Source of the DNA: Methylomarinum sp. Ch1-1
GTDB taxonomy: Bacteria > Pseudomonadota > Gammaproteobacteria > Methylococcales > Methylomonadaceae
NCBI RefSeq assembly: GCF_030717995.2
Contig: NZ_CP157743.1
Span: forward strand, 1,984,001 to 2,048,000
Length of the DNA: 64,000 bases
Reading direction: 5' to 3'
The position numbers and the translations under genes were made by a program. This document shows, in pieces, positions 1 to 64,000 of this stretch. Position 1 is the first letter of the stretch; the number at the start of each line of letters is the position of its first letter. Below the pieces are notes generated by a model. The model worked only from the letters and a program-made list of their open reading frames with translations, did no database searches and had not been told where the DNA came from.

Positions 1-2
1 TG

Positions 3-614
3 CTCAATATCATACTGCAGACAATCCCAGACATTTTCGCGGCAACGGTTATTTTGGTTATCGCGTTCTTTGTCGCTCGATTTGTCGCAAATCTGGTGAC
101 GACACTATTGCAAGGGATGAATTTCGATAAGATTCCTTCGGCGCTGGGCTTGGAAGAGGTGTTCGTCGAGGAGGTTACGCCTTCGATTATGGTGGGTAAG
201 TTACTGATCTTCTTCGCTATGTTGTTTGCTGCGATCGAGGCGTCCAATCAATTGGGATTAGATCAAATAGGCGGATTGATCACAACTTTCGTCGAGTTTG
301 GCAGCAAGATTCTGTTGGGTTCGGTTATTTTGGCTGTGGGTTTTTGGCTGGCCAATATCGTTTATCGGGTCATTATGAGCGGAAGCGGTCAAAGCAAAGT
401 CGTGGCTGGCATTGCAAGATTTGCGATTCTGGGACTAGTCACGGCAATGGGCCTGCATGCCATGGGATTGGCTGATGATATCGTTAACATGGCCTTTGGC
501 TTGATCTTAGGAGCGATCGCTGTCGCGGTAGCGCTTTCATTTGGCTTAGGCGGTAGGGAAGCGGCCGGCAAGCAAATGGAATATTGGTTCAAGCAAATGC
601 GAGGAGAGCCTTAA
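3..614 (+). CDS. Mechanosensitive-channel-related TM-helix protein, 3' part
   Basis: The reading frame is open from the first bases of the window, so the gene starts upstream and only its last ~203 residues are seen. The visible part has several hydrophobic helices in a repeated pattern (around 12-30, 55-75, 90-115 and 130-170) with glycine-rich turns such as GSVILAVGFWLANIVYR and FGLGGREAAGKQMEYW near the end. This matches the conserved TM-helix repeat proteins related to small-conductance mechanosensitive channels (PF05552 type); the MscS beta domain is not present in this part. It is probably an inner-membrane protein involved in osmotic responses. A second mechanosensitive channel gene follows 375 bp downstream in the same direction, separated by a family B element, so co-transcription is uncertain. 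The family call is fairly safe; the function is inferred. Confidence 0.75.
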   Translation, partial: LNIILQTIPDIFAATVILVIAFFVARFVANLVTTLLQGMNFDKIPSALGLEEVFVEEVTPSIMVGKLLIFFAMLFAAIEASNQLGLDQIGGLITTFVEFGSKILLGSVILAVGFWLANIVYRVIMSGSGQSKVVAGIARFAILGLVTAMGLHAMGLADDIVNMAFGLILGAIAVAVALSFGLGGREAAGKQMEYWFKQMRGEP

Positions 615-660
615 AAATTGCACGCTTTGCGACGCTTCAAATATTTTTGTTTGTTTAAAT

Positions 661-902
661 GTAATTACTGCGTATTTTTATCAGAGGGAGTCGATTATTG
701 ATTTATCGGGCTGTCTGCAACAGGCAGATTTTTGCTCTGACCGCCAAGGAAGGCGGAAATGTAGAAAATGCAGGAGCAATTTTCTACCTGCAAAATCGGC
801 ATTTCCACCCTCCCTGGCGGTCAGATTCCGCGCTCAAGTCTACGGGGGGCGTATTCTGTGGCAAGTTACTGATAGTAAAGTAAATTATATGCTGAATAGT
901 TG
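661..902. repeat. Family B short mobile element, diverged copy 1
   Basis: The left end reads GTAATTACTGCG and continues with the same run (TATCAGAGGGAGT, then GATTTATCGGGCTGTC) seen at 12.5, 15.8, 24.0 and 34.9 kb. The right end reads CTGAATAGTTGC, the inverted terminus. The middle differs from other copies and holds an inverted segment around 757-816 (ATTTTCTACCTGC and its complement) that is shared with 21589-21637. The flanks GTTTAAAT and TTTGAACT are only a weak match to an 8-bp duplication, as expected for an old copy. It fills most of the gap between the two channel genes. Confidence 0.6.
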
Positions 903-988
903 CCTTTGAACTTAAGCTGTTGGCGGACGATGCGTTTGAACTGTGATAACCTGATTTATATTGCAGGCTTAAATGTTGAGTATGGCTT

Positions 989-3406
989 ATGAAATTTAAA
1001 CGGGTTCTGTCTTTGTTGCTTCTTTTTATTTTTTTTGCCGATGGCTTTTGGGCGCAAGCGGAGCAAAGCAAGCCTATAGCACAGCGTTTGGTGCAATGGA
1101 ATTCTGAAGTGGAGAAATCCACCGGGAAGCTAGAGAATTCGGAGCTAGATGACGATGAGCTTAAAACGCTGCGTGGAAAACTAAGCGAAATACGTGAAAA
1201 AGCGCGCTCGGCTGCTGGCGAAATCGATTTGGCGCTGGAACCGCTAAGAGATGAACTTGAGGCGCTTGGACCGGAGCCAGCCGAAGACGAGCCTAAGGAG
1301 TTGGCGAGCATCGCGGAAAAAAGGAAGTTATTGAACCGGCGCATAGCCATCATGGAGGGACAGCGCAAAGAAGTGGAACTGTTGCTTTCCCTGCTGGAAA
1401 AAACGCTTAAACAACTGTCCGCTATTCGTATCGACCGATTTACGCAAAAAACATTCGCTAGGGACGTTTCCGCATTAGCCCCGGAAATATGGCGAAAGGG
1501 GATGGCTGATTTGGTGGATGAATTCATCGAGACGCGGCAGCAATTTAATAAATGGCAATCGGAAAAAAAATTCAGCAAGCATTTAAAAAGGACGTTTATT
1601 TATTTAATCGGGGTTCTGTTCGCCTGCTCATTGGTGATTTGGCCGGTCAGTGTTTGGCTGTCGCGGAAATTCGCTGATGTAGCGAAGGAAAGAGCGCCGA
1701 CTTATCTGGACTTGTTGCGGGCGGCGTTAATCGTCATATTGGTAAGGTTTTTACCGCCGATGGTGTTGGCCCTGTCCGCCTACTTGGTTTTGAGTTATGG
1801 TTTTGAGCTGGGTGGGGTTAGCCGCGATAGCGCCTTTTTTGTGCTGGCGGCTGTGCTGATGATCGCCTTGGTGACCGCTGTCAGTCGTGCCTTGTTGTCC
1901 CCTGACAGCAGGCATATGCGTTTGATGCCGCTGGGCGATGATGCCGCACGTTATATCCATAGAATTATCATAGCTTTGGCCGGGGTGTTCGCAATCGACA
2001 TGATATTGGGCGCCTGGCTGAGCGGAAGTGGCGCCTCGCTAGAGCTAACTGTGCTGAGAAAATTTGTCATCGGGCTATTAATCGCCGGACTATTGTTGGC
2101 GTTGGTTGTGCGTCGCTCATTATGGTTATCATCGACAAGCGAGCATCCAATCATAGGCGGAAAATCGTTGTTTTGGAAAGGACTTTGCGGGCTGATTATG
2201 GTCCTGGCGTTGACGATACCCATTTCGGCTATCGCCGGTTATGTCTCTTTTTCCCGGCTTCTTGCCACCCAGATCATACTGACCGGTGGGCTTTTCATTT
2301 TGGTCAGCGTAATCATCGCCTTGTGTAGCGAGGTAATTGATGAATTATTCAATAAGGATGCCGTCCTCGGTTCCAAGGTTAGGTTTAATCTTGCCTTAAC
2401 CGAAGAAGGCAGCGAGCTTCTGCGTTTTTGGATTAAGGTCGCGGTCAAGCTGATCGTCTATGTGACTGCGGTTTTACTGCTTCTAGTGATGTGGGGAGCA
2501 GGGGGAGAGGATCTCAGCGACTGGCTGTATCGGGCATTTTTCGGCTTTAAGGTCGGTGGCGTCACGGTATCCATCGCGGCTATATTTTTCGCGATCGCGC
2601 TGTTTTCCGGTGTATTGGTGCTGACCCGTCTGTTGCAAAACTTTCTCGAATATCGGGTTTTAGCGAAGACCCGTATCGATTATGGCGTTCAGCATTCCAT
2701 CCGGGCTTCAGTCGGTTACATCGGTTTCGTTCTCGCCGCATTGTTCGCCATCTCGACGTTAGGCATTGATCTGGGCAAGTTGGCGATTATCGCCGGCGCG
2801 CTCTCGGTAGGCATCGGCTTTGGGTTGCAAAATGTAGTCAATAATTTCGTGTCTGGATTAATATTACTCGCCGAACGACCGATTAAGGTCGGAGACTGGG
2901 TTGTCGTCGGCGACAAACAAGGCACGATTAAGAAAATCAATGTGCGGGCCACGGAAATACAAACGTTTGATCGGGCCTCGGTTTTTATTCCCAATTCGGA
3001 TTTGATATCCAATCCTTTATTAAATTGGACTCATGCCGACAAAACCGGTCGAGTCATTGTGCCTGTCGGTGTCGCTTATGGATCCGATACGCAAAAAATA
3101 AAGGACATATTATTGCAGGTGGCGTCCGCTCATCCAGCTATTTTTAAGGTCCCGTCCCCCACGGTAATATTCAAGGGCTTTGGCGATAGCAGCTTGAATT
3201 TTGAGTTGCGTGCTTTTATTGAAGACGTGGGCAATGTGGTAGCGGTCAATAGCGAGCTTTGTTTCGCCATCGATGCGGCATTCAGGGAGCATGGCGTCGA
3301 AATCCCGTTTCCTCAACAAGATATTCATTGGAAGGATTTAGCAAGACTGGAAAGTTTGGTGATGAAGATTATTTCGGACAAACGCTCTGGCCATGATAAT
3401 TCATGA
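989..3406 (+). CDS. MscS-family mechanosensitive channel with DUF3772-like periplasmic region
   Basis: An 805-residue inner-membrane channel. Residues 1-26 form a signal peptide. Residues ~30-165 are a charged helical periplasmic region rich in Glu and Lys (coiled-coil or DUF3772-like). Residues ~205-600 hold about ten hydrophobic helices. The C-terminus is the typical MscS pore helix and beta domain: GIGFGLQNVVNNF near residue 608, then RPIKVGDWV, a GTIKKINVRAT strand and FIPNSDLISNPLLNW. The long N-terminal extension places it among the large MscK/YbdG/DUF3772 channels rather than the ~290-residue MscS. It would gate on membrane tension during hypo-osmotic shock. The start chosen is the ATG directly before the signal peptide; its ribosome site is weak. 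Confidence 0.88.
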   Translation: MKFKRVLSLLLLFIFFADGFWAQAEQSKPIAQRLVQWNSEVEKSTGKLENSELDDDELKTLRGKLSEIREKARSAAGEIDLALEPLRDELEALGPEPAEDEPKELASIAEKRKLLNRRIAIMEGQRKEVELLLSLLEKTLKQLSAIRIDRFTQKTFARDVSALAPEIWRKGMADLVDEFIETRQQFNKWQSEKKFSKHLKRTFIYLIGVLFACSLVIWPVSVWLSRKFADVAKERAPTYLDLLRAALIVILVRFLPPMVLALSAYLVLSYGFELGGVSRDSAFFVLAAVLMIALVTAVSRALLSPDSRHMRLMPLGDDAARYIHRIIIALAGVFAIDMILGAWLSGSGASLELTVLRKFVIGLLIAGLLLALVVRRSLWLSSTSEHPIIGGKSLFWKGLCGLIMVLALTIPISAIAGYVSFSRLLATQIILTGGLFILVSVIIALCSEVIDELFNKDAVLGSKVRFNLALTEEGSELLRFWIKVAVKLIVYVTAVLLLLVMWGAGGEDLSDWLYRAFFGFKVGGVTVSIAAIFFAIALFSGVLVLTRLLQNFLEYRVLAKTRIDYGVQHSIRASVGYIGFVLAALFAISTLGIDLGKLAIIAGALSVGIGFGLQNVVNNFVSGLILLAERPIKVGDWVVVGDKQGTIKKINVRATEIQTFDRASVFIPNSDLISNPLLNWTHADKTGRVIVPVGVAYGSDTQKIKDILLQVASAHPAIFKVPSPTVIFKGFGDSSLNFELRAFIEDVGNVVAVNSELCFAIDAAFREHGVEIPFPQQDIHWKDLARLESLVMKIISDKRSGHDNS

Positions 3407-3546
3407 TCGGGAATGAGACGTTCTGGCGACCCTTAAGGTAAGTTGAAGGGGCGTGACAAAGCCCTGCTATCGCACTTTACATTGAAAAAAATAAGTAATA
3501 ATCTTTATTTCCATAACCATAATAAGACTAATTGGGGTAATAAGGC

Positions 3547-4815
3547 ATGAGAACTGTATTATTACTGACGGTTGTTATCGGGACGTTGTTATTTTTCATC
3601 TTCAAGCCAGGCGTTTGGCAAGTTTCAACGGGCTATGATGTTTATCAATATGTTGAGGAATGCAAGGCGGAGCTTGGAATCACCCGGAAATTGCCGCAAC
3701 TCTCATGCCTAGACGGTCAACAGGTTCCGATCTATGTCGATGAACTGGAAATTCAGCAAGATAACTGGGAACAATTGTCCGATGCCAAAAGATGCGACAA
3801 CCCTCACTGGTTAGGCGGCGACATGGGGTGTTGGACTTATTCTCATCTACAAGTGCTTAATCTCGATGATGACAATATCATGGTGGTGAATTGCCGACAG
3901 AAAGGCAATCAGTTGGAAAAAAACTGGTTTCGGAAAACCAAGGCCAACCTGGGAATGAATCAGCAGCAAAGAAAGCAGCAATACCAGAGCGCTTCGGTTG
4001 CTGAAAAAAAGGAACTTTATTATCTTTACAATACCTTTAACGATATTGGCATCATTCTCCGTAACACCAAGACGGGAAAAAGTTGTTACTTGACTCAGTA
4101 TGGCAGCGCCGTTGCCGGTTTTTTGCCGCCACTGGATAAGCCGCTTCCGAAGAAGGACGATTTTTTAGCGCGATTCGATCCCGAGCAGGCAAGACCGCCG
4201 AAGGATTTCCCCGAGCAGTTGTGGTATCGCGATGCCAACCAGGCTTTTAAATCACCGCAGGAGACCGCGTCCGCCGGCTGTGTGGCTTGTCATAACGCAC
4301 ATGGCGTTAAGTACAGTCCTTATATTAATTCGAAGCATGGCTTGCCTGATATTTTTTCGATGGCTAAGTTACCTTTTCTGCCAGTAGGCGAACCTTTTAA
4401 GGATTTCTTTGCTAACGCCGACATACTTCAGGTCACCACCGATCCCATCGATGGCGAACAGCAACTTTGCACGCGCTGCCACAATATGACTACCTCGGGC
4501 ACCTGTGGTTACAGCATTGATATTGCAACGGACCATCCCATTGGCGTATTAAGCGCATGGTTAACGACGAGTTCGAGAAACAGCTGGATGCCGCCGGTCA
4601 ATGTCGATTCGGCGCTCGTTAAAAAGCATGTGGCGGCGATGAAATGTTGTTGTCAAAATCCCCAGGCGCGAGGCTGCAAGACCCGTAAATTCGGTCCCAC
4701 CAAGGCGGATCTTCCCGAGGGCTTTGCAGAGGGGAAGGGCTGGGTCAGCGGACAGGAACCAGGGCTGTGTGCAGCCGTTATGGACTCACTGCAATGGAAC
4801 GCCGCCGAATACTAG
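3547..4815 (+). CDS. Membrane-anchored dihaem c-type cytochrome, unassigned family
   Basis: A 422-residue protein with one N-terminal hydrophobic segment (residues ~2-20) followed by an exported domain. Two haem c attachment motifs are visible: CVACH at residues 245-249 and CTRCH at 308-312. A cysteine cluster (MKCCC, then GC) lies near residues 362-370, and pairs of Cys in the N-terminal half (e.g. CRQKG, SCYL) could form disulfides. The gene is preceded by GGGGTAATAAGGC just before the ATG and stands alone, with large non-coding stretches on both sides. I do not recognise the family. It is likely a periplasmic electron carrier or oxidase facing the periplasm; substrate and partners are unknown. 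The haem sites are direct observations, the role is inference. Confidence 0.75.
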   Translation: MRTVLLLTVVIGTLLFFIFKPGVWQVSTGYDVYQYVEECKAELGITRKLPQLSCLDGQQVPIYVDELEIQQDNWEQLSDAKRCDNPHWLGGDMGCWTYSHLQVLNLDDDNIMVVNCRQKGNQLEKNWFRKTKANLGMNQQQRKQQYQSASVAEKKELYYLYNTFNDIGIILRNTKTGKSCYLTQYGSAVAGFLPPLDKPLPKKDDFLARFDPEQARPPKDFPEQLWYRDANQAFKSPQETASAGCVACHNAHGVKYSPYINSKHGLPDIFSMAKLPFLPVGEPFKDFFANADILQVTTDPIDGEQQLCTRCHNMTTSGTCGYSIDIATDHPIGVLSAWLTTSSRNSWMPPVNVDSALVKKHVAAMKCCCQNPQARGCKTRKFGPTKADLPEGFAEGKGWVSGQEPGLCAAVMDSLQWNAAEY

Positions 4816-4891
4816 TGCAGCTCCATTTTCCTCTGACGAGTTATCGCCTTAAAAAAGGGGACAGCTTAAAAAAGGGGACAGGCTACTTTAA

Positions 4892-5044
4892 CCGCTAGCG
4901 ATGTCCTATCTCTCGCGGCACTTGCACTTCCCTGTGCGGCGGCCGCTAGCGATGTCCTATCTCTCGCGGCACTTGCACTTCCCTGTGCGGCGGCCGCTAG
5001 CGATGTCCTATCTCACGAGGCACTTGCACTTCCCTGTGCGGCGT
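4892..5044. repeat. Three tandem copies of a 51-bp repeat
   Basis: The unit starts CCGCTAGCGATGTCCTATCT and recurs at 4892, 4943 and 4994 with a period of exactly 51 bp; the third copy carries two changes (CTCACGAGG for CTCTCGCGG). The copies are contiguous, without spacers. Part of the unit (GCACTTGCACTTCC) also occurs in the family B copy at 12.44 kb. Just upstream, at about 4851-4882, lies a doubled TTAAAAAAGGGGACAG motif. Confidence 0.9.
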
Positions 5045-5163
5045 AAGGGCTGATTGCAGCATCTGACCTTGGTCAGAACAAAAATCGGCCATGCCGCGCA
5101 CACTTCTTCCAGAGCTGCCTGATACCATATTTGCACCTACATTCATAATTGCCGGCAGAATAA

Positions 5164-5398
5164 CAGCAATTCCCAATTTGAGTATTTTTGCGGGGTTTAG
5201 GGCATGGGGTGTGTCTGTCGAGGAGCGCCGTTCACCCAGCACCTAAATTATCCTGTAATGTAAAATATAGTCCAGTAGCCATGGAATTTAGGTGCTGGGT
5301 AAACCCATCCCTGGGGGCTTGACGGCAGCATCCTTGCTGCCGACATCCACGCCAAACACACCCCATGCCCTTTTTGAACGCCAAAGTGGGAATTGCTG
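5164..5398. mobile_element. Family A short mobile element, 235 bp, with 9-bp TSD
   Basis: The ends are inverted repeats starting CAGCAATTCCCA. The element is flanked by GCAGAATAA at 5155-5163 and again at 5399-5407, a perfect 9-bp target-site duplication. The interior has a GGGCATGGGGTGTGT box near each end in opposite orientation, and a central palindrome with arms CCCAGCACCTAAATT and AATTTAGGTGCTGGG around an ~36-bp loop. It encodes no plausible protein. It sits inside an older repeat (family E) whose end CTATGTAC lies at about 5413-5422. The rest of 4816-5683 contains no gene that I can support. Confidence 0.85.
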
Positions 5399-5683
5399 GC
5401 AGAATAATACTGACTATGTACTTGCCCGCATTGCCAGAAGGGGGTAAAGGGGGTTATGAGTATTCGCCGGGGTGCGGCATCATGATTTGCGGGCGAGCCT
5501 CTGGTTTGGGGGAACTAAATTGATGTTTGTCAATCATATTCAAGCAAATGAAGCCCGCATTTAACTGATGCGGCTGATTAGGCCGCTCTGCTCAGCGAGC
5601 ACGTTTTTTTCAACAAATCTCGCCTCGTGGGCAAGATGCAGGCAAGTTTTCTGGTTATACTGCAATGGCCGGCGAATATTAAG

Positions 5684-5712
5684 TTGTTTTTCATGGTGCA
5701 GATGATTATAAT
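5684..5712 (+). promoter_or_regulatory. Sigma-70-type promoter of tRNA-Leu
   Basis: TTGTTT at 5684-5689 and a perfect TATAAT at 5707-5712 are separated by 17 bp, with the tRNA starting 18 bp after the -10 box. Spacing and position make this a good promoter for the tRNA, perhaps reading on into tig. Confidence 0.7.
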
Positions 5713-5730
5713 GGCGAGCTGTTTTAGTTC

Positions 5731-5815
5731 GCGAGCGTGGCGGAACTGGTAGACGCGCTGGATTTAGGTTCCAGTGGGGTAGCCCGTGAGAGTTCGAGTC
5801 TCTCCGCTCGCACCA
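5731..5815 (+). tRNA. tRNA-Leu(UAG)
   Basis: The acceptor arms GCGAGCG and CGCTCGC pair fully, followed by A and an encoded CCA. The anticodon stem CTGGA/TCCAG encloses the loop TTTAGGT with anticodon TAG. A long variable arm (GGGGTAGCCCG region) is present, as expected for a class II leucine tRNA, and the T arm carries GTTCGAGTC. It lies 110 bp upstream of tig. Confidence 0.95.
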
Positions 5816-5925
5816 TTTTCCCCAAGTTATAGTTAACGATGGTCACCGTTAATTTCCCCAGCTTCATATAGCCGATTTCCGGTATCCAGGATACAACCTA
5901 ATTATTAATTTTTTGAGGTAAAGTA

Positions 5926-7230
5926 ATGCAAGTTTCTGTCGAAAAGACATCAGAATTAAGCCGCAAGATGACTGTCAGCATACCTGAAGAAGTCGTTCAG
6001 GAAAAAATGGAAGTGCGTTTTAAGTCATTGGCGCGTGAAGTTAAACTTGATGGCTTTCGTCCTGGCAAAGTACCGCTCAATGTGATTAAGAAAAAATTTG
6101 CCGACCGGGTCAGAGGCGAAGTGTCCGGTGATCTGATTCAAAGCACGTACTTCGAGGCTCTGCAACAACAGGACTTGATTCCGGCCGGTCATCCGCATAT
6201 TCATCCGGCCGATAATTCAGAAGGCTTTGAATATGTCGCGGAATTCGAAGTGTATCCGGAAATTTCGCTGGATGTCGTCGATCAGTTGGAAATCACCCGG
6301 ACTTCGTCGACGGTTGAAGAGGCTGATCTGGATCAGATGATAGACAAGTTGCGTGAGCAGAAAAAAGACTGGAATGCCGTTGAGCGAGCTTCCCAGGAAA
6401 ATGATCGCGTTACAATTCATTTTTCTGGTGTCTGTGACGGTGAGAACTTTACCGATGGGAAAGTCGAGAACTACCAGGTAGTTATTGGCGGCAAGCAGAT
6501 GATTTCGGGGTTTGAAGAGGAATTGGTGGGCTTGGAGGCAGGCGCCAGCAAGACCTTTGACATTACCTTCCCGGAACAGTACGGTAATGATAAGCTGGCG
6601 GGCAAGCAGGCTCAGTTTGAAATCGAGGTGATCAAAGTCGAAGAGCCGGTACTGCCGGAAGTGAATGCCGATTTCATCAAAGCTTACGGCATTGAAGACG
6701 GTGAAATGAGCTCGTTCCGTGACGATGTCAAAACTAACATGGAAAGAGAACTGGAGCAGGCGTTAAAAGGCAAGCTGAAAAATGCCGTGATGGATGCGAT
6801 CTATCAAAACATCACCGTCACCACGCCCAAGGCCTTGGTTGACCAGGAAATTCAGCAGCTGATGCAGCCCTATGCAGAAAATGCCAAAAAGCAGAACTTG
6901 AAGCTGGAAGACCTGGATCTGCCGAGGGATGCCTTCGAAGAACAGGCCAAGCGCCGCGTCGCGTTGGGTTTGATTTTGGGAGAAATTATCCAGAAAAATG
7001 AAATCAAGGTCGATAACGAAAAGGTTAGGGAGACCATTGAAAACATGGCCAACAGCTATGAAAAACCGGAAGACGTGATCAACTGGTATTATGCCGATGA
7101 CAGCCGCTTGGACGACGTCAGACAAATTGTTCTGGAAGATCAAGCCGTTGAATGGGTGGTCAATAAAGCGAAGCTGTCCGATGAAACGGTCAAATTTGAT
7201 GAAGTAATGAGCGGTCAACACCAACATTAA
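5926..7230 (+). CDS. tig: Trigger factor
   Basis: Ribosome-bound chaperone and peptidyl-prolyl isomerase that shields nascent chains at the exit tunnel. The protein has 434 residues, the usual family length. The N-terminal ribosome-binding domain contains the signature GFRPGKVPLNVIKKKF at about residues 44-59. The FKBP-like PPIase domain spans about 150-240 (ENDRVTIHFSGVCDGENF, IGGKQMISGFEEELVG), and the helical chaperone domain fills the C-terminus. TTGAGGTAAAGT before the ATG is a good ribosome site. clpP starts 15 bp after the stop, the classic tig-clpP-clpX(-lon-hupB) order found in many proteobacteria. Confidence 0.98.
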   Translation: MQVSVEKTSELSRKMTVSIPEEVVQEKMEVRFKSLAREVKLDGFRPGKVPLNVIKKKFADRVRGEVSGDLIQSTYFEALQQQDLIPAGHPHIHPADNSEGFEYVAEFEVYPEISLDVVDQLEITRTSSTVEEADLDQMIDKLREQKKDWNAVERASQENDRVTIHFSGVCDGENFTDGKVENYQVVIGGKQMISGFEEELVGLEAGASKTFDITFPEQYGNDKLAGKQAQFEIEVIKVEEPVLPEVNADFIKAYGIEDGEMSSFRDDVKTNMERELEQALKGKLKNAVMDAIYQNITVTTPKALVDQEIQQLMQPYAENAKKQNLKLEDLDLPRDAFEEQAKRRVALGLILGEIIQKNEIKVDNEKVRETIENMANSYEKPEDVINWYYADDSRLDDVRQIVLEDQAVEWVVNKAKLSDETVKFDEVMSGQHQH

Positions 7231-7245
7231 TGAAGGGTTATAAGT

Positions 7246-7884
7246 ATGTTTAATAATCAGAATGGAACGGAGCAAATAATCTCGCCTCAGGCGGCCGGTG
7301 GTCTGGTGCCTATGGTTATTGAGCAGACTGCCCGTGGTGAGCGTTCTTTCGATATTTATTCGAGGTTGTTGAAGGAGCGGGTCATCTTCCTGGTCGGCCA
7401 GGTCGAGGATTATATGGCGAATCTGGTGGTCGCCCAGCTATTGTTTTTGGAGTCTGAGAACCCGGACAAGGATATCCATTTATATATCAACTCACCCGGC
7501 GGTTCGGTGACTGCGGGGATGGCGATTTACGACACCATGCAGTTTGTCAAAGCCGATGTCAGTACGATGTGTATCGGCCAGGCCGCCAGCATGGGCGCCT
7601 TGTTATTGGCCGGAGGCGAGGCCGGCAAGCGTTATTGTTTGCCGCATTCCAGGGTGATGATTCATCAACCGCTCGGTGGGTTTCAAGGGCAGGCCTCCGA
7701 TATCGATATTCATGCCAGGGAAATTTTGTCGATCAGGGAAAAATTGAATAAGGTGTTGGCCCGTCATACCGGGCAGAATCTGGAGAAGATCCGTCAGGAC
7801 ACCGATAGGGACAACTTCCTGAGCGCCTATGACGCTGCTGAATATGGTTTGATCGACCAAGTGCTGACCCATCGTAGCGTTTAA
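7246..7884 (+). CDS. clpP: ATP-dependent Clp protease proteolytic subunit
   Basis: Serine peptidase that forms the double-heptamer chamber used by ClpX. Length is 212 residues. The catalytic triad is visible: Ser115 in [11 protein letters not shown], His140 in [11 protein letters not shown] and Asp189 in DTDRDNF, each offset by four from the E. coli residues. The N-terminal ~14 residues before [16 protein letters not shown] are probably a propeptide removed by self-processing. The gene has a ribosome site AAGGG nine bases before the ATG, lies 15 bp after tig and 92 bp before clpX. Confidence 0.98.
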
Positions 7885-7976
7885 CGGCTAAAGATTGGTA
7901 ATTTTTTCGGTTTCGATATATTCTTTGAACTGTCGAAAGTTAATACATCGGGTGTGATGTTAGTGGAGCCTAGTAT

Positions 7977-9251
7977 ATGAGTAAAGACAGAAACGGCAAT
8001 GACGATGAGAAGCTGCTGTATTGTTCTTTTTGCGGAAAAAGTCAGCACGAAGTCAGAAAGCTTATTGCCGGACCTTCAGTCTACGTATGTGATGAATGCG
8101 TAGAGCTCTGCAATGACATCATCAGGGACGAGTTGTCGGAAAATGAATCAGCGGTGGGCAATGGTCAGTTGCCTAAGCCGAAAGAAATCAAGAATGAGCT
8201 CGACAATTATGTCATAGGCCAGGAAAGCGCCAAGAAAATTCTTGCTGTGGCGGTCTATAATCACTATAAACGTCTGCGCAGTAAAAATAAAAAGGATGAA
8301 GTCGAACTGGCGAAGAGCAATATTCTGTTGATCGGCCCGACCGGTTCGGGTAAAACCCTGTTGGCCGAGACGTTGGCCAGGTTGCTGGATGTGCCTTTTA
8401 CCATCGCCGATGCGACGACCTTGACCGAAGCCGGCTATGTCGGCGAAGACGTCGAGAATATCATTCAGAAAATATTGCAGAAATGCGATTATGATGTCGA
8501 AAAAGCCGAAACCGGCATCGTTTATATCGATGAAATCGATAAAATTTCGCGTAAATCGGACAACCCGTCGATTACCCGCGATGTATCCGGGGAGGGCGTG
8601 CAGCAGGCTTTGCTGAAGCTGATTGAAGGGACTGTTGCTTCGGTGCCCCCGCAAGGTGGGCGCAAGCATCCGCAGCAGGAATTTTTGCAAGTTAATACGG
8701 CTAACATCCTGTTTATTGTCGGCGGTGCATTTGCAGGCCTCGATCGCGTGATCAAGGCGCGTTCGGAAAGAGGCGGCATTGGCTTTTCAGCCGAGGTCAA
8801 AAGCAAGGATGACAGCAAGAACCTGGGCGAAATTTTCGCCGATGTCGAGGCTGAAGACTTGATTAAGTATGGCCTGATCCCGGAATTTGTCGGGCGTTTG
8901 CCGGTTGTGGCGACGCTGGAGGAACTTGATGAAGCGGCGTTGGTGCAGATCTTGACTGAACCGAAGAATGCGCTGGTCAAGCAGTATCAACATTTGTTTG
9001 AAATGGAAGGCGCGGAATTGGAGTTCAGAGAGGATTCTCTGGCGGCTATTGCTCGTAAATCGATGGATCGCAAAACCGGCGCCAGGGGCTTGCGCACTAT
9101 CGTCGAGAATGTGCTGTTGGATACCATGTATGATTTGCCTTCAGACGACAGCATTAAAAAGGTCGTCATCGATGAAGGCGTGATCACCGGAGAGTCGGAT
9201 CCTATTCTGGTTTACGAAACGGAAGCGAAAAAAGTCGCATCTGATTCCTAG
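7977..9251 (+). CDS. clpX: Clp protease ATP-binding subunit ClpX
   Basis: AAA+ unfoldase that recognises substrates (including ssrA-tagged proteins; the tmRNA is at 60.7 kb) and feeds them to ClpP. The 424-residue protein starts with a four-cysteine zinc domain (CSFCGKS near residue 16, then CDECVELC). It continues with Walker A GPTGSGKT near residue 121, Walker B VYIDEIDK near 183, the GYVGED pore loop and an IGF loop (GGIGFSAEV) of the kind that docks onto ClpP. The C-terminal small domain has the [13 protein letters not shown] sensor 2 region. An E/A repeat block and a terminator lie between this gene and lon. Confidence 0.98.
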
Positions 9252-9611
9252 TATTCAGTCATGTTATATATGACGGGTACATGGTAGGCGCCAGCCAATC
9301 CAAATTTGAGCATTTTTGCTGTGTTTAGGGCATGGGGTGTGTCTGTCGAGGAGCGTCGTTCACCCAGCACCTAAATTATCCTGGAATGTAAAATATAGTT
9401 CAGTAGCCATGGAATTTAGGTGCTGGGTAAACCCATCCCTGGAGGCTTGAGGGCCGCATCCTTGCGGCCGACATCCTCGCCAAAACACACCCTGCCCTTT
9501 TGAGCGCCAAATTGATGACATGGCTGCGGTAGGTGCGAATTTATTCGCAGTGCGCGGCCTAAATCTGCACCTACATTCACAATTGCCGACAGAATAATAT
9601 TGACTATGTGC
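9252..9611. repeat. Family E repeat carrying a degenerate family A copy
   Basis: The left edge reads CTAGTATTCAGTCATG, then the GGTAGGCGCCAGC segment seen also at 16.1 and 30.5 kb. A diverged A copy follows (GGGCATGGGGTGTGT box, palindrome arms CCCAGCACCTAAATT and AATTTAGGTGCTGGG at about 9364-9430). The right part (TGCACCTACATTCACAATTG, CAGAATAATATTGACTATGT) equals the flanks of the A copy at 5.1-5.4 kb. This block separates clpX from lon. No protein is encoded. Confidence 0.7.
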
Positions 9612-9714
9612 TGGCTTTGTCCGCAATTAACGGCTGACCACCGTTTCTTGGCTGCTTGGTCGAGCTAACAACGCGACGGCAGTTGCTGAGTGAGCACGTC
9701 AATCGCCGATAACT

Positions 9715-9748
9715 AAAACGGGCATTTTCATAAAAATGCCCGTTTTTT
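9715..9748 (+). terminator. Rho-independent terminator between clpX and lon
   Basis: AAAACGGGCATTTT and AAAATGCCCGTTTT form a near-perfect hairpin around a short loop, followed by a T run. It probably ends the tig-clpP-clpX transcript, so lon would use its own promoter. Confidence 0.85.
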
Positions 9749-9772
9749 ATGCGTCCATTTTTACCACCCCAC

Positions 9773-9802
9773 TTGCTTTTTGTAATATTGGCCTTATATA
9801 TA
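9773..9802 (+). promoter_or_regulatory. Possible promoter of lon
   Basis: TTGCTT at 9773-9778 is followed 18 bp later by TATATA at 9797-9802 (a TATAAT overlaps at 9799-9804 with 20-bp spacing). It is the only promoter-like pair between the terminator and lon. I see no convincing heat-shock (sigma-32) consensus. Confidence 0.4.
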
Positions 9803-9849
9803 ATACTTACGATGAGTAATTTGAAATTCCGCTAATGGAAGCAATTGAA

Positions 9850-12258
9850 ATGACCGATTTAATAAATAAAGATGACTTGATTCCTGTGCTGCCGCTACGT
9901 GATGTCGTGGTTTATCCGCACATGGTGATTCCATTGTTTGTGGGCAGGGATAAGTCGATTGATGCGCTGGAAGCGGCGATGAAAGATGACAAGCAAATTC
10001 TGTTGGTCGCGCAAAAACAAGCGGATGTTGACGAGCCCGGGTTTGATGACTTGTATCGGGCCGGTACGTTGGCGAATATTTTGCAATTATTGAAATTGCC
10101 GGATGGCACGGTTAAGGTGCTGGTGGAAGGGAGTCAGCGTTGCAAGGTGCACAAGTACCAGGAAGTTGAAAATTACATCTGCGCATTGACGACAGAAATC
10201 GAAGATGAGTTGAATATTTCCGATCAGGAGTTGGAGGTGTTGCTACGGACGGCGATCAATTCCTTCGACCAGTATGTCAAGCTGAACAGTAAGATTCCGC
10301 CCGAGGTTTTGAACTCGGTGTCGGGTATCGACGATCCAGGCCGGTTAGCGGATACCATGGCCGCTCATATGTCGATGAAGGTCGAAGAAAAGCAAAAGAT
10401 GCTAGAGATGGCTAATGTCACCGAGCGTCTGGAAGCATTGATGACCTTGATGGAGGGTGAGGTCGACCTGTTGGAAATGGAAAAAAGAATACGCGGTCGA
10501 GTCAAGAAGCAAATGGAGAAAAACCAACGGGAATACTATCTGAATGAGCAAATGAAGGCGATTCAGAAAGAGTTGGGCGAAATGGATGACGCTGTCAATG
10601 AAATTGAAGAGCTGGAGAAGAAGATTGCTACCGCCGGCATGTCGAAGGAAGCCAAGGAGAAGGCCGAAGCCGAGCTGAACAAGTTGAAACTTATGTCGCC
10701 GATGTCGGCCGAGGCGACCGTGGTGCGCAATTATATCGACTGGATGGTCAGTGTGCCCTGGAAAAAGAAAACCAAGGTGCGTCATGATCTGAAGCTGGCG
10801 GAAGAGGTGTTGGAGGCAGAACATTACGGCCTGGAGAAAGTGAAGGAACGGATCTTGGAGTATCTGGCCGTGCAGCAACGCGTCAAACAGTTGAAAGGAC
10901 CGATTTTGTGTTTGGTCGGCCCTCCGGGCGTCGGTAAAACCTCGCTGGGACAATCGATCGCGCGCGCCACCAATCGTAAGTATGTGCGGATGGCTTTGGG
11001 CGGGGTCAGGGATGAAGCGGAAATCCGAGGGCATAGACGCACCTACATCGGCTCGATGCCGGGTAAGATCTTACAGAATATAGCTAAGATTAAAACCCGC
11101 AATCCGATGTTCCTGTTGGATGAAATTGACAAGATGGCTGCCGATTTTCGCGGTGATCCGGCTTCCGCACTGTTGGAAGTGCTGGACCCGGAGCAGAATC
11201 ATACCTTCGCCGATCATTATTTGGAAGTCGATTTTGATCTGTCCGACGTGATGTTTGTCGCGACCGCGAATACGATGAATATTCCCGCGCCGCTGATGGA
11301 CAGGATGGAAGTAATCCGTTTGCCCGGCTATACCGAGGATGAAAAAATCAATATCGCCTTACGTTTTTTAATTTCGAAGCAAATAAAAAACAATGGCTTG
11401 AAGTCTTCCGAGATCGAGTTTTCCGAAGATGCGGTTAGGGATATCATTCGTTATTACACGCGTGAGGCGGGCGTGCGCAGCTTGGAGCGAGAAATATCCA
11501 AGGTCTGCCGCAAGGTCGTCAAGGACTTGTTATTGAAAACCACTACTGGCGGAGAAGTCATCGATGCGGAAAGTCTGCAGAAATATCTGGGTGTCAAACG
11601 CTTCAGTTATGGCATTGCCGAGGAAAAGGATCAGATAGGGCAGGTGACCGGACTGGCCTGGACCGAAGTTGGTGGAGAATTGTTGACAGTCGAAACTGCG
11701 GTGATGCCGGGTAAGGGCAAGCAGCTGGCGACCGGTAAGCTGGGAGATGTGATGAAGGAGTCGATCGAAGCGGCCGTGACCGTGGTCAGGAGTCGTGCCC
11801 CAGGGCTGGGGATAGATGAACAGTTGTTCCAGAAGAACGACATTCATATCCACGTGCCGGAGGGCGCCACGCCAAAGGATGGGCCCAGCGCCGGCATCGC
11901 GATGTGTACCGCAATAATTTCGGCGTTAACCAAGATCCCTGTGCATGCTAATGTCGCAATGACCGGAGAAATCACCTTGCGAGGCGAGGTGCTGCCGATT
12001 GGCGGTCTGAAGGAAAAGCTACTGGCTGCGCACCGAGGTGGCATTACCACGGTGTTGATTCCGGCGGAAAACGAAAAAGATCTGGCGGAAATACCGGAAA
12101 ATATCAAGCAGCATCTGGATATCAAGCCGGTACACTGGATAGAGGAGGTCTTGGAAGTGGCTTTGCAGCGCATGCCCGAGTCGACCGATAAAAGTATCTC
12201 GACTCAAGCAGGCTGCAAAAAGGTGAAAAAGAAGCAGCAAAGTGTGATGGCGCATTAA
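9850..12258 (+). CDS. lon: Lon ATP-dependent protease
   Basis: Cytoplasmic AAA+ protease degrading misfolded and regulatory proteins. The 802-residue protein has the N-terminal substrate domain starting [14 protein letters not shown], a helical middle with [20 protein letters not shown], Walker A GPPGVGKT at residues 357-364, and the C-terminal protease domain with the Ser680 (DGPSAG) and Lys723 (GGLKEK) dyad, spaced as in E. coli (43 residues). I prefer the ATG at 9850 because GGAAG lies eight bases upstream; the in-frame ATG at 9835 has no ribosome site. It sits in the conserved place between clpX and hupB. Confidence 0.97.
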
Positions 12259-12266
12259 GCCGATTG

Positions 12267-12535
12267 GTAACTATTCAGCGTCTTTCAGGATTTAGGCGGC
12301 AGGTCATTGAATTCTCGGGACGCGTTCACCCAGCGCCTAAATACCCTAGGTTATTGGCTATGATTAATAATCTTCGTTATTAGATGCTGGGTGAATACTT
12401 CCCTGGCAGCTAACAGCATTCTTCTTCACGCTGCACTTGCACTTCCTTGGCGGTCAGAGCAAAAATCCGCCTGTTGCAGACAGCCTGATAAATCAATAAC
12501 CTACTTCCTCTGATAAAAGTACGCTGGATAATTAC
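12267..12535. mobile_element. Family B element with internal palindrome module
   Basis: The ends GTAACTATTCAG and CTGGATAATTAC are inverted repeats, and similarity extends inward about 50 bp (GGCAGGTCATTGA and its counterpart). The flanks GCCGATTG and GTCGATTT match at 6 of 8 positions, consistent with an aged 8-bp duplication. Compared with the 157-bp copies at 23.9 and 34.7 kb, this one carries extra DNA including a palindrome with arms TTCACCCAGCGCCTAAATA and TTAGATGCTGGGTGAA, the same hairpin module that is central to family A. Confidence 0.75.
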
Positions 12536-12723
12536 GTCGATTTTTCATAAGCGATGGCAGTCGCCCGGTTTTTCGGTAGACCCGTTGTGTTGGTATCGAT
12601 GTCGCCATTTTATTTGGCCGAAATCTCTGAAAACCGTACGCGAGTCACCGGGAGTTGGCTTGCGGGGATCATGCGAAATAGACCTCAAAAGCTTAAATAT
12701 CAAGGCTTGCAGGGTTTTTGTGC

Positions 12724-12753
12724 TTGACAGCGATGAACGCCAATTGATATAAA
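12724..12753 (+). promoter_or_regulatory. hupB: Probable hupB promoter
   Basis: A perfect TTGACA at 12724-12729 and TATAAA at 12748-12753 are separated by 18 bp. Transcription would start about 240 bp before hupB, giving a long leader that includes the inverted repeat at 12827-12960. Confidence 0.5.
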
Positions 12754-12826
12754 TATCGCTGTTTCTGGATAAGAGGCTGGGGGTCGGTTTTTTTAAAGAA
12801 ACGGTTAGTTCAATACAATAACAAGC

Positions 12827-12960
12827 TAATAGTTTGCGCCGTATAAGTTAGAGGTCTTTTATTTATCTTATCTATTGGCATAGCGTAGCTATGACGGGGT
12901 CTATATTTATCCAGCGGGTCGATAAAGGCTGTCAAGGGCGGATCGGTGGGCAAACTATTA
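12827..12960. repeat. 134-bp segment bounded by an 11-bp perfect inverted repeat in the hupB leader
   Basis: TAATAGTTTGC at 12827-12837 is exactly complementary to GCAAACTATTA at 12950-12960. It could be a long-range leader stem or the ends of another small element. The right arm ends 40 bp before the hupB start. The remainder of 12536-12826 holds the promoter and nothing else that I can identify. Confidence 0.6.
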
Positions 12961-13000
12961 ATCTGAGCATAATTAACATTCACATCCTAAGGGGAAATAA

Positions 13001-13273
13001 ATGAATAAATCGGAACTTATCGATGCAATCGCTGATTCAGCGGATTTAACAAAAGCAGATGCGGGTCGCGCTTTAGACGGCTTTATTGCTGCCGTAACCG
13101 ATGCATTGAAAAACAATGATTCAGTCGCATTAGTGGGCTTTGGCACTTTTGCGGTCAAAGAAAGGGCCGAAAGAAAAGGTCGTAATCCCCAGACGGGCGC
13201 CGAGATCACCATTAAGGCGGCGAAAATTCCTTCATTTAAGGCTGGTAAATCGTTAAAAGATGCTGTAAACTAG
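13001..13273 (+). CDS. hupB: DNA-binding protein HU-beta
   Basis: A 90-residue histone-like protein that bends and compacts DNA. It has the typical HU helical start [12 protein letters not shown], the GFGTF turn, and the arm [16 protein letters not shown] with the conserved RNPxTG that inserts Pro into the minor groove. The end is [28 protein letters not shown] gives a strong ribosome site. Its place after lon is the usual gammaproteobacterial order, and two tRNAs follow 13 bp after the stop, possibly on the same transcript. Confidence 0.97.
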
Positions 13274-13286
13274 TCTCTCTTTAGTC

Positions 13287-13362
13287 GGGTGCTTAGCTCA
13301 GCTGGGAGAGCATCGCCCTTACAAGGCGAGGGTCGGGGGTTCGATCCCCTCAGCACCCACCA
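13287..13362 (+). tRNA. tRNA-Val(UAC)
   Basis: GGGTGCT pairs with AGCACCC, followed by A and an encoded CCA. The anticodon loop TTTACAA carries TAC, and the T arm has GGTTCGATC. It is six bases from the next tRNA and 13 bp after hupB. Confidence 0.95.
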
Positions 13363-13368
13363 GACTTT

Positions 13369-13445
13369 GGAGCGGTAGTTCAGTTGGTTAGAATACCGGC
13401 CTGTCACGCCGGGGGTCGCGGGTTCGAGTCCCGTCCGCTCCGCCA
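13369..13445 (+). tRNA. tRNA-Asp(GUC)
   Basis: GGAGCGG pairs with CCGCTCC, followed by G and an encoded CCA. The anticodon is GTC in CTGTCAC, and the T arm has GGTTCGAGTCC. It is the second of a Val-Asp pair closed by the terminator at 13452. Confidence 0.96.
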
Positions 13446-13451
13446 AATATC

Positions 13452-13485
13452 AAACCCCGGACCTTATGGTTCGGGGTTTTTTTTT
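13452..13485 (+). terminator. Rho-independent terminator after the tRNA pair
   Basis: AACCCCGGACC and GGTTCGGGGTT form a stem around TTAT, followed by nine T residues. It ends the (hupB-)tRNA-Val-tRNA-Asp transcript before ppiD. Confidence 0.92.
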
Positions 13486-13544
13486 GCATGAAATTTGTTA
13501 TAGCCTGAATAAACGGGCTTTACTTCTGTTTAAAGGCAGGACAT

Positions 13545-15407
13545 ATGCTACAAAAGATTAGAGATAAATCGCAGGGCGTATTCGCATGGGTCATTCTGAT
13601 ACTCATCTGTGTCCCTTTTGCATTATGGGGTATTCAGAATTATCTGGGAGGCGGCAAAGAGGCGCCAATTGCATCGGTAGGCGATAAAGAATTTTATCAA
13701 CAGGATCTCAGCAGAGCGTATTCGCAATATGCCCAGAATCTGGCCGGCATGAACTTTGACGAAGAAGTCATCAAGCAGCAAGCCTTCAATAAACTGATTC
13801 GTGACGAAGTGTTGCATCAGCATGTCCGCGATGAAGGCTTGGTGGTCACCGACCAGACGGCCAGGGATTTTATCAAAAGTCTGGATTATTTTCAGACCGA
13901 CGGCAAGTTCGATAAGCAGCAGTACAAGGCTTTGTTAGGTTCTCAGCGCATGTCGTCGGCGGAGTTTGTTGATCGCATCAAAAAGGCCTTGGTGATGGAG
14001 CAGTATCAAAAAGCCATTACCGACAGCAGCTTCGTCACCCAGGGCGATATCGACCGTTTTTTTGCGATCCAAAATCAAACTCGGGATATCGCTTATCTCA
14101 GCGTGCCGTTAAAAGATGTCACGGAACAGCCAAGCGCAGCAGAGATCGAGGCTTATTATCAACAACATCAAGCGGCCTATCGGACGGAAGAGCAGGTTGC
14201 CATTGCTTATCTGGAATTGTCTTTGGACAAGCTGGCCGCGGACATCGACGCCAGTGAAGAGCAGTTAAAAAGCTATTACCAAGAACGGAAAGACCTCTAT
14301 ACCACTAAAGAGCGTCGAAGAATCAGTCACATGCTGTTTGCCTTTGCTGACGATGCTGACGACGAGGAGACGCTGCAACGGGCCTTAAAAGCCAAACAGC
14401 GGCTGCAGAGCACCGATTTTGCGACGCTGGCCGCAGAAGTGTCTGACGACAAGTTAACCGCTAAAAAAGGCGGAGACCTGGGCTTGTTCAATGTCGGCGT
14501 CATGGAGAAGGCGTTTGAAGAGGCCGCCACCAGCCTGGAGCTAGGCGAGGTTTCGGAGCCGGTGAAGTCGGAATTCGGTTATCACCTGATCAAGGTCACC
14601 GAATTGGTTCCCGGCGAAGTAAAACCCTATGACAGCGTAAAAACCGAAATCGCTAAGGCCTATAAAAAAGCGCAGGCGGAAACTCGTTTCTATGAACTGG
14701 GGGAAACGCTGGCGGAAGTTAGCTATGAGAACCCTGGCAGTCTGCAGGCGGCTTCGGAAGCACTGGGTCTAACCATTCAGAAAACCGGACTGTTTAGCCG
14801 TAATGCCGGGGAAGGCGTGGCGGAACAGGAGGCGGTTCGTAATGCCGCGTTTTCCGAAGAGGTTCTGAAAGGCAATAACAGCGAGCCCGTCGAAATCGGT
14901 ACCGACAAGTTGATCGTGTTGAGAATGCTGGAACACAAGCCGGCAACGGTTAAAGAGCAGGACGAAATCAAACCGGCCATTATCACCGCGATACAGGCGG
15001 AAAAGGCCAGAGAGCAAGCCAAAGAGAAAGCGGCGGAAATCAAGAGCGCGCTATTGGACGGACAGTCGATGGCCGAGGTCGCCGAAACATATCGCTTGAA
15101 AGTCAATACTATTGAAGATTTGAAGCGTAACAGCAAGAAATTAAGCTGGCCGGTGACACAGGCTGTGTTCAAGGCCGCCAAACCCATGGCCAATAAGCCT
15201 ACTGTCATTGTAGCCGCCGATCCGGATGGCTCACAAAATGTCGTCAGCATCACCGCGGTGACGGAAGGCGAGATGAGTGAAAGCGACAAACAAAAGCAGC
15301 AGTTGGCCGAGAAAAATATTGCCAATGCTTTCGGTCAGAACACATTCAACGCGGTGCTGTCGAACTTGGAAGCCAAGGCGGATATTTCCATTCGCCCCGA
15401 AAAATAA
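13545..15407 (+). CDS. ppiD: PpiD-type periplasmic chaperone / peptidyl-prolyl isomerase
   Basis: A 620-residue inner-membrane-anchored foldase. The N-terminus MLQKIRDKSQGVFAWVILIL is the PpiD signature: a short cytoplasmic stretch and one membrane helix, after which the protein lies in the periplasm. A SurA-like N-terminal domain covers about 40-190, and a parvulin domain about 250-360 (RRISHMLFAF, KKGGDLGLF, FGYHLIKVTE). Charged helices fill the C-terminus. It acts near the Sec exit on newly exported proteins. It is transcribed alone after the tRNA terminator; the lon-hupB-ppiD order is conserved in gammaproteobacteria. Confidence 0.95.
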   Translation: MLQKIRDKSQGVFAWVILILICVPFALWGIQNYLGGGKEAPIASVGDKEFYQQDLSRAYSQYAQNLAGMNFDEEVIKQQAFNKLIRDEVLHQHVRDEGLVVTDQTARDFIKSLDYFQTDGKFDKQQYKALLGSQRMSSAEFVDRIKKALVMEQYQKAITDSSFVTQGDIDRFFAIQNQTRDIAYLSVPLKDVTEQPSAAEIEAYYQQHQAAYRTEEQVAIAYLELSLDKLAADIDASEEQLKSYYQERKDLYTTKERRRISHMLFAFADDADDEETLQRALKAKQRLQSTDFATLAAEVSDDKLTAKKGGDLGLFNVGVMEKAFEEAATSLELGEVSEPVKSEFGYHLIKVTELVPGEVKPYDSVKTEIAKAYKKAQAETRFYELGETLAEVSYENPGSLQAASEALGLTIQKTGLFSRNAGEGVAEQEAVRNAAFSEEVLKGNNSEPVEIGTDKLIVLRMLEHKPATVKEQDEIKPAIITAIQAEKAREQAKEKAAEIKSALLDGQSMAEVAETYRLKVNTIEDLKRNSKKLSWPVTQAVFKAAKPMANKPTVIVAADPDGSQNVVSITAVTEGEMSESDKQKQQLAEKNIANAFGQNTFNAVLSNLEAKADISIRPEK

Positions 15408-15760
15408 GCCCGGTATTGTTTAGGCGTCATCCTCCTCCCCCCCCCACGTCATCGAAGGCCGCGGGGGAGGGTGTCGCCGCAATCGGTCGGTCAACCCAGC
15501 TCGCTATCCAGCTAAATTGGCGCTAATCCTCAGATTTGCAACGCGAATAGGTAAATTTAGGCGATAGTTATGTACCCGCGTTTGCTAATCAATTACACTA
15601 AATAGATTGTAATCTGAAGTTTCCTAATAATTCGGAAGTAATCCGTTGTAGCGTCTAGAGCGACATTATTTTTAACAGGGTTTGCGTGAAACATGGCAAA
15701 TCCATTAAAAAATACCCCTACAAGTCAGGATACCCCCCTAAAAACTGGGAAACTTCAGTT

Positions 15761-15832
15761 GTAATTATTCAGCGTATTTTATCAGAGGGAGTAGATTATT
15801 GATTTATCGGGCTGTCTTGCACAGCAATTCCC
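15761..15832. repeat. Family B end fragment abutting a family A element
   Basis: GTAATTATTCAGCG followed by TATCAGAGGGAGTAG and GATTTATCGGGCTGTC is one end of family B. It stops where the A copy begins and no opposite B end is found after it. Upstream, 15408-15760 contains a run of nine C residues (15437-15445) opposite a GGGGGAGGG stretch but no gene that I can support. Confidence 0.65.
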
Positions 15833-16055
15833 ACTTTGGCGTTCAAAAAGGGCATGAGGTGTGTTTGGCGAGGATGTCGGCAGCCAGGATGCTGCCGTCA
15901 AGCCCCCAGGGATGGGTTTACCCAGCACCTAAATTCCATGGCTACTGGAGTATATTTTACATTCCAGGATAATTTAGGTGCTGGGTGAACGGCGCTCCTC
16001 GACAGACACACCCCATGCCCTAAACACAGCAAAAATGTTCAAACTGGGAATTGCT
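15833..16055. mobile_element. Family A element, copy 3
   Basis: The copy begins AGCAATTCCCA and ends TGGGAATTGCT, in the opposite orientation to the copy at 5.2 kb, with the palindrome arms CCCAGCACCTAAATT and AATTTAGGTGCTGGG in the middle. No target duplication is visible, in line with the truncated B fragment on its left, which suggests a rearranged junction. Confidence 0.8.
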
Positions 16056-16200
16056 TGAGTGCGGCATCCATGCCGCGCACACTTCTTCCAGAGCTACCTG
16101 TACCGTCTTAACCCGAACTCAGGGTAGACACGGCAAAAATTGCTGGCGCCTACCGAGTATCCGTCATATACAATATGACTGAGTGCTAGTACGGCAGCAT
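16056..16200. repeat. Family E repeat end
   Basis: This carries segments shared with 5.1 kb (CATGCCGCGCACACTTCTTC) and, as the reverse complement, with 9.25 and 30.5 kb (GCTGGCGCCTACCGAGTA, ATATGACTGAGTGCTAGTAC). It is read as one end of the E family, with CTAGTAC as terminal bases. Confidence 0.6.
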
Positions 16201-16246
16201 TATTCTAATAGCGGGTAAGGGCATTAAAAAACACCTAAGAATTCAT
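16194..16246. repeat. Family F repeat fragment upstream of rfbB
   Basis: Starting CTAGTACGGCAGCATTATTC and running to ACACCTAAGAATTCATG, it matches (as reverse complement) the 83-bp repeat at 28280-28362 between atpQ and atpB over about 55 bases. It shares its first bases with family E. Confidence 0.6.
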
Positions 16247-16341
16247 GCGCTTGCTAAAGCAGACAACTCGTCAGATGATAATGAATGCCATGCTAGTGCT
16301 ATGCTGAGTCAATCTTGAGGAATGCAGTCCAACAAATAACT

Positions 16342-17418
16342 ATGAGTCAGAAAAAAATCTTTGTCACCGGCGGCGCCGGTTTTATCGGCTCCGCCTTGAT
16401 CCGGTTTCTGCTGGAAGAAACCGATCACGAAGTCGTCAATATCGATAAGTTGACCTACGCCGGCAACCTGGAGTCATTGGCGTCGGTGGCTAACGATGAC
16501 CGCTATCACTTCGCCCATTTCGATATTTGCGACGGCGTAAGCATTGCGCGCCTGTTTGCCGATCATCGGCCGGATGCGGTCATGCACTTGGCCGCCGAGT
16601 CCCATGTGGACCGTTCAATAGACGGTCCGGGGCAGTTCATTCAGTCCAACATCGTCGGCACTTATACTTTGCTGGAGGCGGCAAGACAGTATTGGCAAAG
16701 CTTGGAAGTAGACGAAAAGGAGGCGTTTAGGTTTCATCATATCTCTACCGACGAAGTCTATGGCGCCTTGGGCAAGACCGGCTTGTTCACCGAACAAACC
16801 CCTTATGATCCCAGTTCGCCCTATTCAGCGAGCAAGGCGGCATCGGATCACCTGGTCAGGGCTTGGCAGCGGACTTACGGTTTGCCGGTGGTGTTGACGA
16901 ATTGTTCCAACAACTACGGGCCTTATCAATTTCCGGAGAAATTGATTCCCTTGGTCATCCTGAATGCACTGGAAGGCAAGGCGTTGCCGATATACGGTGA
17001 AGGCGACCAGGTCCGCGACTGGCTGTATGTCGATGATCATGCCCGCGCTCTCTACCAGGTGGTCAGCGAAGGAAAGGTCGGGGAAACCTACAACATCGGC
17101 GGACATAACGAGAAAACCAATTTAGAGGTGGTGAAAACGATTTGTGTGATACTTGATGAACTGAAGCCAGAGCATCCGGCCGGCATCAGCCGTTATCAGG
17201 ACTTGATCACCCATGTTCAGGATCGTCCCGGCCACGATCGGCGTTACGCCATCGATGCCGGTAAAATCGCCGACGAATTGGGCTGGACGCCACAGGAGAG
17301 CTTTGCTAGCGGCATCCGCAAGACCGTGCAATGGTATCTGGATAATGCCGATTGGTGGCAACGGGTTCAGGACGGCAGTTATCAACGCGAACGACTCGGT
17401 TTACAGACAGGAGACTGA
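16342..17418 (+). CDS. rfbB: dTDP-glucose 4,6-dehydratase
   Basis: The 358-residue enzyme converts dTDP-glucose to dTDP-4-keto-6-deoxyglucose, the second step of dTDP-L-rhamnose synthesis. The extended SDR fold is clear: NAD-binding GGAGFIG near the start, [15 protein letters not shown], the [10 protein letters not shown] segment with the Asp-Glu pair, and the catalytic Tyr-Lys in [12 protein letters not shown] start at the ATG 16342 ([13 protein letters not shown]), matching family lengths; an in-frame TTG at 16315 would add nine residues. It leads a tight four-gene operon: rfbA begins 3 bp downstream. Confidence 0.96.
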
Positions 17419-17421
17419 TAG

Positions 17422-18297
17422 ATGAAAGGCATAATCCTGGCCGGCGGCTCCGGCACACGTTTGCATCCAGTGACCCTGGCGGTGTCGAAACAATTGCTGC
17501 CGGTTCATGACAAGCCGATGATTTATTACCCGCTCAGCGTGCTGATGCTGGCCGGGATTAAGGAGGTATTGATCATTTCGACTCCGGAAGACATCGGGCG
17601 CTTCGAATATTTACTCGGTAGCGGCCAGCAATGGGGCATAGAAATAGATTATGCGGTGCAGCCCGCACCCGAGGGGCTGGCCCAGGCCTTCATTATCGGC
17701 GAGGAGTTTATCGGTGATGCTCCCTGTGCCTTGGTGCTTGGCGACAATCTGTTTTATGGTCATGATTTTGAGCCACTGTTGGTCAGGGCCGTGCAAAAAC
17801 AGCAGGGCGCAACGGTGTTCGCCTATCCGGTGCAGGATCCGGAGCGTTATGGCGTGGTCGAATTCGACCGCTACGGAACCGCGATCAGTCTGCAGGAAAA
17901 ACCAGCCCAACCGCGTTCGCGTTATGCCGTGACGGGGCTGTATTTTTACGACAATCAAGTCGTTGAGATCGCCAAGTCGATCAAGCCTTCGGCGCGCGGC
18001 GAGTTGGAAATCACCGATGTCAACAGCCGTTATCTGCAACAACAGCAGCTTTCGGTCGAGATCATGGGGCGGGGCATGGCCTGGTTGGATACCGGAACCC
18101 ATGAATCTCTGTTGGATGCCTCCCAGTTCATTCAGACCATCGAGAATCGCCAGGGCCTGAAGATCGCCTGTCTGGAAGAAATCGCCTGGCGTAAGCAATG
18201 GATCGATGATGAGCAACTGAAGAAACTGGCCGAACCATTGTTAAAAAATAATTACGGCAAATACTTGATGCGCTTGCTGGAGGAGACGGTATTCTGA
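17422..18297 (+). CDS. rfbA: Glucose-1-phosphate thymidylyltransferase
   Basis: First enzyme of dTDP-L-rhamnose synthesis, joining dTTP and glucose-1-phosphate. Its 291 residues show the nucleotidyltransferase signature [11 protein letters not shown] at the start, DKPMIYYPL, the metal-binding LGDNLFYG and the product-binding VVEFDRYG...EKP region. CAGGAGACTGATAG provides a strong ribosome site. It follows rfbB by 3 bp and overlaps rfbC by one base (TGATG). The order B-A-C-D differs from the enteric B-D-A-C. Confidence 0.97.
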
Positions 18298-18842
18298 TGA
18301 AGGTGATAACGACCGAAATCCCGGATGTATTGATTTTGGAGCCTAAGGTGTTCGGCGATCAGCGCGGCTTCTTCAAGGAAAGCTTCAATCAACAAAAATT
18401 CACCCAGGCGACCGGCATAGAAACAACTTTTGTCCAGGACAATTATTCGCGTTCCAGTCAAAACGTGTTAAGGGGCCTGCATTATCAGATTCAGCAGCCG
18501 CAGGGCAAACTGGTCTTCGTCGGTCGCGGTCGCGTGTTCGATGTCGCCGTCGATTTACGTTTATCGTCAAAGACTTTTGGCCGTTGGGCCGGCGTCGAAC
18601 TCAGCGATCAGAATCATCGTCAGCTTTGGGTGCCGCCTGGATTCGCGCATGGCTTCGTCGTGTTGTCCGAAACGGTGGATTTTCTGTATAAGACCACCGA
18701 TTATTATGCGCCGCAACATGAACGCTGTATCGCTTGGAATGACGCCGAGCTGAAAATCGTTTGGCCGGTCGCCGGCGAGCCCCGGCTTTCCAAGAAAGAC
18801 AAACAGGGCGTCGCATTTAAAGACGCAGAGTATTTTGCATGA
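18297..18842 (+). CDS. rfbC: dTDP-4-dehydrorhamnose 3,5-epimerase
   Basis: A 181-residue cupin epimerase for the third rhamnose step. Motifs seen include GDQRGFFKESFNQ, QDNYSRSSQNVLRGLHYQ with the catalytic His, VGRGRVFDVAVDLR and WVPPGFAHGFVVLSE. It overlaps both neighbours (1 bp with rfbA, 4 bp with rfbD), so translational coupling is likely. Confidence 0.97.
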   Translation: MKVITTEIPDVLILEPKVFGDQRGFFKESFNQQKFTQATGIETTFVQDNYSRSSQNVLRGLHYQIQQPQGKLVFVGRGRVFDVAVDLRLSSKTFGRWAGVELSDQNHRQLWVPPGFAHGFVVLSETVDFLYKTTDYYAPQHERCIAWNDAELKIVWPVAGEPRLSKKDKQGVAFKDAEYFA

Positions 18843-19723
18843 AGATATTGATCTCCGGATGTCAGGGTCAAGTCGGTTGGGAACTGATGCGGGCTTTGTT
18901 GCCGTTAGGCGACGTGGTCGCCCTGTCACGGCGGCAATTTGACCTGACCGAGCCTGAGAAAATATGTGCCGCGATACGCGATATCGGCCCCGATGTGCTG
19001 GTTAATGCGGCCGCCTATACCGCCGTCGACCAGGCCGAACAGGAAAGCGAGTTGGCGCAAACCATCAACGCTTCGGCGCCTGGCTGGATGGCCGAGGAGA
19101 TGAAAAAAAGGCAAGGCTTGATCATCCATTATTCCACCGATTATGTGTTCGATGGTTGCTCGGACAGGCCTTATCGGGAAACCGATAGTCCAAAGCCGAT
19201 CAATGTCTACGGCAAAACGAAACTGGCCGGCGAAATGGCGATCAGGGAGAGCGGCGCCGATCATGTTGTTTTGAGGACATCCTGGGTTTATGCGGCCAGG
19301 GGACGTAATTTTCTAAAAACCATACTTAGACTGGCGGCCGAACGCGAAGAATTAAGCATTGTAGCCGACCAGAACGGCAGTCCGACATGGGCGAGATTAA
19401 TTGCCGAAACCAGCGCGCATATTCTCAAGCAATCCGTCCTAGAGAAAAAACAGGGATTGTTCGAGTCGGATCTTTATCATCTGACCTCCAGCGGCGCCAC
19501 AAGTTGGCATGGCTTTGCCGAGGCGATTATCGCCATGGCCAGACAGAGAGATGACTTCAAGGTCAAAACCCGTCGTCTCGAAGCAATCCCCACTTCGGCT
19601 TATCCGTTGCCGGCGCAACGGCCGTTAAATTCAAGGCTGGATGTTTCTAAACTGGAACAAAAGTTCGGTTTGCACATGCCGCATTGGCAAGACGCCTTGA
19701 GCTTTTGTCTGCAGGAAGTTTGA
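18839..19723 (+). CDS. rfbD: dTDP-4-dehydrorhamnose reductase
   Basis: The last enzyme of dTDP-L-rhamnose synthesis, reducing the 4-keto group with NAD(P)H. Its 294 residues have the N-terminal GCQGQVGWEL cofactor loop, NAAAYTAVDQAE, STDYVFDG and the YGKTKLAGE catalytic Tyr-Lys. It overlaps rfbC by ATGA. The product feeds O-antigen or exopolysaccharide glycosylation; no glycosyltransferase lies next to the operon. The converging gene downstream ends 38 bp away, and no strong hairpin is seen between them. Confidence 0.97.
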   Translation: MKILISGCQGQVGWELMRALLPLGDVVALSRRQFDLTEPEKICAAIRDIGPDVLVNAAAYTAVDQAEQESELAQTINASAPGWMAEEMKKRQGLIIHYSTDYVFDGCSDRPYRETDSPKPINVYGKTKLAGEMAIRESGADHVVLRTSWVYAARGRNFLKTILRLAAEREELSIVADQNGSPTWARLIAETSAHILKQSVLEKKQGLFESDLYHLTSSGATSWHGFAEAIIAMARQRDDFKVKTRRLEAIPTSAYPLPAQRPLNSRLDVSKLEQKFGLHMPHWQDALSFCLQEV

Positions 19724-19761
19724 GTCAATAAGCGAAGAAAGCACGAGTCTATGAGGGTTAA

Positions 19762-21057
19762 TCAGGACAAGTCGGCTTGGTAAATCACGCTCTGGTTGCG
19801 GCCTGACCCCTTGGCTTGGTAGAGCGCCTTGTCGGCCTGGCCGGTGATCGCCGTCATCAGGTTGCTTTTCGATTGATGGGGGGATTTACTGTGCTTCTGC
19901 GCATTGAGAATCTTCCGATCGGATGTCGACAGGTGGATTGGGAACTCGGCTATGCCGATACTGATCGTGACCGGAACGGGCTGGCGCTGATCATTCTTTA
20001 ACGATAATCGTTCGATGTTCTTTCTGATCCGTTCGGCGGCGATATGCGCCTGTTTGGCGCGCGTTTCGGGCAATAACACCGCAAACTCCTCGCCGCCATA
20101 GCGTATGGCGTCATAGCCCCTGAAGCATTCGGCGACTTTGACCAATACTTCATCGCCGAAGATATGGCCGTGCTGGTCATTGATGGTTTTAAAGTGATCG
20201 ATATCCATCACCAGCAACGAGAAATGGCAATCGTTGTTACGGTAATAGCGTTCTACTTCACGCTGCCCCAAGCGGTCAAAGGCATTGCGGTTATAAAGAT
20301 TGGTCAGTTGGTCGACATAGGAACGGTTGATTTGTCGCCTTAAAAAAGCAGGCCTCAAAACCTGAGCATCATCGTGGAACCCGGACAGCCAGCGCTGCAA
20401 TTTGATGGTGTTGGGGACATCAAAAGCTTCCAGATTGAAGTAACCAGGCGATCCTTGCGGCTCGCTGAGGATGAATTTTTTACAGCGGATGGGATGGGAT
20501 TTGACGTAGAAATACGATTTCTCCGGAAACTCGACGATCAGGTGTTTAATCAGATGGGGCGAGACCGGATGGTTCAAATAGGTTTCGGAAAACGCCTCGA
20601 GGTCGAAATCAGCTTCCGGGGTCAGGGCGGGGGACTCGGTCAGCGACAGCGCATGCAGTTTATTGACCGGCAATAAATTTGGCTCTTGGCTGTCACCATA
20701 AGAGCCGGCGAAGAAATATTGGGAATTGCGGACGACCAGACCGAACGGATTGAAGATAACCGGCTCCGGCAAATCTTCGTAGTTGATTTTTAATTGCCGT
20801 TTGCCGAACAGGGCCTGCTTATAGCGTTCAAGCAAAGCTTGATATTTTTTTTCTTCATAATCATTGAAAACTCCTTGCCAGTAGGACTGCACGGAAATCT
20901 TTTTATTCCAATCCTCTATCGCCGTCGCCAAATCGTCGTCCACTGAGCGCAGCTGATCCTGCTGCTCTAAATACTCGGCAATTTCACGGGGCAACAAATG
21001 GGCCAAATGTTGCATCATGACGTGGCGTATAAAGGCGTCCTTATTCTGTTTATGCAT
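19762..21057 (-). CDS. Diguanylate cyclase with N-terminal WYL and WCX-like domains
   Basis: A predicted cytosolic c-di-GMP synthase of 431 residues without membrane segments. Residues ~85-190 (LKINYEDLPEPVIFNPFGLV, YFFAGSYG, LPVNKLHALSL) resemble the WYL ligand-binding domain, and ~215-260 (LQRWLSGFHDDAQVLRPAFL) its WCX extension. Both are usually the C-terminal half of YafY-type transcription factors, but no HTH is evident here. Residues ~265-425 are a GGDEF domain with DQLTNLYNRNAFD, MDIDHFKTIND and an active-site GGEEF at 321-325. RGYD, a possible I-site at 313-316, is one residue closer to the active site than usual. An ~15-residue insert precedes ADKALYQAKGSGRNQ. The cyclase call is strong; the WYL call rests on motif resemblance. 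Confidence 0.85.
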   Translation of the reverse strand: MHKQNKDAFIRHVMMQHLAHLLPREIAEYLEQQDQLRSVDDDLATAIEDWNKKISVQSYWQGVFNDYEEKKYQALLERYKQALFGKRQLKINYEDLPEPVIFNPFGLVVRNSQYFFAGSYGDSQEPNLLPVNKLHALSLTESPALTPEADFDLEAFSETYLNHPVSPHLIKHLIVEFPEKSYFYVKSHPIRCKKFILSEPQGSPGYFNLEAFDVPNTIKLQRWLSGFHDDAQVLRPAFLRRQINRSYVDQLTNLYNRNAFDRLGQREVERYYRNNDCHFSLLVMDIDHFKTINDQHGHIFGDEVLVKVAECFRGYDAIRYGGEEFAVLLPETRAKQAHIAAERIRKNIERLSLKNDQRQPVPVTISIGIAEFPIHLSTSDRKILNAQKHSKSPHQSKSNLMTAITGQADKALYQAKGSGRNQSVIYQADLS

Positions 21058-21352
21058 GAACCATTAATGCAGATAAATAAAAATTTACAAAATTTCCGGC
21101 GATCGCCGCAACCCAGGATGATGGGCTAAAAGGCATACCGGTCGGCTCGACGAGGCTCACATAAAAACGGCTAGAGAGCAAGTGTGGATTGTTTGCTCGA
21201 CTTAGGGATGGGCTGAGTAAATCGGCACTGCCAAAATCGGTGACGACAAGTCATTGATTTAGAGAGCCGATGGCAAACCGCCGACGCATTCCTGAAAAAA
21301 TTTATTGTAACCTGAGTTCGGGTTAAGAAACCAGCCTGTCTTAGCCCTTTGG

Positions 21353-21410
21353 CAGGGCTACCTCATTAAATGAATGAGTGGCAAAACAGAAAATTAACAA
21401 CAAATACGCC
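21353..21410. repeat. Family C left-end fragment
   Basis: CAGGGCTACCTCATTAAATG continuing to AACAAATACGCC is nearly identical to the first ~58 bases of the 394-bp family C element at 23392, in the same orientation. No matching right end is found nearby. It is one of several repeat pieces in the otherwise gene-free 21058-21698. Confidence 0.75.
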
Positions 21411-21480
21411 AGGCAGGATGAGGATATGGATTCCTCTCCCGACGCAGTTCAGCACATCCGAAGGCAAGACGGTGCTTTGC

Positions 21481-21538
21481 GTAGGAGCGCCGCCCTCGGC
21501 GCGAAAAGAGCCATTCGGGCCGAGGGAGGGCCTCCTAC
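21481..21538. repeat. GC-rich palindrome
   Basis: GTAGGAGCGCCGCCCTCGGC at 21481-21500 is answered by GCCGAGGGAGGGCCTCCTAC at 21519-21538, forming a long stem with few mismatches. There is no T run. A related start (GGGAGCGCCGCCCTAA) occurs at about 50659. It is probably a REP-like intergenic palindrome. Next to it, 21589-21637 repeats the ATTTTCTACCTG segment of the first family B copy. Confidence 0.6.
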
Positions 21539-21698
21539 GGGCAGACTTTGGCGAATCCGCGGCGCAAATAGCCGCATGTCGCTATGCGAAATGCAGGAGC
21601 AATTTTCTACCTGTAAAATCTGCATTTCCCCGTCCTTGGTGACCAGTCGTTGTAGTCAGAGAGGGACGTGTAAGTGCCGCGTGAAGCAGCATGACAGT

Positions 21699-23108
21699 TC
21701 AGCCATTCAGCATCAAGTGAGTGTAAATACTAAAAAGATAACCCAAGGCTATGGCGGGAAACCATTTTAAATGGACCAAGAAGGTATAGGAATTTCTTGC
21801 TTGTCCCATCAGTGCGACGCCGGCAGCGGAACCGATCGATAACAGACTGCCGCCAACGCCGGCGGTCAAGGTGACCAATAGCCACTGGTTTTCGGGCATT
21901 GCCGGATTCATTGTCAATACGGCGAACATGATCGGAATATTGTCGATGATGGCCGATAATAATCCGACCATTATGTTTGCCGTGGTCGCGCCCAGTTCAT
22001 CGTACATGAATGCCGATATATCGCTTAAATAGCCGATGAATCCAATTCCGCCGACTGACATGATGACGCCATAAAAGAAGAACAGCGTGTCCCACTCGGA
22101 TTTGGCAATGTGGCTGAAGACATCGAAGGCGCTGCCGGAAGGCTCCGACCCCGGAATCATGTCAAAAGAAGCCCTTTCTTGTCTGAATTTGAGGCGTAAG
22201 TAATAACCGAACATCTTCAAATAACCTAGGCCCATCAGCATGCCGAAAGCGGCGGGAATGTGCAGGAACTGATGAAACAAGATAGAAGTGGCTATGGTGG
22301 CCAGGAACAACAAGACTATGATGATCCCGCCATGTTTAATGGCCGCATCTTCTTCTTCGGGCAGTTCGGGATGACCCTTAGGCAAATAAAAATGCATCAA
22401 CGCGGCCGGCACGAGGAAATTGACTATGGCGGGGATGAATAACTTGAAGAAAGTCGAAAATTCTATGATGCCTTTTTGCCAAACCATCAAGGTCGTGATG
22501 TCGCCAAAGGGACTGAATGCACCGCCGGCATTGGCGGCGACGACGATATTGACACAGGAAATCGCGGTAAAATCGGGTTGCGACGACCCGACTGTTAATA
22601 CCACGGTACACATAATCAGGGCGGCGGTTAAATTATCGGCGACCGGTGAGATCATGAAAGCCATCGCTCCGGTCAGCCAAAAAAGCTGCCGATAACTGAA
22701 GTTTTTGGAAACCAGTTTATAATGCAGCGCCTCGAAAACCCCGCGCTCTATCATCGCGCTTATATAGGTCATCGCAACCATCAAGAAAAAAAACAGTTCC
22801 GAATATTCCAGAAAATGATGCTTCAGCGCTTTGTTGGCGGTTTCGCTGATATCATGTTGCGCGTAGATGAAGGCAATAATCGCCCAGATCAACCCGGCGG
22901 CGACCAAAACGGGTTTGGACTTGTGCAGGTGCAGTTTTTCTTCTAAAAATACCAGGATATAGGCGATGGAAAAAATGCCTAATACTAAGTAACCGGAAAA
23001 ATGCGTGGTCAGATCTAATCTATGTTGAGCGATTTCGGCGCCAGACGCCGACAGGGAAAATAGCAGCAATGAATTCAGCGAGAGTATTTGGAAAGTTGTT
23101 GTACGCAT
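21699..23108 (-). CDS. nhaD: NhaD-type Na+/H+ antiporter
   Basis: A 469-residue inner-membrane antiporter of the ArsB/NhaD superfamily, expelling Na+ (or Li+) in exchange for H+. A likely signal or first helix (residues 3-25) precedes about 12 further helices. Family-typical segments include FFFLVAMTYISAMIERGVFEAL, SPVADNLTAALIMCTVVL, NAGGAFSPFGDITTLMVWQKG, DNIPIMFAVLTMNP and AGVGGSLLSIGSAAGVALMGQ. It stands alone between repeat-filled spacers and is oriented like the N-ATPase operon upstream of it. It fits Na+ or alkaline adaptation. Confidence 0.93.
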   Translation of the reverse strand: MRTTTFQILSLNSLLLFSLSASGAEIAQHRLDLTTHFSGYLVLGIFSIAYILVFLEEKLHLHKSKPVLVAAGLIWAIIAFIYAQHDISETANKALKHHFLEYSELFFFLMVAMTYISAMIERGVFEALHYKLVSKNFSYRQLFWLTGAMAFMISPVADNLTAALIMCTVVLTVGSSQPDFTAISCVNIVVAANAGGAFSPFGDITTLMVWQKGIIEFSTFFKLFIPAIVNFLVPAALMHFYLPKGHPELPEEEDAAIKHGGIIIVLLFLATIATSILFHQFLHIPAAFGMLMGLGYLKMFGYYLRLKFRQERASFDMIPGSEPSGSAFDVFSHIAKSEWDTLFFFYGVIMSVGGIGFIGYLSDISAFMYDELGATTANIMVGLLSAIIDNIPIMFAVLTMNPAMPENQWLLVTLTAGVGGSLLSIGSAAGVALMGQARNSYTFLVHLKWFPAIALGYLFSIYTHLMLNG

Positions 23109-23391
23109 GATTGTTGCAGTTGACTCAGAACCGGGAAAGATGGTCGATGAGAATGGCTGCCTTACCCCGTTTTAAGAATGTTCGGAAATTTTAAAACTTT
23201 AAGGCTATTCTAGCGTTTGAACCTTGCAACAACCTTTCAGCATGGTTTCTTTAGCGTAACATTGTCGAATCAAGCCGAAAGAGCCCGCAATTCCCATGTC
23301 ATCAGTTTGGAGTTCAAAAAGGGCATGGGGTGTGTTTGGCGAGGATGTCGGCAGCAAGGATGCGGCCGTCAAGCCCCCAAGGGATGGGGCT

Positions 23392-23785
23392 CAGGGCTAC
23401 CTCATTAAATGAATGAGTGGCAAAACAGAATTTAACGACAAATACGCCTAAAGTAAGTTAAACGTTTAGGGTGTGTTAAATACCCCGCCTCGCGTGCACG
23501 GCCAATTTTGCCCCGGTGGCGGTTTTTGGCGGCTTGCTTCGCGAAGCCGCCCTACGATGCGGTAGGGTGTGCTGACGATAGGAAGCGCACCGGTTTTTGA
23601 TGCGCTTCACGCTGTTCAACATCCGAATGCGAAATGCAGGTCAACGAGGTCCTGAACGATTCAACCGTGACTAGCCTAGAGTAAGTTAAACGTTCGGGGC
23701 GGGTGAAATAACCCGCCCCGCCCAGAGGGATGATGCGATATTAACCAATGTGTTGGTTCAGGTACTTTTTAATGAGGGAACCCTG
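23392..23785. mobile_element. Family C element, 394 bp, with 10-bp TSD
   Basis: The left end CAGGGCTACCTCATTAAA and the complement of the right end, CAGGGTTCCCTCATTAAA, match at 16 of 18 positions. The flanks GGATGGGGCT (23382-23391) and GGATGGGTCT (23786-23795) are a 10-bp duplication with one change. Inside are two ~45-bp direct repeats beginning AGTAAGTTAAACGTT (about 23450 and 23683) and the palindromic repeat D at 23569-23632. The CAGGG terminus and 8-10 bp duplication resemble the ISAs1 family, but no transposase is encoded. Confidence 0.85.
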
Positions 23786-23905
23786 GGATGGGTCTACCCA
23801 GCACCTAAATTCCATGGCTACTGGACTATATTTTACATTACAGGATAATTTAGGTGCTGGGTGAACGGCGCTCCTCGACAGACACCCCCATGCCCTAAAC
23901 GCAGC

Positions 23906-24063
23906 GTAACTATTCAGTATCTTTCGGGTTTTAGGCAGTAGGTCATTGATTTCTCAGGACGCGTGAATACTTCCATGTAAGCTCTGACTGCAACGTCCTG
24001 TTGCAGACAGCCCGATAAATCAATAACCTACTCCCTCTTAGTAAAACTACGCTGAATAATTAC
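23906..24063. mobile_element. Family B element, 158 bp, with perfect 8-bp TSD
   Basis: It begins GTAACTATTCAG and ends CTGAATAATTAC, flanked by AACGCAGC at 23898-23905 and 24064-24071. It is inserted inside the family A element and is about 95% identical to the copy at 34747. The two ends are imperfect inverted repeats for ~50 bp. Confidence 0.92.
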
Positions 24064-24101
24064 AACGCAGCAAAAATGGCCAAACTGATGGGAATTGCGG
24101 C

Positions 24102-24920
24102 TTACTGGGAAGGGGGTTGCGCATTCAACAATATGACTTCGATTTCTTCGGTTATTTCCTCCTGGCGGTAAATTTGGCTGATTTTGCTCAATCGTGCCGT
24201 TTCTTCGTCTAGATGATTGACCGCATTATCCAGATGTTGCAGGCGTTGATTATTTTCCGCGGCATAAGATGCGTACAGCACATCTTGCAGTGAGCTGAAT
24301 AAATAATGATCTACCAGTTCAAAGAGAAACTGGGGCGGCTGTAAATTGAGCAGCGGTTCAATTCGATGTTCGGAATGTCGCTCCGCGGTCGCCGGAGGCA
24401 ATAAGGGGCGTTGGATGATGCCGGCATGTTCACCGTGATGATATAGGGCCGAAAGCTTGCAGAGCGTTTGTTGATAGCGTAGCTCGCCTAGGGCGTCGAT
24501 CAATTGGCTTAGCACTTCCTTGATTTCATCGCCGCCGTTAGCTCCCGGAACGGCGCTGAAGGAAATCTGAGCCTGATTCAGGCAATTGCACAGACGATTG
24601 CCGATGGCAATGATCTGGCTGGGCGACAACTCCGTTAACTGTTCGATCAGGCTTTCATTAAAGTTGCCGCAGAAACCCCTTTCGGAACCGACCACGATGA
24701 CGATAGACGGGCTGTTCGCATCGACCTTAGGTAAACCGGGATAAAACTGCAGGAAGTCGGCCATCACCGTTTCGATATGGCGGACGACCCGGTCTTGCGC
24801 CTGTTGATATTGGCTGAGTTTGTGGATTTCCATGAAAGCCATGTTTCTCAGCGAATGCAGAATGCTGCGTATGTCCTTCAGTTGCTCGATATGCAATTGC
24901 AGGGTGCGGCTTTGCGTCAT
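24102..24920 (-). CDS. atpG: N-ATPase gamma subunit
   Basis: Central rotor stalk of the second F-type ATPase; 272 residues. It resembles gamma in its long N- and C-terminal helices ([24 protein letters not shown] at the start, [25 protein letters not shown] near the end) and the [18 protein letters not shown] core strand, where Gly-x-x-Cys-Gly-x-x-Asn is typical of the family. It is the last gene of the operon and overlaps atpA by 4 bp. A nested repeat follows right after the stop. Sequence divergence from housekeeping gamma is as expected for N-ATPases. Confidence 0.9.
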
Positions 24921-26416
24921 GATGCATCATCCTCGTTAGGAGTCAAAACATCGGCTAGAAATCTGCGCCATTGCTCTAAGTCGCTGTTTAATGACAACAC
25001 CGACTCGTCCACCGCAATTTGCAGGCGTTCCATTTGTTCGTCGATCTGAGACGGCTTCAGCGGATCGAACAAACCGTTGTTGTAGGCGATCAACCAGGCT
25101 AATTGAAAGGCGCTGCTAGCCGGCATCAGGCGGTCTTGTTTCAAGATTTCCCGCAACAGCCGTCCGCGTTTGATTTTGGCTTCCATCGACGCTTCCAGTT
25201 TTTGCCCGAAACGGGAGAAATTTTCCAGCTCCAAAAATTGCAAATAATCCAGCTTCATTCTATCCGCTTGATCGCGTATCGCCGTATGTTGAGCCTTGCC
25301 GCCGATTCTGGAAACCGACTTGCTGATGTCGATGGCCGGACGAAAGCCGCTGACAAACAGATTGCTATCCAGATAAACCTGGCCGTCGGTAATCGAAATC
25401 AGGTTGGTGGGAATATAAGCGGCGATTTCTCCCTGTTGGGTCTCGACGATCGGCAGGGCGGTCATGCTGCCGCCGCCATGCGCGGCATTCAACTGGGTGG
25501 AACGCTCCAGCAACCGGGAATGAACGAAGAAGATATCGCCGGGAAAGGCCTCTCGGCCTGGCGGCCGACGCAGCAGTAATGATAGTTCGCGGTAAGTCTT
25601 GGCGTGGGTCGCCAGATCGTCGTAAACAATCAAGGTGTCATGGCCTTGTTTCATCCAATAATCGGCGATCGCGCAGCCGGCGAATGGCGCGATATATTGC
25701 AAGCCGGGCAGGGCGCTCGCTTCGGCGACGACGCAAACGGTGTAATCCAGTGCGCCATGACGGTGCAAGGTGTCGATGGTATTGACGACGGTGGTGCGTT
25801 TTTGTCCGATCAGCACATAGACGCACAACACGTTTTTGTCCTTTTGATTGATCACGGTGTCGATGGCCAAGGAACTGCGGCCGGTGCTTTCGTCGCCGAT
25901 CAGCAACTGACGTTGTCCTTTGCCCAGCGGAATCATCGAGTCGATGATTTTGATGCCGGTGTATAACGGTTTGTGGACAAACTCGCGGGCGATGATAGGC
26001 GGAGAAGGCTGTTCCAGATTGCCGCGAACCACATGAGAGGGACGGCTTAATCCGTCCAGTGGTTCGCCGAGCGGATCGATCACCCGTCCCAAAAAGCTGT
26101 CTCCGACCGGCACGCTGAGACTGTAACGGGCTAAGTAGACCAGCGTGCCGGCGGTCAGCGCTTCGGTTTCATATAGCAGCACGGCGCCGATCTGCTCGCG
26201 GTTAAGGTCGAATACTATCGCGCGACTGCCATCGGCAAAGATCAGGATGTCATCAATCGCCGCCGACGGTAAGCCTTTGATCCAGCAGATGCCGTCGCCG
26301 ATCGAGACCACGATGCCTTGTTCGGCGACGCGTAAGCCGGGTTGGTAGTTCTCCAGCCATTCCTGCTGTCTTTGCAACAGCTTGCTGTCAGCGTACCAAT
26401 CGGCCTCAGAAATCAC
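24917..26416 (-). CDS. atpA: N-ATPase alpha subunit
   Basis: A 499-residue F1 alpha subunit providing the non-catalytic nucleotide sites. Typical blocks: [75 protein letters not shown] and [15 protein letters not shown]. Walker A is GDESTGRS (residues 174-181), with Arg180 where nearly all alpha and beta subunits have Lys; the other blocks are intact. The start is GTG with GGAG seven bases upstream, overlapping atpF by 11 bp. The N-terminus is short compared with standard alpha. Confidence 0.94.
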
Positions 26417-27152
26417 GGGCGATCTCCGTAAATCCGCTTAATTCATGTTGCAGATCGGCATGCAGTATCCAGGCGCCGATATCGATCTTGAAACCGGCGA
26501 TCAGGTGCGTATTCTGGTCATATTGGAATTGCATCGGATTATCGATCAGAGAGGCGAATTTTTGCTCGAGACGCTGTTGTTGCTCATGAGTAATGGGGTA
26601 GGCATGGCTGACATTGATTTCCAGAGAGGTGTTGCTGTCCACTGTTTGCAAGGATTGAATACAGGCTTCCGGCAGTTGCTTTAATTGACTCAGCAGCAGT
26701 TCAAACAAACGCTGTTCCAGTTCCGGACCGGCCGCCTGCCGCAATATCAACGCCGCGAAGCGGGAACCGTTCATTAGCGCCAATTTTTGTTGCTGCAGAT
26801 GGATTTCTTGTTGCTGCTTATGCATCGCGGTGCGCGCCTTATGACGTTCCTGGTCCAATTCTTCCTGCAGCTTCGACATTACTTTGTCTCTTTCCTTTTC
26901 CAGTTGCTGATGCAGATGCGCGATCGCCGCTTGTTTTTCTTGTTCCCATTGATGTTGGCGATTCTGATAATTTTTTTTCAGCTGTTCGGCTTCCTTGCGC
27001 ATTTGTTCGGCTTGACCCAGCGAATGGTCGATTAACTCTTTGCGCCTGGCGATCATGTCCCGAATCGGCCGGTAAAATAGACGTTGCAATATCCAGATCA
27101 GGATCAGAAAATTGATGATCTCAAGGAAGAAAGAGGATAGGTTGAATTCCAT
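26406..27152 (-). CDS. atpF: N-ATPase b subunit fused to a delta-like domain
   Basis: The 248-residue peripheral stalk protein starts with one membrane helix ([20 protein letters not shown]), followed by the b-type amphipathic helix, rich in Glu, Gln and Lys, to about residue 130. The C-terminal ~110 residues look like delta/OSCP: the [22 protein letters not shown] strand-helix and [22 protein letters not shown]. No separate delta gene exists in the operon, which agrees with N-ATPases, where b and delta functions are combined. It lies 15 bp after atpE. Confidence 0.88.
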
Positions 27153-27167
27153 CTGACGGCGTCCCGG

Positions 27168-27434
27168 TCAATTAACGATATAAGCCAATAGCGGATTTTT
27201 AAACAGCACGATCAGAATGATGACCAAGCAATAGATGGCCAGTGATTCGATCATCGCCAGTCCGATAAATAGGGTTCGCATGATGGAACGCTCCGACTCG
27301 GGTTGGCGAGCCATCGCCTCCAGCGCGCTGTTAATGGCTCTGCCCATCGCCAGCGCCGGACCCAATACGCCGATGGCAATGCCGAACACGGCCGCAATCG
27401 TCGAACCTAACACTATCCAGATCATTTCGTTCAT
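27168..27434 (-). CDS. atpE: N-ATPase c subunit (rotor ring)
   Basis: An 88-residue two-helix proteolipid. The loop reads ARQPE (42-46). Helix 2 contains Glu63 followed by Ser64 and Tyr68 (IESLAIY), the pattern of Na+-binding rings. Helix 1 has Met30 in GPALAMGRA where the Na+-binding ring of Ilyobacter has Gln32 and other N-ATPase c subunits, as I recall, often have Glu. Ion choice (Na+ or H+) therefore cannot be settled from sequence. The gene is one base from atpB and 15 bp from atpF. Confidence 0.95.
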   Translation of the reverse strand: MNEMIWIVLGSTIAAVFGIAIGVLGPALAMGRAINSALEAMARQPESERSIMRTLFIGLAMIESLAIYCLVIILIVLFKNPLLAYIVN

Positions 27435-27435
27435 G

Positions 27436-28104
27436 TTATTCCTGCGGATGAGATTGTTGTTGGGATTGTATCGCGCCGGCCAGGTAAATCAGCGCCAGCA
27501 TGCCGAAAATATAAGCTTGCACCAACGCCTCGATGATATGCAGCATCAGGATGGGGATAGGGGCCAAGAAGCCGGCTACCAGCAAGATCAGCATCGCCGC
27601 CAATTCCAGGCTCATGATGTTGCCGAATAAACGGATCGCCAACGCCAGTGTGCGAGTCAGTTCGCTGATGATATGAAACGGCAGCAGTATGGGGGTCGGC
27701 AGCAAGTAATGGTGTAGATATTTTTTCCAGCCCCGAGTGCGTATGCCGAACCAGTGCACCGACAGAAATACCAGAAGCGCCAGAGCGGAGGTCACCGACA
27801 GGTCGCGGGTCGGCGAATGCAGTCCGGGAATCAGGCCAATCAGATTGGCGATGACGAGAAATATCCATAGCGTCGCGATAAAGGGCATGATTTGTCGGCC
27901 GTGTTCCGGCGCCACCGTCAGTATGCTTTGTTCGATGACGCCGAAGCCGGCCTCGATCACCGTTTGCAGCGGGCTGGGAAGCATTTTCAGATGTCGCGTC
28001 GTCAGCCAGGCAAAACCAATAAAAGCCAGCATGATGCCCCAGGTCGTGATGATCGAGGCGTGAATCGTCAGCGAGCCGACTGTAATCGAATAATCATCAT
28101 TCAT
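27436..28104 (-). CDS. atpB: N-ATPase a subunit
   Basis: A 222-residue F0 stator with about five membrane helices. The key region LISELTRTLALAIRLFGNIMSLEL carries the conserved Arg (IRLFGN) facing the c ring, and HIIEALVQAYIFGMLALIYLAGAI forms the last helix with the typical Gln and Tyr. I start at ATG 28104 (MNDDYSI), preceded by AAGAAAG; an in-frame GTG at 28125 would add seven residues. A 255-bp gap without atpR separates it from atpQ. Confidence 0.92.
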   Translation of the reverse strand: MNDDYSITVGSLTIHASIITTWGIMLAFIGFAWLTTRHLKMLPSPLQTVIEAGFGVIEQSILTVAPEHGRQIMPFIATLWIFLVIANLIGLIPGLHSPTRDLSVTSALALLVFLSVHWFGIRTRGWKKYLHHYLLPTPILLPFHIISELTRTLALAIRLFGNIMSLELAAMLILLVAGFLAPIPILMLHIIEALVQAYIFGMLALIYLAGAIQSQQQSHPQE

Positions 28105-28279
28105 TGCTTTCTTGCTCGTTATCACCGATGTGTTATCACCCGTTTTACCACAGACTGCCCGGAATCCACCAAGGAAATTCGGGCTACTTTACATTATCGA
28201 TTTCGGCGCATGATGTGCCGCCCAACTAATGTCCCGTTATAGGCTTTGGCGATGGCTCCCTTTTTATTCTTGAGCTTGT

Positions 28280-28362
28280 TAGTACAGCATCCATTTTTCA
28301 TCTGAAATTCTTAGGTATTTTTTAATGTCTTTACTCGCCATTACAATAAGGGTGCTGTACTA
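28280..28362. repeat. Family F element, 83 bp, between atpQ and atpB
   Basis: TTAGTACAGCA/TGCTGTACTAG ends (TAGTACAGCA at 28280-28289, TGCTGTACTA at 28353-28362) are perfect 10-bp inverted repeats. The outer TAG of the right end is the stop codon of atpQ. Another ~55-bp copy lies at 16194-16246. The remaining 28105-28279 contains no ORF with the three membrane helices expected of AtpR. Confidence 0.75.
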
Positions 28363-28644
28363 GTCCTGCTCCCGGACTAACAGATAGACATTGATGACGC
28401 CGACCAATACCCCCAATAGCAATAGACTCAGGGTCCAACGCATCGAATAACCGTCCGCCAGACTATCCAGCCACCAGCCCAGATAGGCTCCGCCGATGAT
28501 CGGCAGGACCAACACCAGTCCCAGCGTGCCCAAGAACAGCGTTTGCGCCAAGATGCTGGATTTTTCCTGGCGCGCTTTTTTGTAGCGCCGGATTCGATAG
28601 TCTATCTGCATCAGCAAATGTTCTTTGTGGTGCTTATGATTCAT
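28360..28644 (-). CDS. atpQ: AtpQ / AtpI-like small membrane subunit
   Basis: A 94-residue protein of the ATPase gene-1 family (PF09527 type). A basic N-terminus (MNHKHHKEHLL, YRIRRYKKARQEK) precedes two membrane helices (LFLGTLGLVLVLPIIGGAYLGWWL and LSLLLLGVLVGVINVYLL) with the family's Gly-rich first helix. It probably helps assemble the c ring or take up Mg2+; its exact role is not settled. The start is the ATG just after the atpC stop. Its own stop codon lies in the family F repeat, so the C-terminus may have been altered by that insertion. Confidence 0.85.
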   Translation of the reverse strand: MNHKHHKEHLLMQIDYRIRRYKKARQEKSSILAQTLFLGTLGLVLVLPIIGGAYLGWWLDSLADGYSMRWTLSLLLLGVLVGVINVYLLVREQD

Positions 28645-28649
28645 CGTGT

Positions 28650-30454
<1,805 letters not shown>

Positions 30455-30487
30455 CTAAGGTGCAAGGTTGGAACGATTACTCTGGAC

Positions 30488-30719
30488 CTAGTACTCAGTC
30501 ATGTTATATATGACGGGTACTCGGTAGGCGCCAGCAATTCCCAGTTTGAGCATTTTTGCGGTGTTTAGGGCATGGGGCATGTCTGTCGAGGAGCGCCGTA
30601 AACCCATCCCTGGGGGCTTGACGGCCGCATCCTTGCTGCCGACATCCTCGCCAAACACACCCCATGCCCTTTTTGAACGCCAAAGTGGGAATTGCAGAAT
30701 AATATTGGCTATGTACTAG
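30488..30719. repeat. Family E repeat with a family A core lacking its palindrome
   Basis: CTAGTACTCAGTCATG at 30488 and TGGCTATGTACTAG at 30706-30719 are the ends of E (inverted CTAGTAC). The A core runs from AATTCCCAGTTTG to CAAAGTGGGAATT, but the central palindrome is missing: GAGGAGCGCCGT is joined directly to AAACCCATCCC. The copy fills the gap between atpD and the response regulator gene; no protein is encoded in 30437-30800. Confidence 0.8.
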
Positions 30720-30800
30720 TTTCAACCTGAATGCGGGCTAAAAAATCGCCCTATTGTTTGAGATCCTCTTTACGATTTTTTAAATCGAACGGAAGCGAGT

Positions 30801-32195
30801 TCATGGATATTTTAGCTGATATTTTTGTACTCGGTAGCGTAATGTTTCTCGGGTCGAGCCCAGCATTCTGGCGGCCGCCGTGACATTGTAGTCGGTCAGT
30901 TCCAAGACCCTTTGCAAAATATATTTTTCCATGTCCTGTAACGACAGGCTGCCGTCCAGCGGTATTTGCAGGTGTTTGGCGGAGTCGGGCGTTGCCGGGT
31001 TTTCTACTTCAACTTTGCCTGATAATTGCAGCCATTGCAACGGAAATTTATCGTCTTCGGCCAACAACACGCAGCGTTCGATGACGTTACGCAATTCCCG
31101 GGTATTGCCGGGCCAATGATAGTCTTTCAATTGCCGCCATGTCTCGTCGCAGAGTTCGCTGCTGACTTTTTTGCCGGATTTGGCGTTGAATTCACCGATA
31201 AAGGCCGGCACTAAATCGTCCAGGTCTTCCAGTCTTTGTCTTAACGGTTCGATATGCACCGCCAAGACGCTGAGGCGATGATAGAGATCTTCGCGGAATT
31301 TTCCTGCCGCCACTTGTTTGGACAGGTCCTTGTTCGTAGCCGCGATAATTTGCACATCGACATCGATTTCGGTTTCGCTGCCTAGGCGGCGGATTTTTAA
31401 TTCCTCGACCGCTTTCAACAGTTTACTTTGCAGGCCCAGTTCCATTTCTCCGATTTCATCGAGAAACAACGTGCCTTGATGGGCCTGTTCAAACAGGCCG
31501 CGATGCCTCTTTCGGGCATTGGTGAAGGCGCCGGCCTCGAAGCCGAACAATTCCGATTCCAGCAGTTCATGGGGCAAGGCCGCACAGTTGATTTCCACTA
31601 ATGGCTGCTTGGCCCGTCTGCCGCTATAATGCAATACCTTGGCTAGCAAGCCTTTGCCGGTGCCGGTCTCGCCGTGTATGACCAGGCTGGAAAAAGGAAC
31701 TTGCGAGATTCTTTTCAACATCTCGCGCAGTCGCTTGCTGTTGATGCTATTGCCCAGCAGCGCATCGGTGGAATATTTTCGATGGCTGCTTTGGGTTTCC
31801 AACAGCAAGCGTCGTTGAGCCTTGGCGCTACGGGTCGCCCCTTCGATCTGCAGACTCAGCCGATTCAATTCGCAGGGCTTTTCGATGAAATCGAAGGCCC
31901 CCAAACGCAATGCGCGCACCGAATCGGCGATATTGCCGTAACCGGTTAGAAACAGCCATTCTATCCCCTCGATATTTTTGTCGCGCATGGCTTCGAGAAA
32001 ATCCAGCCCATTGCCGTCCGGCAAATTCATGTCGGACAGCACCACCAAAGGATCGATTTTTTGTTGCAATAGCACTTGCCGGGCGTCTTCGAGGGTCTCG
32101 ACCCATTCGATTTCCCAGCCTTGCTTGGTGAAAAAACGTTTCAGTTCAAGCCCTAGCAGTTTTTCGTCTTCGATAATCAATAAACAGTCTTTCAT
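30801..32195 (-). CDS. NtrC-family response regulator (sigma-54 activator)
   Basis: A 464-residue three-domain regulator. Residues 1-120 are a receiver (IEDEKLLGLELK, the phospho-acceptor Asp in VVLSDMNLPDGNG, the conserved Lys in FDFIEKPCEL). About 140-380 is the AAA+ domain with Walker A GETGTGKG, the sigma-54 contact loop AGAFTNA (GAFTGA in most members) and LFLDEIGEM. The C-terminus is a Fis-type HTH (YNVTAAARMLGSTRETLRYRVQKY). It overlaps the kinase gene by 4 bp. The targets are unknown; nothing nearby shows a convincing -24/-12 promoter. Confidence 0.94.
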   Translation of the reverse strand: MKDCLLIIEDEKLLGLELKRFFTKQGWEIEWVETLEDARQVLLQQKIDPLVVLSDMNLPDGNGLDFLEAMRDKNIEGIEWLFLTGYGNIADSVRALRLGAFDFIEKPCELNRLSLQIEGATRSAKAQRRLLLETQSSHRKYSTDALLGNSINSKRLREMLKRISQVPFSSLVIHGETGTGKGLLAKVLHYSGRRAKQPLVEINCAALPHELLESELFGFEAGAFTNARKRHRGLFEQAHQGTLFLDEIGEMELGLQSKLLKAVEELKIRRLGSETEIDVDVQIIAATNKDLSKQVAAGKFREDLYHRLSVLAVHIEPLRQRLEDLDDLVPAFIGEFNAKSGKKVSSELCDETWRQLKDYHWPGNTRELRNVIERCVLLAEDDKFPLQWLQLSGKVEVENPATPDSAKHLQIPLDGSLSLQDMEKYILQRVLELTDYNVTAAARMLGSTRETLRYRVQKYQLKYP

Positions 32196-33610
32196 GTTTC
32201 TGTCAGCGGTAGCGTCAAGGTGACACAGGCATGTCCTTGATCATTATTATGGAGGCGAATTTCACCCTGGCGGGATTTGACGAAGCGCTGAACCATCGCT
32301 AGGCCGAGTCCCGTGCCTTTTTTCTTGAGGCTGACAAACGGCTGTATGCCTTTTTTCAATAACGATTCGGCAAAACCGGGGCCGCTATCCTCAACGGTGA
32401 TAATCATTTGTTTTTCCGCTTGTCGAACCGTCAGTTCGATATGTCCCGGTTCCTGACCGATGGCATGGATCGAATTCAATAATAAATTCAGCAATGCCAG
32501 GCGAAACTCGGTAGCCGGTAGATGGATATTTAGTTTTGGATCGATATTATAACGCAGACTGACATTTTCTGGGATCTGATATTTAAGAAAAAGACTTAAC
32601 TCATTGCAGATGCGCTCGATGTCGACCGGTTCGGCCGAGTCGGTCGAAGGCCGGGTCAAAGCCAGCAGGTCGTTTAAATGCTGGGTTAGACGTTTGATTT
32701 CGGTATTGACGGTCGTCAGTCTTTCGCAGAGTTCTGGATCGTCGCAATCCAGCAGAATATTTTCCAGCGCCAGTTGTATCCCCGCCAATGGGTTGCGCAG
32801 TTCGTGAGCGGTGCTGGCCGCGAGTTCGGCGACTACCGACAGGCGTTCGCTGCGGGCGATCTGTTGGCTTTTTTCCAGTAAGCTGGACGTGGTTTGACGT
32901 ATTTTATGTTCCAGCTCGGTCGTATAGTCTTGCTGTTCCCGCTCGAGTTCGGTTAGACGCATGACCAGTTTATTGTAATTATCGAACAAAGCTTGCATGT
33001 TGGGGTCGGCGGTTTGTTGCTGAATCGGACGCCGATCGCCGCGGGCGAGCATTTGTAGGAATTCCTTCAGTGAATCCAGTGGCGTCAAAACGTTGCGTTT
33101 GAACACATAACGCCCGATCACGAAAAGAATCAGGAATGTCAACAAGGGTAAAACCACGGCCAGTTCAAATTCCAGCTGGCTGTCTTCGGCGATCTTCTCG
33201 AGTAAATTTTCTTCTTCGTAAATTTGTCGGGAAAATATTTGCCGGGTCGTGTCCAGTGTTCGCACCAGACTGTCGTTGTCGCCGGTCACCGCTTTGCCGA
33301 AGGCGGCTTGTAATTTTCGGATATCGGCGATTATGCCCGGATCATTGATTTGTTCGGGCGGCAAAATATTCTCCAGCTTAACGGCGACACGGTCGGGCTG
33401 CGAGTCTGCCTTGCTTTGTTGTAGCTGGTTCTTCAATAAGATGAAGATCGTTTCTTCCAAGCGATGGCCGTTGCGGATATCCTTTTCCAGAATATTCAGG
33501 CGTTGATGATTGCGCCAGGTCAATCCGCCGATAGCCACTAATTCAGCCAAGATAAACAGACTTAAAACCATGCTGACAACGATCAGCGGTCTGAATAATA
33601 GATTACGCAT
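32192..33610 (-). CDS. Sensor histidine kinase of the NtrC-partner type
   Basis: A 472-residue membrane kinase with helices at about 8-30 and 150-172, a ~115-residue periplasmic sensor between them and a HAMP linker at about 173-225. HisKA has the phospho-acceptor His in STAHELRNPLAG, and the ATPase domain shows LLNLLLNSIHAI, VEDSGPGF and GTGLGLAMVQRFV. It would phosphorylate the regulator encoded immediately downstream (4-bp overlap). The signal sensed is not predictable. The pair lies between the N-ATPase operon and cytochrome P460, but a regulatory link is only a guess. Confidence 0.93.
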   Translation of the reverse strand: MRNLLFRPLIVVSMVLSLFILAELVAIGGLTWRNHQRLNILEKDIRNGHRLEETIFILLKNQLQQSKADSQPDRVAVKLENILPPEQINDPGIIADIRKLQAAFGKAVTGDNDSLVRTLDTTRQIFSRQIYEEENLLEKIAEDSQLEFELAVVLPLLTFLILFVIGRYVFKRNVLTPLDSLKEFLQMLARGDRRPIQQQTADPNMQALFDNYNKLVMRLTELEREQQDYTTELEHKIRQTTSSLLEKSQQIARSERLSVVAELAASTAHELRNPLAGIQLALENILLDCDDPELCERLTTVNTEIKRLTQHLNDLLALTRPSTDSAEPVDIERICNELSLFLKYQIPENVSLRYNIDPKLNIHLPATEFRLALLNLLLNSIHAIGQEPGHIELTVRQAEKQMIITVEDSGPGFAESLLKKGIQPFVSLKKKGTGLGLAMVQRFVKSRQGEIRLHNNDQGHACVTLTLPLTET

Positions 33611-33886
33611 GCTCTGAAAACCTCGGTCGAATGTCCTCTCTTAAGAGGCAATAGTCAATAATTCGGATTGGGAAAATGTCGCTACTAGCGGCTTTTAGCA
33701 CTGTGGGCAAGTTTGATTAAAACCATCACCGGCGATGGATTAATCGGATTAAGGAAAGTCGCCGTTTATGTTACCGACATGCTGACAAATTCAGCACGCA
33801 GCGATGCAACGACAGGCTGGTTTTGGCTCATCGGTGAGCGGACGTTCACTGCCCGCGATTCGACGCGGGCAGTGGACATTAAATAG

Positions 33887-34121
33887 CAGCAATTCCCACT
33901 TTGGCGTTCAAAAAGGGCATGGGGTGTGTTTGGCGAGGATGTCGGCAGCAAGGATGCTGCCGTCAAGCCCCCAGGGATGGGTTTACCCAGCACCTAAATT
34001 CCATGGCTACAGGACTATATTTTACATTCCAGGATAATTTAGGTGCTGGGCGAACGGCGCTCCTCGACAGACACACCCCATGCCCTAAACACAGCAAAAA
34101 TGTTCAAACTGGGAATTGCTG
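33887..34121. mobile_element. Family A element, 235 bp, with perfect 10-bp TSD
   Basis: It begins CAGCAATTCCCA and ends GGGAATTGCTG; CATTAAATAG flanks it at 33877-33886 and 34122-34131. The central palindrome is intact (CCCAGCACCTAAATT and AATTTAGGTGCTGGG). It is the cleanest copy and defines the length of 235 bp, equal to that at 5164-5398. The rest of 33611-34152 has no gene. Confidence 0.92.
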
Positions 34122-34152
34122 CATTAAATAGGCCGATAGAAAATACCCGAGA

Positions 34153-34659
34153 TCAAGGCAGTTTAACCGCTCGGGTGAAAACATAATCGTTCTGTTTGAC
34201 GATACTGTGACAATTAAAACATTCCTGGGCGAATTCGGCGTTTTCACCATAGGGTTCGGCCTTCATGCCTTTCCAGCGCGCATAACCCCAGCCGCCGGTT
34301 TTTTTATATTTGTTCGAGTCTTTGATCATGAACTCGATATGCGACAACTTACCCGGCACCGTGGCTTGATCCCAATCGGGATGTTGCGAGTCTTTCCACA
34401 CCAGTTTGCCGAGTATGCTGCCTTTGGGCCAGGGCTTGGTTTTACCGGACTTGACCGCGGCGACGGCGATATCATTGCCGACGATGATGCGCAGGCTGTT
34501 GTTGTCGGTGCGATGCGAAGTGCCGATGAATTGCCAGTTTTGATAACCTTTAGGGACCTCGATGCCGTTCGGCGCCGGGGCGATCTCTTTGGCGTTCAAG
34601 GTTTGACTGGCGCAGGCCAATAGGGGGGCGAGCAGCCAGATTGACGTTGTTTTTTTCAT
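34153..34659 (-). CDS. Cytochrome P460-family protein
   Basis: A 168-residue exported c-type cytochrome. A signal peptide spans residues 1-23, and the CFNCH haem site lies at 147-151 near the C-terminus, the standard place in this family. The middle (WQFIGTSHRTDNNSLRIIVGNDIAVAA and HIEFMIKDSNKYKKTGGWGYARW) matches the beta-sheet fold of cytochromes P460 and c'-beta. In methanotrophs and nitrifiers such proteins oxidise hydroxylamine or bind NO. Whether the haem-crosslinking Lys of true P460 is present cannot be decided by eye; Lys residues occur in the right region. It is a monocistronic gene. Confidence 0.88.
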   Translation of the reverse strand: MKKTTSIWLLAPLLACASQTLNAKEIAPAPNGIEVPKGYQNWQFIGTSHRTDNNSLRIIVGNDIAVAAVKSGKTKPWPKGSILGKLVWKDSQHPDWDQATVPGKLSHIEFMIKDSNKYKKTGGWGYARWKGMKAEPYGENAEFAQECFNCHSIVKQNDYVFTRAVKLP

Positions 34660-34746
34660 TCATTTTCTCCTGATTGATAGGGCGTATCAGCCTATCATAA
34701 TATATCCGGCTCTAATGTCGCGACCGTTAGATTTCATTATCTTTTT

Positions 34747-34903
34747 GTAACTATTCAGTATCTTTCAGGGTTTAGGGAGTAGACCATTGATTTCTCGGGA
34801 CGCGTGAATACTTCCATGTAAGCTCTGACTGCAACGTCCTGTTGCAGACAGCCCGATAAATCAATAGCCTACTCCCTCTGATAAAAATACGCTGAATAAT
34901 TAC
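34747..34903. mobile_element. Family B element, 157 bp, perfect 8-bp TSD, inserted at the stop codon of the Ehr small subunit gene
   Basis: It starts GTAACTATTCAG and ends CTGAATAATTAC; ATCTTTTT flanks it at 34739-34746 and 34904-34911. On the minus strand the duplicated AAAAAGAT ends the neighbouring gene. Outside the element the next bases are AATGA, so the original reading would have been Lys-Lys-Arg-TAA; the element now extends the frame to a TAG within its own terminal repeat. Confidence 0.93.
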
Positions 34904-35414
34904 ATCTTTTTTTCATTAAACCGAGCAAGCCTTGCAGCAAGGCGTCCGGCGTAGGCGGACAACCGGGAATCACGACATCGACCGGAATCACGTTCGAGAC
35001 CGCGCCGCAACAGGCGTAGGAAACACCGAATTCACCGCCGCAGGCGGCGCAGTCGCCGACCGCAATCACCCATTTCGGGTTGGGCGTCGCTTCATAGGTG
35101 CGCAGCAGCGCCGTTTGCATATGTCGGGATACCGGTCCGGTCACCAATAAGACATCGGCATGTCGCGGCGAAGCGACGAAATGAATGCCGAAGCGTTCCA
35201 CATCGTAAAAGGGGTTGTTCAGCGCATGGATTTCCAGTTCACAGCCGTTACAGGAGCCGGCATCGATTTCGCGTATCGCCAAGCTTCCGGAGAAATGTTT
35301 GTCGATATGGCGCTTCACGACTATGCCCAAGCGTTCCAATTCGGAATCTTTCGGACGTTTCTGCCGTTCGGTGATGACGCCGGTTTTCAGTGTTTTGAGA
35401 AAAAGTCTTAACAT
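34869..35414 (-). CDS. HyfI/NuoB-like small subunit of the Ehr-type complex
   Basis: A 181-residue iron-sulfur protein, cognate of HyfI and NuoB. The [4Fe-4S] ligands are present: DAGSCNGCE near residue 55, VGDCAACGG near 120 and IPGCPP near 150. It would carry the terminal cluster of a membrane complex facing the cytoplasm. The last 11 residues (starting CNYSAY) are encoded by the family B element; the ancestral end was MKKR. The gene follows the large subunit by 9 bp. No ferredoxin-like HyfH/NuoI subunit gene is seen in the operon. Confidence 0.9.
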   Translation of the reverse strand: MLRLFLKTLKTGVITERQKRPKDSELERLGIVVKRHIDKHFSGSLAIREIDAGSCNGCELEIHALNNPFYDVERFGIHFVASPRHADVLLVTGPVSRHMQTALLRTYEATPNPKWVIAVGDCAACGGEFGVSYACCGAVSNVIPVDVVIPGCPPTPDALLQGLLGLMKKRCNYSAYFYQRE

Positions 35415-35423
35415 CGACGAGTC

Positions 35424-37004
35424 CTATAAGTCATGGCCCGAATAAGAGCCGTTGACGGATTTGTTGCAGACCGGAAAATCCGGCACGATATTGTTCAGCA
35501 CGATTCTTTCCAGGGCCGGCCAATTCAGTAGGCTGGGATCTCTAGCGTAAAAGCGGCTGACGCGATTGTCGTCGGCGAAGCGGACATAAGTGATGATTTC
35601 GCCGCGCCAACCTTCGATCATCGCCAGCCCCTCGCTGTGTTCGGGTGGGCGCCGCCAAGGCGCGATGATGTCGCCGCCGGGCAGTTGTTGCAGGATTTGT
35701 TCGATCAGCTTGATAGCGGCGAAGATTTCCTTGACCCGGATCCAGAGTCTGGAAGCGACGTCGCCCTGTGTTTCCACCGCCGCCTTGAAGGCCAAATGGT
35801 CGTAAGGCGGATAGGGCGCATCGCGTCGCACATCGAAATCCTGACCGCTGGCGCGGCCGACATATCCCAGGCAACCGAATAGCTCGGCGGTTTGTGTCGA
35901 TAGAAAGCCGGTGGTCAATAAGCGGTCTTCCAGCGACGAATTCAAGTCCAAGGCCGGCAACAGTTCATCCAGCTCGGCGCGTAAAGCCTGTATCTCTTGC
36001 TGCATCAGCGCGCAATGTTCGTCAGACAGATTCGTGTTCACGCCGCCCGGCACGATGCTGTCCATCAGCAATCGATGGCCGAAGGTTTCGGCCTGACTGC
36101 GTTGCCATAGTTCGCGCAGGCGGCTGAACTGCATCTGGGCGAAGGCGAAGCCGACGTCGTTGCAGATCGCGCCGATGTCGCCGAGATGATTGGCGATGCG
36201 TTCGCGTTCACAGAGCAGGGCGCGAATGAATCCGGCGCGCGGCGGGATGGCGAGTCCGGCGGCCAGTTCCATCGCCCGACAGGCCGCCCAGCTGTGCGCG
36301 ACTGTGCTGTCGCCGGATATGCGCCCGGCCAACTTGGTCAAGGCTTCGGGGGAGCGGCCTTCGGCCAGCTTCTCGATACCCTTGTGCACATAGCCCAAGC
36401 GCTCTTCCAAATGCAGCACGGTTTCGCCGACTGCCTGAAAGCGAAAATGCCCCGGTTCGATGATGCCGGCATGGACCGGGCCGACCGGAATTTCATAAAC
36501 GCCCGAGCCGCGCGCCTTGATGAAGTTATAGTCGATGTCGGGCGGAGTCTGTTTCTCCGGTTCGCCTGGTAACGGAAAATCCTTGCGCAACGGATACTGA
36601 TGTTTGTTCCAGGCTTTATGCCGTGTCCACGGCCGCGAGTCGGGGTGGCCGGCGAAGTTGACGCCGAACATATCCTGGCTATGTCTTTCGCTACGGCTGG
36701 CGGCCGGGTATAGTCCTGCTTGCGACGGCAATTCGAGGTTGTCGGCGGTTAAGGTCGTTTTCAGCCATAGGTAGCGACCCTGTTTTTCAAAACAGGCGTT
36801 GACGACAAAATCGCTGCCGAGATGTTCGGCCCAGCCTGCCGCCCAGCGGAGTCGCTGTTGTTTGGCCAGTTCTGCAAAGCGTTGCCAGTCTTCGGCGCTA
36901 ATATGCCACTGTTCAATAGCGGCGCCGGCGATCCGAACGTTGATTGCGGCATTTTCCAGCAGAGCCAATAAACTCTGACGCCAATCGGACTCGAATTCAC
37001 TCAT
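35424..37004 (-). CDS. HyfG/NuoCD-like large subunit without NiFe ligands
   Basis: A 526-residue fusion of a NuoC-like part (residues ~1-150, ERHSQDMFGVNFAGHPDSRPW) and a NuoD-like part. In group 4 hydrogenases two CxxC pairs hold the NiFe centre. Here the first site reads LAGRISGDSTVAHS and the C-terminus NNIVPDFPVCNKSVNGSYSGHDL, so neither pair exists. The protein therefore belongs to the complex I/energy-converting-hydrogenase-related (Ehr) group and is not a hydrogenase. The start is ATG 37004, overlapping the preceding gene by ATGA. The electron donor and acceptor are unknown. Confidence 0.9.
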   Translation of the reverse strand: MSEFESDWRQSLLALLENAAINVRIAGAAIEQWHISAEDWQRFAELAKQQRLRWAAGWAEHLGSDFVVNACFEKQGRYLWLKTTLTADNLELPSQAGLYPAASRSERHSQDMFGVNFAGHPDSRPWTRHKAWNKHQYPLRKDFPLPGEPEKQTPPDIDYNFIKARGSGVYEIPVGPVHAGIIEPGHFRFQAVGETVLHLEERLGYVHKGIEKLAEGRSPEALTKLAGRISGDSTVAHSWAACRAMELAAGLAIPPRAGFIRALLCERERIANHLGDIGAICNDVGFAFAQMQFSRLRELWQRSQAETFGHRLLMDSIVPGGVNTNLSDEHCALMQQEIQALRAELDELLPALDLNSSLEDRLLTTGFLSTQTAELFGCLGYVGRASGQDFDVRRDAPYPPYDHLAFKAAVETQGDVASRLWIRVKEIFAAIKLIEQILQQLPGGDIIAPWRRPPEHSEGLAMIEGWRGEIITYVRFADDNRVSRFYARDPSLLNWPALERIVLNNIVPDFPVCNKSVNGSYSGHDL

Positions 37005-38464
37005 AGTGGTGCGCTCCCTGAAATTAAGAGAGTGGCCTGGGTAAACCAGTTGGCCAGTGAATCGGGAATCGCCAAGCCCAGCCATAACACCAGCGCCAGA
37101 TGAATGATCACAGGCCATAGATTGGCCTTGACGGCTTGTTGACCTTGCGGACATTCGCCGTAGACCATCGGTTGAATGTTGCGGAACAGTCCGGCGCAGG
37201 CGATGCCGATGCCCAATAGCAGCAGCGGAGTCAGCCACGGATAACTCCGCATCGTCGCCAGCAATACCAGAAACTCGCTGGTGAAGACGCCGAACGGTGG
37301 AAAACCGGCGATCGCCAGCGTGCCGATCAACAGGCCCCATCCGACCTTGGGTTGGGTTCGGATCAGGCCGCGAATTTTTTCGATACGCTGGGTGCCGGCG
37401 ATTTGCGCGGCATGGCCGACGGTCACGAAGATGGCCGACTTAGTCAGCGAATGCACGGTCATGTGCAACAACGCGGCGAAGGTCGCAAACGGCGTGCCGA
37501 TGCCGAAGGCGAAGGTCATCATGCCCATGTGTTCGATCGAGGAATAACTGAACAGCCGTTTGATGTCTTTCTGCCGGTGCAGGAAGAACGCCGCGACCAG
37601 AAACGACAACAGTCCGAAGCCCATCATCAGGTAGCCGGCAATGTCGCTGCCGGTGGCGCCGTCGACCAGCATCTTGTTGCGCACGACCGCATACAAGGCG
37701 TCGTTCAGCAGCAGGCCGGACAATACCGCCGACATCGGCGTCGGGCCTTCGGAATGCGCGTCCGGCAGCCAATTGTGCAAGGGCACCAAGCCGATTTTGG
37801 TACCGTAGCCGACCAGCATGAAGACGAAGGCGATCTCCAAGATGTCGGGGTTGAGCTTGCCGGCATGATCTAACAGCACCGACCACATCAGCGCGTTTTC
37901 GGCATCGTTGATTTGGGTCGCCGCATAATACAATAATATCGTGCCGAACAAAGCCTGGGCTATACCGACGCCGCACAGGATGAAATACTTCCAGGCCGCC
38001 TCGACCGATTCTGGGGTTCGGTACAGACTGACCAGCAGTACGGTCGCCAGCGTCGCCGCCTCCATCGCCACCCACATGATGCCCATATTATTGGTGGTCA
38101 GCACCAGATACATCGCAAACATGAACCCCTGATACATCGAGTAATACAACTTCAGGCGGGTGTCGGTCAATTTACCCAGCTGTTTTTCATGATCCATATA
38201 GGGAGCGGAAAAAATAGCCGTGGTCAGGCCGACGAAGGCGGTCAATACGATCAAATAGACATTGAAGGAATCGACGATGAAATACTGATCAGTCGAAATC
38301 AGTGCGCCTGAATTGAAGACGTTAAGCGCCAACGACAATGACAGCAACAAGGCGATGCCATTGAACCAGACGTTTTGCCGACCGATGTCTTCCTTGTGCC
38401 CCAACATCGCGAAATAAATGATTCCAACAAAGGGCAATAGCAGCAGTAAATAAGCCGGAATCAT
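37001..38464 (-). CDS. HyfF/NuoN-like ion-pumping membrane subunit
   Basis: A 487-residue antiporter-like protein with about 14 membrane helices. Features of the family: MWVAMEAATLATVLLV with the key Glu in helix 5, the broken-helix region KIGLVPLHNWLPDAHSEGPTPMSAVLSGLL with the central Lys/His, and KDIKRLFSYSSIEHMGMMTFAFG with further Lys and His residues. It would move H+ or Na+ when driven by the electron-transfer arm. Overlaps of 4 bp on both sides mark a tight operon. Confidence 0.92.
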   Translation of the reverse strand: MIPAYLLLLLPFVGIIYFAMLGHKEDIGRQNVWFNGIALLLSLSLALNVFNSGALISTDQYFIVDSFNVYLIVLTAFVGLTTAIFSAPYMDHEKQLGKLTDTRLKLYYSMYQGFMFAMYLVLTTNNMGIMWVAMEAATLATVLLVSLYRTPESVEAAWKYFILCGVGIAQALFGTILLYYAATQINDAENALMWSVLLDHAGKLNPDILEIAFVFMLVGYGTKIGLVPLHNWLPDAHSEGPTPMSAVLSGLLLNDALYAVVRNKMLVDGATGSDIAGYLMMGFGLLSFLVAAFFLHRQKDIKRLFSYSSIEHMGMMTFAFGIGTPFATFAALLHMTVHSLTKSAIFVTVGHAAQIAGTQRIEKIRGLIRTQPKVGWGLLIGTLAIAGFPPFGVFTSEFLVLLATMRSYPWLTPLLLLGIGIACAGLFRNIQPMVYGECPQGQQAVKANLWPVIIHLALVLWLGLAIPDSLANWFTQATLLISGSAPL

Positions 38465-39138
38465 TCATCCTCCTCGCTTAAGCGGTTTAGACGGTCCACA
38501 TCCAGCGTATCGATGCTGTTGCTGATATGCAGGAAAAAGATGCCGAACAATACCGCGGCGACCAGCACATCGAAAGCCACGCCCAGTTCGACCACCATCG
38601 GCATGCCGCGGGTGGAGACGATTGCGGCGAAGAACAAGCCATTTTCGATCGACATGAAACCGACGACATGAGCGATGGCCTGGCGATGCGAAATCATCAG
38701 CAACATGCCCAACAGCACCACGGCCAGACTCAAGGCCAAGGCATTGAGCAGAACGATGGTCGAGTCGGCCAGGATCGGATGCAGCACGTAATAACTGAAT
38801 ATCACCAGCGAGGCGCCGCCCAGCATGATCGTGGTTTTATTGTTCAGCGCTTCGACATCGCGGTGCATGTTCAGTTTCAGGATATGCCCCCTGAGCATCC
38901 AGGGGATGAACAAGACCTTCAGCACCAGCGTGATCGCCGCGGAAATATAGAGATGATGATTGCTGAAACTGTAAGCCGCCAGCGCGGTCGCCAGCACCAG
39001 CAGCAAGCCCTGCAGCGCGAAGACGAACACCAACCGCAATAAGCGGCCCTGGCCCAGCATGATGAACGAGGTCAGCATGATTAATCCCGCCAACGATAGG
39101 ATGATTTGAGTATACAAATCCAATTGTTCGATATTCAT
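38461..39138 (-). CDS. HyfE-like membrane subunit (NuoK-related)
   Basis: A 225-residue protein with about six to seven membrane helices, close in length to E. coli HyfE. A conserved acidic motif is visible in the helix AHVVGFMSIENGLFFAAI (Glu typical of NuoK), and the C-terminus ends with charged residues (LDVDRLNRLSEEDE). It is part of the proton path between the HyfC-like and antiporter-like subunits. It overlaps hyfC-like by one base (TAATG) and hyfF-like by 4 bp. Confidence 0.88.
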   Translation of the reverse strand: MNIEQLDLYTQIILSLAGLIMLTSFIMLGQGRLLRLVFVFALQGLLLVLATALAAYSFSNHHLYISAAITLVLKVLFIPWMLRGHILKLNMHRDVEALNNKTTIMLGGASLVIFSYYVLHPILADSTIVLLNALALSLAVVLLGMLLMISHRQAIAHVVGFMSIENGLFFAAIVSTRGMPMVVELGVAFDVLVAAVLFGIFFLHISNSIDTLDVDRLNRLSEEDE

Positions 39139-40082
39139 TAGCGGGACGCCTCCAGAATGATATGACTGAGCATTCCCAGCAGCCCCAGCAAGTAGGCGAA
39201 ACTGAGATATTCCTGCACCCGGAACAGGCGCATTTTTGCGAACAGCGTTTCCGACAGCGCCAACACGATGGCCAACAGCGCCAGTTTACCGACGATCGCC
39301 AATAGCCCGTAGCCCAGATCTTGCAACGTCAATGTTTCGGCGATGCCCCAAGGAAAGAAGATATTGGCGATCAGCACGCCATACAACATCAGCTTCAGCT
39401 GGCTGGCCCATTCGATCAGCGCCAAGTGGCGGCCGCTGTATTCCAGGATCATCGCTTCGTGGATCATCGTCAGTTCCAGATGGGTGGCGGGATTGTCCAC
39501 CGGAATGCGGCCGCATTCGGCGATCGCCACCAGCACTAGCGCGAACAGAGCGAAGATGAACGAGGGCCGTAACACCATGCCTTCCCCCAAGACGTGGGCG
39601 ATGGCATAGGACAGGTTGGTGGTCGAGGCTGTCATCGTCAGCGTGAATATCGCCATCAGCATGGCCGGTTCGGCCAGCGATGAAATGGTCATTTCCCGCG
39701 ACGAGCCCATGCCGCCGAAGGCGGTGCCGACATCGAGGCCGGCCAAGGCCAGGAAAAAGCGGGCGAAGGCGAAGAAGCCGACCAATACGATGACATCGGC
39801 GCCGGCGGCGGTCGGCAGATCGACCGCAATCAGCGGCACCACCGCGGCAGCCAATACCATCGCCGAAAAGATAATGTAGGGCGAGATCACGAACAGCCAA
39901 GAGGCTTGCTTGGAGACTACCGGTTGTTTGTGCGTCAATTTGAGCAAATCGCGATAAGGTTGCATCAATGAGGGCGCCTTGCGGTTCTGTAAGTAGCATT
40001 TACAGCGCTTCAGCCAGCCGGCCAATAGCGGCGCCAAGATGATGAACAGCAATGTTTGCAGGATGGCGAGTAAGACATTCAT
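39138..40082 (-). CDS. HyfC/NuoH-like membrane subunit
   Basis: A 314-residue membrane subunit that anchors the electron-transfer module. The NuoH-type loop YLQNRKAPSLMQPYRDLLKLTHKQPV is present near residue 35, and HVLGEGMVLRP, ECGRIPVDNPATHLELTMIHEAMILEYSG gives the conserved acidic loop (residues ~200-225). I start at ATG 40082, whose A overlaps the preceding stop (TGATG); an in-frame ATG at 40097 would add five residues. Confidence 0.9.
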   Translation of the reverse strand: MNVLLAILQTLLFIILAPLLAGWLKRCKCYLQNRKAPSLMQPYRDLLKLTHKQPVVSKQASWLFVISPYIIFSAMVLAAAVVPLIAVDLPTAAGADVIVLVGFFAFARFFLALAGLDVGTAFGGMGSSREMTISSLAEPAMLMAIFTLTMTASTTNLSYAIAHVLGEGMVLRPSFIFALFALVLVAIAECGRIPVDNPATHLELTMIHEAMILEYSGRHLALIEWASQLKLMLYGVLIANIFFPWGIAETLTLQDLGYGLLAIVGKLALLAIVLALSETLFAKMRLFRVQEYLSFAYLLGLLGMLSHIILEASR

Positions 40083-42193
40083 CAGCTGATGATCCATAAC
40101 AACAGTAATAAGGTGGCGAACGAGTAGGCCAGATAGGTGCGTATGTTGCCGGTTTGGATGCGTCCGATCAGGCGAGCGGAGCGGTTGACGCTACGTTCCA
40201 GCGGTTGATAGAGACTCGGCCAGCAATGGTCCTCGACATGAAGTTGATAATGGATATCGCTTACCTGCAGTCCGATGTCGTCCGTTTGCCGGTCGATTTG
40301 TTCTTCGAGTCGCCAGACCTTGGCGAAGATGCGCCGAAACGGCATCGTGAAGGCGCCGCCGGTGTATTGCATCCGAGGCGTGATGCCGCCAAAGCCGCAA
40401 TCCCAGGTTTCCGATTGGCGTAGCGCCATGGCCGGGTCGCGGCGCAGATAGCGAAAACTGATGCCGCCGGCGATCAGTACGCCGAGCAACACCAGCGGCG
40501 CTGCATAAGAGGCCTGTTCGGCGCCGACCGGCGCCAGCCACAGCCAACCGGCCGCGTTCGGATTGGGCAGGCTGTGTCCCAGCAATTGCAGGGACACCGA
40601 CTCGATTAAATTGATGATCAGGCCCGGAAAGATACCGAATAAAAAACATAACGCCGCCAGCAGCGCAAGACTGAGTCGCATGCCTTTATCGTCACACTCC
40701 TGCGCTTTGGCGCTGTGGCTGGAACGCGCCTGTCCCAGGAATACTATGCCGTACAGGTTGACGAAACATGCCGCCGCCAAGGCCGCGGTCAACGCCAACG
40801 CGGCCGCAGCGACCGGAATCAGGCTGCGCAGCACGCCGTCAGCGAGCACGTCGACTTGTAACGCGGTCTGAAAGGCCAGCCATTCGGAGACGAAACCGTT
40901 GAACAAGGGCAAGGAAGCTATGCTCATGCAGGCGACCAGCAATAATTTGCTGGTATCGGGCATGCGTTGGATCAGACCGCCCATCAGCTCGATATTCAGT
41001 TGATGCACCTGATGCTGGATGATGCCGGCGCCGAGGAACAACAGATTCTTGAACAAAGCATGATTGAAGGCATGCAGTAATGCCGCGATCAGACCCAGCG
41101 CGGCCAGTTGCGGATGGCCTTTGGCCAGAAAGATCATCGCCAGACCCAGTACCATGAAGATGATGCCGATGTTTTCCACCGAGCTATAGGCCAACAAACG
41201 TTTCAAATTAGCTTGCATCATCGCATAGAGGATGCCGGCCAGAGCCGAAAACGCCCCCAGAATCATCAATGCGACTCCCCATTGCCATTGGATGTCTCCG
41301 AGCAGGTCGAAACTGAAACGGATCAGGCCGTAGACGGCGACTTTTAACATCACGCCGCTCATCAATGCAGAGATATGCGATGGCGCTACCGGATGAGCTT
41401 CCGGTAACCAGACATGCAGCGGCGCCAATCCCGCTTTCATGCCGAAACCTAGCAAAGCCAGCACGAAGGCGATGCTGGACCAGGTCTCCGATAAGCCGAT
41501 TCGACGCAGGGCGTCGAAGGTGAAGCCGTCGGCAAAAGCGGCCAGCACTCCGAAGGCCAGGATGATCATGATCGCGCCGACTTCGGCCATGATCAGATAG
41601 ACGAAGGCGGCGCGGCGATTGGTCGAATTTTCATGCTGAAAAGCGACCAGAAAATAACTGGCCACCGACATCAATTCCCAGGCGATCATGAAAAAGAAGG
41701 CGTCATCGGCTAGCAATACCAGTAACATGCCGGCGATAAACAATCCGGTAAACAGTCCCAGCACGGCAAAGGGGTGAGCTTGTTCGTCGTCATCCTTGAC
41801 ATAGCCCGGTCCATAACAGGCAACGGCCAGGATGGCGATGCCGATGATTAAATAAAACAGGCCGGACAAGCTGTCGAAGCGGACATGCCAGGGCAGCCAA
41901 GGCAAGCCCAGGCTGAGTTGATCGGTCACGACGGCTTGGCTTAGCAAGACGCTTAAGCCGGCTAGGATCGCCGAAACGGCGCTAATGCCTAACAACACAA
42001 ATGAAGTCAGTTGTATCCGCCGCGGATAACCGTTTGCTTCCAACCAGTCTTTGCAATGCCGGAGTTGCGCCGGGTAGCGGGCGCAACAGGTTTGCGTAAG
42101 ACTCATCAGATTGTTGCGTTGCCGCATCAGCAAGGCGCACAAAGCCGATAGCAAACTGAAGCAAACGGCGGCATAAGCTAAGAATAGAATCAT
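40082..42193 (-). CDS. HyfB/NuoL-like ion-pumping membrane subunit
   Basis: A 703-residue antiporter-like subunit with about 16-17 membrane helices and a C-terminal extension (cytoplasmic stretch around 600-690, ending in a last helix YSFATLLLLLWII). The core shows FFFMIAWELMSVASYFLV, MKAGLAPLHVWLPEAHPVAPSHISALMSGVM and NLKRLLAYSSVENIGIIFM with conserved Glu, Lys and His of NuoL/M/N. It is the first Ehr gene, 24 bp after the SulP transporter gene. Confidence 0.92.
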   Translation of the reverse strand: MILFLAYAAVCFSLLSALCALLMRQRNNLMSLTQTCCARYPAQLRHCKDWLEANGYPRRIQLTSFVLLGISAVSAILAGLSVLLSQAVVTDQLSLGLPWLPWHVRFDSLSGLFYLIIGIAILAVACYGPGYVKDDDEQAHPFAVLGLFTGLFIAGMLLVLLADDAFFFMIAWELMSVASYFLVAFQHENSTNRRAAFVYLIMAEVGAIMIILAFGVLAAFADGFTFDALRRIGLSETWSSIAFVLALLGFGMKAGLAPLHVWLPEAHPVAPSHISALMSGVMLKVAVYGLIRFSFDLLGDIQWQWGVALMILGAFSALAGILYAMMQANLKRLLAYSSVENIGIIFMVLGLAMIFLAKGHPQLAALGLIAALLHAFNHALFKNLLFLGAGIIQHQVHQLNIELMGGLIQRMPDTSKLLLVACMSIASLPLFNGFVSEWLAFQTALQVDVLADGVLRSLIPVAAAALALTAALAAACFVNLYGIVFLGQARSSHSAKAQECDDKGMRLSLALLAALCFLFGIFPGLIINLIESVSLQLLGHSLPNPNAAGWLWLAPVGAEQASYAAPLVLLGVLIAGGISFRYLRRDPAMALRQSETWDCGFGGITPRMQYTGGAFTMPFRRIFAKVWRLEEQIDRQTDDIGLQVSDIHYQLHVEDHCWPSLYQPLERSVNRSARLIGRIQTGNIRTYLAYSFATLLLLLWIIS

Positions 42194-42217
42194 CGTCAGT
42201 TCCCAACGAAAAAGTTG

Positions 42218-43894
42218 TTAAAGCGAGCTGCCGTGCCGACGTTCGTCCTCGGTCATCAGGCGCGCCGCCAGTGCATGATTGGAAAAGGTATGGATCGGCT
42301 CGCCGATCTGTCGGCAGCTTCCGCCTCGGCTTTGATAAGCCTGGATGAAGTCATGGAAATATTCCATCACAGTATGATCGATAAGGTAGCCGTTAGAAAA
42401 GTCCAGCGTTAAATTTTTTCCGTCAGGCAGGTTATCCAAGGTTTTTTTCAGCGGCAGAAAATTGGTGAACAAGACGGAACCAATCAGTTTAACGACGATG
42501 CCATCGTCCGTTTCAATCACGTGGAAGTGGACCTTAAACAAATTAGACCACCACACGCCGCGCAGGAGATGCACAAATATTTTGACGCTTATGCCGATCG
42601 CCACGCCGATCAACAGATCGGTCGCTAACACGCCGGCGATGGTGACGATGAATATGAAAAACTGTTCGCTGCCAATTTTAAGAACCTTGCTGAATTCCTT
42701 AGGCGAGGCCAACCGGAAACCGGTGTACACCAGCAAGGCGGCCAAAGCGGCCAACGGTATGCTGTGTATGACCTGGGGAAACAAGACGACAAACAACAGC
42801 ATCAACGAGCCGTGAAAGAAGTTGGCCCAGCCGGTCTTGGCGCCGTTGTCGATATTGGCCGAGCTGCGAACGATCTCGGAAATCATCGCCGAGCCGCCAA
42901 TCAGACCAGACAGCGTATTGCCGGCGCCGATCGCGCCCAAGTCCTTGTCCAAGTTGGAATGGCGCTTGTAGGGGTCGAGCTTGTCGACTGCGACGGTGCT
43001 GAGTACGCTTTCCAGGCTGCCGATCAGGCAGATGCTGACCACCGCGACCCAGAATTCTCCGGTGAAGAATTTACCGAAGTTCGGCAAATAAAAACTGGAC
43101 AGGAAATGGTTGGAGATGGCAACCAAGTAGTTGGGGCCGACTTCGCCGTCATGCAAGGCCTGACCGGTCAGCATTTCCAGCTGGCGGGGCAGATGGAAAA
43201 TATGCTGGTGTTGCAGGTCGAAAAAAGTGCCCAGACCTATGCCCAGCAACACCACGACGATCGGCGCGGGGACTTTTTTCAACAACGGATGCCGCAATCT
43301 GTTCCACAAAATCAAGATCAACAGACCGGCGCTGCCGATCAAACCGATTTCGGCATTCATGTTGAACATGCTGTGAGGTATCTGCGCCATCGTCGAAAAC
43401 AGGCTGCCGGGGTCCGGAGTCACGCCCAGCATGACATGGATTTGCTTGGTCATGATGATAATGCCGATCGCCGTCAGCATGCCGTGCACCACCGAACTGG
43501 GGAAAAACGAACTGAGGCTGCCGGCCTTGAAAAAAGCCAACGCCATTTGCAGGATGCCGGCGACCATGATCGCAGCCAGGGCATATTGATAGCCTGCGCT
43601 AGCATCGCCTTCGCCGAGAGTCTGAACGGCGTCCAGTATCACCACGATCAAACCGGCGGCGGGGCCGGTGATCGTGACATAGGAACCATTGATCCGGGAA
43701 ACAAACATGCCGCCGACGATGGCGCTGATGATGCCGGCCATCGGCGGCAAGCCCGAAGCCATCGCGATGCCAAGACATAAGGGCAAGGCGATCAGAAAGA
43801 CCAAGAAACCTGACAGCAGGTCATCGCGCCAGTGTTTTTTCAAGCCGGCTAAACCGGATTCAGGTGTCGTCTGTTGCAAATATTCGTTGTTCAC
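42218..43894 (-). CDS. SulP-family anion transporter with STAS domain
   Basis: A 558-residue inner-membrane transporter for sulfate, bicarbonate or a similar anion. It shows the SulP sequence LLSGFLVFLIALPLCLGIAMASGLPPMAGIISAIVGG at the start, TGPAAGLIVVIL, about 12-14 helices, and a C-terminal STAS domain from about residue 445 (FHVIETDDGIVVKLIGSVLF, KNLTLDFSNGYLIDHTV). The start chosen is GTG 43894 (VNNEYLQQ); the frame is open a further 38 codons upstream without typical sequence. It heads the Ehr operon. Substrate is open: sulfate and Na+-bicarbonate are both possible in this family. Confidence 0.88.
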   Translation of the reverse strand: MNNEYLQQTTPESGLAGLKKHWRDDLLSGFLVFLIALPLCLGIAMASGLPPMAGIISAIVGGMFVSRINGSYVTITGPAAGLIVVILDAVQTLGEGDASAGYQYALAAIMVAGILQMALAFFKAGSLSSFFPSSVVHGMLTAIGIIIMTKQIHVMLGVTPDPGSLFSTMAQIPHSMFNMNAEIGLIGSAGLLILILWNRLRHPLLKKVPAPIVVVLLGIGLGTFFDLQHQHIFHLPRQLEMLTGQALHDGEVGPNYLVAISNHFLSSFYLPNFGKFFTGEFWVAVVSICLIGSLESVLSTVAVDKLDPYKRHSNLDKDLGAIGAGNTLSGLIGGSAMISEIVRSSANIDNGAKTGWANFFHGSLMLLFVVLFPQVIHSIPLAALAALLVYTGFRLASPKEFSKVLKIGSEQFFIFIVTIAGVLATDLLIGVAIGISVKIFVHLLRGVWWSNLFKVHFHVIETDDGIVVKLIGSVLFTNFLPLKKTLDNLPDGKNLTLDFSNGYLIDHTVMEYFHDFIQAYQSRGGSCRQIGEPIHTFSNHALAARLMTEDERRHGSSL

Positions 43895-44030
43895 AATCTG
43901 ATCCCAATAGTTGAAACACAATCGACTTTCAGCAAAACCTATGCCAGAGGTGGGGCGGTCCGTAATGCTTTGAATTATTGGGTATTTATTTTTTAGTTGA
44001 CGGAGCAAGGAGTCTACGCCAAGGCGGGTT

Positions 44031-44068
44031 GGTTGATATAAACCAATATTGACTGGTTGATATCAACC
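44031..44068. promoter_or_regulatory. Two 14-bp palindromic operator-like sites
   Basis: GGTTGATATCAACC at 44055-44068 is a perfect palindrome, and GGTTGATATAAACC at 44031-44044 is a near copy 24 bp away (centre to centre). They lie 137 bp upstream of the SulP start and 127 bp upstream of the divergent PAP2 gene. The spacing of just over two helical turns suggests cooperative dimer binding by an unknown regulator. Confidence 0.6.
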
Positions 44069-44194
44069 AAACGTTCGCCGGAAAAAAAGAATTGAGTCGA
44101 TAGTCTTCGCTTAACCCAAAATTAACCTGCCATTAACCCTTACTGAACTTGGCTTTTTTTATCATTGCAGCCGGTTGTTTAATTAACGGGAGAC

Positions 44195-44908
44195 ATGGTC
44201 TTGCATACCCAAATTCGGTGTGAGTTTGATCGTTTCGTCATCACGCACTTCATTGTTCCGTTCATGATGTTTGTGCTGGTTTTTTCCATGCTGGAGTTTT
44301 CCCGCCTGGATCTTCAAATCGCACAGTATTTTTACGATTCACTGCAACAGCAATGGCCGTGGCGCAATCACTGGCTAACCAAAACTGTGCTTCATGACGG
44401 GGGGCAGAAATTGAGCATCGCCATGGGGATATTGGTGTTCGGCGCCTTGCTGTTGTCGCGTTTTTACGCGAGCTTACGGCCTTATTCAAAGTTATTGGCC
44501 TATCTGTTTGTCGCCAGCATCACCGGTCCGGTGCTGATCGCGGTATTGAAGAACAATACCCATATCTATTGTCCCTGGGACCTAACCCTGTTCGGCGGCG
44601 ACAAGCCTTATATCCGTCTGTTCGATTTCGCCAACTATCCATTGGCAATTGGGCGTTGTTTTCCCGCCGGACACGCCGGCGGAGGTTACGCCTTCATCAG
44701 TCTGTATTTTTTTCTGTTGGCCATAAAACCCGACTATCGGCACTACGGACTGCTTGCCGGCATGGTGATCGGCATCATTTTTGGCGTGACTCAACAAATG
44801 CGTGGCGCTCACTTTTTGAGTCATGACATTTTCTCATTAGCAATCTGTTGGTTTTCCTCGTTGTTCCTTTTTGGCGTCTTTTTTTGGAAAGAACTGCAAT
44901 GGCAATAA
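44195..44908 (+). CDS. PAP2-family membrane phosphatase
   Basis: A 237-residue protein with six membrane helices. PAP2 motifs in order: VLKNNTHIYCPWD (first motif with Lys), CFPAGHAGGGYAF (second, the PSGH-like His) and MRGAHFLSHDIFS (third, Arg, His and Asp). Cys-Pro in the first motif and the length recall lipid A or undecaprenyl pyrophosphate phosphatases. The next gene, an LTA-synthase-like transferase, overlaps it by 10 bp; together they may modify lipid A or glycans in the envelope. CGGGAG lies eight bases before the ATG. Confidence 0.85.
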   Translation: MVLHTQIRCEFDRFVITHFIVPFMMFVLVFSMLEFSRLDLQIAQYFYDSLQQQWPWRNHWLTKTVLHDGGQKLSIAMGILVFGALLLSRFYASLRPYSKLLAYLFVASITGPVLIAVLKNNTHIYCPWDLTLFGGDKPYIRLFDFANYPLAIGRCFPAGHAGGGYAFISLYFFLLAIKPDYRHYGLLAGMVIGIIFGVTQQMRGAHFLSHDIFSLAICWFSSLFLFGVFFWKELQWQ

Positions 44909-46830
44909 ATTCAAGTCGCACTGCATCTATGAAATCTCGTTTTTCCATCCTGACTCTGGCTTTTGCCATCAGTCTGCCTATTTTTGCGCTATTCCGGGTG
45001 ATGTTGCTGCTTAGGCATTATGCGGATATCGATGAGCCAGCCTACAAGGTGGTCATCGCCTTGTTCTTAGGCGTTATCCATGACGTCGCCTTTCTAAGCT
45101 ATTTGTTGATTCCATTTGCACTGTATTTATTGTTGGCGCCGAATCGTTTTTACCGTTCGCGAGTCAACAAGGCGATCATCTATCTGTTGTTTTTCGCGTG
45201 CCTGTACGGCCTTTACTTCGACATGGTGGCGGAATGGCTGTTCTGGAGCGAATTCGGCGTTCGTTTCAATTTCATCTCGGTCGACTACCTGATTTACACT
45301 CATGAGGTGATCAACAATATCATCGAATCCTATCCGTTGACCGGGTTGTTGAGTGCGATATTCGTCGCCGCGGTGTTGACGTTTGCGCTGTCCCGAAAAA
45401 AACTGCACGCTAGGCTAATGGTCGAAGACCGCTTCGCCAGCCGCGCTAAAATGGCGTTGGCTTTATTGGTGCTGCCGTTGGTCAGCTATGCGGCGATCGA
45501 CCAGTCCCTGCATGAGATTTCTCGAAACCGTTTTATTAATGAAATCGCCACCAACGGCCCTTATCAATTTTTCGCCGCCTTCAGAAATAATGAAATCGAT
45601 TATCGTCATTTCTATGCGTTGGACGATGATCGGCTTTTATCGCGGCAAATCAGAGCGTTGGTCGGTATCGATGGAGGTGACAAAGGGGCATCGGGACTCT
45701 ATGATGTCAACAGACATATCAGCCGTTCAGGCGACGAAAAGCGCCTGAATGTGGTTTTGATTACCGTGGAAAGCCTGAGCGCCAACTTCCTGGCGCATTT
45801 CGGCAATGAGGAAAAACTGACGCCGTTTCTGGATCAATGGCTGGATGACGGGCTGTTATTCACGAATTTCTATGCCACCGGCACGCGCACGACCCGCGGT
45901 CTCGAGGCGCTGACTTTGTCGGTGCCGCCCACGCCGGGCCGATCGATCGTCAAACGGCCGGATAACGCCAATATGTTCAGTCTGGGGCGGGTGTTTCAGC
46001 AGAAAGGTTACGAGACGGTGTTTTTATATGGCGGTCGAGGATATTTCGACAACATGAACGCCTTTTTTTCCGGCAACGGTTATCGCATCGTCGATCAGAC
46101 CGAGCTGAGCGATGAGGAGGTGCATTTCGAGAATGCCTGGGGTGTCGCCGACGACGATTTGCTGCGTCGAGCCCTGAAGGAAGCGGACCGGGAATTTGCC
46201 GCAAACAAGCCTTTTTTGTTTCATATCATGACCACCAGCAATCATCGCCCCTATACTTATCCGGAAGGCAAGATCGATATTCCCTCCGGAACGGGACGTT
46301 CAGGAGGAGTCAAGTATACCGATTATGCGCTGAAGGAATTTATTGCGGCGGCCAAGGATAAGCCCTGGTTTGATGATACCGTGTTTGTTCTTGTCGCCGA
46401 TCACTGCGCAGGCAGTGCGCGGAAAGCGGCCTTGCCGGTGGAAAAATATCATATTCCATTATTTATTTATGCCCCGAAACATGTAAAGCCCGGTAAAATA
46501 ACGACCTTGTCCAGCCAGATCGATGTCGCGCCGACCTTATTGGGCTTGTTGAATTTTAGTTACGATAGTCATTTCTTCGGCAAAGATATCCTGCAAATGC
46601 CGGCCAAACAGGGGCGGGCTTTGATCGGCAACTATCAGAAGCTGGGCCTGCTTAAAAACAATAAACTGACCTATCTGGCGCCGCAACAGCAGGTGTTTGT
46701 GATTGACGACCCTCTGAATAAAAATGAACTGCTGTCGCCGGAAAACGAGCAGGAATTAGTGCAGGAAAACATGGCGTATTACCAGGCGGCTGATTATATT
46801 TGGACGCATCGCTTAAATCGTTATCAGTAA
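44899..46830 (+). CDS. LTA-synthase-like membrane sulfatase/phosphoglycerol transferase
   Basis: A 643-residue inner-membrane enzyme. Five helices occupy residues ~10-210. The periplasmic alkaline-phosphatase-fold domain follows with VVLITVESLSANFLAHFG (metal-binding Glu), TNFYATGTRTTRGLEAL (catalytic Thr) and FVLVADHCAGS (Asp-His metal ligands). Relatives transfer phosphoglycerol or phosphoethanolamine to envelope glycans; the gram-negative forms include OpgB-like enzymes. I start at ATG 44899, which overlaps the PAP2 stop and has GGAAAG upstream; ATG 44929 is an alternative. Confidence 0.88.
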   Translation: MAINSSRTASMKSRFSILTLAFAISLPIFALFRVMLLLRHYADIDEPAYKVVIALFLGVIHDVAFLSYLLIPFALYLLLAPNRFYRSRVNKAIIYLLFFACLYGLYFDMVAEWLFWSEFGVRFNFISVDYLIYTHEVINNIIESYPLTGLLSAIFVAAVLTFALSRKKLHARLMVEDRFASRAKMALALLVLPLVSYAAIDQSLHEISRNRFINEIATNGPYQFFAAFRNNEIDYRHFYALDDDRLLSRQIRALVGIDGGDKGASGLYDVNRHISRSGDEKRLNVVLITVESLSANFLAHFGNEEKLTPFLDQWLDDGLLFTNFYATGTRTTRGLEALTLSVPPTPGRSIVKRPDNANMFSLGRVFQQKGYETVFLYGGRGYFDNMNAFFSGNGYRIVDQTELSDEEVHFENAWGVADDDLLRRALKEADREFAANKPFLFHIMTTSNHRPYTYPEGKIDIPSGTGRSGGVKYTDYALKEFIAAAKDKPWFDDTVFVLVADHCAGSARKAALPVEKYHIPLFIYAPKHVKPGKITTLSSQIDVAPTLLGLLNFSYDSHFFGKDILQMPAKQGRALIGNYQKLGLLKNNKLTYLAPQQQVFVIDDPLNKNELLSPENEQELVQENMAYYQAADYIWTHRLNRYQ

Positions 46831-46922
46831 CAGCGGTCGGCAATGATTTTCGTGCGAACATAGCGCTAAATGCCGCAGGCTTTAAACCAGAGGAAGTTTT
46901 TCTTCATGAAAATCGCTGAACT

Positions 46923-47846
46923 ATGACTGTCAATCATTCGAGCTGCTCTTTAACCGTTTATGCCTGGCTGTCGATTGCCGCGGCGGTCGCGACGATCACG
47001 TTGAAGAGCTATGCCTATTGGCTGACCGACTCAGTCGGCTTGTTATCCGATGCGATGGAATCGTTGATCAATCTGGCGGCGGCGGTCATCGCGCTGCTGG
47101 CTTTAACGGTGGCGGCTAAGCCGCCGGATGAAAAGCATGCTTACGGTCACGAAAAAGTAGAATATTTTTCTAGCGGCGCCGAAGGCGTACTGATTTTGTT
47201 GGCGGCGATCAGCATCATGTGGGTGGCTTGGGAAAGGCTCCTGCATCCGCAGCCAATTCGGCAGTTGGATATCGGCTTGGTCGTTTCGGCGATCGCCTCA
47301 TTAATTAATTTACTGGTGGCGCGAGTATTGATCAGGGTCGGTAAGCGGCGTCAATCGATCACGCTGGAGGCCGATGGCAGACATTTGTTGACCGATGTGT
47401 GGACGACGGCTGGCGTCATCGCCGGCGTGGGTGTTATTGCCGGCCTGCAATGGCTGGGCTATCAGGGCTGGGAAAGACTGGATCCGATCATCGCGATATT
47501 GGTGGCCGTCAATATCGTCTGGACCGGCATCGGTTTGATGCGTCGCACCTTTGCCGGATTGATGGACGTCGCATTGGACAGTCGGGAACAGGAAACGATC
47601 ATCGCGATATTGGATGAGTTCGTGCGGCGAGAAGGCATCGCCTACCACGCGCTGCGCACACGCTATTCGGGGAGTCGTCGTTTTATCTCGGTGCATATAC
47701 TGGTGCCTGGCGTATGGACCGTGCAACAAGGCCACGACTTGCTAGAGCTGATCGAAAGCCGAATCAGCCGCCGTTTTGACAGCATCGATATCGACACCCA
47801 TCTGGAGCCGATAGAGGACATCGTCTCATGGCGACATAATCATTAA
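46923..47846 (+). CDS. Cation diffusion facilitator (metal efflux)
   Basis: A 307-residue six-helix transporter exporting divalent metals (Zn2+, Fe2+, Co2+) in exchange for H+. The metal site of helix 2 is seen in DSVGLLSDAMESLINL (two Asp four residues apart) and that of helix 5 in LEADGRHLLTDVW (His and Asp). The PDEKHAYGHEKVEYF loop is typical, and the C-terminal cytosolic domain (HALRTRYSGSRRFISVHILVPG) is present. AGGAAG at a distance and no close ribosome site. It precedes the cytochrome b gene by 17 bp, a likely operon. Confidence 0.93.
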   Translation: MTVNHSSCSLTVYAWLSIAAAVATITLKSYAYWLTDSVGLLSDAMESLINLAAAVIALLALTVAAKPPDEKHAYGHEKVEYFSSGAEGVLILLAAISIMWVAWERLLHPQPIRQLDIGLVVSAIASLINLLVARVLIRVGKRRQSITLEADGRHLLTDVWTTAGVIAGVGVIAGLQWLGYQGWERLDPIIAILVAVNIVWTGIGLMRRTFAGLMDVALDSREQETIIAILDEFVRREGIAYHALRTRYSGSRRFISVHILVPGVWTVQQGHDLLELIESRISRRFDSIDIDTHLEPIEDIVSWRHNH

Positions 47847-47863
47847 CTGAATCAGGAGAACTT

Positions 47864-48430
47864 ATGAGTAATAGAGTTAAAGTCTGGGATCTGCCGCTAA
47901 GAATTTTTCATTGGACGTTGGTTGCGGCCTTCCTGATTGCTTATGTCAGCGAAGACGATTTGCTGACGGTCCATGTTTGGGCGGGTTACCTGATTGGCGG
48001 ATTATTACTGTTTCGGATCGTTTGGGGGTTTGTCGGCAATCGTTACGCCCGCTTTGCCAATTTTATTTGCAGCCCGGCCGCGGGGCTGCGCTACCTGCAG
48101 GAAGTGGTCGAGTTGAAAGGCAAACGCTATCTTGGCCATAATCCGGCCGGCGCCTGGATGATCGTGTTGTTGCTGCTCAGTCTATTGCTGACGACGTTGA
48201 CCGGGGTTGCCGTTTACGCGGCGGATCAGAGCGCCGGGCCTATGGCCGGACTGGTCGGGACTGCACAGGAAGAATTATGGGAGGAAAGCCATGAGTTTTT
48301 TGCCAATTTGACGGTGTTTTTGGTTATTCTGCATGTATTGGGCGTACTGCTTGAAAGTTTCGTGCATCGTGAAAGTCTGGTCAGGTCGATGTGGCACGGT
48401 TTTAAAAGAGCGGAGGAAGAGGGGGATTAG
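47864..48430 (+). CDS. Cytochrome b561-type membrane haem protein
   Basis: A 188-residue protein with four membrane helices. Haem-ligand His candidates lie in LRIFHWTLV (helix 1), TVHVWAGYLIGG (helix 2) and VFLVILHVLGVLLES (helix 4). The start KVWDLPLRIFHW is typical of PF01292 cytochromes that pair with hydrogenases or small c-type cytochromes. ATCAGGAGAACTT gives a strong ribosome site. The redox partner is unknown; no cytochrome c gene is adjacent. Confidence 0.9.
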   Translation: MSNRVKVWDLPLRIFHWTLVAAFLIAYVSEDDLLTVHVWAGYLIGGLLLFRIVWGFVGNRYARFANFICSPAAGLRYLQEVVELKGKRYLGHNPAGAWMIVLLLLSLLLTTLTGVAVYAADQSAGPMAGLVGTAQEELWEESHEFFANLTVFLVILHVLGVLLESFVHRESLVRSMWHGFKRAEEEGD

Positions 48431-48533
48431 CGGGGATTGGTTGCCTTTTCGATGGTTTGATCGTTTTTTTGGCGTCTGGCTTTGGGCGGTTTACAACGGG
48501 TTTGGTTTATAAAAGATGGGATGATCATGAATT

Positions 48534-49232
48534 ATGATGCGTTTGCTGATTATTGAGGATAATCAAGACTTGGCTTTGGAATTGGCGGATTATTTTGAAG
48601 ACCAGGGCAACGTCATTGATTGCGCCAGCGACGGAGTGACTGGTTTGCATTTGGCCGTGATCAATGTCTATGATGTGTTGATTCTGGATCTGAGTCTGCC
48701 GGGCATGGATGGATTGGAGCTTTGCCGGCGTCTACGCGAAGATGCCGGCAAATGGTTGCCGGTGCTGATGCTGACCGCTAGAGACACCCTCGATGATAGA
48801 ATCCGGGGCTTTGAACACGGTGCGGACGATTATCTGGTCAAGCCGTTTTCGTTGAAGGAGCTGCAACTGCGAGTTCAAGCACTAGCCAGGCGCGGCGCTG
48901 GTTCCCGTCAGGCACAGGTGTTGCATTGTGATGATCTGCGCTTGAACGTCGAAACGCGGGAAGTTAGCCGTGGCGGCAAGGAAATCGAACTCACCGTCAT
49001 CGAGTTTCAGATCCTTGAATTACTGATGCGGCGCAGTCCGAAAGTGGTCAGCCGAAATGAAATGACTGCTAAAATCTGGGGGGACCATCCTCCCGACGCC
49101 GATGTATTAAAAGTGCATATTCATCATCTTCGCAACGCCATCGACAAACCCTTTGCCGAACAGTTATTGCATACGGTCAGAGGCGTCGGTTACAAACTAC
49201 AATCCGAACATGCCCTACCGTCTGAATCTTAG
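48534..49232 (+). CDS. OmpR-family response regulator
   Basis: A 232-residue regulator: receiver at 1-120 (LLIIEDNQDLALEL, phospho-acceptor Asp in VLILDLSLPGMDG, Lys in DDYLVKPFSL) and a winged-helix DNA-binding domain at 130-225 (EIELTVIEFQILELLMRRSPKVVSR, HIHHLRNAIDKPF, HTVRGVGYKL). The double ATG makes 48537 an equally good start. It overlaps the following kinase gene by 23 bp. Confidence 0.95.
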   Translation: MMRLLIIEDNQDLALELADYFEDQGNVIDCASDGVTGLHLAVINVYDVLILDLSLPGMDGLELCRRLREDAGKWLPVLMLTARDTLDDRIRGFEHGADDYLVKPFSLKELQLRVQALARRGAGSRQAQVLHCDDLRLNVETREVSRGGKEIELTVIEFQILELLMRRSPKVVSRNEMTAKIWGDHPPDADVLKVHIHHLRNAIDKPFAEQLLHTVRGVGYKLQSEHALPSES

Positions 49233-50520
49233 ATACCGGATCTTTTTCACCTACCCGTTGCTGGGATTTTTGATCAGTGTGCTGGTCATTGTCTTTTTTA
49301 TTTTCTCCTTTGATCTGTTGGAAAGGCAATATATGGATAACTTTTTGCTGGAGGAACTCGATCATTTTATTGAGAACAGCACGTCGAATCCGGAGTTGAC
49401 CGAACAGCACGCCAGTCACTGGGAAATCTATAAGATCGATGACGATCACCCGTTCGACTTGCTCAACTTCCTGTCCCAATATTCTCCCGGCACCTATGAT
49501 GTGGAATTACGCGGTCAAATGTACGATATCGGCATTGCCGAACGCGATGGCGCAAGATATTACATACTCTACAACGATCAGGATGCGGAAGCGCTGGAAA
49601 TCAATTTGATCGCCTTCATGGTCGCTAGCGCATGCGTGATCATCTGGGCCGCCACCGCTTACGGTTTGTGGTTTTCCAAACGGGTGTTGAAGCCGGTGAT
49701 GTCATTGGCCGATGAAGTCAGGACGCTGGACCTTGGCGCCGCCGAAGCGATTGAGGTCGATAGCTATGCGCAAGATGAAGTCGGTTTTCTGGCTTCCGAA
49801 TTTGACAGTTATATCAATCGGATCAGAAGGTTGATCGAACGGGAGCGGGAATTTACTGCGAATGCCAGTCACGAGCTGAGAACGCCGCTGACGATTATCA
49901 AGGCGGCGACCGAAGCGCTATTGTTGCGGCAGAATTTGCCGGAAGACATCAGAACCAGGCTATTAAGGATAGAACGGGCGGTTAACGAGATGAACAATTG
50001 TCTGCAGGTGTTGCTGATCTTGTCGCGGGAACCGGACCGGTCGCAGTTATTGACCGACTCGACGGATTTGGTCAGGTTGGTGGAGCAATTATTAGAGGAT
50101 TATGAATCTCTGCGTCCGCCGGCGGTGAAAATTGTCAAGCATTTCGCGGCGAGGCCTGTCATCAAGGCACAGGAGGCGATGTTGTCGATCGTGTTGTGTA
50201 ATGTGATCAAAAATGCCTTTTCCAATACCGTTGAAGGCGCCATTACCATAGAGATCGATGATCATCGGCTGACGTTGACCGATACCGGCAAAGGCATACC
50301 TCAAGAGTGTTTGCCACAGGTGGTCAAACGCGGTTATAAGGATCGGCATAGTGAGGGTCAGGGCTTGGGCTTGTCGCTGGTGCAGCGGATCTGCGATTAT
50401 TATCAGTGGCGGCTCTCCATCGACAGCATCAGCGGCCAAGGGACGACGGTGATGCTGGAGTTCGCGCCAGTAACCCCGGATGGCTATGAAATGCCTCGTG
50501 AAGGGAGGGGCGTGTATTGA
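49210..50520 (+). CDS. Sensor histidine kinase (partner of the OmpR regulator)
   Basis: A 436-residue kinase with helices at about 13-37 and 135-157, a ~95-residue periplasmic domain between them, HAMP at 158-210, HisKA with NASHELRTPLTIIKAATEAL, and an ATPase domain with VVLCNVIKNAFSNT, LTDTGKGIP and GQGLGLSLVQRICDYY. I start at ATG 49210 inside the end of the regulator gene; the frame is open further upstream but adds no plausible sequence. The signal is unknown. A 50-bp remnant resembling its 3' end lies at 56427. Confidence 0.93.
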   Translation: MPYRLNLRYRIFFTYPLLGFLISVLVIVFFIFSFDLLERQYMDNFLLEELDHFIENSTSNPELTEQHASHWEIYKIDDDHPFDLLNFLSQYSPGTYDVELRGQMYDIGIAERDGARYYILYNDQDAEALEINLIAFMVASACVIIWAATAYGLWFSKRVLKPVMSLADEVRTLDLGAAEAIEVDSYAQDEVGFLASEFDSYINRIRRLIEREREFTANASHELRTPLTIIKAATEALLLRQNLPEDIRTRLLRIERAVNEMNNCLQVLLILSREPDRSQLLTDSTDLVRLVEQLLEDYESLRPPAVKIVKHFAARPVIKAQEAMLSIVLCNVIKNAFSNTVEGAITIEIDDHRLTLTDTGKGIPQECLPQVVKRGYKDRHSEGQGLGLSLVQRICDYYQWRLSIDSISGQGTTVMLEFAPVTPDGYEMPREGRGVY

Positions 50521-50566
50521 ATTCTTTTGGCGGATCCGCTTGCGCGTGATCCACCTCACGGGGGCG

Positions 50567-50640
50567 GGTAGGGTGTGCTGACGAAAGGAAGCGCACCGGT
50601 TTTTGATGCGCTTCTCGCTGTTCAGCACATCCTACGCAGG
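50567..50640. repeat. Palindromic intergenic repeat D
   Basis: GTAGGGTGTGCTGACGA at 50568 and TCAGCACATCCTAC near 50635 are inverted arms, with inner arms GGAAGCGCA and TGCGCTTC. The same ~65-bp unit lies inside the family C element at 23569-23632. It resembles REP-type palindromes. The rest of 50521-50826 shows no gene. Confidence 0.7.
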
Positions 50641-50826
50641 AAGGCAGAGGGTTGACGTGGGAGCGCCGCCCTAATCTCGAAAAGCGGAGAAAGGGCAATC
50701 ACGTTAGGTTGCTGGTGATTGCCACGTAAGCCACCTCCTTGAGTTTGCTTTGCTACAGCCGTCCTTGGCGTTATTGCAAAACCTGCATGTGGATATCATC
50801 GGCCACCATCCGGCCGGCGATAATGA

Positions 50827-52464
50827 TCACAGTTGATCCATCTCATCGCCCCAATCAATGCTGTCTGAGACATAGTAGCGGAAACTTCGATGTTCATCCT
50901 GTTGTCGTCTCAACACAAACAATGCGCGGCCTACGCCACGGCGCCGATAACCGCCGTTTTCTTTGCCGAGGATTTGGTCGCGCCAGGTGCCGAAGTTGAC
51001 GTAAGTAAAATTACTGCGCGGACGGGATGAATTCGGTTCAGCATATTCCATGCCGGCGTCCGATTGCAGTGGTATATGGGTATGACCTTCGCCGTGAAGA
51101 CGAAAGCCGCGTTCCCAAAAGGCTTTTTGAAATGTCGGGAATTTTTGAATATCCTTAAAGCTCGCGCCGTCTTTGTGATAGACAGTCAAAGGCAACAGTT
51201 TTTTGTCGATAAATCCCATGAGGCTGAGAATCGCCTTGACCAGGGTCAACTGAATGCGGAACAAGCGAAAGGGACCGGTTAGCTTCAACCAGGCGCGGGC
51301 CGCTTTTAACATGATGCGCCTTTTCTTCGGCGAACTTTCCAGCGTAAAATCCCAGCTCAGCCACTCGCATATCGCCTGATACAGTTCTGATTCTATGATG
51401 TCACGAACTACCGCACTGGTTTCTTCACGCCGGGCTTCCTGCAATATACGGGTTACCGCCGCGGAAGAAGGCCGGTACAAATCCAGCTCATCCAAAATGC
51501 ACTTTATGCGAGAAATTTCGGGTTCATTCCTTCCGGCCAATTGGTTTTTAGCTTGAAAAATAAACGTCGATAAAACACCGGCCGCGACGCTGTCGCCGAA
51601 GCACGCCGCGGTAAAGGGCTGATATTGCAATGTTTGCCAAATATCGGTACGCCAACCGTCGCCGACTGCCCACCCCAATTGATCGTTTTCCTGGTTAACG
51701 GCAAGGCTGTTGTTGGAATCGCGCCATTGGCCATGAGTGAGAAATAACCGTAAATCCTCATCTCCCCAATAGAATGGGAGCCAGGGTACGGTTTTGGGGT
51801 CGATAAAATGGTTTTCGTTAGCGAAGTACATTTTTCCGATCCAGCGTCGGTATTCTGGCGACAGTTCTGCAACCGGCTGGCCTAGGCAATCCTCGTAAAA
51901 GGATCTCAAAACCCGCTCGTCGGTCAACATTTCCTTGTCATGATTGCCGAGCAGCACGATGACATTGGTTTCTGTGCCATCGTGTTTGAGTGTGCTGCGC
52001 AGATTTTGTAAATGATAAAAAAATCCGCAGCTACCGTGTCGATGAGATTGAGACGCCTCGTCTTTTTGACCCGTTTGCGGTTTCCGGGCATGCAATTCAA
52101 CAATACCCTGCATGATTTCGTTTAGCGCTTCATGGAATTTAGGGTTGGCTTGTTCGGGATTATCCGGCTCGGTTCTTTCCCAGGGGTACACGCCTTTTTG
52201 AGCCCAGACCGCAGTACGGATCATGTCGGCAACATCGCCAACCACCACTAGCGTCAATTCTTCAATGGTATTTTTCCGGCAAGTGCTGATGATTTCATTG
52301 AAAAAATCTTCCCAGGCCGTTTCCTCGGCGCTTTGTGTACCGGCCGTGCCGTCGGTGAAATGGACGTCGCTGATGCAGACGCATAGGCGGTTCTGTTTTG
52401 CCGGCGCTTTGCGTTCGGGTTGCAGCGTCTCCAGCGTGATGTTGAGGCTTTCGGATGTAGTCAT
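50827..52464 (-). CDS. Calcineurin-like metallophosphoesterase
   Basis: A 545-residue, probably cytosolic phosphoesterase. Metal-binding motifs in order: CISDVHFTDGT (Asp-x-His), VVVGDVADM (Gly-Asp), VLLGNHDKEM (Gly-Asn-His-Asp) near residue 200, FLTHGQWRDSN and a GEGHTHIPLQ His pair near 470. The length exceeds that of simple phosphatases, with a central helical insert (~285-440). The start is ATG 52464; its ribosome site GAGGG overlaps the stop of the upstream hydrolase gene, so the two are coupled. The substrate is unknown; the context suggests lipid or sterol metabolism. Confidence 0.88.
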   Translation of the reverse strand: MTTSESLNITLETLQPERKAPAKQNRLCVCISDVHFTDGTAGTQSAEETAWEDFFNEIISTCRKNTIEELTLVVVGDVADMIRTAVWAQKGVYPWERTEPDNPEQANPKFHEALNEIMQGIVELHARKPQTGQKDEASQSHRHGSCGFFYHLQNLRSTLKHDGTETNVIVLLGNHDKEMLTDERVLRSFYEDCLGQPVAELSPEYRRWIGKMYFANENHFIDPKTVPWLPFYWGDEDLRLFLTHGQWRDSNNSLAVNQENDQLGWAVGDGWRTDIWQTLQYQPFTAACFGDSVAAGVLSTFIFQAKNQLAGRNEPEISRIKCILDELDLYRPSSAAVTRILQEARREETSAVVRDIIESELYQAICEWLSWDFTLESSPKKRRIMLKAARAWLKLTGPFRLFRIQLTLVKAILSLMGFIDKKLLPLTVYHKDGASFKDIQKFPTFQKAFWERGFRLHGEGHTHIPLQSDAGMEYAEPNSSRPRSNFTYVNFGTWRDQILGKENGGYRRRGVGRALFVLRRQQDEHRSFRYYVSDSIDWGDEMDQL

Positions 52465-52475
52465 AATGTTGTCCC

Positions 52476-54218
52476 TCAATCCCGGTTTTGTTCTAAAAAT
52501 TGCAGGAAGCGGGGGAAAATGTCTTTATCGACGTTTTTACCCATAAACACGTCTTGGTGGCCATAGCCGGGGAAAACATGCAGCTGATGGCGTCCAGGAA
52601 CAATTTCTTCCAAACGACGGTGACAAACGATGTTGGAGTCGGTGAATACCTTGTTTTTTTCTCCGGTCACGAATAACACTGGCGTTTCGATTTCCTCGGC
52701 ATATTGGAAATAATTGTCGGGCAAGGGGCGATAGCGCGGGTCTTCGGTATTGTATTTCACCGCGGTATTGTCGTTGTTAACCATTTTATTGACATGCCGG
52801 TAATAGTTGACGCTGACGCCGCCATAAAGGTCGCCGCCGCGGCGGTGGGTCACATCGAGCAAATTTTCATGGCTGTACAGCGCGGGAAAACCGGTCCCCC
52901 ACATGAAACTCAGCATATGACATTCCGGGACATCGCATTCACGATGGAATAAGGAGACGCCCCAGCCGATGGCTTTGCCGATCGACCAGCCCGGTTCGCG
53001 CCGCCAGTATGGATTAAGATATTCGAGACTGAAAACATAGTCTGATAAGAAAGGTCCCAGGGATAACTTGACCTTGGACCACTTCGGAATTCGCGGCGTT
53101 AATGCGACGCTGTTGGCGATAACGCTACGGATACCGGTGACGGTCTTGCCAAACAACGCCATCGTAAACGATACCGAGCCCAGGCAATGGCAAATCACAT
53201 GGATGCGGCGGTTCGGCCCGACCGCTTCACGCACTTTAGCGATGGCGGCTGGGTGGTCGTATAATGCGATATCGTCCATGTTGAAGTTGTTCCGATGCAG
53301 GTTGTAGGAAAAGCGATTACTCATCCGATAATCCAGCGTCCATACGTCTTCGAAACCATGGTCGAGCAGGTATTGAACCAGATTATTATGTTCGGGCATG
53401 ATGAACATATCGGAGGAGGTCGTTAAACCGTGCAGGATAACGACGACGTCATCACTGGCCGCACGTTGATAACGCAGCAAACTTAAGCCCAGTTTGTCGG
53501 TCGTGTTGAAGGGGTGGGTCGTGATTTCGGCATCTTTGACGCCTTCGGTGGTATAAAGCGGGATTTCCCGTTCGAAGGCCCCCATTCGCGGCATCAACGA
53601 GGGGCCGTAAATATCCCAGAGTCCTCCCATGAAAAACTTTCCGAAGCGTTCGATGCCTTGCATGCGTTCGGCGAGATTGCCGCCGCCGCTACGTATCGTG
53701 GTCAATTGTTTCATGAAATCCATCGTTTCGATATGCAGAATACCGACCGCGTACAGCTCGGCCTTAGCTTCTTGTTCGGCGGCTACATGTCCGCGAAACA
53801 GATTGGTGAATAACGTCGTGGTATCGCGCCATAAATCGGGACCGACGTTATCCTGAATTTCCTTGACGCCGCTGAAAGTCATCGGCTGGCCGGCCGAGTC
53901 ATTAAAAAACAGTCGATAACGCATTTGTTTGCGGTTCAAATCGGCGCTGTCGACGAATAGATTGAAAACCCCTTTTTCGACGGTACAGCGGCCGCCGACC
54001 AAGTCTCCTTCGACATAGCCTATGGCTTCGGCTTGATGTTCCGGGGATTGCAGAAATTGATCCAGGTCTTCGCTACGGATGGTCAAATGAAACATGAAGT
54101 AATGGTTTTGTTCCCGGCCTCGTTGAAAACCGTCCTCGAACGCGGTCTCGTCCGCGCTCATATAGCCTTTCATTTCTTCGGTGAATTGGAATGAGATTGC
54201 TGTTGAATTGTTAGTCAT
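52476..54218 (-). CDS. Alpha/beta hydrolase with Cys at the nucleophile position
   Basis: A 580-residue protein. Residues ~1-230 are an extra domain of unclear family. The alpha/beta hydrolase core begins near 255 (DDVVVILHGLTTSSDMF, the HG oxyanion strand). The nucleophile elbow reads ICHCLGS, so Cys345 occupies the position of the Ser in GxSxG and Cys343 replaces the first Gly. PVLFVTGEKNKVF and GYGHQDVF supply the remaining strands and the catalytic His. Similar hydrolases are known beside, or fused to, GMC (cholesterol-oxidase-like) enzymes, as here. The next gene downstream is coupled. Ester or lipid substrates are likely; none can be named. Confidence 0.85.
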   Translation of the reverse strand: MTNNSTAISFQFTEEMKGYMSADETAFEDGFQRGREQNHYFMFHLTIRSEDLDQFLQSPEHQAEAIGYVEGDLVGGRCTVEKGVFNLFVDSADLNRKQMRYRLFFNDSAGQPMTFSGVKEIQDNVGPDLWRDTTTLFTNLFRGHVAAEQEAKAELYAVGILHIETMDFMKQLTTIRSGGGNLAERMQGIERFGKFFMGGLWDIYGPSLMPRMGAFEREIPLYTTEGVKDAEITTHPFNTTDKLGLSLLRYQRAASDDVVVILHGLTTSSDMFIMPEHNNLVQYLLDHGFEDVWTLDYRMSNRFSYNLHRNNFNMDDIALYDHPAAIAKVREAVGPNRRIHVICHCLGSVSFTMALFGKTVTGIRSVIANSVALTPRIPKWSKVKLSLGPFLSDYVFSLEYLNPYWRREPGWSIGKAIGWGVSLFHRECDVPECHMLSFMWGTGFPALYSHENLLDVTHRRGGDLYGGVSVNYYRHVNKMVNNDNTAVKYNTEDPRYRPLPDNYFQYAEEIETPVLFVTGEKNKVFTDSNIVCHRRLEEIVPGRHQLHVFPGYGHQDVFMGKNVDKDIFPRFLQFLEQNRD

Positions 54219-54239
54219 AATGATTGTCTCGAGGTCGCG

Positions 54240-56039
54240 TTATTGTTGATCGTTGATGCCCAAATCGGCGTTCGGTTTAATGCCGGTAATTCCTTCGGCA
54301 ATCCATTCGGCTGTCGCGGAAATGGTCGCAATGGGATTGGAACCGACCGCGCTGGGCAATATTGAACCGTCCGCGACATAGAGGCCTTTATAGCCAAAGG
54401 CTTCACCGCGATTTTGCGGATTTCCGCTGACCACTCCTTGATCCGGTGAGTCCGCTATAATACAGCCGCCCAAAGGATGTACGGTAATGTTGTGACGGTA
54501 AGGAAAAAAGGACGTGATGTTGCGGAATACCGGCCAACCCCAGGTCGGCAGTGGAATAAAGCAACGCCCTTTGACAAATTCCTGGAACCGTTTGCCGGTA
54601 TCGAGGATGGCCTGATAAAGCGCCATGCTGGTGCTCTGCGGCCAATGCAAATCGATTCGGCCCTGTTTGTTTAACGATAATTTGCCGTCGCCGTGGTCCA
54701 GGCCCATGCATAACAGCACGCTGCTTTTATAGGATATGTCGCCTTTCAGTAGTTGATGAAAAGCCGAACCGAGCATGCCGGTCCATGAGCCGGTTGAAAG
54801 GCCTTTTTTCAGCCAGTCCCAGGCTATTTTTAACGTTCGTAAGGCTTTACGTATCCAGCCCATCGGATAGAAGCCCTCGATATACCAGGCAGCAAAACCG
54901 GGGTAGGCGGCATCCTCGAATATAAACGCTTGATTACGCTTGAAGTCGGAATACAGGTTATAGTCCGTGTACTGGGTAATCACCGGGCCGTAATTAGGGT
55001 CGGCTGGTTTTTGGCCTTCGGCGACGAAAGAGAGAAAATCACCATTGCCGGAGAACCAATGGCCCAGTTTTTGACTAAGATTCGGCAGGGTTTTGTGTAC
55101 GTCGCGGCAGCGGAATAAAAGTTCGTTACTGCCGAATGTGCCGGCGGAGATGATGACGCGTTGGGTCGTGACTTGTAGGGTCTCATCTTTTTCAAGGTCG
55201 TTAAAGACGATCCTATAGCCGTTTGTACCGTCGGCTGCGCTATCGTCTTCACCTTCCGCATTCAACGGGACGATTTTGTCTACCAGGCACTCGGTCAAAA
55301 TTTTTCCACCGTGTTGGGTTTCGCCCACATGCAGATAGTTCAAGTCCAAGGTGTTTTTGGAATGGGTATTGCACCCGACGTCGCATTCGCCGCAATAGAC
55401 GCAGGAGGTTTGTAGGGCGCCATAGCGATTGGGTTCTTGTTGACCAATCGGCAGCGCTTCGCTTTTCCCCTTATAGCTATAGTCATTGCCAAAAAAAACG
55501 CAGATATCGGCCAAGGTGCTGGTGCGGTTTTCGTTTTTGGCGAATTCCTGAAACAATTCGGTGCGTACAATGCGGCGTCTTGGGTTTTGTTCCCAGGAAG
55601 GAATGGGGCGCGCCCCTAGCACTTCTTGCGCGACCCGATAATAAGGCGACAACAACGATTTGTTTAGCGCCTTGGGCCAACCTTGTTCGAAAACATGCTC
55701 AGGCGGCTCTAAAAACACATTGGCATAGATCAACGATCCCCCACCGAGAGCGGCCGAAAAAACCGCATCGATTTTATGAAAGGTGCGGATATCGAACATC
55801 CCTCGCAGATTTCTTTTGCGGATATGGCGAGGGCGTTTAACCGCATCGCCTTCGACGTTCCAGAAATTATCGCGCATCTGATGTGGCGTTCTAGGAAATG
55901 AACCCATTGGATAACGTTTGCCGCGTTCCAACAGCAAAACTTTGTCGCCCCATTTTTGAGCTAACCGACAAAAGTTGATTGATCCGCCGAAACCGCTGCC
56001 GACGACGACGGCTTCATAATCAAGGTTTTTGCTAACCAT
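54240..56039 (-). CDS. GMC-family FAD oxidoreductase, cholesterol-oxidase-like
   Basis: A 599-residue flavoenzyme. The N-terminal AVVVGSGFGGSINFCRLAQ binds FAD; ALGGGSLIYANVFLEPP follows. A cysteine-rich segment CVYCGECDVGCNTHSKNTLD (about residues 215-234) is characteristic of this subgroup and may hold an iron-sulfur cluster. The C-terminus shows HPLGGCIIADSPDQG and GLYVADGSILPSAVGSNPIATI with the active-site His. It oxidises an alcohol group, perhaps on a sterol or hopanoid-like compound; methanotrophs make both lipid types. First gene of a three-gene unit; the hydrolase starts 21 bp downstream. Confidence 0.92.
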   Translation of the reverse strand: MVSKNLDYEAVVVGSGFGGSINFCRLAQKWGDKVLLLERGKRYPMGSFPRTPHQMRDNFWNVEGDAVKRPRHIRKRNLRGMFDIRTFHKIDAVFSAALGGGSLIYANVFLEPPEHVFEQGWPKALNKSLLSPYYRVAQEVLGARPIPSWEQNPRRRIVRTELFQEFAKNENRTSTLADICVFFGNDYSYKGKSEALPIGQQEPNRYGALQTSCVYCGECDVGCNTHSKNTLDLNYLHVGETQHGGKILTECLVDKIVPLNAEGEDDSAADGTNGYRIVFNDLEKDETLQVTTQRVIISAGTFGSNELLFRCRDVHKTLPNLSQKLGHWFSGNGDFLSFVAEGQKPADPNYGPVITQYTDYNLYSDFKRNQAFIFEDAAYPGFAAWYIEGFYPMGWIRKALRTLKIAWDWLKKGLSTGSWTGMLGSAFHQLLKGDISYKSSVLLCMGLDHGDGKLSLNKQGRIDLHWPQSTSMALYQAILDTGKRFQEFVKGRCFIPLPTWGWPVFRNITSFFPYRHNITVHPLGGCIIADSPDQGVVSGNPQNRGEAFGYKGLYVADGSILPSAVGSNPIATISATAEWIAEGITGIKPNADLGINDQQ

Positions 56040-56426
56040 AATACCTCCTCATTGATTGTTGTTATTATGCAAGGCGACAGTTATTGCCTCATTTGGAAAT
56101 GGGTCGTGCGCGAAATAGGTCCTTGTGCCGTAAACCTCTTTACGGAGTAAAGTCGCTTGTTGTTATTTTAATGGCCCTCTTAATAAATAGACCTAATTGC
56201 CTGATTTTGCAACATAGGATGCATTTAGTCATTGTTATTTCTGGCCGCCAAACTAAAATCTTACGCGACATTGGATCAATTAGATTTTCGATATCGCCCG
56301 GCGTAGAAACAGTCAGGAGTTTCTGAACGTTAAACTCGATCAAAAGCTTTCTGACTAGGGCAGGGCGCAGCAACGTTTGGAATCAGAATAGTTGTCAGGT
56401 TTTTATGTTCCGGTCTTCGATAATAG

Positions 56427-56478
56427 CAGCCAAGGGGGCGACGGTGATGCAGGAGTTCGGTCCTTAAGTCCCGATGAC
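56427..56478 (+). pseudogene. Remnant resembling the 3' end of a histidine kinase gene
   Basis: About 50 bp here (GCAGCCAAGGGGGCGACGGT, then GATGCAGGAGTTCGG) align with the last part of the kinase gene at 50431-50483 at roughly 80-85% identity. One frame reads Gly-Ala-Thr-Val-Met-Gln-Glu-Phe-Gly-Pro-stop against Gly-Thr-Thr-Val-Met-Leu-Glu-Phe-Ala-Pro. The surrounding 56040-56576 shows nothing else that I can support. Confidence 0.45.
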
Positions 56479-56576
56479 TGATGGTCCGCGGCAAAATTTA
56501 GAGCTTGCCAGCAGCAGATGTTCAGTTTATCGTTGAAGCGTCGGAAAAAGTCCCATTTATTCGATGAGGTGACCTG

Positions 56577-56693
56577 ATGACTGCATTCAATCCACAAATC
56601 TTAATCCGTTTTATCTTGGTATTTTTCGGCGTTTTTTATGTTGCAGCGGTTCAAGCCGCGGAGGGGGGGAGCTGTCATGCCTTTAACGCTTAA
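56577..56693 (+). other. Signal-peptide-like short frame ending in a G7 tract, out of frame with the PEBP gene
   Basis: From ATG 56577 a 38-residue frame encodes a near-ideal export signal: MTAFNPQILIRF, a hydrophobic core (ILVFFGVFYVAA) and VQAAE as a signal-peptidase site. It passes through seven G residues at 56663-56669 and stops at 56691. Loss of one G would join it to the PEBP frame as VQA|AEGGAVMPLTL. It could be a broken or switchable leader, or a chance frame. Confidence 0.5.
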
Positions 56694-57153
56694 TTCATCC
56701 GATTTTTCCGACCGTGGGGAAATACCCGAACGCTTGACTTGCGACGGCGATGATATTTCGCCGGCATTAAGTTGGACAGGCATCCCGGCAAACGCGCAAA
56801 GCCTGGTGCTGATCGTCGATGATCCCGATGCGCCGGACCCGGCTGCGCCAAAAATGACCTGGGTTCATTGGTTGCTGTATAACATACCGACCAGCGCGAC
56901 TGGCCTGCCACAAGCCGTTGAAAGCGGACAATTACCGGAAGGCGCGCTGCAGGGGCAGAACGATTGGGGGCGTAGCGGTTACGGCGGACCCTGTCCGCCT
57001 AAGGGCCGTCATCGTTATTTTCACAAACTATATGCCCTCGATGTGGTGCTGCCGGATCTGAAAAAGCCCAACAAAGCCGAGCTGGAACAAGCCATGCAGG
57101 GACATGTCATCGAACAGACTGAACTGGTCGGAACTTATCAACGCGGCCACTAG
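56677..57153 (+). CDS. YbhB/YbcL-type PEBP family protein
   Basis: A 158-residue phosphatidylethanolamine-binding-protein-like fold, the same length as E. coli YbhB. Motifs: LTCDGDDISPALSW, LIVDDPDAPDPAAPKMTWVHWLLYNIP (the DPDAP and GxxHW-like parts of the ligand pocket) and GRSGYGGPCPPKGRHRYFHKLYALD. As annotated, starting at ATG 56677 with a strong GGGGGAG site, it is cytoplasmic. An upstream signal peptide lies one base out of frame. The ligand and role are unknown. It is a single gene, convergent with the slipin gene. Confidence 0.92.
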   Translation: MPLTLNSSDFSDRGEIPERLTCDGDDISPALSWTGIPANAQSLVLIVDDPDAPDPAAPKMTWVHWLLYNIPTSATGLPQAVESGQLPEGALQGQNDWGRSGYGGPCPPKGRHRYFHKLYALDVVLPDLKKPNKAELEQAMQGHVIEQTELVGTYQRGH

Positions 57154-57216
57154 GGCCGCGGCTCGTGGGCGGTTAAGGTCTATTGTAAATTAGACCGTTT
57201 TGGCGAAATAACCGGG

Positions 57217-57954
57217 TCAGGACTTCAAGTTTTTCAATATGTCCAGCGGAAAGACGATGGTCGAAGACTTGTCGCCGGCGATTTCGGTCAACGTCTGCAT
57301 ATACCTGAGTTGAATCGCTTCCGATTGCCCGGACAGGATTTTCGCCGCCTGTAACAGTTTTTCGGAAGCCTGCATCTCCCCCTCGGCATGGATTACCTTG
57401 GCGCGTCGGGTGCGTTCGGCTTCCGCTTGCTTGGCGATGGCCCTGATCATACTTTCATCCAGGTCCACATGTTTGATTTCGACATTCGAGACCTTGATTC
57501 CCCATGCATCGGTTTGTTGGTCCAGGTTGGTCTGAATATCGATGTTCAGACGTTCGCGCTCGGCCAACATCTCATCGAGTTCATGCTGACCCAATACCGA
57601 ACGCAAGGTGGTTTGAGCCAATTGGCTGGTGGCGTCGTAAAAATTTTCCACCTGTATGATCGCCTTGTCCGGTTCGATGACGCGGAAATAGACGACGGCA
57701 TTGACCTTGACCGAGACATTATCGCGGGAGATGACATCCTGAGTGGGGACATCCATGACGATAGTGCGCAGATCGACGCGTTCCATTTGTTGGATCAGCG
57801 GGATGACGATGATGAACCCCGGTCCCTTGACCTTGTAAAAACGCCCCAGCATGAAAATGACGCCGCGTTCATATTCCCTGAGGACGCGAAACGCGCTGAT
57901 CAGCAAGACCAGCAGGATACTGAAGAAGATATAACCGAAATTTGTAAACATCAC
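57217..57954 (-). CDS. Slipin (stomatin-like SPFH/band 7 protein)
   Basis: A 245-residue membrane scaffold. One N-terminal helix ([17 protein letters not shown]) is followed by the SPFH domain: [67 protein letters not shown] and [16 protein letters not shown] helix rich in Ala, Glu and Arg and a [11 protein letters not shown] end follow. It overlaps the NfeD gene by 4 bp; the slipin/NfeD pair is widely conserved, and the NfeD partner cleaves or anchors slipin. Confidence 0.95.
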
Positions 57955-59333
57955 TCGTCCCCTTGTAGTTGAATAGGCGTAACCTTTAACAGCAGGCCAT
58001 CGATCGCGGTGACCCTCACTTTTTCATTTTTACGCAACGGCCGGTTGCAAGACGCTTGCCAGTTTTCACTATGAATGCGGACTCTCCCCATGCCGTCGAA
58101 GTCATCCAACACCACGCCGATGCGGCCCAACATTTCCTCCTTGCCGCTGACGATGGGATGATTTCTGGATTTGATCAACAGGCCGATGGCGATGATGAAG
58201 AAGGCCGCGCTGCTCAAGGCAAAGCCGGCAATCAAGCCCAGATCGATGCCGAAGCCGGGCACATCGGTATCTATCAAGATGATCGAGCCGATGACGAAGG
58301 CCACGACGCCGCCCAGCCCCAGGATGCCGATACTGGGCACAAAGGCTTCCGCGACCATCAGCGCCACCCCTAACAATATCAAGGCGATGCCGGCATAGTT
58401 GATCGGCAGCAGTTGCAAGGCGTACATGGCCAGCAACAAACAAATGCCTCCGATAGTGCCGGGAACGATGCTGCCGGGGTTGGCAAATTCGAACACCAGG
58501 CCATATATACCGATCATCAACAAAATATAGGCGATGCTGGGATTGGTGATGACGGCCAGAAACTCGCTGCGCCAGTCGGGAGCCATGCGTTTAATGGCGA
58601 TGCCTTCGGTATTCAGGATGACTTCCTGGCCTGAGACCTTGACTTTTCGTCCCTGCAATTGGTTGAGTAAATCACGGACATCGGTAGCGATGATATCGAT
58701 GACATTCAGTTTCAACGCTTCCTCGGCCGACAGACTGGCGGCTTCTCGCACCGCCTTTTCCGCCCATTGTTCGTTTCTGCCATGCATTTTCGCCAGGCCT
58801 CGAATATAAGCGGCCGCATCATTGACCATCTTGTGGGTCATCGGATCGGACAACGGTTTGTCTGGACCATTTTCTTTATCGTCCTGGTCTTTTTTGTCGT
58901 CGCCAAAACCGCCGAAGCCGCCGATTTGCACCGGCGTCGCCGCGCCTAGGTTGGTCGCAGGGGCCATCGCGGCGATATGACTGGCATAGAGTATATAAGT
59001 GCCGGCGCTGGCGGCGCGAGCGCCGCCCGGTGCGACATAGCTGATTACCGGGATCGGGGAGGAGATGATTTTTTTGATGATCCGGCGCATCGAGGTGTCC
59101 AGCCCGCCGGGGGTATCGAGACGGATTAACACCGCGTGAGCCTGAGTGTCGGCCGCTTTTTGCAGATTACGCTCGATATAATCGGTAGTTGCCGGGCCGA
59201 TCACATCGTTAATCTCCAGTTGCATCAGGAATGTTGACGGGATCTTCGCTAGACTCTGTTCCTCGGCATCCGCTGCGACGGAGACAGTCAGCAAAACCAA
59301 CACAATCAATCGTATGCTTCGAGCAATCCACAT
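57951..59333 (-). CDS. Long-form NfeD: membrane ClpP-class serine protease
   Basis: A 460-residue protein: signal peptide (1-23), a periplasmic SppA/ClpP-like protease domain with [19 protein letters not shown], the nucleophile Ser in [15 protein letters not shown] and the probable catalytic Lys in [20 protein letters not shown], then four to five membrane helices (~260-375) and a C-terminal OB-fold domain ([25 protein letters not shown]). An Asp/Lys-rich insert lies at about 145-160. It forms an operon with slipin. A family A element lies 91 bp upstream of the start and could affect the promoter. Confidence 0.95.
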
Positions 59334-59424
59334 AACGCTTTATCCGCTGTTTTTTAATGCTCAGTGTACTCCTGGATTCTGCTGTCAGCAATCATTTAAC
59401 GGCGTAAGCCCGCAAGGCAGACGG

Positions 59425-59639
59425 CAGCAATTCCCACTTTGGCGTTCAAAAAGGGCATGGGGAGCGTTTGGCGAGGATGTCGGCAGCAAGGATGCTGCCG
59501 TAAAGCCCCCAGCACCTAAATTCCATGGCTACTGGACTATAATTTACATTCCAGCATAATTTAGGTGCTGGGTGAACGGCGCTCCTCGACAGACACATCC
59601 CATGCCCTAAACACAGCAAAAATGCTCAAACTGATGCTG
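59425..59639. mobile_element. Family A element, 215 bp, with perfect 9-bp TSD
   Basis: GGCAGACGG flanks the copy at 59416-59424 and 59640-59648. The left end is CAGCAATTCCCA; the right end has lost a few bases (CAAACTGATGCTG). The palindrome is intact at about 59512-59575, but a part before it is deleted (CCCCCAGCACC). The copy lies between the nfeD start and the end of the molybdenum-carrier-like gene. Confidence 0.9.
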
Positions 59640-59667
59640 GGCAGACGGCTGATGAATATGGAATTTT

Positions 59668-60135
59668 TCAGAATCTGTTCAGGAAGCAGAGCAGGGCTTT
59701 TAGCGTATAAGCATAGGCCATCGGTTCACCGCTTGCCCGGGGGCCGGCAATGTTCAGGGTTTTGATGGAATGTTCGGCAATGAATGCCGCGATCCTTTGC
59801 GAAGCATACTCTGCTGAACATGCGTCGGCATCGATTAATAGATAGGGCCTATGCAGTTGGCGGCAGTATTGTAGGGTTTTCTTGGTGCCGCCAGACAGGG
59901 CGCCAAAATGAATAATGGCGGTCCCGTCGCTGTCGATGACATTCTGCCGTGTTCTTTGCCGGTAGCCGGCCCCTGTCAGCGCGGTGACAGGATAATGGGT
60001 AGGAATCGTTCCATCTTCGGCCATTCTGCCTTCAGGACACCAGCCGCCGCACTCTACGCCTGATCGCAGCGCCGCATCCAGGGCCGCACGATCAACGCCG
60101 GTTTGACCGCCGGAAACGATTTTTAAGCGGGACAT
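59668..60135 (-). CDS. Putative molybdenum-carrier-like Rossmann protein
   Basis: A 155-residue protein beginning LKIVSGGQTGVDRAALDAAL, then GGWCPEGRMAEDG, YRQRTRQNVIDSDGTAIIHFG and LNIAGPRASGEP. This matches the family annotated as putative molybdenum (cofactor) carrier, related to LOG/SLOG Rossmann folds that bind nucleotide-like ligands. The biochemical role is not established by sequence. It is a single gene whose start codon lies 249 bp upstream of the divergent cold-shock gene. Confidence 0.85.
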   Translation of the reverse strand: MSRLKIVSGGQTGVDRAALDAALRSGVECGGWCPEGRMAEDGTIPTHYPVTALTGAGYRQRTRQNVIDSDGTAIIHFGALSGGTKKTLQYCRQLHRPYLLIDADACSAEYASQRIAAFIAEHSIKTLNIAGPRASGEPMAYAYTLKALLCFLNRF

Positions 60136-60384
60136 GGTCTCATGGCTTAGGCTGCTAGCAAGAATTGATTAGGTAAAAAGACGCCGCTAGGCAATAATAA
60201 ATTGACAATGATGCTAATCGGCGTACAATAGAATCCAGCTAGAGAATATGACTTACCTTTGTTTACCATTTCGATCTCTCCTGTAGTTGTTCGTCCTGTT
60301 TTTCATTTCGTAATTTCTTCATTATCTGCTTCATCTGCCTGCAATTAAGGCTACTACAATTATTTTATTTATATAGGACACATC

Positions 60385-60600
60385 ATGTCTACAATGACTA
60401 CTGGCACAGTTAAATGGTTTAATGCCGATAAAGGTTTCGGTTTTATCGAACAACAACAAGGCCCGGATGTTTTCGTGCATTTCAGAAATATCCTGAGCGG
60501 AAACAGCAGCTATAAATCTTTGGACGACGGTCAACACGTACAGTTCAGAATCACTCGTGGCCCAAAAGGTCCACAAGCCGAAGAAGTAACTGTTATCTAA
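60385..60600 (+). CDS. Cold-shock protein, CspA family
   Basis: A 71-residue single-stranded nucleic-acid chaperone. It has [15 protein letters not shown] (RNP1) and DVFVHF (RNP2), a five-strand OB fold and the usual length. A ribosome site AGGACA lies ten bases before the ATG. The ~250-bp upstream spacer has no other gene and may include a structured cold-responsive leader; this is inferred from family habits and not from a recognised motif. Confidence 0.96.
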
Positions 60601-60610
60601 ACGATAAACC

Positions 60611-60641
60611 GGCGAGCTGCGCACCAATAGTGCGGCTCGCC
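60611..60641 (+). terminator. Hairpin after the cold-shock gene
   Basis: GGCGAGCTGCGCAC and GTGCGGCTCGCC pair with one bulged base around a CAATA loop. There is no T run, so it is either a weak terminator or an RNA-stabilising 3' stem. Confidence 0.5.
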
Positions 60642-60726
60642 AAATAATGTGAAACTGATAGGTTTATTTTCAGTAAAGACTTGAACTTTTTTACAGAAAC
60701 ATAACCTAACTGATAGTTCACATAAA

Positions 60727-61112
60727 GGGGGCGACCTGGCTTCGACGCGGGTAGCAAAACCTTAAGTGCATGCCGAGGACAGTACATCTCGTAAAATATA
60801 CTGATATTAAAGTATTCGCAAACGACGAAAACTACTCAGTGGCTTTAGCAGCTTAAAACCTGCACCACTCCTCTGACTACATGTGCTTATGCGTGTAGCG
60901 TTTATCCTTAGGGAGAGACATTCAGGGGGCATCTCACATAAGATCGCGCCACGACTTTGTTCGGAGTCCGAAGCGTTAAAACCAATCGAAATCGCCGCTG
61001 ATTTTCTTGGCCCGTCGGGTAGTCAACGGTTAAATCAAAAGCGCGGGATAAGCATGTAGACCTTATGGCGGAGTGCTTGCGGACGCGGGTTCAATCCCCG
61101 CCGCCTCCACCA
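60727..61112 (+). ncRNA. ssrA: Transfer-messenger RNA (tmRNA)
   Basis: One-piece tmRNA of ~386 nt that rescues stalled ribosomes. The 5' end GGGGGCGACCTGGCTTCGAC and the 3' end CGGGTTCAATCCCCGCCGCCTCC form the tRNA-like part, with encoded ACCA at 61109-61112. The tag frame at 60818-60856 reads ANDENYSVALAA and stops with TAA; its Leu-Ala-Ala end is the degron recognised by ClpXP, also encoded here. Multiple GC stems between tag and 3' end are consistent with pseudoknots. A likely foreign segment begins right after it. Confidence 0.97.
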
Positions 61113-61124
61113 TCAACAAAAGAC

Positions 61125-61173
61125 AAACCCGTCTCTCTGGGGTCATTCTCCGGGGTGACGGGTTTTCTTTTTC
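61125..61173 (+). terminator. Terminator of tmRNA
   Basis: AAACCCGTC at 61125-61133 pairs with GACGGGTTT at 61157-61165, with inner CTCTGGGG/CTCCGGGG region between, and is followed by TCTTTTT. It is 12 bp past the tmRNA 3' end. Confidence 0.85.
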
Positions 61174-61473
61174 CCCTTGTTTCTAAAGGGTTTGCGCCCG
61201 TTTCACATCTTTCCAAAGCACCTCTGTGCACCATCGATTCTCCCCATCCTCCAGCCATTCTTTCTCTGTTTGCCCCCAGATTCTCTGTTTTCTCCGGACC
61301 AAGTCCGAAGCGCGTCCGGAAAGCTACATCATTGATTGATATGGGTTTTCTGAATATTGCCGTTTTGGGCGGTTGTCTTAGGTCTTCGTTCGATGCCCCA
61401 ACCGGACGTATTTTTCGAAATAGCCTTCCTCGGCGATGAAAAGAAGTGTGGTCAACTCCGGCTTCCTGTCTCA

Positions 61474-61505
61474 GCCAAAAGAAAAGCCGACGCTGATGGT
61501 CGGCT
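61474..61505 (-). terminator. Terminator after the ParB-like gene
   Basis: Read on the minus strand, AGCCGAC and GTCGGCT form a stem around a short loop, followed by TTTTCTTTT. It lies 26 bp past the stop of the ParB-like gene. Between 61174 and 61473 I see no gene. Confidence 0.8.
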
Positions 61506-61530
61506 GTGGGGGTGGTCTCCGGTCCGGTCG

Positions 61531-61953
61531 TCAGTCGGTAACAAACCCGAACTGACGGCGCTGCTCGGCCCAGTCCTCGGGGAAGGTTTGGGTCAGCTTG
61601 GCCAGCGAGAGTCCGTTGGGCTCCTCGCCGTTGATCAGGGCTTCGACGATGTCCGGGGCCAGGGTCGTCAGCTTGAGGATGCGGGCCACATACGAGCCGT
61701 CGACGTCGAGGGTACGGGCAAGCTCGCTGATGGACTTGATCTGGCCGGATTCGAGGATGTCGGCCCAGGAAAAGGCCCTTGCCAGCGCCTGGAGGATGGC
61801 TGACTGCACCGGCTCCTGCGCCCCGGCTATTTCTCCATCCAGCGCCTGGGGAGCAATAACCGTCTTGCGGCCGCGCATACGCCGGATGAGCATTGGGATG
61901 TGGATCTGCAGGTTGCCGTTGTCGGCCACGGTAATGGTCGGTTTGATTTTCAT
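61531..61953 (-). CDS. ParB/KorB-like HTH protein downstream of the recombinase
   Basis: A 140-residue protein. Residues ~60-120 (RAFSWADILESGQIKSISELARTLDVDGSYVARILKLTTLAPDIVEALI) look like the ParB/KorB helix-turn-helix, followed by GLSLAKLTQTFPEDWAEQRRQFGF. Its 4-bp overlap with the recombinase gene indicates a two-gene unit; such small HTH partners are often found after large serine recombinases in integrative elements. A role in recombination or regulation is inferred. Confidence 0.7.
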   Translation of the reverse strand: MKIKPTITVADNGNLQIHIPMLIRRMRGRKTVIAPQALDGEIAGAQEPVQSAILQALARAFSWADILESGQIKSISELARTLDVDGSYVARILKLTTLAPDIVEALINGEEPNGLSLAKLTQTFPEDWAEQRRQFGFVTD

Positions 61954-63107
61954 CGGCTTGCCCTCCGTTCAGTGACTTCGCATGCCAGACCGGCCAGCTC
62001 GGCGATGAGTGTCGTCAGCCCGTTGGTGCGCAGCTCCATGTCGATTCCGGTCTCGCGAATCTCGACTCTGTCTACCAGGAGGCGGATGAGCCGGTTCCTC
62101 TCTATCGGAAAAAGGTCCTCCCAGAAGCCCTCGACATTCTGGAAGGCCTCCGAGACATCCAGCTCCGTGATGCTGTTCCCCTGGTAGGCTTTGCATCGCT
62201 CGCTCACATGCGTCAGTTGTTTCGAGAGCTCGACCGCTTGGCGGTTGACGGTCGTCGGCATCTCGGCCTTGCCCGGCTGATCGTTGCCGGGTTTCATCAG
62301 TTCGATGGCTTGCTCCCGAGCCTGTGACAGTTCCTTTTCGAGTTGGGTTTTCTGTTTGAACAGCCGCTCCCGCTCCGCCTGCTCGATGTCACGGGCCGCG
62401 AAGTAGGTCTTGGCCACCAGCGTCGGCGTGCGAAACACCGCGCTCAACTGCTCGACCACGGCCTGCTCGATGTCCCCGGCGGGAATCCGTTTGAGCGGGC
62501 AGCGGCTCACCGTCCGTTTGCTGTCTTTCTCGCAGATGTAATAGGTGTAGTGGCGACCGTTTTTGCGGGTGTAGGTCGGCCCCATCGAGCATCTGCAGTG
62601 GCCGCAGCGGATGACGCCTTTCAGAGGGGCGACCATTTTGGTTCTGGCCATGGAAATCTTGACCGGTTTGTTGTCTGCCAGGATGGCCTTAACCTTGTCC
62701 CAGGTCACCCGGTCGATGATCCCATCCTGCTCACCGGGGTAACTGCGGTCCTTATGGGCGATCTCGCCGATATAGATCCGGTTGTTCAGCAGCCGGTAAA
62801 TATGGGCGGTATTCCACTCGGAGCCTTCGCGCACCTTGCCTTTCTTGGTGGTCCAGGCCTTGGTGCGGTATCCCTGCTCGTTCAGTTCCTGCCCCAACTT
62901 CTTGGCTGAGCCGATCTGGATGAACCGGCGGAAGATGTACTGCACCGTCTTGGCTTCATCCGGGTTGACCAGCAGTTTCTTGTTTTCTCGGTCGACGTCG
63001 TAACCGAGGATTGGCACACCGCCGCAGTATTTCCCCCGGCGCTTGGCGGCCGCCACCTTGTCCCGGATACGCTCTGCGATGACCTCCCGCTCGTACTCCC
63101 TCGAAGC
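61950..63107 (-). pseudogene. Large serine recombinase, catalytic domain missing
   Basis: About 385 codons remain. They begin at REYEREVIAERIRDKVAAAKRRG, which is the junction just after the catalytic resolvase domain, and contain the recombinase domain (GGVPILGYDVDRENKKLLVNPDEAKTV, WNTAHIYRLLNNRIYIGEI), a zinc ribbon (IRCGHCRCSMGP, then CEKD and CP) and a coiled-coil end. The N-terminal domain with the active-site Ser is absent: upstream DNA encodes a different gene on the other strand. One extra G near 63105 (GAGGGAG) would also break the last part of the older frame. It is unlikely to be active. Confidence 0.85.
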
Positions 63108-63140
63108 TGAACACAAACCCGGAGGACCAGTCCCGAGACC

Positions 63141-63642
63141 AACCTCCGGCTCTTCGTCTACGGCACCCTGAAACGGGGCTACTGGAACCATCAACGCTTC
63201 TGCGCCCAGGTCCGCAGCATCGAACCAGCCGTGGTCTGGGGCAGGCTCTATCACCTTCATGCCGGGTTCCCGGCCCTGGAAGTGCCGGAAGGGCTGATCC
63301 TGGCCAAGGGGCACCGCCGATCCACTGGCCGACGCCCGCAGGCAGCAAGAGATCGGTACGCCTCGCTTCGGTCGCCCAACCGGCGACTGGGATCTGATCC
63401 ATGGGGAATTGATGACCTTCTCCGACCCGCAGCGCGACCTGCCGCCCATCGACCAGCTGGAAGGCTTCCGGCCCGGCGGCCACAGCATGTACCAGCGGGT
63501 GATGGTGGCGGTAGCCAGGGGCTCAATCGCCTGTGCTGTATGGACTTACACCATGTATGCGCCTCAGAACGGCGAACGTATCACAAACGACAATCAGGCC
63601 GTTTTTTGGAAAAGTCGTCTCTATTCGGCACAAAACGCTTGA
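63141..63642 (+). pseudogene. Gamma-glutamylcyclotransferase-like gene with frameshift
   Basis: The first frame reads LRLFVYGTLKRGYWNHQRFC ... GRLYHLHAGFPALEVPEGLILAKG, the typical GGCT/AIG2 start. After a G4 run at 63308-63311 the match moves to another frame: TADPLADARRQQEIG, GDWDLIHGELMTF, LPPIDQLEGFRPGGHSMYQRV. One G too many explains the break. The 5' end adjoins the truncated recombinase, and a start codon is not seen, so the gene looks both truncated and frameshifted. Related genes occur as cargo in bacterial islands. Confidence 0.8.
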
Positions 63643-63761
63643 TTATGGCAATCCATTAAAGTAGTTTATAGAGGTTAATTTGAGGCACTGTGTCCGGATT
63701 TCGGGTTTCCCGGAGACCTTCGGGCTTTTACCGAAAACATGATGAACGAAGGACGAAGGCT

Positions 63762-63965
63762 ATGGATGAGAGATGGCTGACGGTCGATGACATTTGCAAG
63801 TATCTGAATGTAAGCAACGAGACGGTCTACAAGTGGATCGAGCAACGGGCTATGCCCGGTCACCGTGTCGGCCGTCGCTGGATGTTCAAACAAGACGAAG
63901 TGGACGAATGGGTCCGCTCCGGCGGTGCGGCTGATAAATCCGATAAGCCGGACACCGAGCAATAA
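63762..63965 (+). CDS. Excisionase-family HTH DNA-binding protein
   Basis: A 67-residue protein starting MDERWLTVDDICKYLNVSNETVYKWIEQRAMPGHRVGRRWMF, the MerR-like winged helix of excisionase-type (helix_turn_helix_17) proteins, with a charged tail. I start at ATG 63762, close to AAGG; the frame is open 24 codons further upstream without family-like sequence. Such genes control excision or precede restriction-modification modules in islands. The next gene begins 9 bp after its stop. Confidence 0.82.
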   Translation: MDERWLTVDDICKYLNVSNETVYKWIEQRAMPGHRVGRRWMFKQDEVDEWVRSGGAADKSDKPDTEQ

Positions 63966-63974
63966 GGAGCGACC

Positions 63975-64000
63975 ATGGCCGAGCCGATTCACGACAAGAT
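63975..64000 (+). CDS. Start of a further gene, cut by the window end
   Basis: TAAGGAGCGACC is followed by ATG and an open frame (MAEPIHDK) to the end of the window. The good ribosome site and the 9-bp spacing after the HTH gene make it likely to be real and co-transcribed. Eight codons are too few to name it. Confidence 0.5.

Follow-up and report, generated by a model that had tools for sequence, protein, structure and literature searches.

A nest of short mobile elements between an ATPase gene and nhaD in Methylomarinum sp. Ch1-1, and a hairpin found in several element families

In the non-coding DNA that separates two minus-strand genes, nhaD and that for an ATPase gamma subunit, one pair of inverted repeats encloses a block of more than 800 bp. 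The question that this locus raises is whether the block is a single mobile element or several, and, if several, in which order they came together. A preliminary description had taken it for an element of one family, A, into which elements of two further families, B and C, had inserted separately. We followed this up in the window (the whole stretch of 64,000 nucleotides analysed, C2:1984001-2048000 of a 4.77-Mb genome in three contigs), elsewhere in the same genome and in related genomes. The block is very probably a nest of MITEs, in which at least two later insertions have entered an older MITE.

Structure of the block and its surroundings

The features of the locus are given in Table 1. 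The A termini, CGCAATTCCCA and TGGGAATTGCG, were located by direct reading and by repeat and motif finding at 23286-23296 and 24089-24099, and form part of a perfect 13-bp inverted repeat, CCGCAATTCCCAT, that spans 23285-24100. The termini had been recognised at the outset, but the 813 bp that they were said to enclose is in truth 814 bp, ending at 24099 and not at 24098. No open reading frame of 100 aa or more lies inside the element.

Table 1. Features of the block and the flanking genes, in window coordinates
Feature	Position	Strand	Remarks
NhaD-type Na+/H+ antiporter (flanking gene)	21699..23108	-	
Family A MITE, outer element, 816 bp including insertions	23285..24100	+	13-bp perfect terminal inverted repeat
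Left copy of the 10-bp duplication of C, GGATGGGGCT	23382..23391	+	
Family C MITE, 394 bp	23392..23785	+	ISAs1-like ends CAGGGCTACCTCATTAAA / CAGGGTTCCCTCATTAAA; internal palindromic repeats
Inner part of C (C 107-239)	23498..23630	+	palindromes found outside C too
Right copy of the duplication of C, GGATGGGTCT	23786..23795	+	
D hairpin module, 69 bp, absent from A-short	23798..23866	+	stem arms 23796-23811 / 23847-23862
Left copy of the 8-bp duplication of B, AACGCAGC	23898..23905	+	
Family B MITE, 158 bp, D-free form	23906..24063	+	ends GTAACTATTCAG...CTGAATAATTAC
Right copy of the 8-bp duplication of B, AACGCAGC	24064..24071	+	
F1-type ATPase gamma subunit (flanking gene)	24102..24920	-	A end one base from stop codon

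Both inner elements are bounded as first described: C lies between 10-bp flanks that agree in nine positions, the left copy being off by one base (consensus GGATGGGKCT), and the 8-bp flanks of B are identical. If equal base frequencies are assumed, the chance of such flank matches is about 3e-5 for C and 1.5e-5 for B. Other A copies run uninterrupted across both insertion points. With C and B taken out, one duplication copy being kept for each, the remaining A aligns with a copy elsewhere (L261) at 93.8% identity over positions 19-244 of 246, the first ~15-18 bp at its left end staying unaligned with most of the best-matching copies. The expectation that removal of both insertions would restore an A of normal layout is borne out by this alignment, except that the 'normal' 235-bp A is itself compound, consisting of a shorter A and a hairpin shared with other families (see below).

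No target duplication flanks the outer A (best flank match 4/10); we infer that this particular copy arrived by transposition, with D already in place. Recombination between two A copies would also account for an A without a duplication, and elements that appear chimeric at D do exist in the genome. We nevertheless think it unlikely that A came here by this route. First, a Methylococcaceae contig (L113) keeps the gamma gene and nhaD in matching order without any element between them, which argues that the two flanks belong together. Second, absence of a duplication is common, 12 of 33 paired-termini rows of A in the genome sample described below being without a clear one.

The same contig bears on the proposal that relatives should be searched for an unoccupied locus. 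It is the only one among the nhaD loci searched in which the gamma gene adjoins, but its 114-bp gap cannot be aligned with the focal locus, and it therefore represents a locus without elements and not an exact empty site. A DNA search of five same-genus genomes yielded no intact flank pair: four were without the pair, and in G005 the nhaD match (2.51 Mb) and the gamma match (3.74 Mb) are far apart. The end of the gamma protein agrees with that of its G005 relative to within a few residues, and among the best 80 of 572 relatives of the flanking NhaD, the nearest, at 77% or less, are those of Methylococcales-type methanotrophs. Rfam gave no match with E up to 1 in 23000-24400, and promoter and terminator scans of 22900-24300 each gave one site, below the respective shuffled means of 1.9 and 1.8.

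Separately from the question of the block, F1-type ATPase gamma and alpha genes (24102-26416) here adjoin a gene for an NhaD Na+/H+ antiporter. The top NCBIfam model for the gamma subunit is of the alternate F1F0 type, with a score under the model cut-off. A sodium function linking the ATPase genes and nhaD would be only a guess.

Families A, B and C elsewhere in the genome and their candidate transposases

Copies of the three families elsewhere provide the evidence for mobility that the outer A itself withholds. The genome has 243 exact occurrences of the terminal 12-mer of A, CAGCAATTCCCA, of which 126 are in forward and 117 in reverse orientation, and none of the same 12-mer read backwards. 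We further examined a sample of 864 kb, made up of the window and 40 nearly evenly spaced stretches of 20 kb, and called a duplication where the sequences at paired termini matched at 85% or better. For A, duplications mostly of 9 bp and sometimes of 10 bp accompany 21 of the 33 paired-termini rows, which represent 31 distinct right ends; B-type ends have 8-bp duplications in 20 of 31 cases. C is represented in this sample alone by four copies, two with duplications, and among 16 distinct copies from the sample and other loci of this genome, most of them fetched by likeness to the query, ten have 10-bp duplications matching in nine positions or better. These duplications identify A, B and C as MITEs that have moved, in agreement with the earlier proposal that three short families without transposase have been mobile in this genome. 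All three are short (A 166 or 235 bp, B 158 bp, C 394 bp), lack a transposase gene and have terminal inverted repeats, dispersed copies and target duplications.

C is variable in structure: the copies compared range from 393 to 755 bp with a varying number of internal palindromes, one (in L015) contains an A, and the focal C agrees with other copies at 95-98% over its first 219-239 bp but at just 78.7% over its full length. Parts of C also recur outside C in tandem arrays. In L231, units of 163 bp and 146 bp that carry C-internal palindromes are arrayed at 6987-7585 and 14156-14609.

If A, B and C carry no transposase, what has moved them? Mobilisation in trans by transposases that recognise the respective ends is the mechanism that we infer, and for A a candidate partner is present in the genome. 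This is an IS of 1.41 kb with matching 12-bp ends and a 433-aa DDE transposase (PF01609, 25.2 bits against a cut-off of 23; no NCBIfam model above its own cut-off). It has six copies (L031, L290-L294), five of 1409-1410 bp and one of 2264 bp, flanked by 9- or 10-bp duplications, and two full-length transposase frames are 100% identical. blastn aligns A with this IS solely over the last 19 bp of A on the right (17/19); on the left the two have the 12 bp in common. Relatives of the transposase, all below 60% identity, occur in 15 of 72,556 plasmid records, the best being from Calothrix (51.5% over 97%) and one being annotated 'ISNCY family'; the A element itself has no match in these records.

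For C, the 10-bp duplication and the ends point to an ISAs1-type transposase, on a comparison with a single IS, L048. This IS holds the one match above cut-off to the ISAs1-associated domain in the genome, its transposase scores 419.4 bits against NF033564 (ISAs1; cut-off 70), and it is inserted in an A-short copy with a perfect 10-bp duplication, GTGTGTTTGG. L048 and C share the duplication length and ends that begin CAGGGC, but the ends agree only partly (14/19 by eye) and blastn finds no match between the two elements at E 0.01.

IS66 elements make 8-bp duplications and have ends that begin GTAA. B has both traits, but a search of 24 PF03050 matches with ~1.5 kb to either side, and of the other sequence examined, gave neither an IS66-type element with B's ends nor any other partner for B. 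Two kinds of candidate were rejected. In L084, B 1-30 and B 22-158 lie at the two ends of a stretch of 1872 bp that might be taken for an autonomous parent of B, but the intervening sequence is a 1706-bp IS66-type IS nested in B (L084 483-2188; C2, ~729.7-731.4 kb), with ends GTAACTTCTCAA and an 8-bp duplication of its own, GGTTTTAG. The candidates L060 and L063 turned out to be PF01609 ISs that had entered the termini of B/E-type elements, E being a third MITE family treated below. The IS in these two loci is ~1.56 kb long, and two of its five copies, which are 99% or more alike, lie in B/E-type terminal repeats, apparently at TATTCAGT both times; a target preference for MITE ends is possible.

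Order of insertion and frequency of nesting

Sequential insertion, with A first and B and C entering it independently, is the best reading of the locus. The relative chronology put forward in the preliminary description holds here by virtue of the nesting, and identities to the best-matching other copy fit it (A 93.8%, B 99.4%, the first 239 bp of C 97%). The order is a local one, since A also occurs as the inserted element, in a copy of C (L232) and in the D hairpin of a B-type remnant (L217). A long-form A, made up of a 166-bp A and a 69-bp D, would thus have come to lie behind the gamma stop codon and before nhaD, its duplication either lost since or never formed; C would then have inserted with a 10-bp duplication and B with an 8-bp duplication, in either order. 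Each family would have been moved by a transposase recognising its ends, A by the 1.41-kb PF01609 DDE IS, C by an ISAs1-type transposase and B by one not found here.

Two insertions in one A copy might suggest that A elements are preferred landing pads, into which B and C are targeted. A further A with a B in it (L003) has its insertion just 8 bp from the focal one on the A sequence, with a duplication of its own (ATGCCCTA/ATGGCCTA), and the ISAs1 element L048 also sits in an A copy. The frequency of nesting in the genome does not support targeting, however. Nested cases make up 5 of 43 bounded insertions (11.6%), against 15.0% expected from the share of non-coding DNA that such repeats occupy (23,916 of 159,212 bases). 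In this sample estimate coding sequence was crudely delimited by greedy ORFs of at least 100 aa, the inserted copies themselves count towards the masked share, and the focal block, from which the question arose, supplies two of the five nested cases. Moreover, only three of the five are in A, two of these in the focal copy: B in A (window and L227), C in A (window), A in C (L232) and A in D of a B-type remnant (L217). Since repeats fill about 15% of the non-coding DNA, their landing in one another needs no targeting, and we regard targeting as improbable; nesting follows simply from that share.

That the 816-bp block is a single composite element moving as a unit, as its intact A termini might suggest, is very improbable indeed, given that it has no outer duplication, that A, B and C each match separately in many places, that the B in L003 occupies a different A site (which also shows that B entered A copies more than once), and that among 40 scored of 574 candidates this locus alone spans the block, so that the larger unit whose presence elsewhere would have contradicted the nest did not appear.

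The sequential nest is in itself of a known kind, as MITEs and the insertion of one into another have been published. MITEPsy1 of Pseudomonas syringae is described as inserted in copies of the IS ISPsy17 (PMC3189936), and a figure legend places another MITE within one copy of the BrickBuilt MITE of Porphyromonas gingivalis (PMC4596501). The families described here are, like MITEPsy1 as presented there, short and gene-less, with terminal inverted repeats, duplications and inferred mobilisation in trans (PMC3189936); the differences from that account are that three families share one nest, that A ends number in the hundreds and that a hairpin is common to several families. C resembles BrickBuilt in its internal repeat units and variable length, but the BrickBuilt units are 23-nt tandem repeats, whereas those of C are longer palindromes that also occur outside C, and the available text on BrickBuilt describes no hairpin common to MITE families (PMC4596501). 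The locus thus offers a clean MITE-in-MITE example with a readable order.

The D hairpin

A more interesting aspect of the nest than its order is the D module within A, which the preliminary description had missed. A occurs in two main forms, of ~166 and ~235 bp, that differ by the 69-bp D, so the longer form is a compound. The same difference separates B of 157 bp from B of 226 bp, and, in E, a third MITE family with B-like ends, copies of 165 bp from copies of 234 bp. D occupies corresponding GT sites in the three families, each of which exists with and without it. In aligned copies the empty site reads CGC(C)-GT-RAA (GTGGA in one E copy), and in the filled site D stands between two GTs; in the window, D is accordingly flanked on both sides by AC (GT on the other strand). 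As single-stranded DNA, 23793-23865 of the window folds with a z of -5.66, which 0 of 200 shuffles reached.

Exact 14-bp D stems form 178 hairpins in the genome, compared with none for the reversed control, and the stem is present in 9 of the 237 genomes of the family searched, the present one included. Two hairpins are found in G005, between 6 and 127 in all six genomes of a second genus, and 11 in one genome of a third genus. A locus from the second genus (L287) has a B with D at what by eye is the same point and with a perfect 8-bp duplication.

REP and REPIN palindromes, together with repeats tagged GTAG or CGTC, are the natural comparison group (PMC3733652, PMC3116915). D is like them a short palindrome with a conserved stem, a high copy number and no gene, but with a stem of 14 bp or more and a loop of ~37 bases it exceeds the stems of 5-13 bp and loops of 2-20 bp in Table 1 of PMC3733652. 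The flanks of D are CGC(C)-GT-RAA in most aligned copies of A, B and E, with no GTAG by eye; GACG(C) stands on one side of B and E, and the CGTC layout in the available text of PMC3733652, which mentions CGTC repeats without a dedicated transposase, is not clearly matched. We rejected a RAYT origin of D for lack of association: no exact D stem lies within ~1.5 kb of 15 Y1 transposase matches, near which about two hairpins would be expected from density alone by our own arithmetic. One decayed D-like pair lies near a Y1 match, in L275.

How, then, did one hairpin come to occupy a matching point in different families? One answer is that D was original to A and was precisely excised to give A-short, its likeness in B and E reflecting an old shared core. 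To either side of the D point the cores of A and B show a weak, co-linear likeness (score 25, reached by 0 of 500 shuffles; for A and E, 15 of 500), a flanking pair of GT would permit precise loss, and D is found only in apparent repeat contexts. This account falls a little short of an even chance, and it meets difficulty in the loops. We examined 74 distinct D sites in sequence of this genome, allowing up to two mismatches in each stem, and counted loops at sites anchored on both sides, which the orientation of a loop demands since A is nearly palindromic; one site may count twice. On this basis the loops in A contexts are of class i (19), iv (4) and E (1), those in B contexts of class iii (3), iv (1 forward and 2 reversed) and E (1), and those in E contexts of class E (1 forward and 7 reversed) and i (2). 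Several families thus have loop classes in common, and loops of either orientation are found in B and E contexts. Neither the presence of class iv in both A (4) and B (3) nor the two orientations would result from simple inheritance.

These observations lead us to suggest, tentatively, that D may be a hairpin cassette capable of independent movement or exchange, which enters or is swapped into the GT within CGC(C)GTRAA in the cores of A, B, E and perhaps further MITEs, is amplified with the MITE, flips its loop and acts as a crossover point for family halves. Because the cores are weakly alike, part of the sharing may stem from an old shared core and recombination instead of repeated insertion of D. 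The flanks of D were assigned to different families at seven sites (four of the 46 sampled sites and three of the 28 at other loci), a tentative count of chimeras, as some family assignments may be wrong where cores are weakly alike. In only one of the seven (L223, 7843), which lacks a duplication, are the A end and the B/E end both intact; in the six other putative chimeras a single end can be recognised, or none, or none where it would be expected. At 2 of the 46 sampled sites neither flank was assigned to A, B or E, and by eye the flanks resemble further repeats.

If D is such a cassette, the mobile pieces of the nest would be of four kinds, the one A carrying D as well as B and C, and a D that moves or is exchanged alone would be a palindrome without genes for which other MITEs serve as carriers and by which they are reshuffled. 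In searches of a largely non-subscription literature on MITEs, nesting, REP/RAYT hairpins and methanotroph repeats, which could not call such a hairpin by name, we met neither these repeats nor a hairpin shared and exchanged between MITE families. We regard the hairpin common to several MITE families, with and without forms side by side, as the part that is unusual and worth testing; paired empty and filled D sites make its mobility testable.

Other repeats in the window may be recorded here. A B with the D hairpin and further inserted sequence occupies 12267-12535 (269 bp, duplication 6/8). At 15761-16056, a fragment of B (B 100-158) and a 235-bp A without a clear duplication are 4 bp apart. 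Finally, a tandem repeat of ~51 bp (GGCGGCCGCTAGCGATGTCCTATCTC...) was seen by eye at 4905-5045, and a like unit is arrayed at L231 15871-16004.
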